Source of the DNA: Flavobacteriales bacterium
GTDB lineage: Bacteria > Bacteroidota > Bacteroidia > Flavobacteriales > Flavobacteriaceae
NCBI GenBank assembly: GCA_027061855.1
Contig: JAMOVT010000097.1
Span: 1-45,828, forward strand
DNA: 45,828 nucleotides
Direction: 5' to 3'
Made by a program: the position numbers and the translations under genes. Of the stretch, positions 1 through 45,828 are shown piece after piece; within the stretch, counting starts at the first letter, position 1, and the number at the start of each line of letters is the position of its first letter. The notes under the pieces were generated by a model. It saw only the letters and a program-made list of their open reading frames with translations. It had not been told where the DNA came from and ran no database searches.

Positions 1-191
1 ATTTCATCGGTTTTTATTCCGGGAGTGTCATTGATTTTATAATATTGGGAAAGCTGATTTTTATTGAGAATTTCATAAACCGTTTTGCATCCGTTGCAAC
101 AAAAAGGTTTATCATCAAACCATACGGTTTCGGCTTCTGTCATTTCCAGTCCGCAGTGGTAACAAATCAGTTTTTCTTTCTTTTTGCTCAT
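1..191 (-). CDS. CcoI/FixI-type heavy-metal P-type ATPase, N-terminal fragment
   Basis: This is a partial gene cut by the left edge. It begins at the ATG at 189-191 and reads leftwards for 63 codons without a stop. The visible peptide starts MSKKKEKLICYHCGLEM and has two cysteine pairs, CYHC (about residues 10-13) and FCCNGC (about 30-35), followed by KTVYEIL. This pattern is typical of the metal-binding N-terminal region of copper-exporting P1B ATPases of the CcoI/FixI group, which supply copper for cbb3 cytochrome oxidase assembly. In Flavobacteriia this gene usually heads a cco cluster, which would lie to the left of the window (family knowledge, not seen here). The ATPase core is out of view, so the family call rests on the Cys-rich start only. 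Confidence 0.75.
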   Translation of the reverse strand, partial: MSKKKEKLICYHCGLEMTEAETVWFDDKPFCCNGCKTVYEILNKNQLSQYYKINDTPGIKTDE

Positions 192-208
192 CTTTATTAT
201 TGAAAAAG

Positions 209-216
209 CAAATTTA
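209..216 (-). promoter_or_regulatory. -7 box for the CcoI-like gene
   Basis: Read on the minus strand this is TAAATTTG, a match to the Bacteroidota -7 consensus TAnnTTTG. It would start transcription about 12 bases before the ATG at 191. No TTG is seen at the usual -33 distance. Confidence 0.35.
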
Positions 217-257
217 GAATAATTCTAATTAAATGAAGAAAGATTTTTAAAAATAAA

Positions 258-279
258 AAATCCTGCCGAAACAGGATTT
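258..279 (-). terminator. Rho-independent terminator of the START-like gene
   Basis: An 8-bp perfect stem AAATCCTG/CAGGATTT encloses a 6-base loop. On the minus strand it is followed by a T-rich run. It lies about 30 bases beyond the stop of the minus-strand START-like gene. Confidence 0.75.
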
Positions 280-309
280 AATCTATTTTTTTTTAGCTTT
301 TATAAAAAA

Positions 310-702
310 TTATACGGCTCCAATCACATGTTTCAATTCACCGATTTGATTTTCCCAAAGCATTTTTGTTTCTTCCTCTTCATCATCGTCACAAAAATCG
401 GTCACGAGCAAAGAAACATCTTTGGTTAATTCATCTACCGAGATACGAAATTCTATAAAAGTTCCCGTTTCATTATCCTCTTCATCAATCCATTTGTATT
501 TCACTCGTTCGTTTTCTTTTTTTGCCGCCAGTTTGGCACGTTCTTCCGAACCGTCCCAAATAAAAGTGTATAATTTTCCTCTTGAATTTACATCATCTGC
601 AAACCAAGCACTTAAACCCGAGGGGGTAGTCAGGTATTGGTAAATCATGCTGGGAGAAGCATGTATGGGAAATTCTAAATCCAATTTTATTTTATCACTC
701 AT
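310..702 (-). CDS. START-like (SRPBCC-fold) domain protein
   Basis: A 130-residue soluble protein beginning MSDKIKLDLEFPIHAS, with the AHSA1/START-like pattern: an N-terminal strand, SPSMIYQYLTTPSGLSAWFADDV, then FxWDGSEERAKL. It resembles the short START-like proteins common in Flavobacteriia, whose ligand is unknown. The C-terminal third has an acidic stretch, CDDDEEEETK. I chose the ATG at 702 over the longer reading frame (to 723) because a near-consensus promoter element TATTTTG (minus strand, 721-727, one spacer base short) would place the transcript start downstream of the longer start. It has its own terminator and no co-directional neighbour close by. Confidence 0.8.
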   Translation of the reverse strand: MSDKIKLDLEFPIHASPSMIYQYLTTPSGLSAWFADDVNSRGKLYTFIWDGSEERAKLAAKKENERVKYKWIDEEDNETGTFIEFRISVDELTKDVSLLVTDFCDDDEEEETKMLWENQIGELKHVIGAV

Positions 703-761
703 CCTATTTAAATTTGGAGGCAAAATAGAAAGATTTTTTTAATAATAAAAATTTAATACTG

Positions 762-769
762 TATTTTTG
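762..769 (+). promoter_or_regulatory. -7 box for prfB
   Basis: TATTTTTG matches TAnnTTTG and lies 19 bases before the prfB ATG at 789. There is no clear -33 TTG. Confidence 0.4.
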
Positions 770-788
770 TATAAAATTTACGGAGTTT

Positions 789-1890
789 ATGATTACACAA
801 GAGCAACTTAAAGATATCGAAAAACGTTTCACCGCCTTAAACTACTATCTTTGACATAGCCGGTAAAAAAATCGAAATTGAAAACGAAGAAGAGAAAACG
901 GGGAATCCCGGATTTTGGGACAATCCGAAGGAAGCGGAGCAAGTAATGCGTAAAATCCGTAATCTGAAACGTTGGGTGGAAGATTATGAAAATTTGCAAA
1001 CCCAATTGGAAGATTTGCAAGTACTTTATGATTTTTATAAAGAAGAGGAAGCATCGGAAGAAGAGGTAAACTCTCAATATCTAAAAGCAAAAAAGTTACT
1101 TGAAGACATCGAATTTCGCAATATGCTTTCCGGTGAAGCAGACCAGTTAAGTGCGGTGCTTCAAATTACTGCCGGCGCCGGAGGAACAGAATCCAACGAC
1201 TGGGCAGAAATGCTCCTGCGTATGTATCTGATGTGGGCCGAAAAAAACGGATACAAAGTAAAAGAAGTCAATTATCAAGCCGGAGATGTAGCGGGGATCA
1301 AGACCGTGACTATCCAAATAGAAGGAGATTACGCCTATGGATATTTGAAAGGAGAAAACGGAGTGCATCGTTTGGTGCGTATCTCCCCTTTTGACAGTAA
1401 TGCCAAACGACATACTTCCTTTGCCTCGGTTTATGTTTACCCCTTGGTGGATGACAGCATCGAAATCGAGGTGAATCCAAGTGATATCAAATGGGAAACC
1501 ATGCGTGCCAGTGGTGCAGGCGGACAGGCGGTTAACAAAATAGAAACAGCAGTGAGACTTCGCCATTTACCCACCGGAATAATTATTGAAAATTCGGAAA
1601 CCCGATCTCAACTCGAAAATAAAGAAAAGGCTATGCGCCTGTTGAAATCCCGTTTGTATGAAATCGAAATGAAAAAACGGCAAGAGGAAAGAGATAAAAT
1701 CGAAGCGGGAAAGAAAAAAATCGAATGGGGATCACAAATACGCAATTATGTAATGCATCCCTATAAAATGGTTAAAGATGTAAGAACCGGATATGAAACC
1801 TCGCAAGTAGATGATGTAATGAACGGGAATATAGATGAACTCCTTAAATCATACTTGATGATGCAGGGACAAAAGAAAGAGGAAGAATAA
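789..1890 (+). CDS. prfB: Peptide chain release factor 2, expressed by programmed +1 frameshift
   Basis: RF2 terminates translation at UGA and UAA. The gene is in two frames: join(789..851, 853..1890). Frame zero begins MITQEQLKDIEKRF and reaches CTT TGA C at 849-855, an in-frame UGA at codon 22. Skipping one base (852) continues as LDIAGKKIEIENEEEK into the long frame, giving 366 residues, the usual RF2 length. Hallmarks are the stop-codon recognition motif SPF (199-201) and the peptidyl-hydrolysis motif GGQ (244-246) in SGAGGQAVNKIETAVR. The shift site is the autoregulatory switch known from many bacteria: low RF2 leads to a pause at UGA and a shift. The usual AGGGGG stimulator upstream of the shift is absent here. 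The stop codon lies in the loop of a terminator hairpin. Confidence 0.95.
846..855 (+). promoter_or_regulatory. RF2 programmed +1 frameshift site
   Basis: TAT CTT TGA C: a slippery CUU followed by UGA and a C, identical to the classic RF2 core. The bases before it (TTAAACTAC) contain no purine-rich SD-like element, unlike the E. coli site. Confidence 0.93.
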
Positions 1891-1901
1891 AACTTCCTCT
1901 T
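1877..1901 (+). terminator. Terminator at the prfB 3' end, probably bidirectional
   Basis: A 9-bp stem AAGAGGAAG/CTTCCTCTT with loop AATAAAA is followed by CCTTTATTTT. The prfB stop codon (1888-1890) sits in the loop, so the hairpin is partly coding. The convergent gene ends at 1920, so the hairpin may serve both strands. Confidence 0.7.
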
Positions 1902-1919
1902 CCTTTATTTTCTATAAAT

Positions 1920-4121
1920 TTAAAAAAGAAAACCCGAGAAACGTTCTTTTTTCAGCAGCTTTCCTTTGGGATCATAATATAACCATTTCCCTTTCTTTTC
2001 GCCTTTTTTATATTTTCCTTCTATTTTGATTTTTCCGGTAGGATAATAATATTTGGCTTCTCCGTGTAATTTTCCGTTTTTATATTCCAACTCCGCTTTA
2101 ACTGCTCCATTCGGCCAATATTCGGTATATAAGCCTTCCAATAAATCTTTGTCGAAATTCATTTCTGCTTTTTTTGTTTCGGGAATTTTATCAAAATAGA
2201 AAAAGGCTTTACCGTCCACTTCTCCGTCTACATAGTTTACTACACTTTCCAAATTTCCGGAGGGATAATAAGTTCGCCAAATTCCTTCGGGGAATCCGTT
2301 TTTTACTTTCCCTTCCACTTTAATGGTTTTTCCGTTGTCATAATGCAACCTGTAATTGCCGTCTGCTACTTCCAGGCTATCGGGAAAGAACACTTTGAAT
2401 TGCAAATCTTCATAATAACGATTATGGACACTTTCATCGGTTTTGCGAGCCAGTTCTTCTGCTTGTTCTTTTATTAGTGCCTTTTCATCATGCTCAATAA
2501 TAATTTTGGTATCAAATAAAGTGTTGTCTGAGGTTAACTGAATTACAATCCGGCTCATACTCAACAGAAAATTTTTCTTTTCTTCTAAGGATTTACGGAT
2601 GGAAGGTGATAAGTCTTTTTCCAAAATTTTATAGAATTTGGGCATATGAAGGTAGATATTCATATTGGCTTTTCTATTCCATTCTTCCTGAAAGTCCGTA
2701 AAGGCGGGATCATGTGAAAGAGTTTTCCCTTTGATATAATCATCAATAAATTCTTTTAGAACTTTTTGTGAATTTGAAAAAACCACATAATTTTCAATAT
2801 AGGTGAAATAGGGTTTATCTATCTTTTTCAATAAATCTCCGAGGAAAATTTTAAAAAAACCTTTTTGATATAAGTAGTTGATTTCAAAATTATTATAAGT
2901 GTAGGATTTAAATTTTACAGGTGTCTTTTTTCTAATTTTTTCCAATATTTTACTCATTCCTTTTTTCGCTTCTTTAATATCGGAAGCTTGTATAAGTGCT
3001 ACCACATCTTCCGGGCGTTGTTTCTTTCCGGTATAGATTTTTACAATCGCTATTTCTTGACCAATCCAATCGAATAAATCCTTCTCCAAATCAATTTTAA
3101 AGTAGTTTTCCAAAGATTTGCGTTGTTTTTTAATGGCGTATTTTTCTTTTTTGGGCAGTTGTTGCAAGAAGCTCTGATAAAATAAATTAAAATCCTTGAA
3201 ACCTAAGGAAGTGTATATAGCCGCCCGTTTTGTTATGATTTGATAGGCTTTTATTTTGCCGGGTTTCACATCTAACATGGCATTAAAAAAGGAGGGAATG
3301 GTATCGGGAAGGGTAATACCGTTCATCAATATTCTCTCTTCTTCGTGCGATATATCAAAACCGGAAAGTTTCAGTGCTTTTGCATAATCAGCAGTTAATT
3401 GATCTCCTTCCTCCATATAGACCGCAGCAAAACCGGGCAATTGTTTGAAATTGAAATAGAAACGCACAAGTTCCTCTCCGAGTTTATCATTGATAACTTG
3501 AAAATCCGGATTGTTAAGCCAATGTACCTGTTCTTTTTCGTCAATTACTTTTTTTATCAATGAAAAATTGTAAGAACTCACCAAAAGGTTGTCCAATGTG
3601 AAAAGAAAGAAAAAATTTGACTCGTCTTTTTTGTCTATCAGCTTAAAAATTTTTTGTTGTTTGTAGCTCAATTTTACAATTTTATGTTTTTTATCGAGTT
3701 TCAAAAGAGCATCAATGGATTTCTTTATGTTTTCGGCACTTTTTAAATCCACCGAATAAATAAAATCATAATCCCGTTTTCCTACCAAATGTGCTGACAT
3801 AAGCGTAGGGCGATTATCAAAAATATATTTTGAGGCTTTGTTTTCAAGCAAAACCGAATTGAGAGAAGCGGTAAGTTCACCGAAATCCTCAAATCCTTTG
3901 GTCTTGATAAGATGTTTCCAGATATTGGTTTGTTGCACCTCGTCCCAGGTTTCGGTCAGATTTTGTGTTTGAAGAATATACACGGCATCTTCGGGAATGA
4001 TACTGATTACGTCACGGTGTAGAGAAGATTTATTGATTTGTTTAAAGGTGAACCATCCGGCAATTAATAAAAAAACCAATGCGCTTAGGAGTAAAAATTT
4101 TTTATTGCTTTTATTTTTCAT
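1920..4121 (-). CDS. Membrane-anchored DUF3352-like protein with C-terminal MORN/YwqK repeats
   Basis: A 733-residue protein. Residues 9-24 (FLLLSALVFLLIAGWF) form an N-terminal membrane anchor or uncleaved signal. The large middle region (about 30-590) has alternating strands and helices and resembles the DUF3352-type periplasmic proteins of Bacteroidota; I see no catalytic motif. From about residue 591 there are five to six MORN_2/YwqK-type repeats of about 23 residues, each of the form YxNGKxxxEGxYKxGxxxGxWxxY. The C-terminus is WLYYDPKGKLLKKERFSGFLF. The start overlaps the folA stop by 11 bases, so it is translationally coupled in a tatD-folA-this gene order. Repeats of this type are often labelled 'YwqK antitoxin', but nothing here suggests a toxin partner. 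Function unknown, probably periplasmic or surface-facing. Confidence 0.7.
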   Translation of the reverse strand: MKNKSNKKFLLLSALVFLLIAGWFTFKQINKSSLHRDVISIIPEDAVYILQTQNLTETWDEVQQTNIWKHLIKTKGFEDFGELTASLNSVLLENKASKYIFDNRPTLMSAHLVGKRDYDFIYSVDLKSAENIKKSIDALLKLDKKHKIVKLSYKQQKIFKLIDKKDESNFFFLFTLDNLLVSSYNFSLIKKVIDEKEQVHWLNNPDFQVINDKLGEELVRFYFNFKQLPGFAAVYMEEGDQLTADYAKALKLSGFDISHEEERILMNGITLPDTIPSFFNAMLDVKPGKIKAYQIITKRAAIYTSLGFKDFNLFYQSFLQQLPKKEKYAIKKQRKSLENYFKIDLEKDLFDWIGQEIAIVKIYTGKKQRPEDVVALIQASDIKEAKKGMSKILEKIRKKTPVKFKSYTYNNFEINYLYQKGFFKIFLGDLLKKIDKPYFTYIENYVVFSNSQKVLKEFIDDYIKGKTLSHDPAFTDFQEEWNRKANMNIYLHMPKFYKILEKDLSPSIRKSLEEKKNFLLSMSRIVIQLTSDNTLFDTKIIIEHDEKALIKEQAEELARKTDESVHNRYYEDLQFKVFFPDSLEVADGNYRLHYDNGKTIKVEGKVKNGFPEGIWRTYYPSGNLESVVNYVDGEVDGKAFFYFDKIPETKKAEMNFDKDLLEGLYTEYWPNGAVKAELEYKNGKLHGEAKYYYPTGKIKIEGKYKKGEKKGKWLYYDPKGKLLKKERFSGFLF

Positions 4122-4626
4122 CAGTAGGAATTTTTAAATAGGTAATAATATCAAAATCAAAATTATTTTTTTGATCGGACGTATATTTCTTTCGCCCGGC
4201 TTCTTTCCAAGCGCTAAAATCTATTTCCGGAAAAAAAGTATCCGCTTCTCCGTCATATTCTACTTCCGTAATGATCATTTCATCCACTTTGTCTATTGCT
4301 TGATTATAAATAGTCGCTCCCCCGATAATAAAAGTGTCCAGATTCAATGTACCGGCTTTTTGCAAAGCTTTTTCCAAAGAAGGGAAAGTACAAACTTCAT
4401 AGGAAGCAATAGAAGAAGGATCGGAAGTAACCACAAAATTCAAGCGGTTAGGCAACGCCTTTCCTATCGATTCAAAAGTTTTTCTCCCCATAATCACGAT
4501 ATTCCCCTGCGTAAGTTTTTTAAAGTTTTTCAAATCATCCGACAAATGCCAGGGCATGCCTCCATTCAAGCCGATTTGGTTTTGCTTTCCTACGGCTACA
4601 ATTAATTTGATTTTTTTATTTTGCAT
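4111..4626 (-). CDS. folA: Dihydrofolate reductase
   Basis: Catalyses NADPH-dependent reduction of dihydrofolate to tetrahydrofolate for thymidylate, purine and methionine synthesis. At 171 residues it is a normal chromosomal DHFR length. The N-terminal signature reads IVAVGKQNQIGLNGGMPW, followed by HLSDDLKNFKKLT, which carries the active-site acidic residue. The NADPH-binding signature VIMGRKTFESIGKALPNR and the conserved FIIGGATIYNQAI are both present. The C-terminal EVEYDGEADTFFPEID matches the family end. The gene is 11 bases downstream of the tatD stop and overlaps the next gene by 11 bases. Nothing suggests a plasmid-type resistance allele. Confidence 0.95.
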   Translation of the reverse strand: MQNKKIKLIVAVGKQNQIGLNGGMPWHLSDDLKNFKKLTQGNIVIMGRKTFESIGKALPNRLNFVVTSDPSSIASYEVCTFPSLEKALQKAGTLNLDTFIIGGATIYNQAIDKVDEMIITEVEYDGEADTFFPEIDFSAWKEAGRKKYTSDQKNNFDFDIITYLKIPTDEK

Positions 4627-4637
4627 TTTCGTATTTT

Positions 4638-5399
4638 TTATCCGAATAAATTATTGGAGGTATTGTACAAAACACATTCCAATTCTTTTCTGTCCATTTG
4701 ATAAATTTCTTGTAATTTATCAATAATATGTTTTAGGTATGCGGGTTCATTTCTTTTTCCTCTGTAAGGTACAGGTGCCAACCATGGCGCATCGGTTTCC
4801 ACTACCAAATTGTGCAAAGGGATTTCAGGTAGAAATTTATCAATTTTACCGTTTTTAAAAGTCACTACCCCTCCTATTCCCAAGTAAAAATTGAGATCAA
4901 TAGCCTTTTTTGCTTGTTCCAAAGTTCCCGTAAAGCAATGAAACACCCCGGTTAAATCAGGCGATTTTTCTTGTTCCACTATTTCAAAAACTTCCTCAAA
5001 AGCATTGCGAATATGTATGCTTACCGGAATTTTTTTTTCTTTGGCCCATTGCAATTGGGTTTGAAAAACTTCTTGTTGTTCCTTGATAAAAGTTTTATCC
5101 CAATACAAATCAATCCCTATTTCTCCAATTCCTTTATATTTTCCCGTATCCAATTCTGTTTTTATAAGTTCCAACTCCTTTTGGTAACCGGCTTTAACCG
5201 AAGTAGGATGCAAACCCATCAGGGGAATCATCTCCTCGGGATATTCTTGCACGGTTTTGTTGAGTGCCTTAATTGTGGAAGAATCTATATTGGGGAGCAC
5301 AAATTTTTCCACACCTATTTCTTTGGCTCTCCGGATTACCTCATCCCTGTCGTTATCAAATTCTTCTACAAATAAATGAGTATGAGTATCTATGATCAT
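4638..5399 (-). CDS. TatD-family metal-dependent hydrolase (deoxyribonuclease)
   Basis: A 253-residue TIM-barrel metallohydrolase. All metal ligands are visible: HTH (H6, H8) in MIIDTHTHLF, E93 in GIGEIGIDLYW, H129 in SIHIRNAF, H154 in VFHCFTG and D203 in ETDAPWLAP. TatD-type enzymes act as 3'-5' exonucleases in DNA repair or degradation; the precise substrate of this paralogue group (TatD/YcfH) cannot be told from sequence. I chose the ATG at 5399 over an upstream in-frame start at 5417, because every family member begins close to the DTHTHL motif and the -7 box at 5415-5422 would start the message near 5408. It heads the operon with folA. Confidence 0.88.
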   Translation of the reverse strand: MIIDTHTHLFVEEFDNDRDEVIRRAKEIGVEKFVLPNIDSSTIKALNKTVQEYPEEMIPLMGLHPTSVKAGYQKELELIKTELDTGKYKGIGEIGIDLYWDKTFIKEQQEVFQTQLQWAKEKKIPVSIHIRNAFEEVFEIVEQEKSPDLTGVFHCFTGTLEQAKKAIDLNFYLGIGGVVTFKNGKIDKFLPEIPLHNLVVETDAPWLAPVPYRGKRNEPAYLKHIIDKLQEIYQMDRKELECVLYNTSNNLFG

Positions 5400-5414
5400 A
5401 AAATTAAATTTAAA

Positions 5415-5422
5415 CAAAAATA
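5415..5422 (-). promoter_or_regulatory. -7 box for tatD-folA
   Basis: On the minus strand this reads TATTTTTG, matching TAnnTTTG, about 16 bases before the chosen tatD start. No TTG is seen at -33. Confidence 0.35.
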
Positions 5423-5636
5423 AGGCTTTCTTTTTGTTAATAAAAAATTAAAAATCCTAATATCCTGAAAATAAAGCCGATTAGAAATTCAAATATGCAT
5501 TTCATAAAAAAATACGGAAATTTGTCGTCAAATCATATTTTTTTGTTAAAAAAAATTATATATTGCAGACAAAGTTGGTAATAAGCCGAAAAGCCAATTA
5601 AAAAAAAGAGTAGGCATAACTTAAAAATTATTAATT

Positions 5637-6140
5637 ATGAAAAAAATTATTTTAATTATTGCCATTGCATTATTTGGTTTAAATGCTGCAAAAGCGCAAG
5701 ATGTAAAAGGAATTATCAAAGTAAATCCTATTGGATTTGCCGTAGGTTATTTCAATGCTACCTATGAAAAACCCGTTAGTGAAAAAAATTCTTTTGCCAT
5801 TGGTGCTAATTACTACAATTACGGAAGTGTTAATGTATCCGGATTTGGGTTGGGAGGAGAATATCGTTTCTACTTTTCAAACAACACTACTGCTCCCGAA
5901 GGGTTATTCGGTGCTCCGGTTGTAAGTCTTAGCTCTTTAAGTTATGACGGCGGTGAAGGAACAGAAACTGTTTTCTCTTTTGGCGGAGGAGTAAAAGGCG
6001 GTTATCAATGGGTATGGGATTCCGGTGTAGCGCTTGACCTTTATTTCGGATACGGATTCCGGTCTGCAAATTTTGACACCTATAATTATACCGGTGGTTA
6101 TCCTATTTTAGGACTGGCAATAGGTTATGCCTTCCAATAA
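5637..6140 (+). CDS. Small outer-membrane beta-barrel protein
   Basis: A 167-residue exported protein. A typical Sec signal peptide (MKKIILIIAIALFGLNAAKAQ) is followed by alternating hydrophobic/polar strands rich in G, Y and F (VGYFNATYEKP, FGLGGEYRFYF, FGGGVKGGYQWVW, LYFGYGFRSANF). It ends in IGYAFQ, an outer-membrane insertion-type terminal strand with a near-terminal aromatic. This fits an 8-stranded barrel of the OmpA/OmpX-like or DUF3575-like type. No enzymatic motif is seen. It stands alone with its own terminator. The 237 bases upstream (5400-5636) carry no other gene and are very AT-rich; I could not assign a convincing promoter there. Confidence 0.75.
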   Translation: MKKIILIIAIALFGLNAAKAQDVKGIIKVNPIGFAVGYFNATYEKPVSEKNSFAIGANYYNYGSVNVSGFGLGGEYRFYFSNNTTAPEGLFGAPVVSLSSLSYDGGEGTETVFSFGGGVKGGYQWVWDSGVALDLYFGYGFRSANFDTYNYTGGYPILGLAIGYAFQ

Positions 6141-6161
6141 AAATATTTTTCTTGATTAAAT

Positions 6162-6181
6162 AGTCGCTCTTCGGGGCGACT
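6162..6181 (+). terminator. UUCG-tetraloop terminator of the barrel gene
   Basis: AGTCGCTC, loop TTCG, GGGCGACT: an 8-bp stem with one G-U pair closed by the extra-stable C(UUCG)G tetraloop, followed by TTTTTATTTTT. Confidence 0.88.
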
Positions 6182-6227
6182 TTTTATTTTTATGACGAAA
6201 AAAAGTAAAATTTGCCGAAGCAATCCC

Positions 6228-6235
6228 TATATTTG
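6228..6235 (+). promoter_or_regulatory. -7 box for tryptophanase
   Basis: TATATTTG matches TAnnTTTG. Transcription would begin near 6242, leaving a leader of about 17 bases, too short for a TnaC-like leader peptide. Confidence 0.45.
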
Positions 6236-6258
6236 AAAAAACCATAAATCGATTTATA

Positions 6259-7635
6259 ATGAAATTCCCCTATGCAGAACCTTTCAAAATAAAAACCGTT
6301 GAAAACATAAAACGTTCCACTATCGAACAAAGAAAACAATGGATACAAGAAGCCCATTACAATCTTTTTAATCTCAAAAGCGATCAGGTGTTTATTGATT
6401 TACTCACCGATAGCGGAACAGGTTCAATGAGCGATAATCAGTGGGCGGAAATGATGAAAGGAGATGAATCCTATGCAGGCTCACGCTCTTTTGAATTGCT
6501 AAAAGAGACCGTTCAACGCATTACAGGATATAAATATCTTATTCCTACTCATCAGGGGCGCGCTGCCGAAAATGTTTTATTCTCTGCAATGGTAAAAGAA
6601 GGGGATGTAGTCCCCGGCAACTCGCATTTTGATACTACCAAAGCACATATTGAATTCAGAAAAGCCAAAGCAATCGATTGTACCATAGACGAAGCGGCAG
6701 ATACTTCTGTTTTTCATCCTTTTAAAGGAAATATCGATTTGAATAAACTCGAAAAAGTATTTAAAGAGTATCCCAAAGACAAAATTCCCTTTGTCATTCT
6801 CACCGTTACTTGTAATACGGCAGGGGGGCAACCGGTTTCCATGAAAAACATAAAAGAAACCTCCGAACTTTGTCGTCGCTACGGAATTCCGCTCTATTTT
6901 GATGCTGCCCGTTTTGCCGAAAATGCCTATTTCATTAAAAAAAGAGAAGATGCCTATAAACATAAAACCATCAAAGAAATTGTGCATGAAATGTTTAGCT
7001 ACGGAGACGGGATGACCATGAGTGCCAAAAAAGACGGATTGGTAAACATTGGCGGGTTTATCGCCACCAATAGTGAAGAGGTTTTCAATAAAGCCACGGT
7101 TTTTGCCATCTTGTATGAAGGTTTTATTACCTATGGCGGGATGAGCGGACGGGATATGGGAGCTCTTGCTATCGGGCTGGATGAAGCCACGGAATTTGAT
7201 TATCTGGAAAGCCGTGTAGAACAAGTGCATTATTTGGGAAGAAAACTAATGGCGGCTAATGTTCCCGTGCAACAACCCATCGGGGGGCATGCCATTTATC
7301 TCGATGCCAATAAATTTGTCCCTACCATTCCCCGCGAACAATATCGCGCACAATCCCTGGCAATAGAATTGTATATTGTGGGAGGAATACGGGGAGTGGA
7401 AATAGGAACAATCCTTGCCGATCGCGACCCCGAAACCGGAGAAAATCGTTATCCCGACCTCGAACTGGTACGACTGGCTATTCCACGGCGAACATATACC
7501 AATAATCATATGGATTATGTAGCCGCCGTATTGGAGCATGTATATAATACCCGCCATGAAGCCAAAACGGGATATGAAATAATATATGAGCCGCCTATAT
7601 TACGGCATTTTACCGTGAAATTGAAGAAAATTTAG
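6259..7635 (+). CDS. tnaA: Tryptophanase (tryptophan indole-lyase)
   Basis: A PLP enzyme that splits tryptophan into indole, pyruvate and ammonia. At 458 residues it is full length for the tryptophanase/tyrosine phenol-lyase family. The PLP lysine is K258 in MSAKKDGLV; THQGR and FDAARFAENAYF are conserved PLP-pocket segments. Substrate-choosing positions point to tryptophan rather than tyrosine: D125 in HFDTT (Thr in tyrosine phenol-lyase), VEI at 380-382 (MER in the lyase) and H450 in LRHFT (Phe in the lyase). The gene is monocistronic with its own -7 box. No Trp-codon leader peptide precedes it, so E. coli TnaC-type attenuation is unlikely. Indole production is a trait used to separate some Flavobacteriia. 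Confidence 0.93.
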   Translation: MKFPYAEPFKIKTVENIKRSTIEQRKQWIQEAHYNLFNLKSDQVFIDLLTDSGTGSMSDNQWAEMMKGDESYAGSRSFELLKETVQRITGYKYLIPTHQGRAAENVLFSAMVKEGDVVPGNSHFDTTKAHIEFRKAKAIDCTIDEAADTSVFHPFKGNIDLNKLEKVFKEYPKDKIPFVILTVTCNTAGGQPVSMKNIKETSELCRRYGIPLYFDAARFAENAYFIKKREDAYKHKTIKEIVHEMFSYGDGMTMSAKKDGLVNIGGFIATNSEEVFNKATVFAILYEGFITYGGMSGRDMGALAIGLDEATEFDYLESRVEQVHYLGRKLMAANVPVQQPIGGHAIYLDANKFVPTIPREQYRAQSLAIELYIVGGIRGVEIGTILADRDPETGENRYPDLELVRLAIPRRTYTNNHMDYVAAVLEHVYNTRHEAKTGYEIIYEPPILRHFTVKLKKI

Positions 7636-7734
7636 GGAAGTATATACTTATATAAAAAACCCAAATTATTCTTTTTCAAAAAGCTTTAGGGAAGAAAACT
7701 ACATCTCTTTATTGATATTAGATGTATATAAAAA

Positions 7735-7768
7735 ACAAGCCGCATAAGAAAAATCTTATACGGCTTGT
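7735..7768 (-). terminator. Terminator of the superoxide dismutase gene
   Basis: A 14-base stem ACAAGCCGCATAAG/CTTATACGGCTTGT (one mismatch on plus, a G-U pair in the minus transcript) with a 6-base loop is followed on the minus strand by TTTTT. It lies about 30 bases past the sod stop. The plus strand lacks a T-run here, so it does not clearly serve tnaA. The rest of 7636-7734 holds only a short inverted repeat ACATCT/AGATGT. Confidence 0.85.
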
Positions 7769-7796
7769 CAAACAATTGATATGAAAAAATCAATTA

Positions 7797-8402
7797 TTAC
7801 AGAGTGTTTTCATAATTTTGTCCTACTTTATCCCAGTTGATTACTTGGAAAAAGTCTTGGATATAATCTCCTCTTTTGTTTTGATGTTTTAAGTAATAAG
7901 CATGTTCCCAAACATCCATTCCCAAAACTGCGGTTCCCAAACAATCGGTGAAACGCATCAAAGGATTGTCTTGATTGGGGGTTGAGCAAATTTCCAATTT
8001 TCCGTTTTTACTCATTAACCAAACCCATCCGGAACCAAAACGTGCGCCACCTGCTTTGGCCCACAATTCTTTGAATTTCTCAAAAGAACCGAAATCTCGA
8101 TTTATGGCTTCGGCTAATTTTCCTTGCGGTTCTTTGCTTCCTCCGGGAGTCATAATATCAAAATACAAAATATGATTCCAATATCCGCCTCCGTTGTTAC
8201 GAATAGCAGTTTCATTGATATGGATATTTTTCAAAATATCGTCAATACTCATTCCTTCATAACAGGTGCCTTCAATGGCGGCATTTAATCCGTTGGTATA
8301 TCCTTGGTGATGTCCCAAATGATGAACACGCATAGTTGCTTCATCAATATAAGGTTCCAAGGCGTCATATGCATAAGGTAATTCCGGTAATTTAAAACTC
8401 AT
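7797..8402 (-). CDS. Superoxide dismutase, Mn/Fe family (Mn-like signature)
   Basis: Converts superoxide to oxygen and hydrogen peroxide in the cytoplasm; 201 residues, no signal peptide. Metal ligands are visible: His in VHHLGHHQGY, His in GGGYWNHILYF, and Asp/His in DVWEHAYYLKHQNKR. Metal-choice markers look manganese-type: Gly (NNGGGYWNH) where iron enzymes carry Gln (NNAAQ), and Gln in STPNQDNPL where iron enzymes usually have Ala or His. Cambialistic use cannot be excluded. It is monocistronic, with a good promoter at 8429-8459 and a strong terminator downstream. sodA or sodB is not assigned because the metal is inferred only. Confidence 0.93.
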   Translation of the reverse strand: MSFKLPELPYAYDALEPYIDEATMRVHHLGHHQGYTNGLNAAIEGTCYEGMSIDDILKNIHINETAIRNNGGGYWNHILYFDIMTPGGSKEPQGKLAEAINRDFGSFEKFKELWAKAGGARFGSGWVWLMSKNGKLEICSTPNQDNPLMRFTDCLGTAVLGMDVWEHAYYLKHQNKRGDYIQDFFQVINWDKVGQNYENTL

Positions 8403-8428
8403 AATTTCTAATTTTTAATGATTCTAAA

Positions 8429-8459
8429 CAAAAATACAAAAAAGAAAAGGCTATTTCAA
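8429..8459 (-). promoter_or_regulatory. Bacteroidota-type promoter of the superoxide dismutase gene
   Basis: On the minus strand: TTG (8457-8459), a 20-base spacer, then TATTTTTG (8429-8436). Both elements match the -33/-7 consensus. Confidence 0.55.
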
Positions 8460-8507
8460 TTTATCTTAGTATTTTTAGCTTATAATCATTATAAAAAAAA
8501 TTTATAA

Positions 8508-11500
8508 ATGCCGGATCAACGACTCTCTATCTATAATGCTTCTGCCGGATCGGGAAAAACTTTTCAGATTGCTAAAAATTTTTTATTCAAAATTCTACAA
8601 AGTCCTGAGTATTATTATACTTCGCGCCTCATCGGACTTACTTTCACCAACAAAGCTGCCAATGAAATGAAAAAACGCATCCTCGATATTCTGACGGATG
8701 CCGCAAAAGAAAAAAATAACCCGATGATTCCTGCATTGGCAGAAGAGCTTCATCCGGTTTATGAAAAACAATACCAAAAGGAACTAAGCAAAGAAGAAGT
8801 AATAAAAATTATATCGGAACGCAGTCAAAGACGCTTGAAAGAAATTTTGCATCAATATGACGATTTCAATCTGATGACCATTGATAAACTTTCTTTCAAA
8901 ATCATTCGCACTTTTGCCCGGGAAATGAATCTTCCCTATGATGTCAATATCGTTATGGATTATAATGAAATCATAGATAATCTCATCGATGAAATTATTT
9001 CAGACTTAAATCCCGGAGATGAATTGTTAAAAAACTTGACCAGACTGGCGTTGGAAAATGTAGAAAACGAAAAACATTGGGATATCACCCACAACCTGAA
9101 ACAAATTACCCGGCTTATTTTTGATGAAAACCAACGAAATGAAATAAACAGCCTTAAAACCAAAAGCAGAGAAGATATAATCCGCTTAAAAAATACTTTA
9201 CAAAAAAAAGTAGTCTTTATCAGGAATCAATATAGGGAAATGGGCAATAAAGGCTTAAAAATAATTAACCTTGGCGGAGAAGCTTTTGGCGTAAAAAAAC
9301 TAATGGATAACATGGCTTCCATTTCCGGCCATAATCAAATCGAATTCTCGGATTCTCTATTAAAAAAATTAGATAAAAAAGAATTGATTTCGAAAAACAC
9401 CCTAAAAAAAAGAGATCCTGCAAATCATGAAAGCATACGGAATGCCGAAAAGCAAATGCTGGAACTTTTGAACAAAGCCTATACCTTCCATCTGGAAAAT
9501 TTTGAAAGATACATGCTGTATAAAGGCATCTTACAAGAAATCAATTCGCTGATTATCCTCCACTCTCTCCTTCAAAAAATTGAAGAATACAAAGAACTCA
9601 ATCACAGTATTTTCATCTCCGACTTCAATGAGTTGATACAACAGCAAATCATGAAAAATATCGGCGAAGAAACTCCGTATATTTATATGCGACTGGGAGA
9701 AAAATTTATCCACTATTTTCTGGATGAATTTCAAGACACTTCCGAACTTCAATGGCTCAATATGATTCCATTAATTAAAGAAGCGCTCTCAAAAGATTTT
9801 TCAAGGACCATTGACAAAGAAAATCCGGGAACTTCTATGATTGTAGGAGATGCGAAACAGTCGATTTACCGTTTTAGAAACGGTAAACCCGAGATTTTTA
9901 TCGATTTGAGTGATGAAGAACAACAAAAAGGCCAAGGAAATCCTTTCTATCCGATAACCGGAAAAAAGATTTATCAACTGGAAGAAAACTGGCGAAGTGA
10001 CGGACAGATTATCCGGTTCAATAATCATTTTTTCTCTCATTTTAAAAATCTACTTCCTCGCGAAAATTACCGGCGTGTTTATGAGCATGTGAAGCAAAGA
10101 ATTCCCGCTGCACGTGAAAAGGTCAAAGAAAAGGGCTATGTCAGCATTTCTTTTGAAGAAAGTTTATCTGCCAAAAATGAAGCCTATAAAATCCCCGAAA
10201 AAATACATCAGGTTATTATGGATGCATTGGCACGCGGTTTTCATTACGATGATATTTGCTTTCTTTATAATAGTCATGAAGATTCTGTTCCGGTAGCAGA
10301 ATATCTGGGGCAACACAATATTCCTTTCTTAGCAGAAAAATCTTTAAAATTGGGAAAATCCCAGAAAGTAAATTCCATAATTCATTTTTTAAAATATTTA
10401 TTTCTGCAAAAAACAGAACCCTTATTTGACAGCTTATATTTTCTATTTAATTATCATTCTTTATCCGAAGCGGATCAATTTCTTTATGAAGCATTGGAAA
10501 ATCCGGAACCCGAACCTGTTTTTTCTATTCTTCATAAAGCCGGATTCTCATTACAACCGGAGAAATTATATACACTAAACTTATTTGACCTTATCATATA
10601 TCTGATTGATAAATTTCGTTTTAATGAAGATACAGTTGAAGAAAATTACCTGCAAACTTTTCTCGATGATGTCTATCATTATACACTTGAAAATAAAACG
10701 GGAGTTATTGGCTATTTGATGCATTGGAATAAAATGAAAGCTGAGATCGATGTTCAAGCACCCGACAAAACGGGAGCGGTACAATTTATGACGGTGCATG
10801 CCTCAAAAGGATTGGAATTTCCGATAGTTATTTATCTTGCAAAAGGAAGTATTTTCAGTAAAAACAAAGATTTGGAGCAAGTGGTGTGGATAGATACGCC
10901 CCCTGAAAGCTTTGAAGGTTTTGAAAAACTACCCGTCAAACTCAGAGCCTTGGAAAAAGTAGAAAATTACCGTGATATATACAATCGCGAGCTTGCCAAA
11001 AAAATGTTTGATAACTTCAATCGTCTGTATGTTGCCCATACGCGTCCATCAAATGAATTATATATTTTCACCGATCAACCTGCTAAAAAACCGAATCCCC
11101 TTGATTTTAAAAGCATGTATGCCGAATTTATACAAGAAAATAAAGGAATAGAAAAAGAAGATACCGTTTCTTACGGAGAAAAAACAAAAGCCCTAAAACA
11201 ACCAAAAACCACAATAGAAAAAATCAAAGGCAACCTGAAAAATTTGCATTATTGGAACGAGAATCCGCATCAACAAAATTTAAAACTGCGCACTAGAAAT
11301 TATGAATTATGGAGGGAATCGAAAAAAGCAGCTATCAAATACGGATTGCAAATGCATGAAATTTTATCTCAAATCACTACTATTGAGCAATGGGAAAAAG
11401 AAAAAGAAAAATTCCTCTCCGTCATTCCCCCGGATGAAAAAGAAAAGGTAAAACACCAAATAGAAAAAATACTTTACCATCCCGAGATTACACAATATTT

Positions 11501-11756
11501 CTCCTCCAATTACCGTATTCTCAATGAAAGAGCCATTTTAATTCCCGCCGAAAGAAGTTTTTATTTACGCCGGCCGGATAGAATTTTACTCCGGGAAAAC
11601 AAAGCAGTAATTATGGATTACAAAACCGGAGAAAAGAACCCGAAACATCAAAAGCAGTTGGAAGAATATGCCGGATTATTGGAAGATACAGGTTATAATG
11701 TAGAGAAAAAAATCCTTGTTTATCTGGGAGAAGAACCGGAAATTAGAGAAATATAA
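8508..11756 (+). CDS. UvrD/RecB-like helicase with C-terminal nuclease domain (AddA-like)
   Basis: A 1082-residue double-strand break resection enzyme of the AddA/RecB type. Superfamily 1A helicase motifs occur in order: Walker A ASAGSGKTFQIAKN (about 10-23), TFTNKAANEMKKR (motif Ia), FLDEFQDTSE (motif II, about 404), GDAKQSIYRFR (motif III), LEENWRSD (motif IV), FMTVHASKGLEFPIVIYL (motif V) and RLYVAHTRPSNELYIF (motif VI). Near the C-terminus RPDRILLRENKAVIMDYKTG (about 1018-1037) is a RecB-type PD-(D/E)XK nuclease core. In Bacteroidota such proteins pair with an AddB-like PD-(D/E)XK subunit, but neither neighbour here is one. The start at 8508 places the Walker A motif at the expected position. 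It stands alone between sod and a phoD-like gene. Confidence 0.88.
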   Translation: MPDQRLSIYNASAGSGKTFQIAKNFLFKILQSPEYYYTSRLIGLTFTNKAANEMKKRILDILTDAAKEKNNPMIPALAEELHPVYEKQYQKELSKEEVIKIISERSQRRLKEILHQYDDFNLMTIDKLSFKIIRTFAREMNLPYDVNIVMDYNEIIDNLIDEIISDLNPGDELLKNLTRLALENVENEKHWDITHNLKQITRLIFDENQRNEINSLKTKSREDIIRLKNTLQKKVVFIRNQYREMGNKGLKIINLGGEAFGVKKLMDNMASISGHNQIEFSDSLLKKLDKKELISKNTLKKRDPANHESIRNAEKQMLELLNKAYTFHLENFERYMLYKGILQEINSLIILHSLLQKIEEYKELNHSIFISDFNELIQQQIMKNIGEETPYIYMRLGEKFIHYFLDEFQDTSELQWLNMIPLIKEALSKDFSRTIDKENPGTSMIVGDAKQSIYRFRNGKPEIFIDLSDEEQQKGQGNPFYPITGKKIYQLEENWRSDGQIIRFNNHFFSHFKNLLPRENYRRVYEHVKQRIPAAREKVKEKGYVSISFEESLSAKNEAYKIPEKIHQVIMDALARGFHYDDICFLYNSHEDSVPVAEYLGQHNIPFLAEKSLKLGKSQKVNSIIHFLKYLFLQKTEPLFDSLYFLFNYHSLSEADQFLYEALENPEPEPVFSILHKAGFSLQPEKLYTLNLFDLIIYLIDKFRFNEDTVEENYLQTFLDDVYHYTLENKTGVIGYLMHWNKMKAEIDVQAPDKTGAVQFMTVHASKGLEFPIVIYLAKGSIFSKNKDLEQVVWIDTPPESFEGFEKLPVKLRALEKVENYRDIYNRELAKKMFDNFNRLYVAHTRPSNELYIFTDQPAKKPNPLDFKSMYAEFIQENKGIEKEDTVSYGEKTKALKQPKTTIEKIKGNLKNLHYWNENPHQQNLKLRTRNYELWRESKKAAIKYGLQMHEILSQITTIEQWEKEKEKFLSVIPPDEKEKVKHQIEKILYHPEITQYFSSNYRILNERAILIPAERSFYLRRPDRILLRENKAVIMDYKTGEKNPKHQKQLEEYAGLLEDTGYNVEKKILVYLGEEPEIREI

Positions 11757-11774
11757 AGAAATGACAATTTAACA

Positions 11775-11804
11775 TTCCGTTAGAAATAAAAATAAGTAAC
11801 TTTG
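11775..11804 (+). promoter_or_regulatory. Promoter of the PhoD-like gene
   Basis: TAACTTTG (11797-11804) with TTC (one base off TTG) 19 bases upstream. It lies just after the helicase stop and about 24 bases before the ATG. Confidence 0.5.
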
Positions 11805-11827
11805 TTTGACTTAAAAAATAAAACAAA

Positions 11828-13192
11828 ATGAAAACATATCTGAAATTGGCTTTGTTGATCCTTTTTTTGACGGGAACGACAGCTATTGCACAAAAATCCC
11901 TTTTACAAAGCGGTCCGATGATCGGGCGTGTAAATAAAACAGACATTAAACTTTGGGCACAAACCAAAAAACCGGCCCATGTGAAATTTGCCTATTGGTT
12001 GAAAGGAAAACCGGCCACCAAAAAATTCTCGCAAACAGTAAAAACAACAAAAGACAATGCCTATACCGCACATATTGTGATTGACCACTTAAAACCGGGA
12101 AAAGAATATACTTATCAATTATATATCAATAATAAAAAAGTAAATTTTGATTTTCCTTTGGCTTTTAAAACTCAGGAAGTTTGGAAGTATCACCATGCTC
12201 CCTCCGACTTTGCTTTTGCCTTTGGATCGGGAGCTTATATAAATGACCCCGAATTTGACCGAAAAGGAAGAGCTTACGGGGGAGAATATGAAATCTTTAC
12301 GCACATTCCCGAAAAAAATCCTGAATTTATGATTTGGGACGGAGACAATACTTACCTGAGACAAAACGAATGGGACAGTAAAAGTGCCATGATTTATAGA
12401 TATACCCATGACTGGTCTATACCCGAAAAACAAAAACTTTTTGCCACCGTGGCACATTATGCCATTGTAGACGATCATGATTTCGGACCTAATGACAGCG
12501 ACGGAAGTTTCTGGAATAAAAATACTTCTATAAATGTGTTTGATCTTTTTTGGGCCAATCCCAAACATGTAAGCAACTTTAAAAGTGCTACCTTCCAGTT
12601 TAATTATAATGATGCCGATTTCTTTTTAGTGGACAACCGATATTTTAGAGATCCCAATGCCCTGAAAAGCAAAGATCCGAAAACCATGCTTGGAAAAGAC
12701 CAATTGGATTGGTTAAAAAAAGCCTTGGTATTCAGTAAAGCCAAATGGAAATTTATTGTAATGGGAGGACAATTCCTCAATACGGCCAGAAATTTCGAAA
12801 CTTATTCTAATAACGGTTTTGACAAAGAACGTCAAGACATCATCGATTTTATCTACAAAGAAGGATTAAAAAATGTAATTTTCCTTACCGGAGACCGCCA
12901 TCTCAGTGAAATAAGTCTGCTTGATCAAGGAAAACGCTATCCGAAAATTTGGGATATTACCGTTTCCCCTTTAACTTCGGGACCTAATACACATGGAAAT
13001 GAAGAAAAAAACCTTCTTCGAATTCCCGGCACTCTGATTATGAAACGGAATTTTGCCATTTTTAATATCGAAGGAAAAGGAAAGGACCGACATATTAGAA
13101 TCGAATTTTTTGACAAGCAAGGAAAATTAATTAACGAATTTACAATTAAGCAAGATGAATATAATCGTTCCAATGGCCGGAAGAGGCACTAG
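11828..13192 (+). CDS. Secreted PhoD-like alkaline phosphatase/phosphodiesterase
   Basis: A 454-residue exported metallophosphatase. Signal peptide MKTYLKLALLILFLTGTTAIAQ is followed by an N-terminal beta-sandwich (about 30-115; IKLWAQTKKPAHVKFAYW, HLKPGKEYTYQLYIN). The catalytic domain shows the PhoD-family metal-site motifs WDGDNTYLR, VDDHDFGPNDSD, VMGGQFLN and LTGDRHLSEI. Likely substrates are phosphomonoesters or phosphodiesters in the periplasm or outside the cell; which one is unknown. The last 12 codons overlap the start of the next gene (13155-13192, different frame), giving a basic tail NRSNGRKRH that looks like read-through of an older end near KQDE. It has its own promoter at 11775-11804. 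Confidence 0.85.
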   Translation: MKTYLKLALLILFLTGTTAIAQKSLLQSGPMIGRVNKTDIKLWAQTKKPAHVKFAYWLKGKPATKKFSQTVKTTKDNAYTAHIVIDHLKPGKEYTYQLYINNKKVNFDFPLAFKTQEVWKYHHAPSDFAFAFGSGAYINDPEFDRKGRAYGGEYEIFTHIPEKNPEFMIWDGDNTYLRQNEWDSKSAMIYRYTHDWSIPEKQKLFATVAHYAIVDDHDFGPNDSDGSFWNKNTSINVFDLFWANPKHVSNFKSATFQFNYNDADFFLVDNRYFRDPNALKSKDPKTMLGKDQLDWLKKALVFSKAKWKFIVMGGQFLNTARNFETYSNNGFDKERQDIIDFIYKEGLKNVIFLTGDRHLSEISLLDQGKRYPKIWDITVSPLTSGPNTHGNEEKNLLRIPGTLIMKRNFAIFNIEGKGKDRHIRIEFFDKQGKLINEFTIKQDEYNRSNGRKRH

Positions 13193-14165
13193 GCTTCGTC
13201 CGCATACCTTAACCAATGCAAAACCATTAATCCCCGTAGCCGGTGTCAGTGTAGCTGAACGTTTGGTAAGAGAAATCGCCAAGGTGATGAAACAGCCCAT
13301 CGATAAAATCTCTTTTATCATCAAAGAAGATTTCGGTTCCGAGATTGAAAAGAAATTATTAAAAATAGCCTCCGATATTGGTGCCAAAGGACAAATCGAT
13401 TATCAAAAAGAAGCTTTGGGAACCGCCGATGCCGTCTATGCCGGGAAAGATCTATTGGAAGGACCGGTGGTGGTTGCCTATGCCGATACTCTTTTCAAAG
13501 GCTCTTTTGATCTGGATAATACCGCCGACGGAATAATATGGGTGAAAAAAGTAGAGGATCCCTCACAATTCGGCGTAGTGAAGTTAAATGAAAATGGAGA
13601 AATTATTTCTTTTGTTGAAAAACCCGAAGAATATGTCTCGGATTTGGCCATTATCGGGATTTATTATTTCAAAAACGGCGAAGTACTCAAAAAAGAAATC
13701 GAGTATTTATTTGATAACGATGTAAAGATTAAAGGAGAATACCAATTAACCACTGCCTTGGAAAATATGAAGAAAAAAAACCATATTTTCAAGCCCGGTC
13801 AGGTTTCGGATTGGATGGATTTCGGAAATCCGAAAGTAGCCGTGGAAACCAATGCCAAAATCTTGGCTTATGACCAAAAAGAAGGTAGAAAACTAATTGC
13901 GGATGATGTTGAGTTAATTAATTCCGAAATAATCGAACCTTGTTATATTGCAGAAGGAGTACGTATAGAAAACAGTAGCATCGGGCCTTATGTTTCCATT
14001 GGTAAAAACACGGTAATTGAAAATTCAAATATAACCAACTCATTGATTCAAAATGAAAATTTGATTCAAAATGCCGACCTCAAAGATTCGATGATCGGGA
14101 GTTTCGTGAAATATAACGGGAATTTTGAACGGCTGAGTTTAGGAGATTACTCGGAACTTATTTAA
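13155..14165 (+). CDS. Sugar-phosphate nucleotidyltransferase with left-handed beta-helix tail
   Basis: A 336-residue protein making an NDP-sugar from a sugar-1-phosphate and an NTP. The N-terminal signature is MNIIVPMAGRGTRLRPHTL followed by TNAKPLIPVAG, the pyrophosphorylase loop plus sugar-phosphate lysine region of RmlA/GalU-like enzymes. VAYADTLFKG carries the metal-binding Asp; VEKPEEYVSDLAIIGIYYF matches the family core. From about residue 255, hexapeptide-type repeats (IIEPCYIAEGVRIENSSIGPYVSIG) form a short beta-helix. The exact sugar and nucleotide (glucose/dTTP, glucose/UTP, mannose/GTP) cannot be read. The ATG lies inside the phoD-like gene with 38 bases of overlap. No neighbouring polysaccharide genes are present. 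Confidence 0.82.
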   Translation: MNIIVPMAGRGTRLRPHTLTNAKPLIPVAGVSVAERLVREIAKVMKQPIDKISFIIKEDFGSEIEKKLLKIASDIGAKGQIDYQKEALGTADAVYAGKDLLEGPVVVAYADTLFKGSFDLDNTADGIIWVKKVEDPSQFGVVKLNENGEIISFVEKPEEYVSDLAIIGIYYFKNGEVLKKEIEYLFDNDVKIKGEYQLTTALENMKKKNHIFKPGQVSDWMDFGNPKVAVETNAKILAYDQKEGRKLIADDVELINSEIIEPCYIAEGVRIENSSIGPYVSIGKNTVIENSNITNSLIQNENLIQNADLKDSMIGSFVKYNGNFERLSLGDYSELI

Positions 14166-14192
14166 CAGCCCGGAAATACAATATAAAAAAAG

Positions 14193-14216
14193 CTGCCGAA
14201 AACGGCAGTTTTTTTT
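14193..14216. terminator. Bidirectional terminator
   Basis: CTGCCG AAAA CGGCAG with eight Ts after it on plus and seven Ts on minus. It separates the convergent nucleotidyltransferase and bifunctional-nuclease genes. Confidence 0.9.
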
Positions 14217-14883
14217 ACATTATTTCGAGGTATCTTTTTAGTTTGGCTGCTCGTTCGTAATGCTCTTCTTCGATAGCTTGTGCCATCATATCTTCAATTT
14301 CTTTTCTTGTAAAAATAACATTCTTCTTCCCGAAAAGTTCTTTATTTAATCGTTCCAGTTCAGTCATTTCTGCGATAGATTCATTGTCATTTTCATCTTC
14401 CAAAGCTTGTTGTATCACACCCATTAATTCTTCGTCTTCGGCCAAATCTTTTGTTTTTGAAGAACTGATTTCGGTAATAAGAATACCTGTTTCATCCAAT
14501 ATATTCTGCTCGCAATAAATAGGTGCATTATAGCGAACGGCCAAAGCAACCGCATCGGAAGTCCGGGAATCGATGTGGTGAACAATCTCATTTTGTTCGG
14601 TAACCAATTTGGCATAAAAAATTCCCTCTTCAAATTTATCAATCACCACTTTTTCCAAATTAATATGATAAGCATCCATTAAATTTTTCATTAAATCGTG
14701 GGTTAATGGACGTTGCGGTTTTATTCCTTCTTCTAATGCAATGGCTATGGAATGAGCTTCCATACCGCCAATGACAATGGGTATTTTTTTATGAGAGACC
14801 GGATCTTTCAGGAAAAGAATATATGCACCGGTTTGCGTTTCGCTGTATTGAATTCTATCCACTTCTAACTTTACTAATCCCAT
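14215..14883 (-). CDS. Bifunctional nuclease (BFN/DUF151) family protein with UVR motif
   Basis: A 222-residue cytoplasmic protein. Residues 1-150 form a BFN/DUF151 domain: VKLEVDRIQYSETQTGAYILFL, IPIVIGGMEAHSIAIALEG-type segment and SRTSDAVALAVRYNAPIY. The last about 30 residues (FTRKEIEDMMAQAIEEEHYERAAKLKRYLEIM region) are a UVR (UvrB/UvrC interaction) motif, joined by an acidic linker EDENDNES. Plant and bacterial BFN proteins have been reported as RNase/DNase; the role in Bacteroidota is not established. I chose the ATG at 14883 because the longer reading frame (to 14985) would add an unrelated hydrophobic leader and families start at GLVKLEV. Confidence 0.85.
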   Translation of the reverse strand: MGLVKLEVDRIQYSETQTGAYILFLKDPVSHKKIPIVIGGMEAHSIAIALEEGIKPQRPLTHDLMKNLMDAYHINLEKVVIDKFEEGIFYAKLVTEQNEIVHHIDSRTSDAVALAVRYNAPIYCEQNILDETGILITEISSSKTKDLAEDEELMGVIQQALEDENDNESIAEMTELERLNKELFGKKNVIFTRKEIEDMMAQAIEEEHYERAAKLKRYLEIM

Positions 14884-15032
14884 ACTTCTTATAATTTTTA
14901 CGAATTTACGATTTTTTTTAAAAAATAGGAATACACATGCAATAAAGAAAAAGTAATTTAACTTATGTGAAAAAGGTTTAATCAAGAAGCAATGGGCATT
15001 TTCCTGATGTTTATTTCAAGAAATTCCACCAT

Positions 15033-15061
15033 AAAAAAAACCCGCCTGAAAAAAGCGGGTT
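15033..15061 (-). terminator. Terminator of the etf operon
   Basis: A stem AACCCGC/GCGGGTT with a 9-base loop is followed on the minus strand by eight Ts. It lies 25 bases past the etfA stop. The rest of 14884-15032 shows no gene. Confidence 0.88.
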
Positions 15062-15085
15062 TTATATAAAGAAAGGCACAAATCA

Positions 15086-16054
15086 TTACTGATTGGCTTT
15101 ATAGGCTTTTAATTTTTCAATAAGTTTTGGAACCACTTCAAAAGCATCCCCTACGATTCCATAATCGGCGGCCTTAAAGAAAGGAGCTTCGGGATCATTA
15201 TTAATCACTACCATATATTTGGAACCGTTTACTCCGGCAAGGTGTTGAATAGCTCCTGAAATACCTACGGCAATATATAAATTCGGAGCGACTTGTTTTC
15301 CTGTTTGTCCTACGTGCTCTTGGTGAGGACGCCAGCCAAGGTCGGCAACAGGTTTGGAACATGCGGTAGCTGCTCCAAGCACATCAGCCAATTCTTCAAT
15401 CATACCCCAATTTTCGGGTCCTTTCAAGCCTCTACCTGCCGATACGATAATATCCGCATCGGTCAAAGGAACTTTTCCGGTTACTTTTTCTACATTTACT
15501 ACTTTATATTCATCATATACGCTGAGATCAACAGGCGGATTAAATTCTTCCACACTACCGTCCACGGCTTTTTCTGCGATTCCAAATGAATTCTTGGAAA
15601 TACGTAATAATTTTTTATCTGTCAAGATGGCCGTATAGGCAATTCCCTTACTGGTAAAAACTTTTCTTTTTACTACAAAATGATCGCTGTCCTCAGGCAA
15701 TGAAATCACATTCGAAACATAACCCGCATCGATATATTGTGCAATGATGGGACCTGCATAAATAGAGTCATTACTGGAACTGATCAAAACCATTTTAGAG
15801 TTTTCCTTATCTACGGCTTCTTTAATGACATGCGAATAGGCAAAGGCATTAAAATCTTTTAGTTTATCATTGGTGACATTCAATACTTTATTTACTCCGT
15901 ATTGGAATAATTCTTCGGGATTTTCCAAAGAGAAACCTACGGCTACTACTTGGTCTCCGGTTTTATCGGCATAAGCACGGGCATAAGAGGCCAACTCTTT
16001 GGCTCCTTTGCTTACTTTCCCGTTTTGTTTTTCGGCATATATTAATATAGACAT
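15086..16054 (-). CDS. etfA: Electron transfer flavoprotein, alpha subunit
   Basis: The FAD-binding subunit of the ETF heterodimer, which carries electrons from acyl-CoA and related dehydrogenases to the quinone pool through ETF-quinone oxidoreductase. At 322 residues it has normal length. The C-terminal FAD domain is complete: VSAGRGLKGPENW, SKPVADLGWRPHQEHVGQTG, then KQVAPNLYIAVGISGAIQHL, and FFKAADYGIVGD. The N-terminal half is the smaller alpha/beta domain. It lies 22 bases downstream of etfB and shares its message; a strong terminator follows. No dehydrogenase gene is adjacent. Confidence 0.96.
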   Translation of the reverse strand: MSILIYAEKQNGKVSKGAKELASYARAYADKTGDQVVAVGFSLENPEELFQYGVNKVLNVTNDKLKDFNAFAYSHVIKEAVDKENSKMVLISSSNDSIYAGPIIAQYIDAGYVSNVISLPEDSDHFVVKRKVFTSKGIAYTAILTDKKLLRISKNSFGIAEKAVDGSVEEFNPPVDLSVYDEYKVVNVEKVTGKVPLTDADIIVSAGRGLKGPENWGMIEELADVLGAATACSKPVADLGWRPHQEHVGQTGKQVAPNLYIAVGISGAIQHLAGVNGSKYMVVINNDPEAPFFKAADYGIVGDAFEVVPKLIEKLKAYKANQ

Positions 16055-16076
16055 AATTCAAAAATTTTTTGGTTTG

Positions 16077-16829
16077 TTAAATAACTTTGGCTTCGTTGTG
16101 AAGTAAATCGATTAATTCATCCAGATTATCCTTATCGATCATTTTTATACTTCCTTTGACAGGCGGTTTTTCAAACTTCTCGATTTTGGTTCTTACTTCT
16201 GCTTCTACGGCAGGTAATACCTCCAAAGGTTTTTTTCGCGCCATCATAATTCCACGCATATTGGGAATACGTAATTCTTCTTCTTTTACCAAACCTTTTT
16301 GTCCCCCGATCACCAAAGGCAAAGTGGTTTCAATTGTTTCTTTTCCTCCTTCGATTTCACGAGAAACTTCAACGGTATTTCCGTCTTTCATTTCAAAACC
16401 GATTACGGCATTGACAAATTTTTTATTGGTCATTTCGGCTGCCATTCCGTGTACCATTCCACCGTTAAAATCGATGGATTCTTTTCCTGCCATAATCAAG
16501 TCAAACTCGGGATGTTTATTGATATAATCGGCGATTTGTACAGCGGTAAAATAACTGTCGGTAGGCTCCACGTCTATTCTAACGGCGCGATCGGCACCGA
16601 TAGCCAATACTTTTCTTATTACAGGCTCGGTTTTGGCAGTTCCCACATTGAGCACGACCAATTCCGCTCCGTGTTTCTCTTTGAGTTGCATGGCTTTAGT
16701 CAATGCAAATTCATCATGGGGATTGATTACCCATTGAATCCCGTTTTCATCAAACTTTGTATCACCATCCGTAAAATTAATCTTGGAGGTGGTATCCGGG
16801 ACGCTACTCATCAGAAGTAATATTTTCAT
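16077..16829 (-). CDS. etfB: Electron transfer flavoprotein, beta subunit
   Basis: The AMP-binding partner of EtfA; 250 residues, normal length. It starts MKILLLMSSVPDTTSKINF and has NPHDEFALTKAMQLKEKHGAELVVLNVG and AGKESIDFNGGMVHGMAAEM, the ETF beta core. The C-terminal arm RGIMMARKKPLEVLPA is the usual recognition loop/arm region contacting the alpha subunit and partner dehydrogenases. It is the first gene of the etfB-etfA pair; its upstream region is shared with the divergent protease gene. Confidence 0.96.
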   Translation of the reverse strand: MKILLLMSSVPDTTSKINFTDGDTKFDENGIQWVINPHDEFALTKAMQLKEKHGAELVVLNVGTAKTEPVIRKVLAIGADRAVRIDVEPTDSYFTAVQIADYINKHPEFDLIMAGKESIDFNGGMVHGMAAEMTNKKFVNAVIGFEMKDGNTVEVSREIEGGKETIETTLPLVIGGQKGLVKEEELRIPNMRGIMMARKKPLEVLPAVEAEVRTKIEKFEKPPVKGSIKMIDKDNLDELIDLLHNEAKVI

Positions 16830-16931
16830 AGGAATATATTTTTTTAAGTTAAATACATATTTGTTTCTGTCTCACGAAGATACAAAATTTTTTTGATTTA
16901 TTATGCACGCATAATAAATTTTTGTTCTTTC

Positions 16932-16939
16932 CAAATATA
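16932..16939 (-). promoter_or_regulatory. Possible -7 box for etfBA
   Basis: On the minus strand TATATTTG matches TAnnTTTG, but it is about 100 bases from the etfB start and has no -33 TTG. It lies just beside the -33 element of the divergent promoter (16942-16971). Confidence 0.25.
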
Positions 16940-16941
16940 AA

Positions 16942-16971
16942 TTGTCCGTATCTCTAAAAATATTAACTTTG
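16942..16971 (+). promoter_or_regulatory. Consensus Bacteroidota promoter of the protease operon
   Basis: TTG (16942-16944), exactly 19 bases, then TAACTTTG (16964-16971). This is the clearest -33/-7 pair in the window. The start point would be near 16978. Confidence 0.65.
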
Positions 16972-17011
16972 TATTCACAATCAGTGGCATAGTTTTTTCT
17001 AAATAATTTAC

Positions 17012-19114
17012 ATGACAAACAAATTAATAGATTTTATGAAAAAGAATTACAAATACCTCTTACTTGCGTTACTCATTGCCGCAGGTTTTTTTGGTTTCAA
17101 AAAATATCAGCAAGAGAGTGAAAAAGACTCTTCAATTTTAAGAAGAATGGAATTAGTATTGGACAACTATCATTACCACCCGCAAATTTTGGACAATGAT
17201 TTTTCCGAAGCCGTTTATTCGGATTATATCAAAGATTTGGATCCTTCCAAGAGGTATTTTCTGCAACAAGATATCGACACTTTATCCCAATATAAACACG
17301 ATATTGACGAGGAAGTACTCTATTCCGACCTGGATTTTTTTGACAAATCATATGAGATCATCAAAAAAAGGCAAAACGAAGCCATGCAAATGATTGATGA
17401 GCTTTTGAAAGAACCTTTTGATTTTGACAAAGATGAAATAATTATCAATGATTTTGACAAACTCACCTATGCCAAAAACAAAGAAGAGTTAAAAGACAAA
17501 TGGAGAAAATACCTTAAATTTTCTACACTTTCACGTTTGTATGACAAAATCAAAGAAGAGAAAAAGAAGAAAGAAAAGGACTCTACCTATCAAAAGAAAT
17601 CATTGGACGTATTAAAAAAAGAAGCTTTGGAAGCCACCAAAAAAAGTATGGAAACCACCAAAGCGCTTTTTAAGGATATGGAAAAAGACGATTACTTTTC
17701 GGTCTATTTGAATACCATTACAAATTTATATGATCCGCACACCAATTATTTCAGCCCTACACTCAAAGAACGTTTTGACACAAGTATGTCCGGTTCTTTT
17801 GAAGGAATCGGTGCACGCTTACAAAAAGAAGGTGATTATGTGAAAATTGTAGAAGTCATTGCCGGTGGTCCCGCTTGGAGAGACGGAAAATTGAAAGTAG
17901 GTGATTTGATACAAAAAGTGGCACAAGGAGATGAAGAACCGGTAGATATTATGGGTATGCGCTTATCAAAAGTGGTAAAACTCATCAAAGGAAAGAAAGG
18001 AACCGTGGTGAAATTGATTGTGAAACGAGTGGACGGCTCTATTGAAACGATTCCCATTACGCGTGACCGTGTGGAACTGGACGAAACCTTTGCCAAATCT
18101 TTGGTGATAGATAAAAACAATAAAAAACTGGGATATATTTATTTGCCCAAATTTTATATGGATTTCACCAAAAAAGTGAAACGTACGGCCGCTACGGATA
18201 TCAAAAAAGAGTTGGAAAAACTCAATAAAGAAGGAGTGCAAGGAATTGTTTTGGATTTACGAAATAATGGAGGCGGTTCGCTATCTACCGTCATCGATAT
18301 TGCCGGATTTTTTATTGATAAAGGGCCCGTGGTGCAAGTGAGGGACAAAGAAGGAAAAGTCGAGGTTTTAAAAGACGGAAACAAAGAAGTGGTTTTTGAC
18401 AAACCCGTTGTGGTTTTGGTTAATGAACTATCGGCCTCGGCATCCGAGATTCTTGCTGCTGCCCTTCAAGATTATAACCGAGCCATTATCATCGGGAGCC
18501 CTACTTATGGAAAAGGAACCGTACAAAATATAGTAGACCTTCAACGTGTTCCCGGAAAAGAGTTTGGTGATATCGGCGCATTGAAATGGACCACCAAAAA
18601 GTTTTACCGAATAAGTGGCGGTTCAACCCAACGCAAAGGAGTTATTCCGGATATCATCATTCCGGATCAATACCAATTTATGAAAATCCGTGAAAAAGAC
18701 GAGAAAACCGCTCTGGCATGGGATAAAATCGCTCCGGCAAAATACCAAGTTTTTGACTTAAACGGAAAAAAACAAATTATAGAGGAAGAACAAAAGCGAA
18801 TAGACACCACTACTCTATTTAAAAATATAAAAGATAAAGCCAAATGGATTGCCGGAAACAAAGAGGATGATACCATCTACCTGAAAATGGATAAGTATAT
18901 TGCCGATTTGGAAAAAATCAACAAAACCGGAAAATATTACGACAGCATTACCAAATTTGAGTCCGATTTATCCCTTAAAATTTTAAAGGAAGATCAACTG
19001 CAACACCAAAATGACACTTTATTCAGCAACAAAAGAGAACGGTGGATCAAAAACCTGAAAAAAGATCCTTATCTCTATGAAGCGGTTAAGGTCTTGGAAA
19101 AATTAACCCATTGA
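17012..19114 (+). CDS. Tail-specific/C-terminal-processing protease (S41A, Prc/Tsp type)
   Basis: A 700-residue periplasmic serine protease that degrades or trims proteins from their C-terminus. An N-terminal membrane segment (YLLLALLIAAGFFGF) is followed by a Prc-type helical domain (RMELVLDNYHYHP, DLDPSKRYFLQQDID), a PDZ domain (about 275-350, GSFEGIGARLQKEGD then VIAGGPAWRDGKLKVGD) and the S41 core. The catalytic dyad is Ser476 in ELSASASEIL and Lys501 in GSPTYGKGTVQ, with the conserved Asp487. The C-terminal helical extension (about 560-700) is typical of the Prc subgroup, not of short CtpA. An alternative start at 17036 (MKKNYKY...) is equally plausible. The lipoprotein gene follows after 7 bases. 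Confidence 0.92.
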   Translation: MTNKLIDFMKKNYKYLLLALLIAAGFFGFKKYQQESEKDSSILRRMELVLDNYHYHPQILDNDFSEAVYSDYIKDLDPSKRYFLQQDIDTLSQYKHDIDEEVLYSDLDFFDKSYEIIKKRQNEAMQMIDELLKEPFDFDKDEIIINDFDKLTYAKNKEELKDKWRKYLKFSTLSRLYDKIKEEKKKKEKDSTYQKKSLDVLKKEALEATKKSMETTKALFKDMEKDDYFSVYLNTITNLYDPHTNYFSPTLKERFDTSMSGSFEGIGARLQKEGDYVKIVEVIAGGPAWRDGKLKVGDLIQKVAQGDEEPVDIMGMRLSKVVKLIKGKKGTVVKLIVKRVDGSIETIPITRDRVELDETFAKSLVIDKNNKKLGYIYLPKFYMDFTKKVKRTAATDIKKELEKLNKEGVQGIVLDLRNNGGGSLSTVIDIAGFFIDKGPVVQVRDKEGKVEVLKDGNKEVVFDKPVVVLVNELSASASEILAAALQDYNRAIIIGSPTYGKGTVQNIVDLQRVPGKEFGDIGALKWTTKKFYRISGGSTQRKGVIPDIIIPDQYQFMKIREKDEKTALAWDKIAPAKYQVFDLNGKKQIIEEEQKRIDTTTLFKNIKDKAKWIAGNKEDDTIYLKMDKYIADLEKINKTGKYYDSITKFESDLSLKILKEDQLQHQNDTLFSNKRERWIKNLKKDPYLYEAVKVLEKLTH

Positions 19115-19121
19115 TTTTAAA

Positions 19122-19550
19122 ATGAAAAAAAAATCCTACTTATTAATCATCATAAGTATATATATTACGCTCCTTTCCTGCACAAAAACCAAGCAGGAAA
19201 GGAATCCGTATTTAAAGGATATTTCTTTCAGCAGAGAAATCAATTTGGACTTGCCACAATACAGTCCCCTGAAATTTGCCAATAATTCGGTATTGATTCC
19301 GGAAATAGGAATCAAAGGAGTGATTATCATCAATACGGGAAACCAATTCTTGGCTTGGGAAGCTTCAGATCCCAATCATTACCCTTCTACTTGTTCCCGG
19401 ATGAATCCCAATCAATTCACCTGCTCTTGCGACTGCGAAGGAAACAAATACAGTTTGTATGACGGGCAATTGATCGACGGAGAAGGAAACTACACTTTAA
19501 AACCTTACCATATCTCCCTAAGCGGAAATATTTTGTTTGTTTATAATTAA
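19122..19550 (+). CDS. Rieske-fold lipoprotein with degenerate cluster ligands
   Basis: A 142-residue lipoprotein: signal MKKKSYLLIIISIYITLLSC with lipobox LLSC (Cys20). The rest (NLDLPQYSPLKFANNSVLIPE, KGVIIINTGNQFLAWEASDP, CSCDCEGNKYSLYDGQL, YTLKPYHISL) follows the order of strands of a Rieske domain. In a true Rieske protein the box pairs are CxH and CxxH; here the second is CSCD/CDCE with no histidine, and the first is NHYPSTC, so a 2Fe-2S cluster is unlikely. This resembles a family of small Flavobacteriia lipoproteins of unknown role. It lies 7 bases after the protease stop and is probably co-transcribed, so it could be an envelope partner or substrate (inference). Confidence 0.6.
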   Translation: MKKKSYLLIIISIYITLLSCTKTKQERNPYLKDISFSREINLDLPQYSPLKFANNSVLIPEIGIKGVIIINTGNQFLAWEASDPNHYPSTCSRMNPNQFTCSCDCEGNKYSLYDGQLIDGEGNYTLKPYHISLSGNILFVYN

Positions 19551-19757
19551 AGGTCAAAAAAATTATCATTTTTATATAAATTTCCTTTAAAGTCTTCCTG
19601 CTTCTACCTCTTGGTTTAAATAAATCTATTCCAAAGTTATTGATCATTAGCCATAAACATGCATAATATTTTAATTTATTTTTCATAAATTTGAATTCTA
19701 TTTAAGAAGAAAAGAAGAATATACAGAACTCTTAAAAAATTCCCATTTTAAATAGGT

Positions 19758-20489
19758 ATGACCCATAGAATCAAAATGACCGATACGAATATAAAGATCA
19801 TTCGCAAAGAAAAATTCAAGGAATATTTATTTCCCGGAATGATAGGAGGCTTTTTGCTGGGACTATTTATCTTTCTTTTTTCCATAATAGATAATTCATT
19901 TAAAGAATCGGTAAAAATGGGAATGGGATGGATGGGAATAATTTTACTATTTGCCGTAATCGGGTTTTTCAGCGAAGAATGGTACCAGCGAAAAAGAAAA
20001 CTAAAAAAATTACAATCCGGAAAATACAGGGAACTTTTAAACTTGGGTTTAAAAATCAATAATGATTTGGATTTAGCGGGGAATATCAATGATTTTTATG
20101 TGAAATTTTATTTGGATAAAAAATACGTAAAACCCAATAAGTACATCGACAAACATTATGCAAATATCTACTGCTTTCCACAAAGTTTTGAGGGTTTTCA
20201 AGAGGTAATCGATAGAATTAAAAATATTCCGGAAGTGCAGAATGCCGGATGGGGATTCGGAACATTAACCCTTATTTATGAAGAAAACACTGAAAATCTT
20301 GTTTCACCCATAGAGTTAAGCATTGACTATTTAAAAGAAGCATCCATACTCCCTTTATCAAAATCCGAATGGGATAAAACTTTTGGAAAGGAACTTAAAT
20401 GGGAAAGAGAAAAGGAAGAAAAAGCCCGAACAAAGCAAATATTAAAAATAGGTAAATTGGATATAAAATATATAAAAAATAAAAATTAA
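19758..20489 (+). CDS. Unknown protein with two transmembrane helices
   Basis: 243 residues that I do not recognise. Two membrane helices lie near the N-terminus (about 25-45, FPGMIGGFLLGLFIFLFSII, and 57-70, WMGIILLFAVIGFF). A basic turn (YQRKRKLKKL) and a soluble domain of about 165 residues follow, with aromatic-rich strands (FYVKFYLDKKYV, GWGFGTLTLIYE) and a charged C-terminus. ATG at 19758 gives the full frame; ATG at 19776 (MTDTNIKI) is an equally good start with an A-rich upstream. The 207-base gap before it (19551-19757) holds a TAAATTTG -7-like box at 19686-19693, but no matching -33 TTG and no gene that I can support. Confidence 0.6.
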   Translation: MTHRIKMTDTNIKIIRKEKFKEYLFPGMIGGFLLGLFIFLFSIIDNSFKESVKMGMGWMGIILLFAVIGFFSEEWYQRKRKLKKLQSGKYRELLNLGLKINNDLDLAGNINDFYVKFYLDKKYVKPNKYIDKHYANIYCFPQSFEGFQEVIDRIKNIPEVQNAGWGFGTLTLIYEENTENLVSPIELSIDYLKEASILPLSKSEWDKTFGKELKWEREKEEKARTKQILKIGKLDIKYIKNKN

Positions 20490-20515
20490 ATCAATTTTAG
20501 AAAAATTACAAATCA

Positions 20516-20545
20516 AAAAGGGAGCCCATTTTGAGCTCCCTTTTT
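20516..20545. terminator. Bidirectional terminator
   Basis: GGGAGC/GCTCCC stem with a 9-base loop, flanked by AAAA on the left and TTTTT on the right. It lies between the unknown membrane protein and the TPR gene, which converge here. Confidence 0.85.
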
Positions 20546-20562
20546 AATTAAATAAAAATCTT

Positions 20563-21828
20563 TTATTTAGATCTTACTTCGTCCAATTTTGCTTTCACTT
20601 CTTTGGCTTTATCTTTGTATCCCAAGTCACGGTATATTTTATTAAGTGCACTTAATACTTCTTGATCTTCAGGAGCTTTTTCTCTGGCTTTTTCAAAGTA
20701 GGGTAAAGCTTTTTTGTATAAGTCTAATTGTTGTTGTCTATACTTGTTATATAGTCTGTCATTCATCAATACTTCATCCTTGTTCATTTGTTCCGTAATT
20801 TCTTTTTCCGGAACCAATACGATATAAGCAAGTCCTTTGTAAGCATCTACATAACCGGGATCGAGTTCAACGGTTTTTTCATAATATTTTTTAGCCTCAT
20901 CATATTTACCCATTTGATAATAAGCAGTAGCTAAGTTAAAATTGAATATCTTGTTATTAGGTTCAAGATTCACTGCTTTTTGCATTGCTTCTGCAAATTT
21001 CTTGCTGTCTTGTTTTTTGAGGTAATAATTAGCTTTTCCTATAATGATATCCAAGTTGTTGGGATCTACTTTTTCTGCATCTTCGATAAACTTGATAGCA
21101 GCTTCTTCATCTCCTTTTTGTCCTAATACATAAAGAATATTGGTAATGATATCGGATTGAAGGTTTTTTGTTTGTGTTTCTTTTAAGTCTTTGTGAGTAC
21201 CGGCAACAATCATTAATTTGGCAGCTTTCTTATCTGCAAATTGTTCTTCTTTTCCGGTACTTTTATTAACAGCTGTATAAACGGTTTTTTGTCCGGTATA
21301 ACCGGTTTTATATAAGTCTTGCAATAAAGGAAGGGCTTTGTCCCAATCTTTTGCTTGTAAATAGGCTACTGCGGCATAATATTGCAAATCTTTATTCCCG
21401 TTTAATTTGTAAATCAATTCAAATGCCTTGGCTGCTTTTTCATATTCTTTTTTCTCATATAATTTTGGCGCCATGGTTCCTAACTCGGCTTCTATTTGAC
21501 GGGCCAATTTTTTGGCATCGTCACTATATCTTTCTTTACCGGTTTTTTTCTCAAAATCTTGCAATTTATTTATAACTGCAATTGCTTTTTCATAATTGGA
21601 AAAATCTTTGCTTCCCAATTTGGCTAAAATTTCAGCCTTGGTATACATGATTTTGGCTTTGGTCTTATCGTCTGCCTGATCTTTTAATTGACAAGCGGCA
21701 TTTACTTCTTTCAAGGCTTCTACCAAATTTCCTTTTTTGTATAATTTTTGGGCTGATTTTAGTTCTGCTTTTTGAGCATATATGCTTATGCTAAAAAGTG
21801 TGATTAATAAAAATGCTAATTTTCTCAT
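20563..21828 (-). CDS. Periplasmic tetratricopeptide-repeat protein
   Basis: A 421-residue exported scaffold protein. Signal peptide MRKLAFLLITLFSISIYAQ is followed by TPR helices from about residue 20 to the end. Clear TPR units include FNLATAYYQMGKYDEAKKYY then EKTVELDPGYVDAYKGLAYI, and ALPYFEKAREKAPEDQEVLSAL. TPR proteins mediate protein-protein contacts; the partner is unknown. It lies 16 bases downstream of gyrA on the same strand and is probably co-transcribed, a pairing that I recall as common in Flavobacteriia (family knowledge). Confidence 0.82.
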   Translation of the reverse strand: MRKLAFLLITLFSISIYAQKAELKSAQKLYKKGNLVEALKEVNAACQLKDQADDKTKAKIMYTKAEILAKLGSKDFSNYEKAIAVINKLQDFEKKTGKERYSDDAKKLARQIEAELGTMAPKLYEKKEYEKAAKAFELIYKLNGNKDLQYYAAVAYLQAKDWDKALPLLQDLYKTGYTGQKTVYTAVNKSTGKEEQFADKKAAKLMIVAGTHKDLKETQTKNLQSDIITNILYVLGQKGDEEAAIKFIEDAEKVDPNNLDIIIGKANYYLKKQDSKKFAEAMQKAVNLEPNNKIFNFNLATAYYQMGKYDEAKKYYEKTVELDPGYVDAYKGLAYIVLVPEKEITEQMNKDEVLMNDRLYNKYRQQQLDLYKKALPYFEKAREKAPEDQEVLSALNKIYRDLGYKDKAKEVKAKLDEVRSK

Positions 21829-21844
21829 TTTGTTCGTGATTTTA

Positions 21845-24376
21845 CTATTGTTCTTGATTGTTTTTATTCGATTGATCTGTGTTATTTTCTTCGTTTTGAA
21901 TCTCTTCCGTACTTTCTCCGGAGTCTTCTATTACTTCTTCCTCTTTCATTACTTTTGCCACTGCGGCAATTTCATCTCCGTTTTTCAAGTTGATGAGCTT
22001 CACTCCTTGGGTAGCTCTTCCCATTACTCTCAAATCGGCCACCGGCATACGTATGGTTAATCCTTTTTTTGTGATAATCATCAAATCATCATCATCGGTT
22101 ACGTCTTTCATTGCTACCAAGGCACCGGTTTTATCGGTAATGTTAATTGTCTTCACTCCTTTTCCACCGCGATTGGTCATTCTGTAATCTTCAAGTTTGG
22201 AACGTTTACCGTATCCTTTTTCAGATACTACCAGAATATCTGCATCCATATCATTTACAGAAACCGTGCCAACTACTTCGTCCTTATCGTCAGCTAGCGT
22301 GATACCACGGACTCCCGAAGCTGTTCTTCCCATTGCGCGAATCTTTGACTCTTCAAAACGAATGGCTTTTCCGGATTTTGCCGCCAGCATAATTTGACTG
22401 TTTCCGTTGGTCAATTTTGCATCCAGCAATTCATCTCCTTCACGTATGGTAATGGCATTGATTCCGTTTTGACGCGGACGCGAATATTGTTCCAAAGAAG
22501 TTTTCTTCACCACACCTTTCTTAGTTACCATTAAAACATAATGGGAATTGATATAATCTTGATCTTTGAGGTTTTTAGTATTCAAAAAGGCTTTTACTTT
22601 ATCGTCTTTGTCGAGATTGATCAAATTCTGAATAGCTCTTCCTTTGGAGACCTTTCCTCCTTCGGGGATTTCAAAAACACGCATCCAGAATACTTTTCCT
22701 TTTTGAGTAAAGAATAGAAGGTAATCGTGATTATTGGCGACAAAAATATGTTCCAAGAAATCTTCCGATCTGGTGGAAACTCCTTTTTGGCCGGTTCCTC
22801 CACGTTTTTGGGATTTGTATTCGGAAAGGAGCGTTCTTTTAATATACCCTGCGTGCGAAATGGTAATCACCACTTGATGATTGGGAATTAAATCTTCAAT
22901 ACTTACATCGCCACCGGCAAAATTGATATCCGTACGTCTTTCATCACCGAATTTCTCTTGCATTTCGATCAATTCGTCTTTGATGATTTGCATACGTCTT
23001 TCTTTTTTCTCCAAAATATCTTTGAGGTCGGCAATGGTTTTTACCAATTCGTCATATTCCGATCGAAGCTTGTCTTGTTCCAGTCCTGTCAATTGACGTA
23101 AACGCATTTCGACAATGGCTTTCGCCTGAATCTCGGATAACTCAAAACGCTCTCTCAATTTTTCTCGGGCCTCATCGGGGCTTTTGGATCCGCGGATAAT
23201 GGCAATCACTTCATCGATATTGTCGGAGGCGATAATCAAGCCTTCGAGTATATGCGCACGTTCCTCCGCCTTTCTCAATTCGTATTGCGTACGTCTTGTC
23301 ACCACTTCGTGACGGTGATTGACAAATTCACGTATAAGGTCTTTTAAATTCAAAGTCTCCGGTCTTCCGTTCACCAATGCAATATTATTCACATTAAACG
23401 AAGATTGAAGAGCGGTATATTTAAAAAGTTTATTTAAAACGACATTGGGAATGGCATCACGTTTAAGATAATACACGATACGCATTCCTTTTCTGTCGGA
23501 TTCATCTTTGATATCTGAAATCCCTTCCAATTTTTTTTCATTGACCAAGTCGGCGGTTTTTTTGATCATATCCGCTTTGTTGACTTGATATGGAATTTCT
23601 GTAACCACTATGGCTTCCCTTCCTTTGATTTCTTCAAAATGATATTTGGCCCGAAGTACTATTTTCCCCCGTCCGGTTTCAAAAGCATCTTTCACTCCTT
23701 GATAACCGTAAATGGTTCCTCCGGTAGGGAAATCGGGAGCTTGAATGTATTGCATTAATTCTTCGATACTGATGTCGGGATTATCGATATAAGCAATGGT
23801 TCCGTTGATGACTTCTGTCAAATTATGCGGAGCCATATTGGTCGCCATACCTACGGCAATTCCCGAAGCTCCGTTTACCAAAAGGTTGGGAATTTTTGAA
23901 GGCAATACGGTAGGTTCCTGCAAGGTATCGTCAAAATTGGGCGCAAAATCGACGGTTTCCTTGTCGATATCCGCCATCATTTCTTCGGATAATTTTTGCA
24001 TTCTAACCTCGGTATAACGCATCGCCGCAGGGCTGTCACCGTCTACCGAACCAAAGTTTCCTTGTCCGTCAACCATCAAATAACGGACACTCCAATCTTG
24101 TGCCATACGCACCATGGCATCATAAACCGAGGAGTCTCCATGAGGGTGATATTTACCCAAAACCTCCCCGACTACTCTGGCAGATTTTTTATAGGGTCTG
24201 TTTGAAGCAAGCCCTAATCCGTTCATCCCATAAAGTACCCTTCTGTGAACGGGTTTGAGTCCGTCACGAACATCGGGCAAGGCCCTGGAAACGATTACCG
24301 ACATAGAATAATCTATGTAGGCTGACTTCATTTCGTCCTCAATATTTATGGGAATTATTCTTTCTTCGTTATTCAT
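21845..24376 (-). CDS. gyrA: DNA gyrase subunit A
   Basis: The DNA-cutting subunit of gyrase, which with GyrB introduces negative supercoils; 843 residues. The catalytic tyrosine is Y121 in AMRYTEVR. The quinolone-resistance region reads [13 protein letters not shown]82 and D86 correspond to E. coli S83 and D87, so both carry the sensitive-type residues. The C-terminal wrapping domain has the GyrA box QKRGGTG, followed by beta-pinwheel repeats ([27 protein letters not shown]), and an acidic tail ([12 protein letters not shown]). This box separates GyrA from ParC. I chose the ATG at 24376 because a TATCTTG element (minus strand, 24401-24407) would start transcription between the two candidate ATGs, and families begin [13 protein letters not shown]. 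Confidence 0.96.
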
Positions 24377-24585
24377 AAATTCCTTTTTAAAATAATATGG
24401 CAAGATACAAAAAATTCTTGTAACAGAAGCATTTTTTAACCTGCCTAATAGCCTAATCCCGACCTTATAAAATCAAAAAACACCGGAAATAAAGGTTAAA
24501 AAATTGCTAAGCAAAGCCGTCTCTTTTTCTTTTTTTTATACTTTTACTGATAGATATCTTTTAAATCATGATAATGACCGTATTA

Positions 24586-25353
24586 ATGAGTAATCGCTTC
24601 ACTATATTTCTATTTGTTTTTTTACTTTCTTTTCCCTTGTTTGCACAAGAATATTCTTCTGAATTTTTTACAGGCACTCTATACAGCAATAAATCTCAAC
24701 AACCTCTACCGGGTGCAAATATTATAAATTTAAAATCCCTTAAAGGAGTTTCTTCCAATGATCTCGGGCTTTTCGCCATTCAAGCAAAAGTAGGAGATAC
24801 CATACTCATCAGTTTTTTAGGGTATCAAAATTTACTTATGCCTGTTACCAAAGAAAATCTTAAAGGACATCAAACCATTTATTTAATAGAGAATCCGTTG
24901 GAACTCAACGAAGTAATTGTTAGCAGCAAACAATTAACCGGGATATTACAAAGGGATGTCGATATCATCCCTATACAAAAACCCATTGATATCAGCATGA
25001 AAATTCAAGCCATGTTTGGAAATCCTACTCCTAACAGACTCACCGGCTTAAATGATGTTTTGAAAAAAATCATGAATCCGGTCGACTTAATTTATAATTT
25101 GTTTAGTACACAAGGCAAAGACTTGCGCAGGTTGAAACAAATTCAAAAAGAAGAAAAGGTACGAAAAATGTTAGCCGAGCGATATGACCGTGAGTTATTA
25201 TCCAATTTATTAAATGTAGAAAAAAAGGATGTTTATCTCGTGCTCGAATCATGTGATTATTCCGAACGTTTTTTACAAAAAGCAAATGATTTACAGATTC
25301 TTGAAGCACTTTTGCAATGCTATAACCGGTATAAAATGTATATGAAAGAATAG
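24586..25353 (+). CDS. Exported CarboxypepD_reg-like domain protein
   Basis: About 255 residues. Signal peptide MSNRFTIFLFVFLLSFPLFAQ is followed by a CarboxypepD_reg-like beta-sandwich (about 30-115; FTGTLYSNKSQQPLPGANI, GDTILISFLGYQN, LNEVIV). This is the domain found at the N-terminus of many TonB receptors, but here no barrel follows. The C-terminal half is helical (LKKIMNPVDLIYNLFSTQGK, YDRELLSNLLNVEKKD). A short in-frame extension from 24568 (MIMTVL) is possible, but MSNRF starts a cleaner signal peptide. It ends 20 bases before the LD-carboxypeptidase gene and is probably co-transcribed with it, which suggests a role in the envelope (inference). Confidence 0.75.
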   Translation: MSNRFTIFLFVFLLSFPLFAQEYSSEFFTGTLYSNKSQQPLPGANIINLKSLKGVSSNDLGLFAIQAKVGDTILISFLGYQNLLMPVTKENLKGHQTIYLIENPLELNEVIVSSKQLTGILQRDVDIIPIQKPIDISMKIQAMFGNPTPNRLTGLNDVLKKIMNPVDLIYNLFSTQGKDLRRLKQIQKEEKVRKMLAERYDRELLSNLLNVEKKDVYLVLESCDYSERFLQKANDLQILEALLQCYNRYKMYMKE

Positions 25354-25373
25354 TAAAACCATAAAAATCATTT

Positions 25374-26399
25374 ATGAAACATTTTTTTTCTATTTTTTCT
25401 TTTATTCTTGTGTGGGGATTATTCTCATGCAGTTCTTCACGTCAAACACCTAATGAAACGCATGCATTAACAGAAAAAACACAATGGATTTCCCCTCCGC
25501 ATTTACAAAAAGGAGATACGGTGTTATATGTAGCACCCTCAGGGTATATAGACTCCACATTGCATTATATGCAGCGAGCCGATTCCTTATTAAGATCTTG
25601 GGGGTATATCCCCAAATACAGTCCGAATCTCTATAAAAAACATTATACATTTGCCGGCACCGACTCTCAAAGATTCCATGATTTGCAGGAGGCTTTGAAT
25701 GATTCCACTGTCAAAGCCATTTGGTCTGCTCGTGGCGGTTATGGAAGTGTCAGAATTATTGACAGTTTGGACTTTACCGAATTTCAAAAACATCCGAAAT
25801 GGCTTATCGGATTCTCGGATATTACGGTGTTGCACAGTGTTTTGCATCAACTGAGATATCAATCGGCGCATGCCATAATGCCTATTAGTTTGGAGCATCC
25901 CCGCGAGGAAAGAAAAGAAGCGATAAAAAGTTTAAAAGATTTTTTTAAAGGGAAAAAACTGATATATGAAATACCTTCCGACTCATTAAATATAAAAGGA
26001 AAAGGAAAAGGAGTGGTGGTCGGTGGAAATCTTTCTTTATTGGTCAGCCTTTTAGGGAGTAGATACCAAATCAATCCCTCGGGAAAAATCCTTTACTTGG
26101 AAGATGTGGGAGAATACACTTACTCTTATGACCGCATGCTCTATGCACTTAAAAATGCAGGCTATTTCGACCACTTGCAAGGACTGATAATCGGAGGAAT
26201 GGGAATCAAAAAAAAGGATGATTTTATCGGAGAAAATGTCAAAGAAATTATCCTTAAGCATGTAAAAAATAAAGGATATCCTGTAATTTTTAATTTTCCT
26301 GCCGGTCATATTGTAGATAACAGGACATTAATTTTGGGAAGAAAAGCGAAAATAAAGGTGAATGATTCTTTATCGATTTTAAAGTATTTTAATAAATAA
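25374..26399 (+). CDS. Lipoprotein LD-carboxypeptidase (S66 family)
   Basis: Cleaves the terminal D-alanine from murein tetrapeptides during peptidoglycan recycling. 341 residues, with an N-terminal lipoprotein signal (FILVWGLFSC, Cys19) that classic cytoplasmic LdcA enzymes lack. The S66 catalytic triad is complete: Ser148 in LIGFSDITVLH, Glu243 in YLEDVGEYTY and His312 in FPAGHIVDNR. The motif SARGGYGSVRI (118-128) forms the substrate pocket. The lipid anchor suggests activity in the periplasm rather than the cytoplasm (inference from the lipobox). It follows the CarboxypepD_reg-like gene by 20 bases. The 242 bases downstream hold no gene that I can support. Confidence 0.88.
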   Translation: MKHFFSIFSFILVWGLFSCSSSRQTPNETHALTEKTQWISPPHLQKGDTVLYVAPSGYIDSTLHYMQRADSLLRSWGYIPKYSPNLYKKHYTFAGTDSQRFHDLQEALNDSTVKAIWSARGGYGSVRIIDSLDFTEFQKHPKWLIGFSDITVLHSVLHQLRYQSAHAIMPISLEHPREERKEAIKSLKDFFKGKKLIYEIPSDSLNIKGKGKGVVVGGNLSLLVSLLGSRYQINPSGKILYLEDVGEYTYSYDRMLYALKNAGYFDHLQGLIIGGMGIKKKDDFIGENVKEIILKHVKNKGYPVIFNFPAGHIVDNRTLILGRKAKIKVNDSLSILKYFNK

Positions 26400-26641
26400 A
26401 AATATTTTTACACAAGCATTCCTACCTTCCTATGACACCCTTTTCTCATGCAAAATCATTCATTTGTTTTTTTTATAAAACCCGTTTTAGGAAGTTTTTT
26501 TCAATTTTTAGACATAAATAGACCGCATTAAAAAAAGATAAGCATCTATTTTTCAATAATAATTAAATTATTTCAAAAGAAACAAAAGCCATTATATACA
26601 ATAAAATTAATTTGTAATTTTACCGCAGATTTTTTAGATGT

Positions 26642-27757
26642 ATGGAAAAATATTACATAAAGGAAGTTTCTGACTCTCAAACACTCAAGGATTTCATTGA
26701 ATTTCCTTATACCTTATATAAGCACCATAACTATTGGATTCCTCCCATTAAGAGCGATGAAAAAAAATATTGGACCCAACATCCGGCATTGGAATTTGCC
26801 GAAATGAAAAAATGGGTTGCCTATTGGAAAGATCGTCCGGTAGGCCGGATAGCTGCCATTATCAATCCCAGATATAATGAAAAAACAGGCGAAAAATACG
26901 GACGAATCGCCGGGCTGGAAACCTATAATGATGAGAAAAGTTTTCGCATGATGATGGATACAGCTGTAAATTGGTTAAAAGAAAAAGGGATGAAAAAGGT
27001 TCATGGGCCTCTGGGATATACCAATTTGGATACGCAAGGAATGCTTATAGAAGGTTTTAAAGAATTACCTTCTATCGCTTCAGTTTATCATATGCCCTAT
27101 TACAAAACACTGATGCAAAAATATGGTTTTGAAAAAGAAAAAGATTGGGTGGAATTTCATTTAAAACTTACAGATGATTTGGTAAAAAAAGGCGAACGGG
27201 GAGCCAAACTCATCGAACGCCGTTTCGGGATGAAAGTTTTTTCGCCCAAAAACAAAAAAGAACTCGAAAAATATGCGGAATTGACCTTTGATATTTTAAA
27301 TCAATCATTCAAACATTTGCCTTACGTTATAGAATTTGATGACAAACTAAAAGAATTTTACAAGAAAAAATATTTTTCCGTTTTAGATCCCCAGTACACA
27401 TTTTTTGTAAAAGACAAAGAGAAGATAGTCGGTTTTCTAATTACCATCCCCAGTCTTTCCGAAGCTATGCAGAAAGCAAACGGAAGCTTATGGCCTTTTG
27501 GATGGTACCATCTTTGGAAAGCTTTTAAAAAACCAAAAGGTGTAGATACATTGATTTCGGGGGTAGTCCCCGAATATGAACCCAAAGGTGTCGCCGTATT
27601 GCTTTTTGATGCATTGCATCAATTTATGATGAAAAAAGGAATAAGGGATATAGAAACTACCGGCGTATTTGAAGACAATTTTCAAGTTCTAAACAACTGG
27701 CAAAACTACGATCATGTGCAACATAAACGCAGAAGAAGTTGGATAAAAGAATTATAA
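26642..27757 (+). CDS. GNAT-like protein (YghO-type), function unknown
   Basis: A 371-residue soluble protein. The opening MEKYYIKEVSDSQTLKDFIEFPYTLYKHHNYWIPPI and the segment WVAYWKDRPVGRIAAIINPRYNE look like the start of a GNAT acetyltransferase fold; PVGRIAAI would be the acetyl-CoA strand. A second region (QYTFFVKDKEKIVGFLITIPS, LLFDALHQFMMKKGIRDIE) repeats the pattern, so the protein may be a double GNAT. It resembles the YghO group, often mislabelled GTP cyclohydrolase. The substrate is unknown. A weak -7-like element TTAATTTG (26607-26614) precedes it, and a strong bidirectional terminator follows. Confidence 0.7.
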   Translation: MEKYYIKEVSDSQTLKDFIEFPYTLYKHHNYWIPPIKSDEKKYWTQHPALEFAEMKKWVAYWKDRPVGRIAAIINPRYNEKTGEKYGRIAGLETYNDEKSFRMMMDTAVNWLKEKGMKKVHGPLGYTNLDTQGMLIEGFKELPSIASVYHMPYYKTLMQKYGFEKEKDWVEFHLKLTDDLVKKGERGAKLIERRFGMKVFSPKNKKELEKYAELTFDILNQSFKHLPYVIEFDDKLKEFYKKKYFSVLDPQYTFFVKDKEKIVGFLITIPSLSEAMQKANGSLWPFGWYHLWKAFKKPKGVDTLISGVVPEYEPKGVAVLLFDALHQFMMKKGIRDIETTGVFEDNFQVLNNWQNYDHVQHKRRRSWIKEL

Positions 27758-27781
27758 AAAAGGCGCTTTTGCGCCTTTTTT
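27756..27781. terminator. Bidirectional terminator
   Basis: GGCGC TTTT GCGCC flanked by AAAAAA on the left and TTTTTT on the right. It serves the GNAT-like gene and the ECF operon, which converge here. Confidence 0.9.
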
Positions 27782-27791
27782 ATAATTTTTA

Positions 27792-28580
27792 TTATTCAAA
27801 ATAATCATTAAAACTGTCAAACTTTTTCTGCAAAATACGAGTTTGCTTTTGGGCGGTTTCGATATCATTGGCAGCAATAAGTGCATGAAGATCTTCCTCT
27901 ATTTGATGAAAAAATTGTTGTATAGGTTTAAAATCTTCTTCTTGGTAGGACTTATCCAAAAGAATAGATCTTGTATGATCAAAGATTTTATTACCCAAAG
28001 CATGGTAATCATTCAAATCATCCGAATGGAAATCTTTCAAACTATTTTGAATAGTAGATATTTCCTTTCTTGTATGAGCATTAATTTTCCATTTTTTCCC
28101 GTTATTTAGACCTATTTTGCTGTTTTGTCCTTGCTGCATTTTCGGTAAATTTCCAAAATCCGTTTTATACAAGGCCTTTGCAATAAGTTCCAAATCTTGA
28201 TCGGAAAGAGAAAGAGGAGGCATCAATCCGAATTTCCTCGCCGCCCCCGGCATCATAGCATTTTCTTCTGACGGATGTTTTACCCAGTCCGTGATTGCAT
28301 TTACAAATTCTTCCTCAGTATTATAAGCAGGTTTATAATGTTCCTGAATACGAACCATCGGAGGAGCTATCATTTGATCTCTTCTGGAGGGATCGGGTTT
28401 TTCAAAATGACAAACAAAACAATGTTGTTTCATCAATTGGTAGCCTTTTTTATCTATTTTTTGGTTATGTGTTTCAGAAATTACTCTTGATGTATGTTCT
28501 TTATTTAAAGTACTTGATTTATTTTGTTGACAGGATAAACTAAAGATTCCTATCAATATAAATAAAAGTTGATTTTTCAT
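27792..28580 (-). CDS. Lipoprotein cytochrome c with helical C-terminal domain
   Basis: A 262-residue lipoprotein (signal FILIGIFSLSC, Cys17). One class-I c-type haem site is present: CFVCH (54-58), with a methionine axial ligand candidate in FGLMPPLSLSDQDL (M120). The haem domain spans about 45-140. The C-terminal 110 residues are a helical region of unknown type with Asp/Glu and His-rich helices (DFHSDDLNDYHALGNKIFDH). It is the last gene of the ECF sigma operon, 32 bases after the DUF2202 gene. Likely role: electron carrier at the inner or outer membrane under the sigma factor's control (inference). Haem attachment requires the Ccm/ResBC system encoded elsewhere. Confidence 0.8.
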   Translation of the reverse strand: MKNQLLFILIGIFSLSCQQNKSSTLNKEHTSRVISETHNQKIDKKGYQLMKQHCFVCHFEKPDPSRRDQMIAPPMVRIQEHYKPAYNTEEEFVNAITDWVKHPSEENAMMPGAARKFGLMPPLSLSDQDLELIAKALYKTDFGNLPKMQQGQNSKIGLNNGKKWKINAHTRKEISTIQNSLKDFHSDDLNDYHALGNKIFDHTRSILLDKSYQEEDFKPIQQFFHQIEEDLHALIAANDIETAQKQTRILQKKFDSFNDYFE

Positions 28581-28612
28581 TTTTCAGATATTTTTTATTT
28601 CCTATTCAAACT

Positions 28613-29215
28613 TCATAATCTTCCACATCGTTCATGAGGTGAAGTAATTATTTCAGTAAATAAAGACTCATTGATATAATGGGGTCTGTATTTTCTGCCT
28701 CTGGAAGTTATTTGAGCTATAAAAGCGCGCATATGATTACGAGAACCACATTCAAGTTTATTGAATGTATTAATAATAAGAATTTTATTGGTTTTCTTAC
28801 GAAATTCGCGAATATCTTTAATGTCCAAATCTTCAATTATCGCTCCTACTTCCAAAGCATCTAAAAGGGATTTATCAACTTTAGCTGTTAATCGCTTATA
28901 TAATTCTTGTAATTTTTTACTGTTAAAAACTCCTTTTTGTCTGGTAGCAGAATCACCTAAGTCATATTTTTCAAGTAAATACAAAGCTTGATCCATATGT
29001 CTCTGCTCACTATGGCTAATATTTGAAAATATAGGAAGCCCGTATTTTTCATACGCATATAAATATACATCACGTGCTAATTTTTCTTCTTCTCTGAGCT
29101 CTCGCAAAATATGTTTCTCTTCATTAGTTAAAATTTCTTTATTGTTTTCTTGGGCATATGAATCATATCCAATAATGATAAAAAAAATCACGACCAAAGT
29201 TTTATAAATTTTCAT
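28613..29215 (-). CDS. DUF2202 ferritin-like exported protein
   Basis: 200 residues with a signal peptide (MKIYKTLVVIFFIIIGYDSYAQ). The core matches DUF2202: LREEEKLARDVYLYAYEKYG, SHSEQRHMDQALYLLEKY, VGAIIEDLDIKDI and GSRNHMRAF. These carry Glu and His residues spaced as in the four-helix ferritin-like fold (EExxxAR, SExxHM, EDLDI, RNH), so a di-metal site is plausible. Such proteins are found in archaea and bacteria, with function undetermined. Position 5 bases after the Spy-like gene shows co-transcription in the ECF operon. The signal peptide puts it in the periplasm, unlike cytoplasmic ferritins. Confidence 0.8.
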   Translation of the reverse strand: MKIYKTLVVIFFIIIGYDSYAQENNKEILTNEEKHILRELREEEKLARDVYLYAYEKYGLPIFSNISHSEQRHMDQALYLLEKYDLGDSATRQKGVFNSKKLQELYKRLTAKVDKSLLDALEVGAIIEDLDIKDIREFRKKTNKILIINTFNKLECGSRNHMRAFIAQITSRGRKYRPHYINESLFTEIITSPHERCGRL

Positions 29216-29220
29216 AGTTA

Positions 29221-29739
29221 TTATTTTTTAGAGTTTTTCGGCTGTTTTTTATTCATTTTATGAGATCTTTTGTTTTTTCTGATTTTCGCCATCATCTTTC
29301 TATTAAAGTTTCGCTCGGTTTTATAGAATTTTACCACTTTTTTTGGAGGTAATATTCTTCTTAATTCTTTTTGGAAATTCAATTCGATTTTCATTCTCTG
29401 ATTTTCCAATTCCATTTTTCTGTCCAAAAGCTTGTTCAATTCCGCATCAGACATTTCGAGGTATTTTCCTTTTTCGATTTTCATTCGAAATTCTTGTTGA
29501 ATTTTTTTTCTCAATTGCATTTTTTCCTGTGCATATTTCTTATAAGCCGTTTCAAAAGCTTTTGATTCTTTGGGAGTCAACATTAAATTCTCTTTCATGA
29601 AAATCATTTTTTTCTCCATTATTTTTTGGTATTTGGGACCTTGCATTCCCATTTGGGATCCCATTCCTCTATGTTGCGCTTGAAGATTCAGGCTAAGGAA
29701 TAATACCATCACGATACTAACTAATTTTACTGTTTTCAT
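29221..29739 (-). CDS. Spy/CpxP-like periplasmic protein
   Basis: 172 residues with signal peptide MKTVKLVSIVMVLFLSLNLQAQ, then a Gly/Met-rich stretch (HRGMGSQMGMQGP) and two long charged helices (FETAYKKYAQEKMQLRKKIQQ, LLDRKMELENQRMKIELNF). The motif LTPKESKAF at the start of the helical region resembles the LTxxQ motif of CpxP/Spy chaperones. The C-terminus is very basic (KNKRSHKMNKKQPKNSKK). It lies 12 bases after the presumed anti-sigma gene and 5 bases before DUF2202. In other phyla CpxP/Spy/CnrX-like proteins bind misfolded proteins or metal and feed signals to a regulator. The same may apply here (inference). The Met-rich start could bind copper. Confidence 0.7.
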   Translation of the reverse strand: MKTVKLVSIVMVLFLSLNLQAQHRGMGSQMGMQGPKYQKIMEKKMIFMKENLMLTPKESKAFETAYKKYAQEKMQLRKKIQQEFRMKIEKGKYLEMSDAELNKLLDRKMELENQRMKIELNFQKELRRILPPKKVVKFYKTERNFNRKMMAKIRKNKRSHKMNKKQPKNSKK

Positions 29740-29751
29740 ATCTATTTATTT

Positions 29752-30120
29752 TTAATTTATATTTATTTCGGTTTCATCATAAATTTCATCCATCAATCCG
29801 TTGTCTACAAGATATTCTTCTATTGTTTCTTCATCTATATCATCAAAAAAAGCATCATCGTTTACAGAAACAGGATGAGAAAATCCGGTTTTATTTTGAT
29901 TATATGGATCCTCTTTTTTCATCAGAAAAAATATGCTCATTCCAAAAATCAGAAGAACACTCGCTGCAACAGACAATGAATATAAGAATCTCTTTTTGGC
30001 TCTCTCTTTCTTCATTCCGTTAGCCAAACGACTCTCCAACTCATCAAAATAATTTTCTGGAGTTTTGTATCCCGATTTCAAGGATTTCATTAAATTTTCT
30101 ATGTTATGTTTGTTTTCCAT
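29752..30120 (-). CDS. Single-TM protein, presumed anti-sigma factor
   Basis: 122 residues from the ATG at 30120 (a GTG two codons earlier is less likely). A cytoplasmic part of about 47 residues with PENYFDELESRLANGM is followed by one membrane helix (FLYSLSVAASVLLIFGMSIFFLM, about 47-69) and an acidic periplasmic tail (DDAFFDDIDEETIEEYLVDNG). No zinc-binding HxxxCxxC motif is present. The motif PENYF(D/E)...L and the short layout are typical of the small membrane proteins that follow ECF sigma genes in Bacteroidota, so anti-sigma is the best guess by position. It follows the sigma gene by 22 bases and precedes the Spy-like gene by 12. Confidence 0.65.
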   Translation of the reverse strand: MENKHNIENLMKSLKSGYKTPENYFDELESRLANGMKKERAKKRFLYSLSVAASVLLIFGMSIFFLMKKEDPYNQNKTGFSHPVSVNDDAFFDDIDEETIEEYLVDNGLMDEIYDETEININ

Positions 30121-30142
30121 CACGTTTATAAGACAATTTGAA

Positions 30143-30670
30143 TCACAAAAGGTTTAATATTTGTTTAATTTTTTTTACTGCCAAATGATAAGAGGCTTTT
30201 AAGCTACCGGTCGAAACTCCCAATATTTGGGAGATTTCATCAAATGTTTTTTGGCTGAAATATTTCAGACGGAAAATTTCTTGTTGACGCGGAGGTAGTT
30301 TTAACAAAGCTTTTTCCAATTTTAAAAGAGCTTCGTCTCCGTCAAACCAAGGATCATTTTTCAAAGCGGCAATCAAATCTTCATTTAAAGTTTCTCCCCG
30401 AGAATATTTTCCGTTTTTCTTTAAAAAATTAAGTGATTCATTCACGGCAATCCGGTAAAGCCACGAAAAAAGTTTACTATTATAGTTAAAAGAACCCAAA
30501 GATTTATAAATTTTAATAAAAGTATTTTGCAAAACATCATCGGCATTCTCATGCGTTTTGACAATCGGGCGAATTACCCAATACAAATCCTTTGAATAGT
30601 GTTTCACTATCCAATTCATCTGTACATTTTTCTCCCAATGCTTAAAAGCATTTATATCGGGTTCAATCAT
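30143..30670 (-). CDS. ECF-type RNA polymerase sigma factor
   Basis: A sigma-70-family factor of the extracytoplasmic-function class, 175 residues. Region 2 includes NADDVLQNTFIKIYKSLGSF and SKLFSWLYRIAVNESLNF; region 4 is LPPRQQEIFRLKYFSQKT followed by FDEISQILGVSTGSLKA, a helix-turn-helix for -35 recognition. Regions 1.1 and 3 are absent, as expected. I chose the ATG at 30670 because a TATATTTG promoter element (30695-30702, minus strand) overlaps the longer alternative start at 30697. It heads a five-gene operon whose other members are all membrane-bound or exported, which fits an envelope stress role. Confidence 0.88.
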   Translation of the reverse strand: MIEPDINAFKHWEKNVQMNWIVKHYSKDLYWVIRPIVKTHENADDVLQNTFIKIYKSLGSFNYNSKLFSWLYRIAVNESLNFLKKNGKYSRGETLNEDLIAALKNDPWFDGDEALLKLEKALLKLPPRQQEIFRLKYFSQKTFDEISQILGVSTGSLKASYHLAVKKIKQILNLL

Positions 30671-30694
30671 TCGGCATATTTCTTTGTTATAAGA

Positions 30695-30702
30695 CAAATA
30701 TA
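30695..30702 (-). promoter_or_regulatory. -7 box of the ECF operon
   Basis: On the minus strand TATATTTG matches TAnnTTTG, placing the start point near 30688. No TTG lies at the -33 distance, so an additional sigma factor (such as self-activation) could use this region. Confidence 0.4.
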
Positions 30703-30756
30703 AATAGGAAAAGTTTAAAGGGAGAAGAAATAAAATGGAAATGGAAACATTTTGCT

Positions 30757-30780
30757 CTAAGACTTAGTCCTAAAACTTAG
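30757..30780 (+). promoter_or_regulatory. Tandem palindromes, candidate operator before hppA
   Basis: CTAAGACTTAG (30757-30767, perfect 5+1+5 palindrome) and CTAAAACTTAG (30770-30780, one base off) are repeated at a 13-base step. They cover the place where a -33 box would be, 11 bases before the -7 box. They may bind a dimeric regulator (inference). Confidence 0.35.
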
Positions 30781-30791
30781 AAAAAATAATG

Positions 30792-30799
30792 TAAATTTG
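30792..30799 (+). promoter_or_regulatory. -7 box of hppA
   Basis: TAAATTTG matches TAnnTTTG, with start point near 30806 and ATG at 30822. The -33 element is replaced by the tandem palindromes. Confidence 0.5.
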
Positions 30800-30821
30800 C
30801 AAAAACTAAAAAAACAGAAAA

Positions 30822-32975
30822 ATGCAAAACATTATTTATGTAGTATTAGCGATAGGAATATTAGCTTTACTATTTACTTACTGGAGAGCCAGTTGGGTAG
30901 CCAAACAAGAAGTAGGAACCGAACGCATGGACTCCATCTCCAAACACATCCGTAAAGGAGCCATGGCTTTCTTGATGGCCGAATACAAAGTACTTTGGAT
31001 CTTTGTTGCCGTGGTCTTTTTCTTATTGGCTTTCACTGCCGATTCCGAAACTTCTTCATGGTTGGTAGGTGTTTCATTTATCATGGGAGCATTGAGTTCA
31101 GCACTTGCCGGATTTATCGGTATGCGTGTAGCCACCAATGCCAATGTAAGAACCACCAATGCCGCAAGAACCAGTTTAGGAAAAGCGCTTGAAGTTGCCT
31201 TTACCGGAGGTAGTGTAATGGGAATGGCAGTAGTTGGTCTCGGAGTAACCGGATTGGCACTTCTTTTCATCATTTATTCAAATCTCGATTGGGATATTTA
31301 TAAGGTAATTACCGTAATCACCGGATTTTCGTTCGGAGCTTCTTCCATCGCCCTTTTTGCCCGTGTGGGAGGAGGTATTTATACCAAAGCAGCTGATGTA
31401 GGTGCCGATTTGGTTGGAAAAGTAGAAGCCGGAATTCCCGAGGATCATCCCTTGAATCCTGCTACTATTGCCGATAACGTAGGAGATAATGTAGGTGATG
31501 TCGCCGGTATGGGAGCGGATTTATTTGAATCTTATGTAGGCTCCATTATCAGTGCTATGGTGCTTGGAGCTTTGTTTATCGGTGCACCGGGTTTTGAAGG
31601 GGACAATCGATTGAATGCCGTTTTGCTTCCTTTGATTTTGGCGGCAACGGGAATCATTACATCCATTATCGGAACTTTCTTTGTAAAAGTAAAAGAAGGA
31701 CAAAGTCCGCATAAAGCTTTAAACAAAGGAGAAATCATCTCGGCAATCTTAATGATTATCGCTACCTATTTTATCGTTACCAATCTATTACCCGAAAAAT
31801 GGGTATATAACGGAAAAGAGTATTCTGCCATGGGCGTATTTATTTCCATTGTTTTGGGACTCTTATCCGGAGTAGCTATCGGAATGATTACCGAATATTA
31901 TACGGGAACCGGTAAAAAACCCGTCCTAAAAATCGTGAAGCAATCCACCACAGGATCCGCTACCAATATTATTTCAGGTTTAGCCGTAGGAATGAAATCT
32001 ACCTTATGGCCTACTATTTTCATTGTAATAGCAATCATTGGCGCTTATTATTTTGCCGGACTTTACGGTATTGCCATAGCCGCTATCGGAATGTTGTCTA
32101 ACCTGGGAATCCAATTGGCCGTAGATGCTTACGGACCCATTGCCGACAATGCCGGAGGAATTGCAGAAATGGCTAACCTTCCTTCTGAAGTACGTGAAAG
32201 AACAGACAAACTCGATGCCGTAGGAAACACTACTGCGGCCATCGGAAAAGGATTTGCTATCGGATCTGCCGCCTTGACTGCCTTGGCTTTATTCTCAGCC
32301 TTTATGTCAACCGCCGGAATTGATGTCATCGATATTTCCAATCCCAAAGTAATGGGAGGACTTTTATTGGGAGCTATGCTTCCCTTCCTTTTCTCTTCCA
32401 TGGCTATGGATGCCGTAGGACGAGCTGCCGAAGATATGATTAATGAAGTAAGACGTCAGTTTCATAATATTCCCGAATTGAAAAATGCCTTGGCGGTTAT
32501 GCGTAAAAACGAAGGTAAAAAAGAAGAGGAATGGAGTGCGGAAGACAAAGCTGTTTTTGACAAAGCGGACGGTAAAGCCGAATATGAAAAATGTGTGGAA
32601 ATATCTACCAAAGCCTCTATTCGTGAAATGGTAGTTCCCGGTTTGATCGCCGTATTGACTCCTGTAATTGTAGGGTTACTCGGAGGAGCTGAAATGCTCG
32701 GTGGCTTGTTGGCCGGTGTAACCGTATCAGGAGTAATGATGGCCATTTTCCAATCCAATGCCGGAGGCGCCTGGGATAACGCCAAAAAAATGGTAGAAGA
32801 AGGCGTGGAAATCAACGGTAAAAAATACGGAAAAGGAAGTGCTGTTCATGCAGCTGCCGTAACCGGAGATACCGTAGGTGATCCTTTTAAAGACACTTCC
32901 GGACCTTCATTGAACATTTTGATTAAATTGATGTCGGTAGTAGCACTTATTCTAGCTCCATTTTTGGTAAAATAA
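30822..32975 (+). CDS. hppA: K+-dependent, Na+-type membrane pyrophosphatase
   Basis: An integral membrane enzyme of 717 residues with about 16 hydrophobic segments that uses pyrophosphate hydrolysis to pump cations outward. The substrate site is visible in [18 protein letters not shown] (about 218-235) and in the C-terminal [15 protein letters not shown]. The Glu sits in LFESYVGS (E236), the arrangement of Na+-pumping enzymes; H+-pumping ones read LFGSYAES. K+ dependence is indicated by Ala472 and Gly475 in [10 protein letters not shown] (Lys and Thr in K+-independent ones). Some Na+-type enzymes of Bacteroidota also move protons; the sequence alone does not settle this. It is monocistronic with its own terminator. 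Confidence 0.93.
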
Positions 32976-33002
32976 TTCACTATCAATAATTTTTATTAAA
33001 AA

Positions 33003-33030
33003 GGCAGTCAATTATGGCTGCCTTTTTTTT
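33003..33030 (+). terminator. Terminator of hppA
   Basis: GGCAGTCA, loop ATTA, TGGCTGCC: an 8-bp stem with one G-U pair, followed by eight Ts. Confidence 0.9.
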
Positions 33031-33056
33031 ATATTTGGATAATTGAAAAAACTACT

Positions 33057-35456
33057 ATGAAAAAAATTTTAAAAATATCTGTTTTATTATTCATAATAGC
33101 CCTCACCGGCGGTTATTTTTATGTACAAAAAATAAAAAAATCCGCTTTGCCCGACTATAATGCCACCATTCAAATGGAGGGTTTAAAAGAGGAAGTAAAA
33201 GTATATCGGGATGAATACGGGATTCCTCATGTATATGCCCAAAATGAAGAAGATCTATACAAAGTGGTAGGATATATATCCGCCCAAGATCGCTTATGGC
33301 AGATGGATTTGCTAAGAAGAGTAACCCAAGGACGCTTATCGGAACTCTTTGGAGAGAAAACAGTAAATACCGATGAGTTTCTTCGAAAATTACAAATCCC
33401 CGGAAATTCAAAAAAACTCCTACCGACACTGGATGATAAAACACGTAAACCTTTGGAATTTTTTGCCGAAGGAGTCAATCAATACATCAAAGATCATCAA
33501 GATAATCTCCCCTTTGAGTTTGAATTACTTGACTATAAACCGGAAGCTTGGAAACCCGAGCATTCTTTAAACTTAGTGGGTTTTATGGCTTGGAATCTCG
33601 AATTGGGATACAAAATGGAAGTAGTTTTGCATAAATTAAAATCTAAAATCAATGAAGACAAATACAAACTTTTATTCCCCGATTATCAACGTAATAAAAC
33701 CTATGTCTATCCTTCATTCCATTATGAAGACAGTTTAAAAGTCGATTCCACCTTGGTGGCTGCCATTAATTTAATACCTGATTTCGGTCCCGATATATTC
33801 AACGGAAGTAATAATTGGGTCGTTGCAGGTAAAAAAAGCACTACCGGCAAACCGTTATTTTCCAATGATATGCATTTACATCTCGATGTTCCGGGAATTT
33901 GGAGCCGTATGCATCAAGTGATCAAAGGGAAACTGGATGTTACGGGAGTGGTTTTGCCCGGATCTCCATATATTGTCGCCGGACATAACAAAGATATTGC
34001 TTGGGGAATGACAAATGTGATGCTGGACGGCGCCGATTTTTATATGGAAACCATTTCAAAAGACACTACTCAATACAAACTAAACGGGGAATGGAAAGAC
34101 CTGCGCATCAAAGAAGAAAAGATTTATGTTAAAGGAAAAGATAAACCTGTTGTCCGCAAACTCTATTTCACTCATCGAGGTCCCGTCATTACAAGATTTG
34201 ATAAACTGGAAGTATCTCCTGTTTCCATGCATTGGATAGGAAATGAAGATTCACGTGAAATTGAAGCTTTGTATTATTTTAACAGGGCAAAAAATTGGGG
34301 CGATTTCAAACAAGCGGCCAAAGGATTTAATTCCGTCAGTCAAAATATCGCTTATGCCGATATCCATGGAAATATCGGATTGCAAATGAGTGGAAAAGTT
34401 CCTAAACGAATTGCTCCGGGCTATTTATTCTTCCCGGGAGATACGGATAAGTACGATTGGAAAGGTTTTATTCCTTCCGACAGTCTTCCTTTTGAGTATA
34501 ATCCGGAAAGAGGTTTTGTTTCTTCGGCCAATAATAAAACCATTGATGATAAGGAGTTTCCTTATTATATCAGTGAATGGTATGATTTGCCCTATCGTAT
34601 CAATCGTATACGTCAAATGCTTACCGAAAAAGAAAAATTATCCCCCGAAGACTTCCGTAAAATGCTCAACGATCATCTCTCTTTGCAAGCAGTAGAATTG
34701 AAACCTGTAATCATTCAAGAACTTGAACAAACAAAAACACTGGATCGCAATGAAAAGGCTGTGTTGGAAAGCTTGAAAGAATGGGACAACCGGTATGAAA
34801 AGGACAGCCCGCAAGCTTTGGTTTTTGACCAATTTTTGATTGTTTTCGTGAAAAATATAGCGCAAGATGAAATGGGCCAAAATATTTTTGAAACTTTTAA
34901 CGGCTCGCTACTTTTTTCCAAATACCTCCTTCAAAATGTAATTTTGACAAAAGACAACAATTGGAGTGATGATGTTACCACCGAAAAAAAGGAAACTTTT
35001 CATGATATGGTAATTAAATCCTTTAAGGAATCCCTGGATATTATCAGTAGAAAATACGGCAGCCCTCTTCAAGCCAAATGGGGTGACAAACATAAACTGC
35101 TGTTGGAACATCCGCTGGGAAAAATGAAAATTATCGACTGGACTTTTCATCTGAACAGAAAATTTAAAGCCCCCGGAAATGCCAATACCGTAAATCCCTT
35201 TACCTATGACTATAATCGTCCTTTTACGGCAAATATGGGAGCCTCCGAAAAGCATATTTTTAATACAGCAGATTGGGATAAGTCATACAGCATCTTGCCT
35301 ACGGGAATAAGTGGAATTCCCGCAAGTAAACATTATTTGGACCAAAGTGAAAAATATGTAAACGGAGAAGTTTTGGAAGATCCTTTTTCAGAAGAAAAGG
35401 TGATTGAAAAGAAACGATATTTAAGTATTTTCACCGGTAAGAAAAAGAAAGAATGA
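33057..35456 (+). CDS. Penicillin acylase family protein (Ntn hydrolase)
   Basis: A 799-residue precursor that probably cuts itself into two subunits. An N-terminal anchor or signal (ILKISVLLFIIALTGGYFYV) puts it in the periplasm. The alpha part has YRDEYGIPHVYAQNEEDLY and SAQDRLWQMDLLRRVTQGRL. The beta-subunit catalytic Ser is S251 in FNGSNNWVVAG, and DMHLHLDVPGIW lies just after. The TGVVLPGSPYIVAGHNKDIAWGMTNVMLD region forms the active-site wall. Physiological substrates may be N-acylated amides or acyl-homoserine lactones (quorum quenching is known in this family); which one is unknown. The end overlaps the next ATG by 4 bases. Confidence 0.88.
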   Translation: MKKILKISVLLFIIALTGGYFYVQKIKKSALPDYNATIQMEGLKEEVKVYRDEYGIPHVYAQNEEDLYKVVGYISAQDRLWQMDLLRRVTQGRLSELFGEKTVNTDEFLRKLQIPGNSKKLLPTLDDKTRKPLEFFAEGVNQYIKDHQDNLPFEFELLDYKPEAWKPEHSLNLVGFMAWNLELGYKMEVVLHKLKSKINEDKYKLLFPDYQRNKTYVYPSFHYEDSLKVDSTLVAAINLIPDFGPDIFNGSNNWVVAGKKSTTGKPLFSNDMHLHLDVPGIWSRMHQVIKGKLDVTGVVLPGSPYIVAGHNKDIAWGMTNVMLDGADFYMETISKDTTQYKLNGEWKDLRIKEEKIYVKGKDKPVVRKLYFTHRGPVITRFDKLEVSPVSMHWIGNEDSREIEALYYFNRAKNWGDFKQAAKGFNSVSQNIAYADIHGNIGLQMSGKVPKRIAPGYLFFPGDTDKYDWKGFIPSDSLPFEYNPERGFVSSANNKTIDDKEFPYYISEWYDLPYRINRIRQMLTEKEKLSPEDFRKMLNDHLSLQAVELKPVIIQELEQTKTLDRNEKAVLESLKEWDNRYEKDSPQALVFDQFLIVFVKNIAQDEMGQNIFETFNGSLLFSKYLLQNVILTKDNNWSDDVTTEKKETFHDMVIKSFKESLDIISRKYGSPLQAKWGDKHKLLLEHPLGKMKIIDWTFHLNRKFKAPGNANTVNPFTYDYNRPFTANMGASEKHIFNTADWDKSYSILPTGISGIPASKHYLDQSEKYVNGEVLEDPFSEEKVIEKKRYLSIFTGKKKKE

Positions 35457-36061
35457 AAAGGTTTTTTTATCTGTTTATCGGAATTATTATCGGAATTATC
35501 TTGAGTTTGCTTTATTTTGAGAAGAAGAAAAATCAGGAAATCCAACAGCAGAGCCATGTAATTTTGGAAAACATACGAAATATGAATAAAATGATCGTTT
35601 CCGAAGCCTATTTTAATCAGGTGTATTCCTATTCGGATTCTGATAAATATTTATTTGATATGCTCAATTTCGATAAAAATGTAGTTCTTTTGGTCAATGC
35701 CAAAGCACAGGTAAGTTATGACTTGAATAAAATGAAAATAGAAGTGGATTCCCTGCATAAAATTATCAAGATTTCGCATATACCGAAAGAAGAAATCAAT
35801 ATCATTCCCGACATAAGATATTATAATCTGGAACAAAGCAGTTTCAATAGTTTTACCAAAGACGAATTGAATGAAATCAATCGCAATGCTATAGCGCAAA
35901 TAAAAGAAAGTATCGATCTGAACGGAGTTAGAAAAAAAGCAAAAAATCAATTACTAAAAAACCTTCGTAATCTCTATGTGTTGAGTAAAAGCTACGGATG
36001 GAAGGTGGAAGAATCACCGGACTTTAAAGAATTTAAAAATGCTTTTTCTATGCAGCAGTAA
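35453..36061 (+). CDS. DUF4230 membrane-anchored protein
   Basis: 202 residues: one N-terminal membrane helix (FFYLFIGIIIGIILSLLYF), then a DUF4230-like domain (VILENIRNMNKMIVSEAYF, NVVLLVNAKAQVSYDLNKM, EINIIPDIRYYNLEQSSFNS) with a helical C-terminus ending in VLSKSYGWKVEES. The domain is widespread in Bacteroidota and has no assigned function. The ATGA overlap with the penicillin-acylase gene suggests translational coupling. The next gene converges 11 bases after its stop. Confidence 0.82.
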   Translation: MKRFFYLFIGIIIGIILSLLYFEKKKNQEIQQQSHVILENIRNMNKMIVSEAYFNQVYSYSDSDKYLFDMLNFDKNVVLLVNAKAQVSYDLNKMKIEVDSLHKIIKISHIPKEEINIIPDIRYYNLEQSSFNSFTKDELNEINRNAIAQIKESIDLNGVRKKAKNQLLKNLRNLYVLSKSYGWKVEESPDFKEFKNAFSMQQ

Positions 36062-36072
36062 CTTTAAAAATT

Positions 36073-36510
36073 TTATTCCAGTAATTTTAAAAGGATTCTG
36101 TTTTGCTTATAAATATTTCGTAAACGTGCTTTTAGGCTAATTGCCGGGTTCTCGTAATCTTTTTTAAGATAAGAGATTTTAAGATATTGACTTTCAATCA
36201 ATTTTTCAAAATCATATCCGGCTACATATTTAAGTTTAAATTCTTTTGCAAGTTCTTCCGACACTTTTTTATGACAAATCAATTTATAAGGAATATCATA
36301 TTTAATGGCTGCCGAAAGTTCATTGATTTCCAGCATCTCGATAATTTTCTTTCTTCGTTTGTCATCTACCGGTTTGGATTGCTCTATTTCTTTGAGGAAT
36401 TTTCTGTTTAGTTTCAGCTCCGTTTTCAAAGCTTTTTTAATAGAGCTTACTTTTCCTTTTAATTTTGAAGCATCACGGGTAACATCATATATTTCTTTGA
36501 TTATACTCAT
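36073..36510 (-). CDS. Unknown basic protein, co-oriented with btpA-like gene
   Basis: 145 residues that I do not recognise. It is soluble and Lys/Glu-rich, with a helical first half (IYDVTRDASKLKGKVSSIKKA, FLKEIEQSKPVDDKRRKK), a short strand-rich centre (IPYKLICHKKVSEELAKEF, YVAGYDF) and a basic helical end (LRNIYKQNRILLKLLE). No signal peptide. One Cys. It lies 13 bases after the btpA-like stop on the same strand, so is probably in its operon. Its stop is 11 bases from the DUF4230 stop on the other strand. Confidence 0.55.
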   Translation of the reverse strand: MSIIKEIYDVTRDASKLKGKVSSIKKALKTELKLNRKFLKEIEQSKPVDDKRRKKIIEMLEINELSAAIKYDIPYKLICHKKVSEELAKEFKLKYVAGYDFEKLIESQYLKISYLKKDYENPAISLKARLRNIYKQNRILLKLLE

Positions 36511-36523
36511 ATTTTATAAATTG

Positions 36524-37333
36524 TTAGTTTCTATACCGGTATACTTTTTCCATAAAGTTTTTAATTTTAGAAGGTTCAAGTTCATTTTTCCAATATCCCC
36601 CTTTTTTAAAATACGATCCCACAATAAAGGCATCTGCATAAGGTAAATAATCCGAAATATTGTTTTCATTTATACCTGAACCGATTATTACCGGCAAGTC
36701 CGTATTTTCTTTCACGGCTTTTACTTCTTCCAGATTTGCTTTCTCTCCCGTATGTGATCCTGTTATTATCAAGCCGTCGGATGCAAAAAATTCTGCTGCT
36801 TTTCCCATTTCCACAATATCCAAATCTGCGGTTACGGCATGGGAACTATGCTTCTTTTTTATGTCGGTAAAAACGGCAATTTCTTCGGCCTCAATATGTT
36901 TCCTGTGGCGTAAAATTTCTGCTGCTTGCGCATCGATATAACCTTCATCGGCAATATGTCCGAAAACAAATCCTTCAGCACGTATAAAATCAGCACCTGC
37001 TGCTTTGGCAACCGAAAGAGCCTGAATGTTGGCACCCGCTAAAACTTGAATTCCCAAAGGCAAGGCGGTATTTTGTTTTATTTCATAAGCAATAATAGAC
37101 ATCATGGCTACAATTTCGGGGGAAACTTTATTTTTTTGATAAGGAATATCATGCATATTTTCAATCATCAAGGCATCGATTCCGGCTGCTTTATATACAT
37201 AAGCTTCTTGCAAAGCCGCTTCAATGATTTTTTCGGGAGCAAGCAAACCAAAAGGAGTCCCGGGGAGCGCTTTCAGATGAATCATTCCGATAATAGGAGT
37301 ATCGACTTGAAAAATTTGACTGAATTTATCCAT
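36524..37333 (-). CDS. BtpA/SgcQ-family TIM-barrel protein
   Basis: 269 residues. The opening VDTPIIGMIHLKALPGTP and later blocks MIENMHDIPY, LPLGIQVLAGAN, DFIRAEGFVFGHIADEGYIDAQA, VFTDIKKKHSSHAVT and ITGSHTGEKANLEEVKAVKE match the BtpA/SgcQ family. BtpA was named for photosystem I stability in cyanobacteria; SgcQ sits in an E. coli sugar operon. The fold is phosphate-binding TIM-barrel-like, so an aldolase or isomerase of a sugar phosphate is plausible, but no reaction is established. The head-to-head arrangement with psuK (54 bases) hints at nucleoside or ribose metabolism (inference). Confidence 0.85.
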   Translation of the reverse strand: MDKFSQIFQVDTPIIGMIHLKALPGTPFGLLAPEKIIEAALQEAYVYKAAGIDALMIENMHDIPYQKNKVSPEIVAMMSIIAYEIKQNTALPLGIQVLAGANIQALSVAKAAGADFIRAEGFVFGHIADEGYIDAQAAEILRHRKHIEAEEIAVFTDIKKKHSSHAVTADLDIVEMGKAAEFFASDGLIITGSHTGEKANLEEVKAVKENTDLPVIIGSGINENNISDYLPYADAFIVGSYFKKGGYWKNELEPSKIKNFMEKVYRYRN

Positions 37334-37387
37334 AAAGATTGGAAATTTGGAGATTATCTTGTAAATTTATGAAAATTTTATCTCTTT

Positions 37388-38320
37388 ATGATCGAGCCAA
37401 CCCAAATCATCGTTGCCGGTGCTGCAAATGTGGATATCATCGGTTTTCCCGAAGAAAAATTAATCATGAGAGATGCCAATATCGGTAGCATGGAAATAGG
37501 AACCGGTGGAGTGGGAAGAAATATTGCACAAAATTTGGTTTTATTGGGTTTTGAAGTCTATCTCGCTACATTGTTTGGCGATGACCCATTGAGTAAATAT
37601 TTGGTCAAAGCTTGTAATGAAGACCGGATCAATATTTCAGATAGTTTGCTGATTAAAAACCAAAAAGTATCGAGTTTTATCGCTATACTGGATGAAACAA
37701 ATGATTTGGCCGTGGGGATTTCTGCTATGGATATTTTCAATGAAGAAAACTGCCTAAGTTTAGTACAAAATATTCTTCCTACACGAGAACCCGATTATTT
37801 TGTAATGGAAACCAATTTGGAAGCCCCCGCCTTAAAAAAAATCACGGAAAAGTTCAAAGGAAACAAATTTATATTGGATACTGTTTCGGGAAGAAAAGCT
37901 CTTCGTGCCAAAAAAGTTTTGCAAGATTTATACATCTTAAAAACCAATCAACTCGAAGCGGAAATATTAAGCGGAATCAAAGTCAATGAAAAAGAAGACC
38001 TCGAAAAGATGATTAGATATTTTTTGGATAAAGGAGTGAAAAAAGTCTTTATAACCTTGGGAAAAAAAGGAGTCATTTATGGAGATGAAAATCAAATCGG
38101 CTTTAAAGATTCCATCACTTCAAAGGTTGTCAATACCATTGGAGCGGGAGATGCTTTTGTCGCCGGTTTAATCTATGCCGATAATCTTGAACTGCCGCTT
38201 GACCAAATGGCTTTATTCGGAATGGCGGCGGCAGCCATAACCGTTCAAAACAAAAAAACAGTAAATCCCGAAATGAGTATTCAAAAAATCCAACAAATTC
38301 TTGCCAATGTCCCTTCATAA
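37388..38320 (+). CDS. psuK: PfkB-family kinase, probable pseudouridine kinase
   Basis: 310 residues. PfkB signatures: IEIGTGGVGRNIAQNLVLLG-type glycine-rich motif (about 37-53) and NTIGAGDAFVAGLI with catalytic Asp255. The alpha/beta core and lid are of the ribokinase fold. PfkB kinases are often ambiguous, but this one directly precedes and overlaps a pseudouridine-5'-phosphate glycosidase by 14 bases, so PsuK (pseudouridine to pseudouridine 5'-phosphate) is the best reading. Alternatives are a ribokinase-like enzyme of another nucleoside. It diverges from the btpA-like gene with a 54-base gap that should hold both promoters, though I see no clear consensus there. Confidence 0.82.
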   Translation: MIEPTQIIVAGAANVDIIGFPEEKLIMRDANIGSMEIGTGGVGRNIAQNLVLLGFEVYLATLFGDDPLSKYLVKACNEDRINISDSLLIKNQKVSSFIAILDETNDLAVGISAMDIFNEENCLSLVQNILPTREPDYFVMETNLEAPALKKITEKFKGNKFILDTVSGRKALRAKKVLQDLYILKTNQLEAEILSGIKVNEKEDLEKMIRYFLDKGVKKVFITLGKKGVIYGDENQIGFKDSITSKVVNTIGAGDAFVAGLIYADNLELPLDQMALFGMAAAAITVQNKKTVNPEMSIQKIQQILANVPS

Positions 38321-39224
38321 TTATATTGAAATTCATCCCGAAGTACAATATGCCATCGATCATCATCAAGCCGTAGTAGCTCTCGAATCTACAATTATTT
38401 CCCACGGAATGCCCTATCCAAAAAATTTGGAAACCGCACTATCTGTTGAAGAAACCGTGCGTAAAGAAGGAGCTGTTCCTGCAACCATCGCATTGATAAA
38501 CGGAAAATTTAAAATCGGGTTGACTACCGAAGAAATAAAGTTTTTGGCTCAAGAAGGCACAAAAGTAATTAAAGCAAGTCGAAGGGATTTGCCGGTAATC
38601 CTCTCACAAAAAAAGACAGGAGCTACCACCGTTGCCGCCACAATGATTGGAGCCCGATTGGCAGGAATTCCGGTGTTTGCTACCGGAGGAATCGGAGGAG
38701 TACATAGAAATGCTCAACAGACTTTTGATATTTCCGCCGACTTGTTTGAACTTTCACGCACTAATGTTGCCGTCGTCTGTGCAGGAATAAAATCCATATT
38801 GGACATCGGTTTAACGTTAGAAGTGCTTGAAACTTACGGTGTACCTGTTTGGGGATATCAGACGAATGAACTCCCCGCTTTTTATACGCGTGAATCGGGA
38901 TTTTCTGTCGATTATCGCATGAATACTCCCGAAGAAATCGCCGCTGCGCTTAAAGCAAAATGGGAAACAATAATAGAAGGAGGTGTGGTAATAGCCAATC
39001 CGGTTCCGGAAAAATTCTCCTTAAACAAAGAAATAATGTCGAGGGCCATCGAAAAAGCTTTAATAGAACACGACAAGAAAGGAATTAAAGGAAAAGAAAG
39101 CACTCCTTTTCTTCTTGCAAAAATAAAGGAACTCACTCAAGGAGAAAGTCTGGTTTCCAATATAGAACTCGTCCTGAACAATGCACGATTGGCAGCGCAA
39201 ATTGCACGTGCTTATTTGAAGTAA
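38307..39224 (+). CDS. psuG: Pseudouridine-5'-phosphate glycosidase
   Basis: 305 residues. Splits the C-C glycosidic bond of pseudouridine 5'-phosphate, releasing uracil and ribose 5-phosphate. Family motifs are present: VALESTIISHGMPYPKN with a catalytic Glu (E27), KTGATTVAATMIGARLAGI, VFATGGIGGVHRNA then QQTFDISADL (metal-binding Asp), CAGIKSILDIG (Schiff-base Lys), and PVWGYQTNELPAFYTRESGF. Length is normal. A TTG start at 38301 exists, but the ATG at 38307 is preferred. It overlaps psuK by 14 bases; together they form a two-step pseudouridine salvage or detoxification route. Confidence 0.93.
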   Translation: MSLHNYIEIHPEVQYAIDHHQAVVALESTIISHGMPYPKNLETALSVEETVRKEGAVPATIALINGKFKIGLTTEEIKFLAQEGTKVIKASRRDLPVILSQKKTGATTVAATMIGARLAGIPVFATGGIGGVHRNAQQTFDISADLFELSRTNVAVVCAGIKSILDIGLTLEVLETYGVPVWGYQTNELPAFYTRESGFSVDYRMNTPEEIAAALKAKWETIIEGGVVIANPVPEKFSLNKEIMSRAIEKALIEHDKKGIKGKESTPFLLAKIKELTQGESLVSNIELVLNNARLAAQIARAYLK

Positions 39225-39261
39225 AACTTTACTTGCGGCCCTTTATTTAAAACATTTTATG

Positions 39262-39269
39262 TACTTTTG
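39262..39269 (+). promoter_or_regulatory. -7 box for the receiver-ATP-grasp gene
   Basis: TACTTTTG matches TAnnTTTG, 29 bases before the ATG. A TTG lies 26 bases upstream, further than usual. Confidence 0.35.
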
Positions 39270-39298
39270 AATACATAAACCAGCCTATATTTTTTATC

Positions 39299-42268
39299 AT
39301 GCCTAAAACAAAAAAATTATTACAAAATTATCTCAATCGTGACAGCCGGATGCGTGATATTTACCACGATATGAGCCCTTATAAAGTAAAAGAAATCCTA
39401 TTGGTATCCAATCTCTACGATGCCTTTTCCATCAACAGGGACGGAAAATTTTCCGAAATTATGCTATATGATTACGGAAAGCTAAATCTTACCTCACTCC
39501 CCCGTATCACCGGAGTTTATTCTACGGAAGAAACCTTTGAGCAACTGGCGGTGAAAAATATTGATATGGTAGTGGTTACCATTGGGTTTAACCTTCATCG
39601 ACCTTTGAAAATTATCAAAAAAATAAAAGAAAAATACCCTGATTTACCTATTTTTATCCTTCTTAATAACACCAATCACCTCACCTATTTACAGGAAAAA
39701 CAACAAGAAACGGGCTTTGACAAAATTTTTGTATGGGACGGGGAATCACGCATTTTCTTTGCAATGATCAAATACCTCGAAGATTTAAAAAATGCCGAAA
39801 ATGACAGTCGTTTGGCCTCCGTGAGAATGATTTTGGTAGTGGAAGATAATCCGATTTTTTATTCCAATTATCTCAATATGCTTTATAAAATGGTTTTCAA
39901 ACAAACCAATAAAATTATTGAAGAAATCAAAATGGATAAACTTTATAAGGTATTGAAACTCCGGGCAAGACCCAAAATTCTTTTGGCTACCAATTATGAA
40001 GAAGCCATGGAGCTTTTTAAAAAATACAAAGACAATATTTTTGTTACCATTACCGATGTTCAATTTCCCAAAGAAGGAAAAATACAACCCGATACCGGTT
40101 TCCAGCTTATTCATGAAATAAGAAAAGAAAAGCCCGGTTTACCGATTGTGATGCTCTCTTCCGATGAAAAGCAAAAAGAAAAAGCCGCTTGTGAGAATAT
40201 CACTTTTATCGATAAAAACAGCGAAGATCTATACCAAAAATTAATTGAAGAAGTCAAACAGAAAATTGGTTTCGGTGATTTTATTTTTCGCGATAAAAAC
40301 GGCAAACCCATCGCCAAAGCCACTACCTTGAAAGAATTTGAAGAAATACTGAAAAAGATTCCCCAGGAAAGCATTGATTATCATGCCCGCAAAGACGATT
40401 TCTCATTATGGTTAATGGCACGCTCGGAAATTCAATTGGCCAAAATTCTTGAAGCCAAAAAAGCACACCATTTCAAAGATGCCGATGATATTAGAAATTA
40501 CATCTTGAACATGCTCAAAAAATACCGCGATGAAAAACCGCAAGGAAAAGTAGTGCCGTGGGAAGATGCCGATTGTAATAATGACAAGAACATTTTTCTC
40601 CTCTCCGACGGAGCCTACGGAGGAAAAGGAAGAGGACTGGCCTTTATCAATTCCTTATTATATAAAGCCGATTTGGCAAGCTCTCTCAAAGGATTAAAAA
40701 TCAAAATGCCCAAAACCGCCATTATCGGAGCGGATGAATTTGTGCGTTTTATCGAAGAGAATAACCTGCAAGATATCAAAGATAAAAACCTTTCCGACGA
40801 AGAAATAAATAAAATTTTTCTCAAAGCACGTTTGTCAAATGAACTAGTAAAAAAACTAGATGAATTATTGGATTGTTTTACAAAACCTTTGGCCGTCCGC
40901 TCGTCGGGTTTATTTGAAGACAGTTTGACCCAACCTTTTGCCGGTATTTTTGAAACCTATATCATCCCGAATAATCATCCGGAAAAAGATTTTCGTTTGC
41001 AACAGCTTATCGATGCGGTAAAATTGGTCTATGCCTCCACCTTCTCCAATATTGCCGTTAACTATGCAAAAGCCTTGAATCATAAACTCGGTGATGAAAA
41101 AATGTCTATTGTAATTCAAGAACTGGTGGGGCGTGAACACAACGGCCTTTACTATCCCGATATCAGCGGGGTGGCGCAATCTTATAATTATTATCCTTTT
41201 GCCTCGATGAAACCACGTGACGGTTTTGCCGTTTTGGCCATCGGATTGGGGACTTATGTGGTGGAAGGAGAAAAAGCCTTCCGGTTTGCTCCGAAGTATC
41301 CCAAAATCCAATTGAGCTCCATGGAAGATCAGATCAAGCAAAGTCAAACTTACTTTTATGCCGTCGATCTTAAAAATCCGAATATAAATTTGCTGGAAGG
41401 ACCTTATACGGCCATAAAAAAAGTGGATATATATGATGCCATCTCTCATGGGACACTGAATCATTTGGTTTCAACCTATGATTACAATAATGATATGATG
41501 TATCCCGGCGTAGATGAAAACGGAATGTTGGTGACCAATTTTGCCAGCATTTTACAAAATGATTACATTCCGTTACCCGAAATGATTCAAATGGTGCTGG
41601 ATAATCTGAAACAAGCCTTTGACACCCCTGTGGAAATAGAATTTGCCGTAGATCTTGCTCCCGATGAAGACGGAGATGCCACTTTCTATATCCTTCAAGT
41701 AAAACCTCTATTAATCCCTACGGAAGATTATAGTTTTAAACCGGAACAACTCGACAAAGAACGCTTGATTCTCTATGCCGAAAAAAGTATGGGAAATGGT
41801 AAAATTAATACTATCCGGGATATTATTTTTGTAAAAAATGAAAATTTTGACAAGACCCAAACCATGGAAATGGCAGAAGAAATAAATCAAATCAATCAAA
41901 AATTTCCCGAATCAAAAAATTATATTCTTATTGGTCCCGGTCGTTGGGGAACGCGCGATCGTTTTATAGGAATCCCCGTGAATTGGACACATATATCCAA
42001 AGCAAAAGTAATCGTAGAGACCAGTTTGGACGGTTTCCCCTTGGATGCCTCTTCAGGCTCGCATTTCTTTCATAATTTAACGACTTTAAACATCGCTTAT
42101 TTCTCCGTTTTTCTGGATAGAGATCCCAAAGCCATTAATTATGATATCTTGAACTCTGCGGAAGTGGTGGAAGAAACGAAGTATTTTAAGCATGTTCGTT
42201 TTGATAAACCGGTCGAAGTAATAATAGACGGAAAAAAACGACGGGGAGCCATTTTAAAAGGAAAATAA
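39299..42268 (+). CDS. Receiver-domain/PEP-pyruvate-binding ATP-grasp fusion protein
   Basis: 989 residues. N-terminal region (about 30-165) looks like a degenerate receiver domain (KEILLVSNLYDAF, DMVVVTIGF, PIFILLNN). A second, complete receiver follows (about 176-325): acidic pocket E182/D183 in VVEDN, phosphoacceptor D253 in TITDVQFP, S287 in VMLSSDE and K306 in FIDKNS. After a helical linker (335-420), a PPDK N-terminal ATP-grasp domain spans about 430-805 with GAYGGKGRGLAF (K443), LAVRSSGLFEDS (R534), VEIEFAVD and YILQVKPL (Q800). The C-terminal 185 residues carry GPGRWGTRDRF (879-889) and SHFFHNL (921-927), a block I recall from similar fusions. The phospho-His swivel and the PEP barrel of PPDK/PEP synthase are absent, so it cannot run the full reaction alone. 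Confidence 0.85.
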   Translation: MPKTKKLLQNYLNRDSRMRDIYHDMSPYKVKEILLVSNLYDAFSINRDGKFSEIMLYDYGKLNLTSLPRITGVYSTEETFEQLAVKNIDMVVVTIGFNLHRPLKIIKKIKEKYPDLPIFILLNNTNHLTYLQEKQQETGFDKIFVWDGESRIFFAMIKYLEDLKNAENDSRLASVRMILVVEDNPIFYSNYLNMLYKMVFKQTNKIIEEIKMDKLYKVLKLRARPKILLATNYEEAMELFKKYKDNIFVTITDVQFPKEGKIQPDTGFQLIHEIRKEKPGLPIVMLSSDEKQKEKAACENITFIDKNSEDLYQKLIEEVKQKIGFGDFIFRDKNGKPIAKATTLKEFEEILKKIPQESIDYHARKDDFSLWLMARSEIQLAKILEAKKAHHFKDADDIRNYILNMLKKYRDEKPQGKVVPWEDADCNNDKNIFLLSDGAYGGKGRGLAFINSLLYKADLASSLKGLKIKMPKTAIIGADEFVRFIEENNLQDIKDKNLSDEEINKIFLKARLSNELVKKLDELLDCFTKPLAVRSSGLFEDSLTQPFAGIFETYIIPNNHPEKDFRLQQLIDAVKLVYASTFSNIAVNYAKALNHKLGDEKMSIVIQELVGREHNGLYYPDISGVAQSYNYYPFASMKPRDGFAVLAIGLGTYVVEGEKAFRFAPKYPKIQLSSMEDQIKQSQTYFYAVDLKNPNINLLEGPYTAIKKVDIYDAISHGTLNHLVSTYDYNNDMMYPGVDENGMLVTNFASILQNDYIPLPEMIQMVLDNLKQAFDTPVEIEFAVDLAPDEDGDATFYILQVKPLLIPTEDYSFKPEQLDKERLILYAEKSMGNGKINTIRDIIFVKNENFDKTQTMEMAEEINQINQKFPESKNYILIGPGRWGTRDRFIGIPVNWTHISKAKVIVETSLDGFPLDASSGSHFFHNLTTLNIAYFSVFLDRDPKAINYDILNSAEVVEETKYFKHVRFDKPVEVIIDGKKRRGAILKGK

Positions 42269-42270
42269 AT

Positions 42271-42825
42271 TTATTTCCATTGAAGCGTTTCCAATAATCT
42301 TTGTACATCATGCCGGATGTATTCCACCGCCGGCATGATGGAATCATAATTGGGCTGTGCATAGAAATACAAAGAGCCGTTGAGAAAATGCCTTGTACTG
42401 TCGGTAGCATGAAATTGAATTTGCGAAGCGGCATTCCCCGTTACCAAATTGATACTCCCGAAAACTCTTTCTTTCTCATTGACAAAATCCCTTCTGATAA
42501 TCTCATCGGCTTTGATGGTATGTTCAAAAGTAAATTTCTCGGCATCACGAAGCAATGAATCCAGATTGTTTTTTACGGGATAATAGGTCAAATATATTTT
42601 GGCTTTCATACTCGGGTAAAGCAAATTAAATTTCTCCGGGTTGATTTTTTCTACGGAAGCATATTTGTTTTTTTCAAAGCGCAAATGATCAAGATTTATC
42701 TTCTCATATTCCGGTTTCGGATATTCCAAACGGAGTTGTGCTTTGGGTTTGGGAATAGCTTCACCGTCCTTACATGAAAAAGCAAGTATGAAAATGGAAA
42801 AGAAGACCGATATTTTTAATTTCAT
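42271..42825 (-). CDS. gldD: Gliding motility lipoprotein GldD
   Basis: 184 residues; lipoprotein signal ending in ILAFSC (Cys18). It has the GldD body: PKPKAQLRLEYPKPEY, AKIYLTYYPVKNNLDSLL, FVNEKERVFGSINLVTGNAAS, DSTRHFLNGSLYFYAQP and the terminal RLLETLQWK. In Flavobacterium johnsoniae, GldD is needed for gliding, and the gld system is linked to type IX secretion. Whether this organism glides cannot be told from one gene. It follows leuS by 5 bases and is probably co-transcribed. Its stop lies 2 bases from the stop of the convergent receiver-ATP-grasp gene. Confidence 0.93.
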   Translation of the reverse strand: MKLKISVFFSIFILAFSCKDGEAIPKPKAQLRLEYPKPEYEKINLDHLRFEKNKYASVEKINPEKFNLLYPSMKAKIYLTYYPVKNNLDSLLRDAEKFTFEHTIKADEIIRRDFVNEKERVFGSINLVTGNAASQIQFHATDSTRHFLNGSLYFYAQPNYDSIMPAVEYIRHDVQRLLETLQWK

Positions 42826-42830
42826 TTGGG

Positions 42831-45647
42831 CTAACTTACAACTAAATTAACAATTTTACCCGGCACTACTATTACTTTTTTCAAGGTTTTGCCTTCAAGC
42901 AGACTTTTTACTTTTTCATCAGACAGCACCCTTTCTTCTATTTCTTCTTTGCTCATGGAAGTGCTGAGATCCAATTTATGTCTCATTTTTCCATTGAGCA
43001 TAATGGGGTAGGTTTTGCTGCTTTCTTTTAAATATCTTTCGTCATAAGAAGGATAAGGCTCAAAAGCAATGCTTTTATCATGTCCCAGTTCTTCCCATAA
43101 ATCTTCGGCAAGATGTGGAGCAAAAGGAGATAATAACACTACCAAAGGAGACAATATTTTTTGCTTATTGGTTTTGAGTTTGCCCAATTCGTTTATGGCA
43201 ATCATAAATTGGCTGATAGCGGTATTAAAAGAAAATTTATTGATGTCTTCTTCTACTTTTTTGATGGTTTTATGCAAGATTTTCAATTCCTGTTCGGTAG
43301 GTTCTTCCAGGGAAACATTAAACACCCCGTCCTGGTGGAACATCGACCAGAATTTACGCAAGAAATTGTGCACTCCTTTGATTCCGGCTATATTCCAGGG
43401 TTTGGCATCTTCAATAGGCCCCAAGAACATTTCATACATACGCAAAGTATCCGCCCCGTATCTTTCGACAATATCATCGGGGTTCATTACATTGTATTTG
43501 GATTTTGACATTTTTTCCACTTCCCTTCCAACTTTATATTTGCCGTCTTCGAGAATAAATTCGGCTTCGGCAAAATCGGGGCGCCATTTTTTAAATTTAT
43601 CGAGGTCGAGATAATCATACTCATCGACCATGTTTACATCTACATGAATGGGGTCTGTTTCATATTGATCTTTCAGTCCGAGGGAAACAAATTTATTGGT
43701 TCCTTTGATACGGTAAACAAATGCACTCGTTCCCAAAATCATTCCTTGATTGATCAATTTCACACTGTATTCCGGCTCGGGAACACGGTCTATATCATAG
43801 AGGAATTTTTGCCAGAAACGAGAATAGAGCAAATGGCCCGTGGCGTGCTCGCTTCCTCCGAGATATAAATCCACTTTTTTCCAATATTCCACCGCTTCTT
43901 TTCCAAAGGGTTCCTCGTCGTTGTGAGGATCCATATAGCGGTTAAAATACCACGAACTTCCCGCCCAGCCGGGCATGGTATTTAGCTCCATGGGGAAGAC
44001 GGTTTCATTGTCTATCAAGCCGGTTGAAACTATTTTTTCGTTTTTTTCATCCCATGCCCATTCTTTGGCATTTCCCAGGGGAGGACGGCCGTCTTCGGTA
44101 GGAAGATATTTTTCCACTTCGGGAAGTTTTACCGGCAAATGTTTTTCGTCAATGGGATAAGCCACTCCGTTTTTATAATAGATGGGAAAAGGTTCTCCCC
44201 AATATCTTTGACGGGAAAAAACGGCATCGCGCAAACGGTAATTGACTTCGGCTTTTCCTATGCCGCGTTTTTCCAATTCTTCGATCATTTTGCCAATCGC
44301 TTCCTTGGCAGGTAAATCATTTAGAAAATCAGAGTTTGTCAAAACGGCTTCTTTGTCTTCGTTGGCTTTTTCGGAGATATCGGTATTTTTAAAAATGTTT
44401 TTAATGGGAATATCAAATTGCTTGGCAAATTCGTAATCACGCTGGTCTCCTGCCGGCACCGCCATAATAGCTCCTGTTCCGTATCCCGAGAGCACATAAT
44501 CACTGATCCAAATAGGAATTTTTTCTCCCGTAAGCGGATGTATGGCATAGGCACCCGTAAATACCCCCGTTTTGACTTTTGCATCGGCCATGCGTTCCCT
44601 TTCTGTTTTTTTTGCGGCTTGTTCCTGGTATTTTTTTACGGCTTCCCTTTGTCCGGGAGTGGTGATTTCATCTACGAGGTCGAGTTCGGGGGCCATTACC
44701 ATAAAAGTAACGCCGTATAAAGTATCGGGGCGCGTAGTGAAAACGGTAAAATCTTTGTCGGAGCCGTCAATTTTAAATTTTACTGCTGCTCCTACGGATT
44801 TGCCAATCCAGTTTCGTTGCATTTCTTTAAGCGGCTCGGGCCAATCGAGATTGTCCAAATCATTGAGTAATCTTTCTGCATAAGCGGTGATGCGCATCAT
44901 CCATTGCACCATTTTTTTCTTTACTACGGGATGTCCTCCTCTTTCGGAAACTCCGTTTACCACTTCGTCATTGGCCAAAACGGTGCCCAGTGCAGGACAC
45001 CAGTTCACCTCGGTTTCGTCGAGATAAGTCAAGCGGTATTTATGGAGAATGCGGTCTTTTTCTTCCGGGCTGAAATTTTTCCATTCTTCGGCGGTAAATT
45101 CCGGAGTGTCCTGTGCTTGTGCCGCTTTTACATTTTTATTTCCTTCGGTTTCAAAAATTTCAATCAATTTTTCTAACGGTTCTGCTTTGCCGGTTTCTTG
45201 ATTATACCAATGTTTGTATAATTGAAGAAAAATCCACTGTGTCCATTTATAATATTTCGGGTCGGAAGTTCTTATTTCCCTGTCCCAGTCGAATGAAAAA
45301 CCTATTTTATCCATCTGTTCACGGTAACGTTTGATATTTTGCTCTGTGGTTACCGCAGGATGCTGACCGGTGAGTATGGCATATTGCTCGGCGGGAAGGC
45401 CAAAGGAATCATATCCCATGGGATGCAAGACATTGAAACCTTTATGCCGTTTGTAGCGCGCATAAATATCGGAAGCTATATATCCCAGGGGATGCCCTAC
45501 ATGCAATCCCGCCCCCGAAGGATAGGGAAACATGTCCAATACATAGTATTTAGGCTTATCCGAATGATTTTCGGCTTTGAAAGTCTTGTTTTCCGCCCAA
45601 TATTTTTGCCATTTACGGTCTATGCTGTTAAAATCGTAGGTTTTCAT
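42831..45647 (-). CDS. leuS: Leucyl-tRNA synthetase
   Basis: Class I synthetase, 938 residues, charging tRNA-Leu. The HIGH-like motif is HVGH (49-52) in PSGAGLHVGHPLGY, and KMSKS is at 712-716 (VEKMSKSKYNVMNPDD). The editing (CP1) domain is present (FTTRPDTLYGVTFMVMAPE). Compared with the E. coli enzyme (860 residues), an insertion of about 50 residues lies at about 155-208 (LEKLIEIFETEGNKNVKAAQA and onward), before VNWCPALGTVLANDEV; I recall this extension as a Bacteroidota trait. The C-terminal anticodon-binding region ends in VIVVPGKIVNLVVS. The start at 45647 has a TATCTTTG -7 box just upstream. gldD follows after 5 bases. Confidence 0.96.
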   Translation of the reverse strand: MKTYDFNSIDRKWQKYWAENKTFKAENHSDKPKYYVLDMFPYPSGAGLHVGHPLGYIASDIYARYKRHKGFNVLHPMGYDSFGLPAEQYAILTGQHPAVTTEQNIKRYREQMDKIGFSFDWDREIRTSDPKYYKWTQWIFLQLYKHWYNQETGKAEPLEKLIEIFETEGNKNVKAAQAQDTPEFTAEEWKNFSPEEKDRILHKYRLTYLDETEVNWCPALGTVLANDEVVNGVSERGGHPVVKKKMVQWMMRITAYAERLLNDLDNLDWPEPLKEMQRNWIGKSVGAAVKFKIDGSDKDFTVFTTRPDTLYGVTFMVMAPELDLVDEITTPGQREAVKKYQEQAAKKTERERMADAKVKTGVFTGAYAIHPLTGEKIPIWISDYVLSGYGTGAIMAVPAGDQRDYEFAKQFDIPIKNIFKNTDISEKANEDKEAVLTNSDFLNDLPAKEAIGKMIEELEKRGIGKAEVNYRLRDAVFSRQRYWGEPFPIYYKNGVAYPIDEKHLPVKLPEVEKYLPTEDGRPPLGNAKEWAWDEKNEKIVSTGLIDNETVFPMELNTMPGWAGSSWYFNRYMDPHNDEEPFGKEAVEYWKKVDLYLGGSEHATGHLLYSRFWQKFLYDIDRVPEPEYSVKLINQGMILGTSAFVYRIKGTNKFVSLGLKDQYETDPIHVDVNMVDEYDYLDLDKFKKWRPDFAEAEFILEDGKYKVGREVEKMSKSKYNVMNPDDIVERYGADTLRMYEMFLGPIEDAKPWNIAGIKGVHNFLRKFWSMFHQDGVFNVSLEEPTEQELKILHKTIKKVEEDINKFSFNTAISQFMIAINELGKLKTNKQKILSPLVVLLSPFAPHLAEDLWEELGHDKSIAFEPYPSYDERYLKESSKTYPIMLNGKMRHKLDLSTSMSKEEIEERVLSDEKVKSLLEGKTLKKVIVVPGKIVNLVVS

Positions 45648-45671
45648 TCTTTATGCATTTTTGTCAAGTTG

Positions 45672-45679
45672 CAAAGATA
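45672..45679 (-). promoter_or_regulatory. -7 box for leuS-gldD
   Basis: On the minus strand TATCTTTG matches TAnnTTTG, placing the start point about 18 bases before the leuS ATG. No -33 TTG is evident. Confidence 0.4.
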
Positions 45680-45727
45680 AAGATTTTCAGGATTGTATAT
45701 ATAGAAATGGGGGGAAACTTTTGTTTG

Positions 45728-45828
45728 ATGTTAGTTGTCTGTTAGTAGTTATCTGTTGTCTGTTGGTAGTTGTCTGTTGTCAGTTGTCAGTTGGTAGTTG
45801 TCTGTTGTTAGTTATTAGTTGTCAGTTG
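45728..45828. repeat. Heptanucleotide tandem repeat, truncated by the window end
   Basis: From 45735 to 45825 there are 13 contiguous 7-base units with no indel, then TTG to the edge; one more imperfect unit (ATGTTAG) precedes. Units are TTGTCTG, TTGTCAG, TTGGTAG, TTGTTAG and variants; a 14-base block TTGGTAGTTGTCTG recurs 28 bases apart. Every unit begins TT and ends G. It lies upstream of leuS, outside any gene visible here. Confidence 0.85.

Follow-up and report, generated by a model that had tools for sequence, protein, structure and literature searches.

An ECF sigma factor operon of a Flavobacteriales bacterium in which a Spy-like triad is followed by a DUF2202 protein and a two-domain cytochrome c

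In the CnrYXH system of Cupriavidus metallidurans, an ECF sigma factor, a membrane anti-sigma factor and a periplasmic helical sensor are encoded together, and the output is a metal efflux pump. The sensor, CnrX, has a His-containing metal site. Promoters recognized by ECF sigma factors have, by consensus, an AAC-type -35 element and a GTC-type -10 element. For the DUF2202 family, structures are available for MJ0754 of Methanocaldococcus jannaschii (3Q4N, 3Q4O, 3Q4Q and 3Q4R), which is listed only as an 'uncharacterized protein'. In the open-access literature searched, no mention of DUF2202, MJ0754 or PF09968 was found, nor any description of an arrangement of ECF sigma factor, anti-sigma factor and Spy in Flavobacteria. 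In F. psychrophilum, motif SM6, with CGT as its -10 box, is described as marking a predicted ECF regulon in which a sigma/anti-sigma pair and T9SS genes are found (PMC9723704).

The locus described here follows the gene logic of CnrYXH, and the model of its Spy-like protein bears a middling resemblance to CnrX, but its predicted output is a DUF2202 protein paired with a cytochrome instead of a metal efflux pump. The DUF2202 protein matches MJ0754 (3Q4N) with an E of 2e-46 over 173 residues and keeps its ligand-type residues, while it differs from MJ0754 in having a signal-like start and in being encoded in an ECF operon together with a cytochrome. With SM6 (PMC9723704), as described in words rather than by its logo, the locus shares a predicted ECF regulon of flavobacteria with a sigma/anti-sigma pair among its genes, whereas the site here has GTC, mostly preceded by A, and the predicted targets are Spy-like, DUF1800 and DUF6515 genes.

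The window, that is, the whole stretch of 45,828 nucleotides that was analysed, carries five genes that the earlier note had described as co-directional, tightly packed and closed by one terminator. This was borne out: all five lie on the minus strand (Table 1), with gaps of 22, 12, 5 and 32 bp from the sigma gene to the cytochrome gene. A scan of the coding strand found a single terminator-like site, after the cytochrome gene, and none between the five genes. The signal-like starts of the presumed exported proteins and the lipobox of the cytochrome were judged by eye. The possibility that the window had been mis-binned was rejected, the order of GNAT gene and triad being found also in two genomes of the same genus. 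A scan for sigma-70 type promoters was uninformative (8 found, against a shuffle mean of 15.1).

Table 1. Positions in the window of the operon genes, predicted promoter sites and neighbouring features
Feature	Position	Strand	Remarks
ECF sigma factor, 175 aa	30143..30670	-	ATG start; PF08281 5.4e-14, PF04542 2.2e-12
Presumed membrane-anchored anti-sigma factor, 122 aa	29752..30120	-	TM at about residues 49-67
Spy/CnrX-like helical protein, 172 aa	29221..29739	-	Signal-like start; Met 9.9%, Lys 20.3%
DUF2202 (ferritin-like) protein, 200 aa	28613..29215	-	Signal-like start; PF09968 165.5 bits (cut-off 22)
Monohaem cytochrome c with C-terminal four-helix domain (about residues 166-262)	27792..28580	-	Lipobox-like start; CXXCH at residues 54-58, Met120
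P1, ECF-type promoter site TTAAACTTTT-N13-GTCTTA, upstream of the sigma gene	30690..30718	-	Conserved TTAAAC-N17-GTC, fixed spacing
P2, second ECF-type promoter site	30129..30157	-	Overlaps the sigma stop codon, immediately 5' of the presumed anti-sigma gene
Terminator-like repeat, common to the operon and the convergent GNAT gene	27750..27787	-	3' of the cytochrome gene
GNAT gene, convergent to the operon	26642..27757	+	

The sigma factor has both region 2 (PF04542, 47.0 bits, cut-off 24) and region 4 (PF08281, 52.0 bits, cut-off 25.7) in a short protein, which is the make-up of the ECF class, and it matches TIGR02937 with 100.4 bits (cut-off 42.9). The TTG at 30697 is a less likely start than the ATG at 30670, given that it falls within the conserved site P1. 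The adjoining gene encodes a protein of 122 residues with one hydrophobic stretch, predicted to be a TM helix, after its N-terminal part, and a gene is found at the same position in 28 of 30 family loci. This protein has no Pfam or NCBIfam match above cut-off, DUF3379 falling below it, and it is presumed to be the anti-sigma factor from its position and topology alone.

The name 'Spy-like' is a weak label, which combines weak sequence similarity with a middling match to the fold of CnrX. PF13801 (E 0.082) and SspB (E 0.062) both remain below cut-off, and no Pfam match above cut-off was obtained, including to the Spy/CpxP profile (LTXXQ, PF07813). The AlphaFold models were made from single window sequences; that of the Spy-like protein aligns with CnrX over 105 residues with Z 8.0 and rmsd 4.5, a Z lower than the value used as a guide for helical proteins. 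Among the 14 best fold rows, 8 are CnrX chains. Together with the gene logic, this agrees with an explanation in which, as for CnrYXH, the protein would sense a metal, whether Cu, Ni, Co or Fe. The DUF2202 protein would then act in the periplasm as a ferroxidase or in metal sequestration, oxidising the metal and handing the electrons on to the cytochrome. Nonetheless, the Z of the CnrX rows lies between 7.0 and 8.0 and their rmsd between 4.3 and 5.3, and the Spy-like protein differs from CnrX in having two His, no Cys and no match to it among PDB sequences.

Relatives of the Spy-like protein occur in 132 of 149 family genomes, its own included, and in 28 of 30 fetched family loci a sigma and an anti-sigma gene lie directly 5' of it. 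By these gene neighbourhoods, the triad of sigma factor, single-TM protein and Spy-like protein appears to be common in Flavobacteriaceae. Among the 30 loci, only that of the window has a same-strand gene within 100 bp after Spy. The five-gene locus is made of two units, a triad and a DUF2202-cytochrome pair added on, because two genomes of the same genus have the triad in the same place and lack the pair.

Of the 34 sigma genes that match the SIG model, 29 have the element TTAAAC-N17-GTC upstream; at spacings of 16 and 18 it precedes none, and shuffles gave a mean of 0.13 and at most 1. It is absent before the other five sigma genes, including both of genome G134. In the window, the sigma gene has a predicted promoter of its own with the AAC and GTC elements, and a site of the P2 type lies within 60 bp of the sigma stop codon in 21 of 32 triads. 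A housekeeping promoter TAnnTTTG at 30702, 5' of the sigma gene, resembles the Bacteroidota -7 box and was rejected because it is rarely kept before sigma genes (2 of 34 have it in the 80 bp upstream; shuffle mean 1.5) and the conserved element is the ECF-type site that overlaps it. Along the operon region, the coding strand has one such box, against 1.65 expected from shuffles.

The genome of the window itself has exactly two sites with zero mismatches, both within the operon. A slightly altered pattern (YWTW, GTCNNA) again gave two, and none in the reversed control. With up to one mismatch there are nine matches against 34 in the reversed control, and none of the seven one-mismatch sites lies 15-75 bp before an ORF of at least 60 aa. 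One of these seven lies 155 bp before an ORF that resembles SecA by eye. As far as predicted sites tell, the pair is the sigma factor's only recognisable output besides the triad in this draft genome. In relatives, 50 of 59 other sites are located 6-130 bp before an ORF (raw count). The target clusters are Spy-like (14), DUF1800 (6), DUF6515 (6) and others; genes for EF-hand proteins are also among the targets, and DUF6515 occurs in two modes, adjoining the triad in some cases and located apart from it behind a site of its own in others. Judged by the families involved, these targets look like an envelope-stress regulon.

An alternative explanation is that the pair reached its place behind Spy fortuitously and is transcribed only by read-through, with no functional tie to the stress response. 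The absence of the pair in both same-genus genomes fits this explanation, as do the patchy distribution of DUF2202 (10 of 149 family genomes, including that of the window), a GC3 of 19.9% for the DUF2202 gene, the lowest of the nine genes compared, and the lack of an upstream site before 52 of 55 DUF2202 genes, among them the second DUF2202 copy of the genome of the window. However, in a genome of another genus (G146) the pair and the triad are on different contigs, and the pair there has an independent copy of the ECF-type site 37 bp upstream of DUF2202, with the sigma gene of the triad also preceded by a site. Sites before DUF2202 were found in two further genomes (G795 and G868) as well. 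A site within 150 bp upstream occurs for 3 of 55 DUF2202 genes and for 0 of 328 other genes in the same loci (Fisher p 0.003), two of the three positive loci (L183 and L184) coming from one genus. The fact that the unlinked pair of G146 carries an ECF-type site suggests that a functional link of the pair to the sigma factor survives despite genomic separation elsewhere, and a mere read-through of the pair is considered quite improbable.

The DUF2202 and cytochrome genes lie mostly apart from ECF genes in the fetched loci, a sigma gene being near DUF2202 in 2 of 55, an outcome that the earlier note had named as speaking against its proposal and that largely does so. The idea of one conserved five-gene system was not upheld, given the triads without the pair. 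What stands of that proposal is an ECF operon directed at the envelope, which encodes a CnrX/Spy-like protein and, as predicted output, a di-metal-type protein with a cytochrome, as indicated by P1 and P2, by the lack of internal terminator-like sites and by the site in G146.

In the DUF2202 protein, E43, E70, H73, E128 and H161 are invariant in 10 sequences and kept in MJ0754; these are residues of the metal-ligand type and would act as ligands. As a ferritin-like di-iron enzyme, the protein would bind two irons and turn over peroxide or O2. A search of genome contigs for DUF2202 gave one distant archaeal locus, which was set aside. Of 55 DUF2202 genes, 6, from two families, have a cytochrome c gene directly 3' on the same strand. 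In relatives, genes of the RND efflux, rhodanese/metallo-lactamase and NO-reductase-like kinds lie no more than a few kb from DUF2202 and, therefore, the chemistry may not be that of peroxide. The pair could instead detoxify NO or reactive sulfur, given that a DUF2202 gene of G116 lies within 5 kb of NorBC-like genes (Cytochrom_C and COX1 proteins, named Nor by eye), and others lie within 8 kb of a rhodanese/metallo-beta-lactamase gene (G071) and of a Pyr_redox_2 gene (G028). These three genes fall outside the six-row group of the window copy, whereas two that fall within it, those of G504 and G534, have a peroxiredoxin gene after the cytochrome, in G534 in the order cydA-cydB-DUF2202-cytochrome-peroxiredoxin. 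We give little credence to a role in NO or sulfur detoxification.

The cytochrome consists of two domains, a monohaem cytochrome c and, C-terminal to it, a four-helix domain. It scores 20.6 bits with PF00034 (Cytochrom_C), just under the cut-off of 21.3, and C54, C57, H58 and M120, the CXXCH and distal Met of class I, are invariant in eight aligned proteins. The sequence has no match in the PDB up to E 0.1. The cytochrome c half was modelled poorly because AlphaFold was run on single sequences. The single-sequence model of the C-terminal domain aligns with cytochrome b562 over 93 residues with Z 12.2 and rmsd 1.8, a Z short of the value of about 13 that serves as a guide for helical bundles. 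The haem of cytochrome b562 is bound through Met7 and His102; at the approximately equivalent places of the window cytochrome, residues 168-182 lack Met and residues 256-262 lack His. Standalone relatives of this domain adjoin efflux-type genes and carry a Cys/Met/His motif, which, like the conserved Glu and His of DUF2202, would suit the metal-sensing explanation. Nonetheless, the Cys/His motif has been lost from the domain in the window, and the commonest target clusters in relatives are not metal pumps, and a metal response of the CnrYXH kind is considered unlikely.

The locus is probably an autoregulated envelope-stress operon, in which the freed sigma factor would induce the triad together with a redox pair. 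At rest, the membrane protein would hold the sigma factor, with the Spy-like protein, as a presumed chaperone-like sensor, assisting. Unfolded envelope proteins, or damage by metal or oxidants, would titrate the Spy-like protein, and the sigma factor then freed would activate P1 and P2, raising the levels of sigma factor, anti-sigma factor, Spy-like protein and the added pair. The DUF2202 protein would be a ferritin-like di-iron protein of the periplasm with the cytochrome as its electron partner. The latter would most likely supply electrons from the respiratory chain, with which the di-iron site would reduce peroxide or another oxidant, a job similar to that of rubrerythrin but outside the cytoplasm. 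More tentatively, a Flavobacteriaceae-wide ECF regulon, defined by its site and the triad, may link periplasmic protein quality control to a new di-iron reductase fed by the respiratory chain; in this draft genome of 2.04 Mb, the regulon as far as recognisable would be one operon with the reductase as the sole output besides itself. If true, a periplasmic di-iron protein with a dedicated cytochrome c would be part of an envelope-stress response, and DUF2202, a family with a solved structure, would gain a first role that can be tested. The defined promoter site of a stress sigma factor across Flavobacteriaceae would allow the trigger and the regulon to be tested together.

The two-domain cytochrome is found at full length in only one other of the 149 family genomes, G134. 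In 345 class genomes searched at E up to 1e-12, nothing else matched the whole protein, and partial matches in G1182 and G1103 reach model positions 204 and 213 of 268. In G134, the cytochrome is encoded in an ECF operon of the same kind (L097), after a sigma factor, a presumed anti-sigma factor, a Spy-like protein (PF13801) and an EF-hand protein. This operon differs from that of the window in having no TTAAAC-N17-GTC, in a sigma factor with 30% identity (residues 42-170) and in the EF-hand protein that replaces DUF2202, while the two cytochromes share 44% identity.

The five genes, read in the earlier note as one envelope ECF system, all lie on one strand, as stated there; this is the minus strand, and the intergenic gaps are 22, 12, 5, and 32 bp. 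The one terminator that had been proposed was likewise recovered: the coding strand of the operon has just one terminator-like site, and the convergent GNAT gene shares it. In a profile search, the sigma factor and DUF2202 domain calls both exceed the Pfam cut-offs, and the cytochrome, which carries a CXXCH motif and an invariant distal methionine, falls narrowly under its own (20.6 bits versus 21.3). The sigma start is likely the ATG at 30670, because the upstream TTG falls within the promoter site.

Coordinates of the features discussed (G, compared genome; L, fetched locus)
Feature	Location	Strand	Remark
Promoter site 1	30693-30718 (longer pattern 30690-30718)	-	zero mismatches, in operon
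Promoter site 2	30132-30157 (longer pattern 30129-30157)	-	zero mismatches, in operon
Terminator-like site	27787-27750	-	
1254-aa gene of G434	L131:2685-6449		
Second DUF2202 gene of the window's genome	L013:7963-8601 (G000:C67)		
Sigma factor and DUF2202 genes of G623	L170:8049-9472		
Tandem DUF2202 genes of G413	L102:6880-8980		
Standalone four-helix relative (example)	L133:7127-7615	-	
Separate ECF operon of G134	L097:7914-10945		

The upstream regions of the sigma genes have in common the consensus TTAAAC[CT][AT]T[AT]-N13-GTCNNA. TTAAAC-N17-GTC was found in 29 of 34 such regions, with shuffles averaging 0.13, and in the same regions spacings of 16 and 18 gave no match and a spacing of 23 gave one; the five sigma genes lacking it are those of L038, L048, and L050, and both of L097. 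In 21 of 32 triads (sigma factor, presumed anti-sigma, and Spy-like protein), the stop codon of the sigma gene has a further site no more than 60 bp away. The two zero-mismatch sites of the window's genome are both inside the five-gene operon. When up to one mismatch is allowed this genome gives 9 matches, versus 34 for the reversed pattern, and none of its seven inexact sites lies 15-75 bp upstream of an ORF; because the assembly is a 117-contig draft with 95% completeness, an unseen regulon target is possible. Across the family, the longer pattern has at least one site in 137 of 149 genomes, where the reversed control also gives single chance matches.

The triad is widespread, with a Spy-like relative in 132 of 149 family genomes and the sigma and anti-sigma genes directly upstream of it in 28 of 30 fetched loci (the window's own included in both). 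In the two exceptions, mechanical ORF calling put an opposite-strand ORF in the anti-sigma slot (L049), or the Spy ORF was not called (L050). Downstream of Spy, the next gene runs the opposite way in 20 of these 30 loci and the same way in eight, and it is out of reach in L041; only in the window does a same-strand gene follow within 100 bp. In both same-genus relatives (L130, L131) the triad adjoins GNAT without DUF2202 and cytochrome, and the terminator-like repeat after Spy differs, by eye, from that of the window. Therefore, the pair was either added in the window's lineage or lost from both relatives. In one of these, G434, a gene whose 1254-aa product begins in a signal-like stretch lies between sigma and a pyrophosphatase gene; a relative in G435 (L132) is cut by the contig end, and the window has no gene at this place.

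Outside the triads, 60 site places were fetched in relatives, of which 59 were usable. An ORF starts 6-130 bp downstream of the site at 50 of them; of the other nine sites, seven are inside an ORF. The targets cluster as Spy-like (14; in the one member tested, DUF4890 and LTXXQ were below cut-off), DUF1800 (6), DUF6515 (6), beta-lactamase-like (4), carboxypeptidase-regulatory/TonB type (3), sulfatase type (3), EF-hand (2), and Porph_ging (2), where one member from each of six clusters was tested with Pfam and the TonB and sulfatase names were given by eye. Many targets have a signal-like start by eye, which is not obvious on the DUF1800 proteins. We read these site-marked genes as a putative envelope-stress regulon. 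In five triads (L044, L046, L049, L056, L065) a DUF6515 gene with its own site (relaxed pattern) stands right after Spy, so downstream genes appear to enter the regulon by more than one route. Because DUF6515 genes located elsewhere have the site too, DUF6515 seems to be a conserved part of the regulon.

The distribution of DUF2202 is patchy. It was found in one of three genomes of the genus, 10 of 149 of the family, 13 of 296 of the order (one below cut-off), and 29 of 395 of the phylum (two below cut-off), each count including the window's own, and in 11 of 118 genomes of the family of G504. Among 55 fetched DUF2202 genes (46 and 9 from two sets), six (window, G146, G504, G534, G892, and G835) are followed immediately by a same-strand monoheme cytochrome c gene, whose product is related to the N-terminal half of the window's cytochrome. 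In a DUF2202 tree of 54 rows, the window copy groups with those of G146, G504, and G534 and with two unpaired copies, six rows in all (83/85). The pair label changes four times on this tree, at least two changes being forced by starred branches, and one of 500 shuffles was equally low. The second DUF2202 gene of the window's genome, 49% identical, has neither promoter site nor cytochrome neighbor, and G413 has three in tandem, one strongly diverged with a long branch.

The idea of a conserved DUF2202-cytochrome-ECF neighborhood largely gave way: within the flanks seen, which extend about 1.5 kb per side in L142-L167 and L178-L186, an ECF sigma gene lies nearby on the same strand for two of 55 DUF2202 genes, in the window and in G623. 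The two sigma factors share 23% identity where they match. In G623, the sigma gene is directly upstream of DUF2202 without a visible anti-sigma, and metallo-lactamase-like and thioredoxin-like genes (named by eye) follow.

A site is present within 150 bp upstream of three of 55 DUF2202 genes versus none of 328 other genes at these loci, a comparison from which triad genes were excluded (Fisher p 0.003, with genes treated as independent and G795 and G868 belonging to one genus). The distances are 37 bp in G146, 43 bp in G795, and 97 bp in G868. In G146 the site-bearing gene heads a DUF2202-cytochrome pair, mid-contig and on a different contig from the triad; the sigma gene of that triad carries a separate copy of the site. 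No other result speaks as strongly as this unlinked pair for the joined operon of the window being functional and not an accident. The observation of the earlier note holds, and its reading is partly right; an ECF/anti-sigma/sensor operon, itself of a known kind, here has a new redox output, and its promoter site is defined. A flavobacterial transcriptome study describes a different ECF motif, whose -10 box is CGT and whose targets are T9SS genes (PMC9723704), and no mention of DUF2202, PF09968, or MJ0754 was found in the open-access literature searched.

In the proposed mechanism, the sigma factor would be released from the membrane protein, and the Spy-like protein, whose predicted fold resembles CnrX (Z 8.0) and which has two histidines and no cysteine, would act as sensor or chaperone. 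DUF2202, which keeps ligand-type residues with MJ0754, would be a di-iron protein supplied with electrons by the cytochrome. Its substrate may be peroxide, because AhpC/TSA genes follow the cytochrome in G504 and G534 and DUF2202 in G028, and cytochrome bd genes lie upstream of DUF2202 in G534; NO- or sulfur-related genes beside DUF2202 at other loci would fit a role in that chemistry instead, which we consider unlikely. Of the mechanism as a whole, what the sequences show is the anatomy, the sites, and the conservation.

Residues ~166-262 of the window cytochrome are predicted to fold into a bundle of four helices that resembles cytochrome b562 (Z 12.2, rmsd 1.8, 93 residues), whose heme ligands it lacks at the equivalent places. 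By gene names given by eye, standalone relatives of this domain (L133-L141; 136-170 aa, signal-like starts) are flanked by HlyD-type and ABC-type efflux genes at seven of nine fetched loci, the exceptions being L138, beside ABC-type and NO-reductase-like genes, and L135, near a heavy-metal-ATPase-like gene. None of three members scanned gave a Pfam match over cut-off. All nine carry C[TS]MxGxSHDxLH, a possible copper-type metal site that is absent from the window protein. Only one other full-length two-domain cytochrome was found. It belongs to G134, where a separate ECF operon likewise combines it with a Spy-like protein; the genes of this operon are sigma, presumed anti-sigma, Spy-like (PF13801), EF-hand, and two-domain cytochrome.
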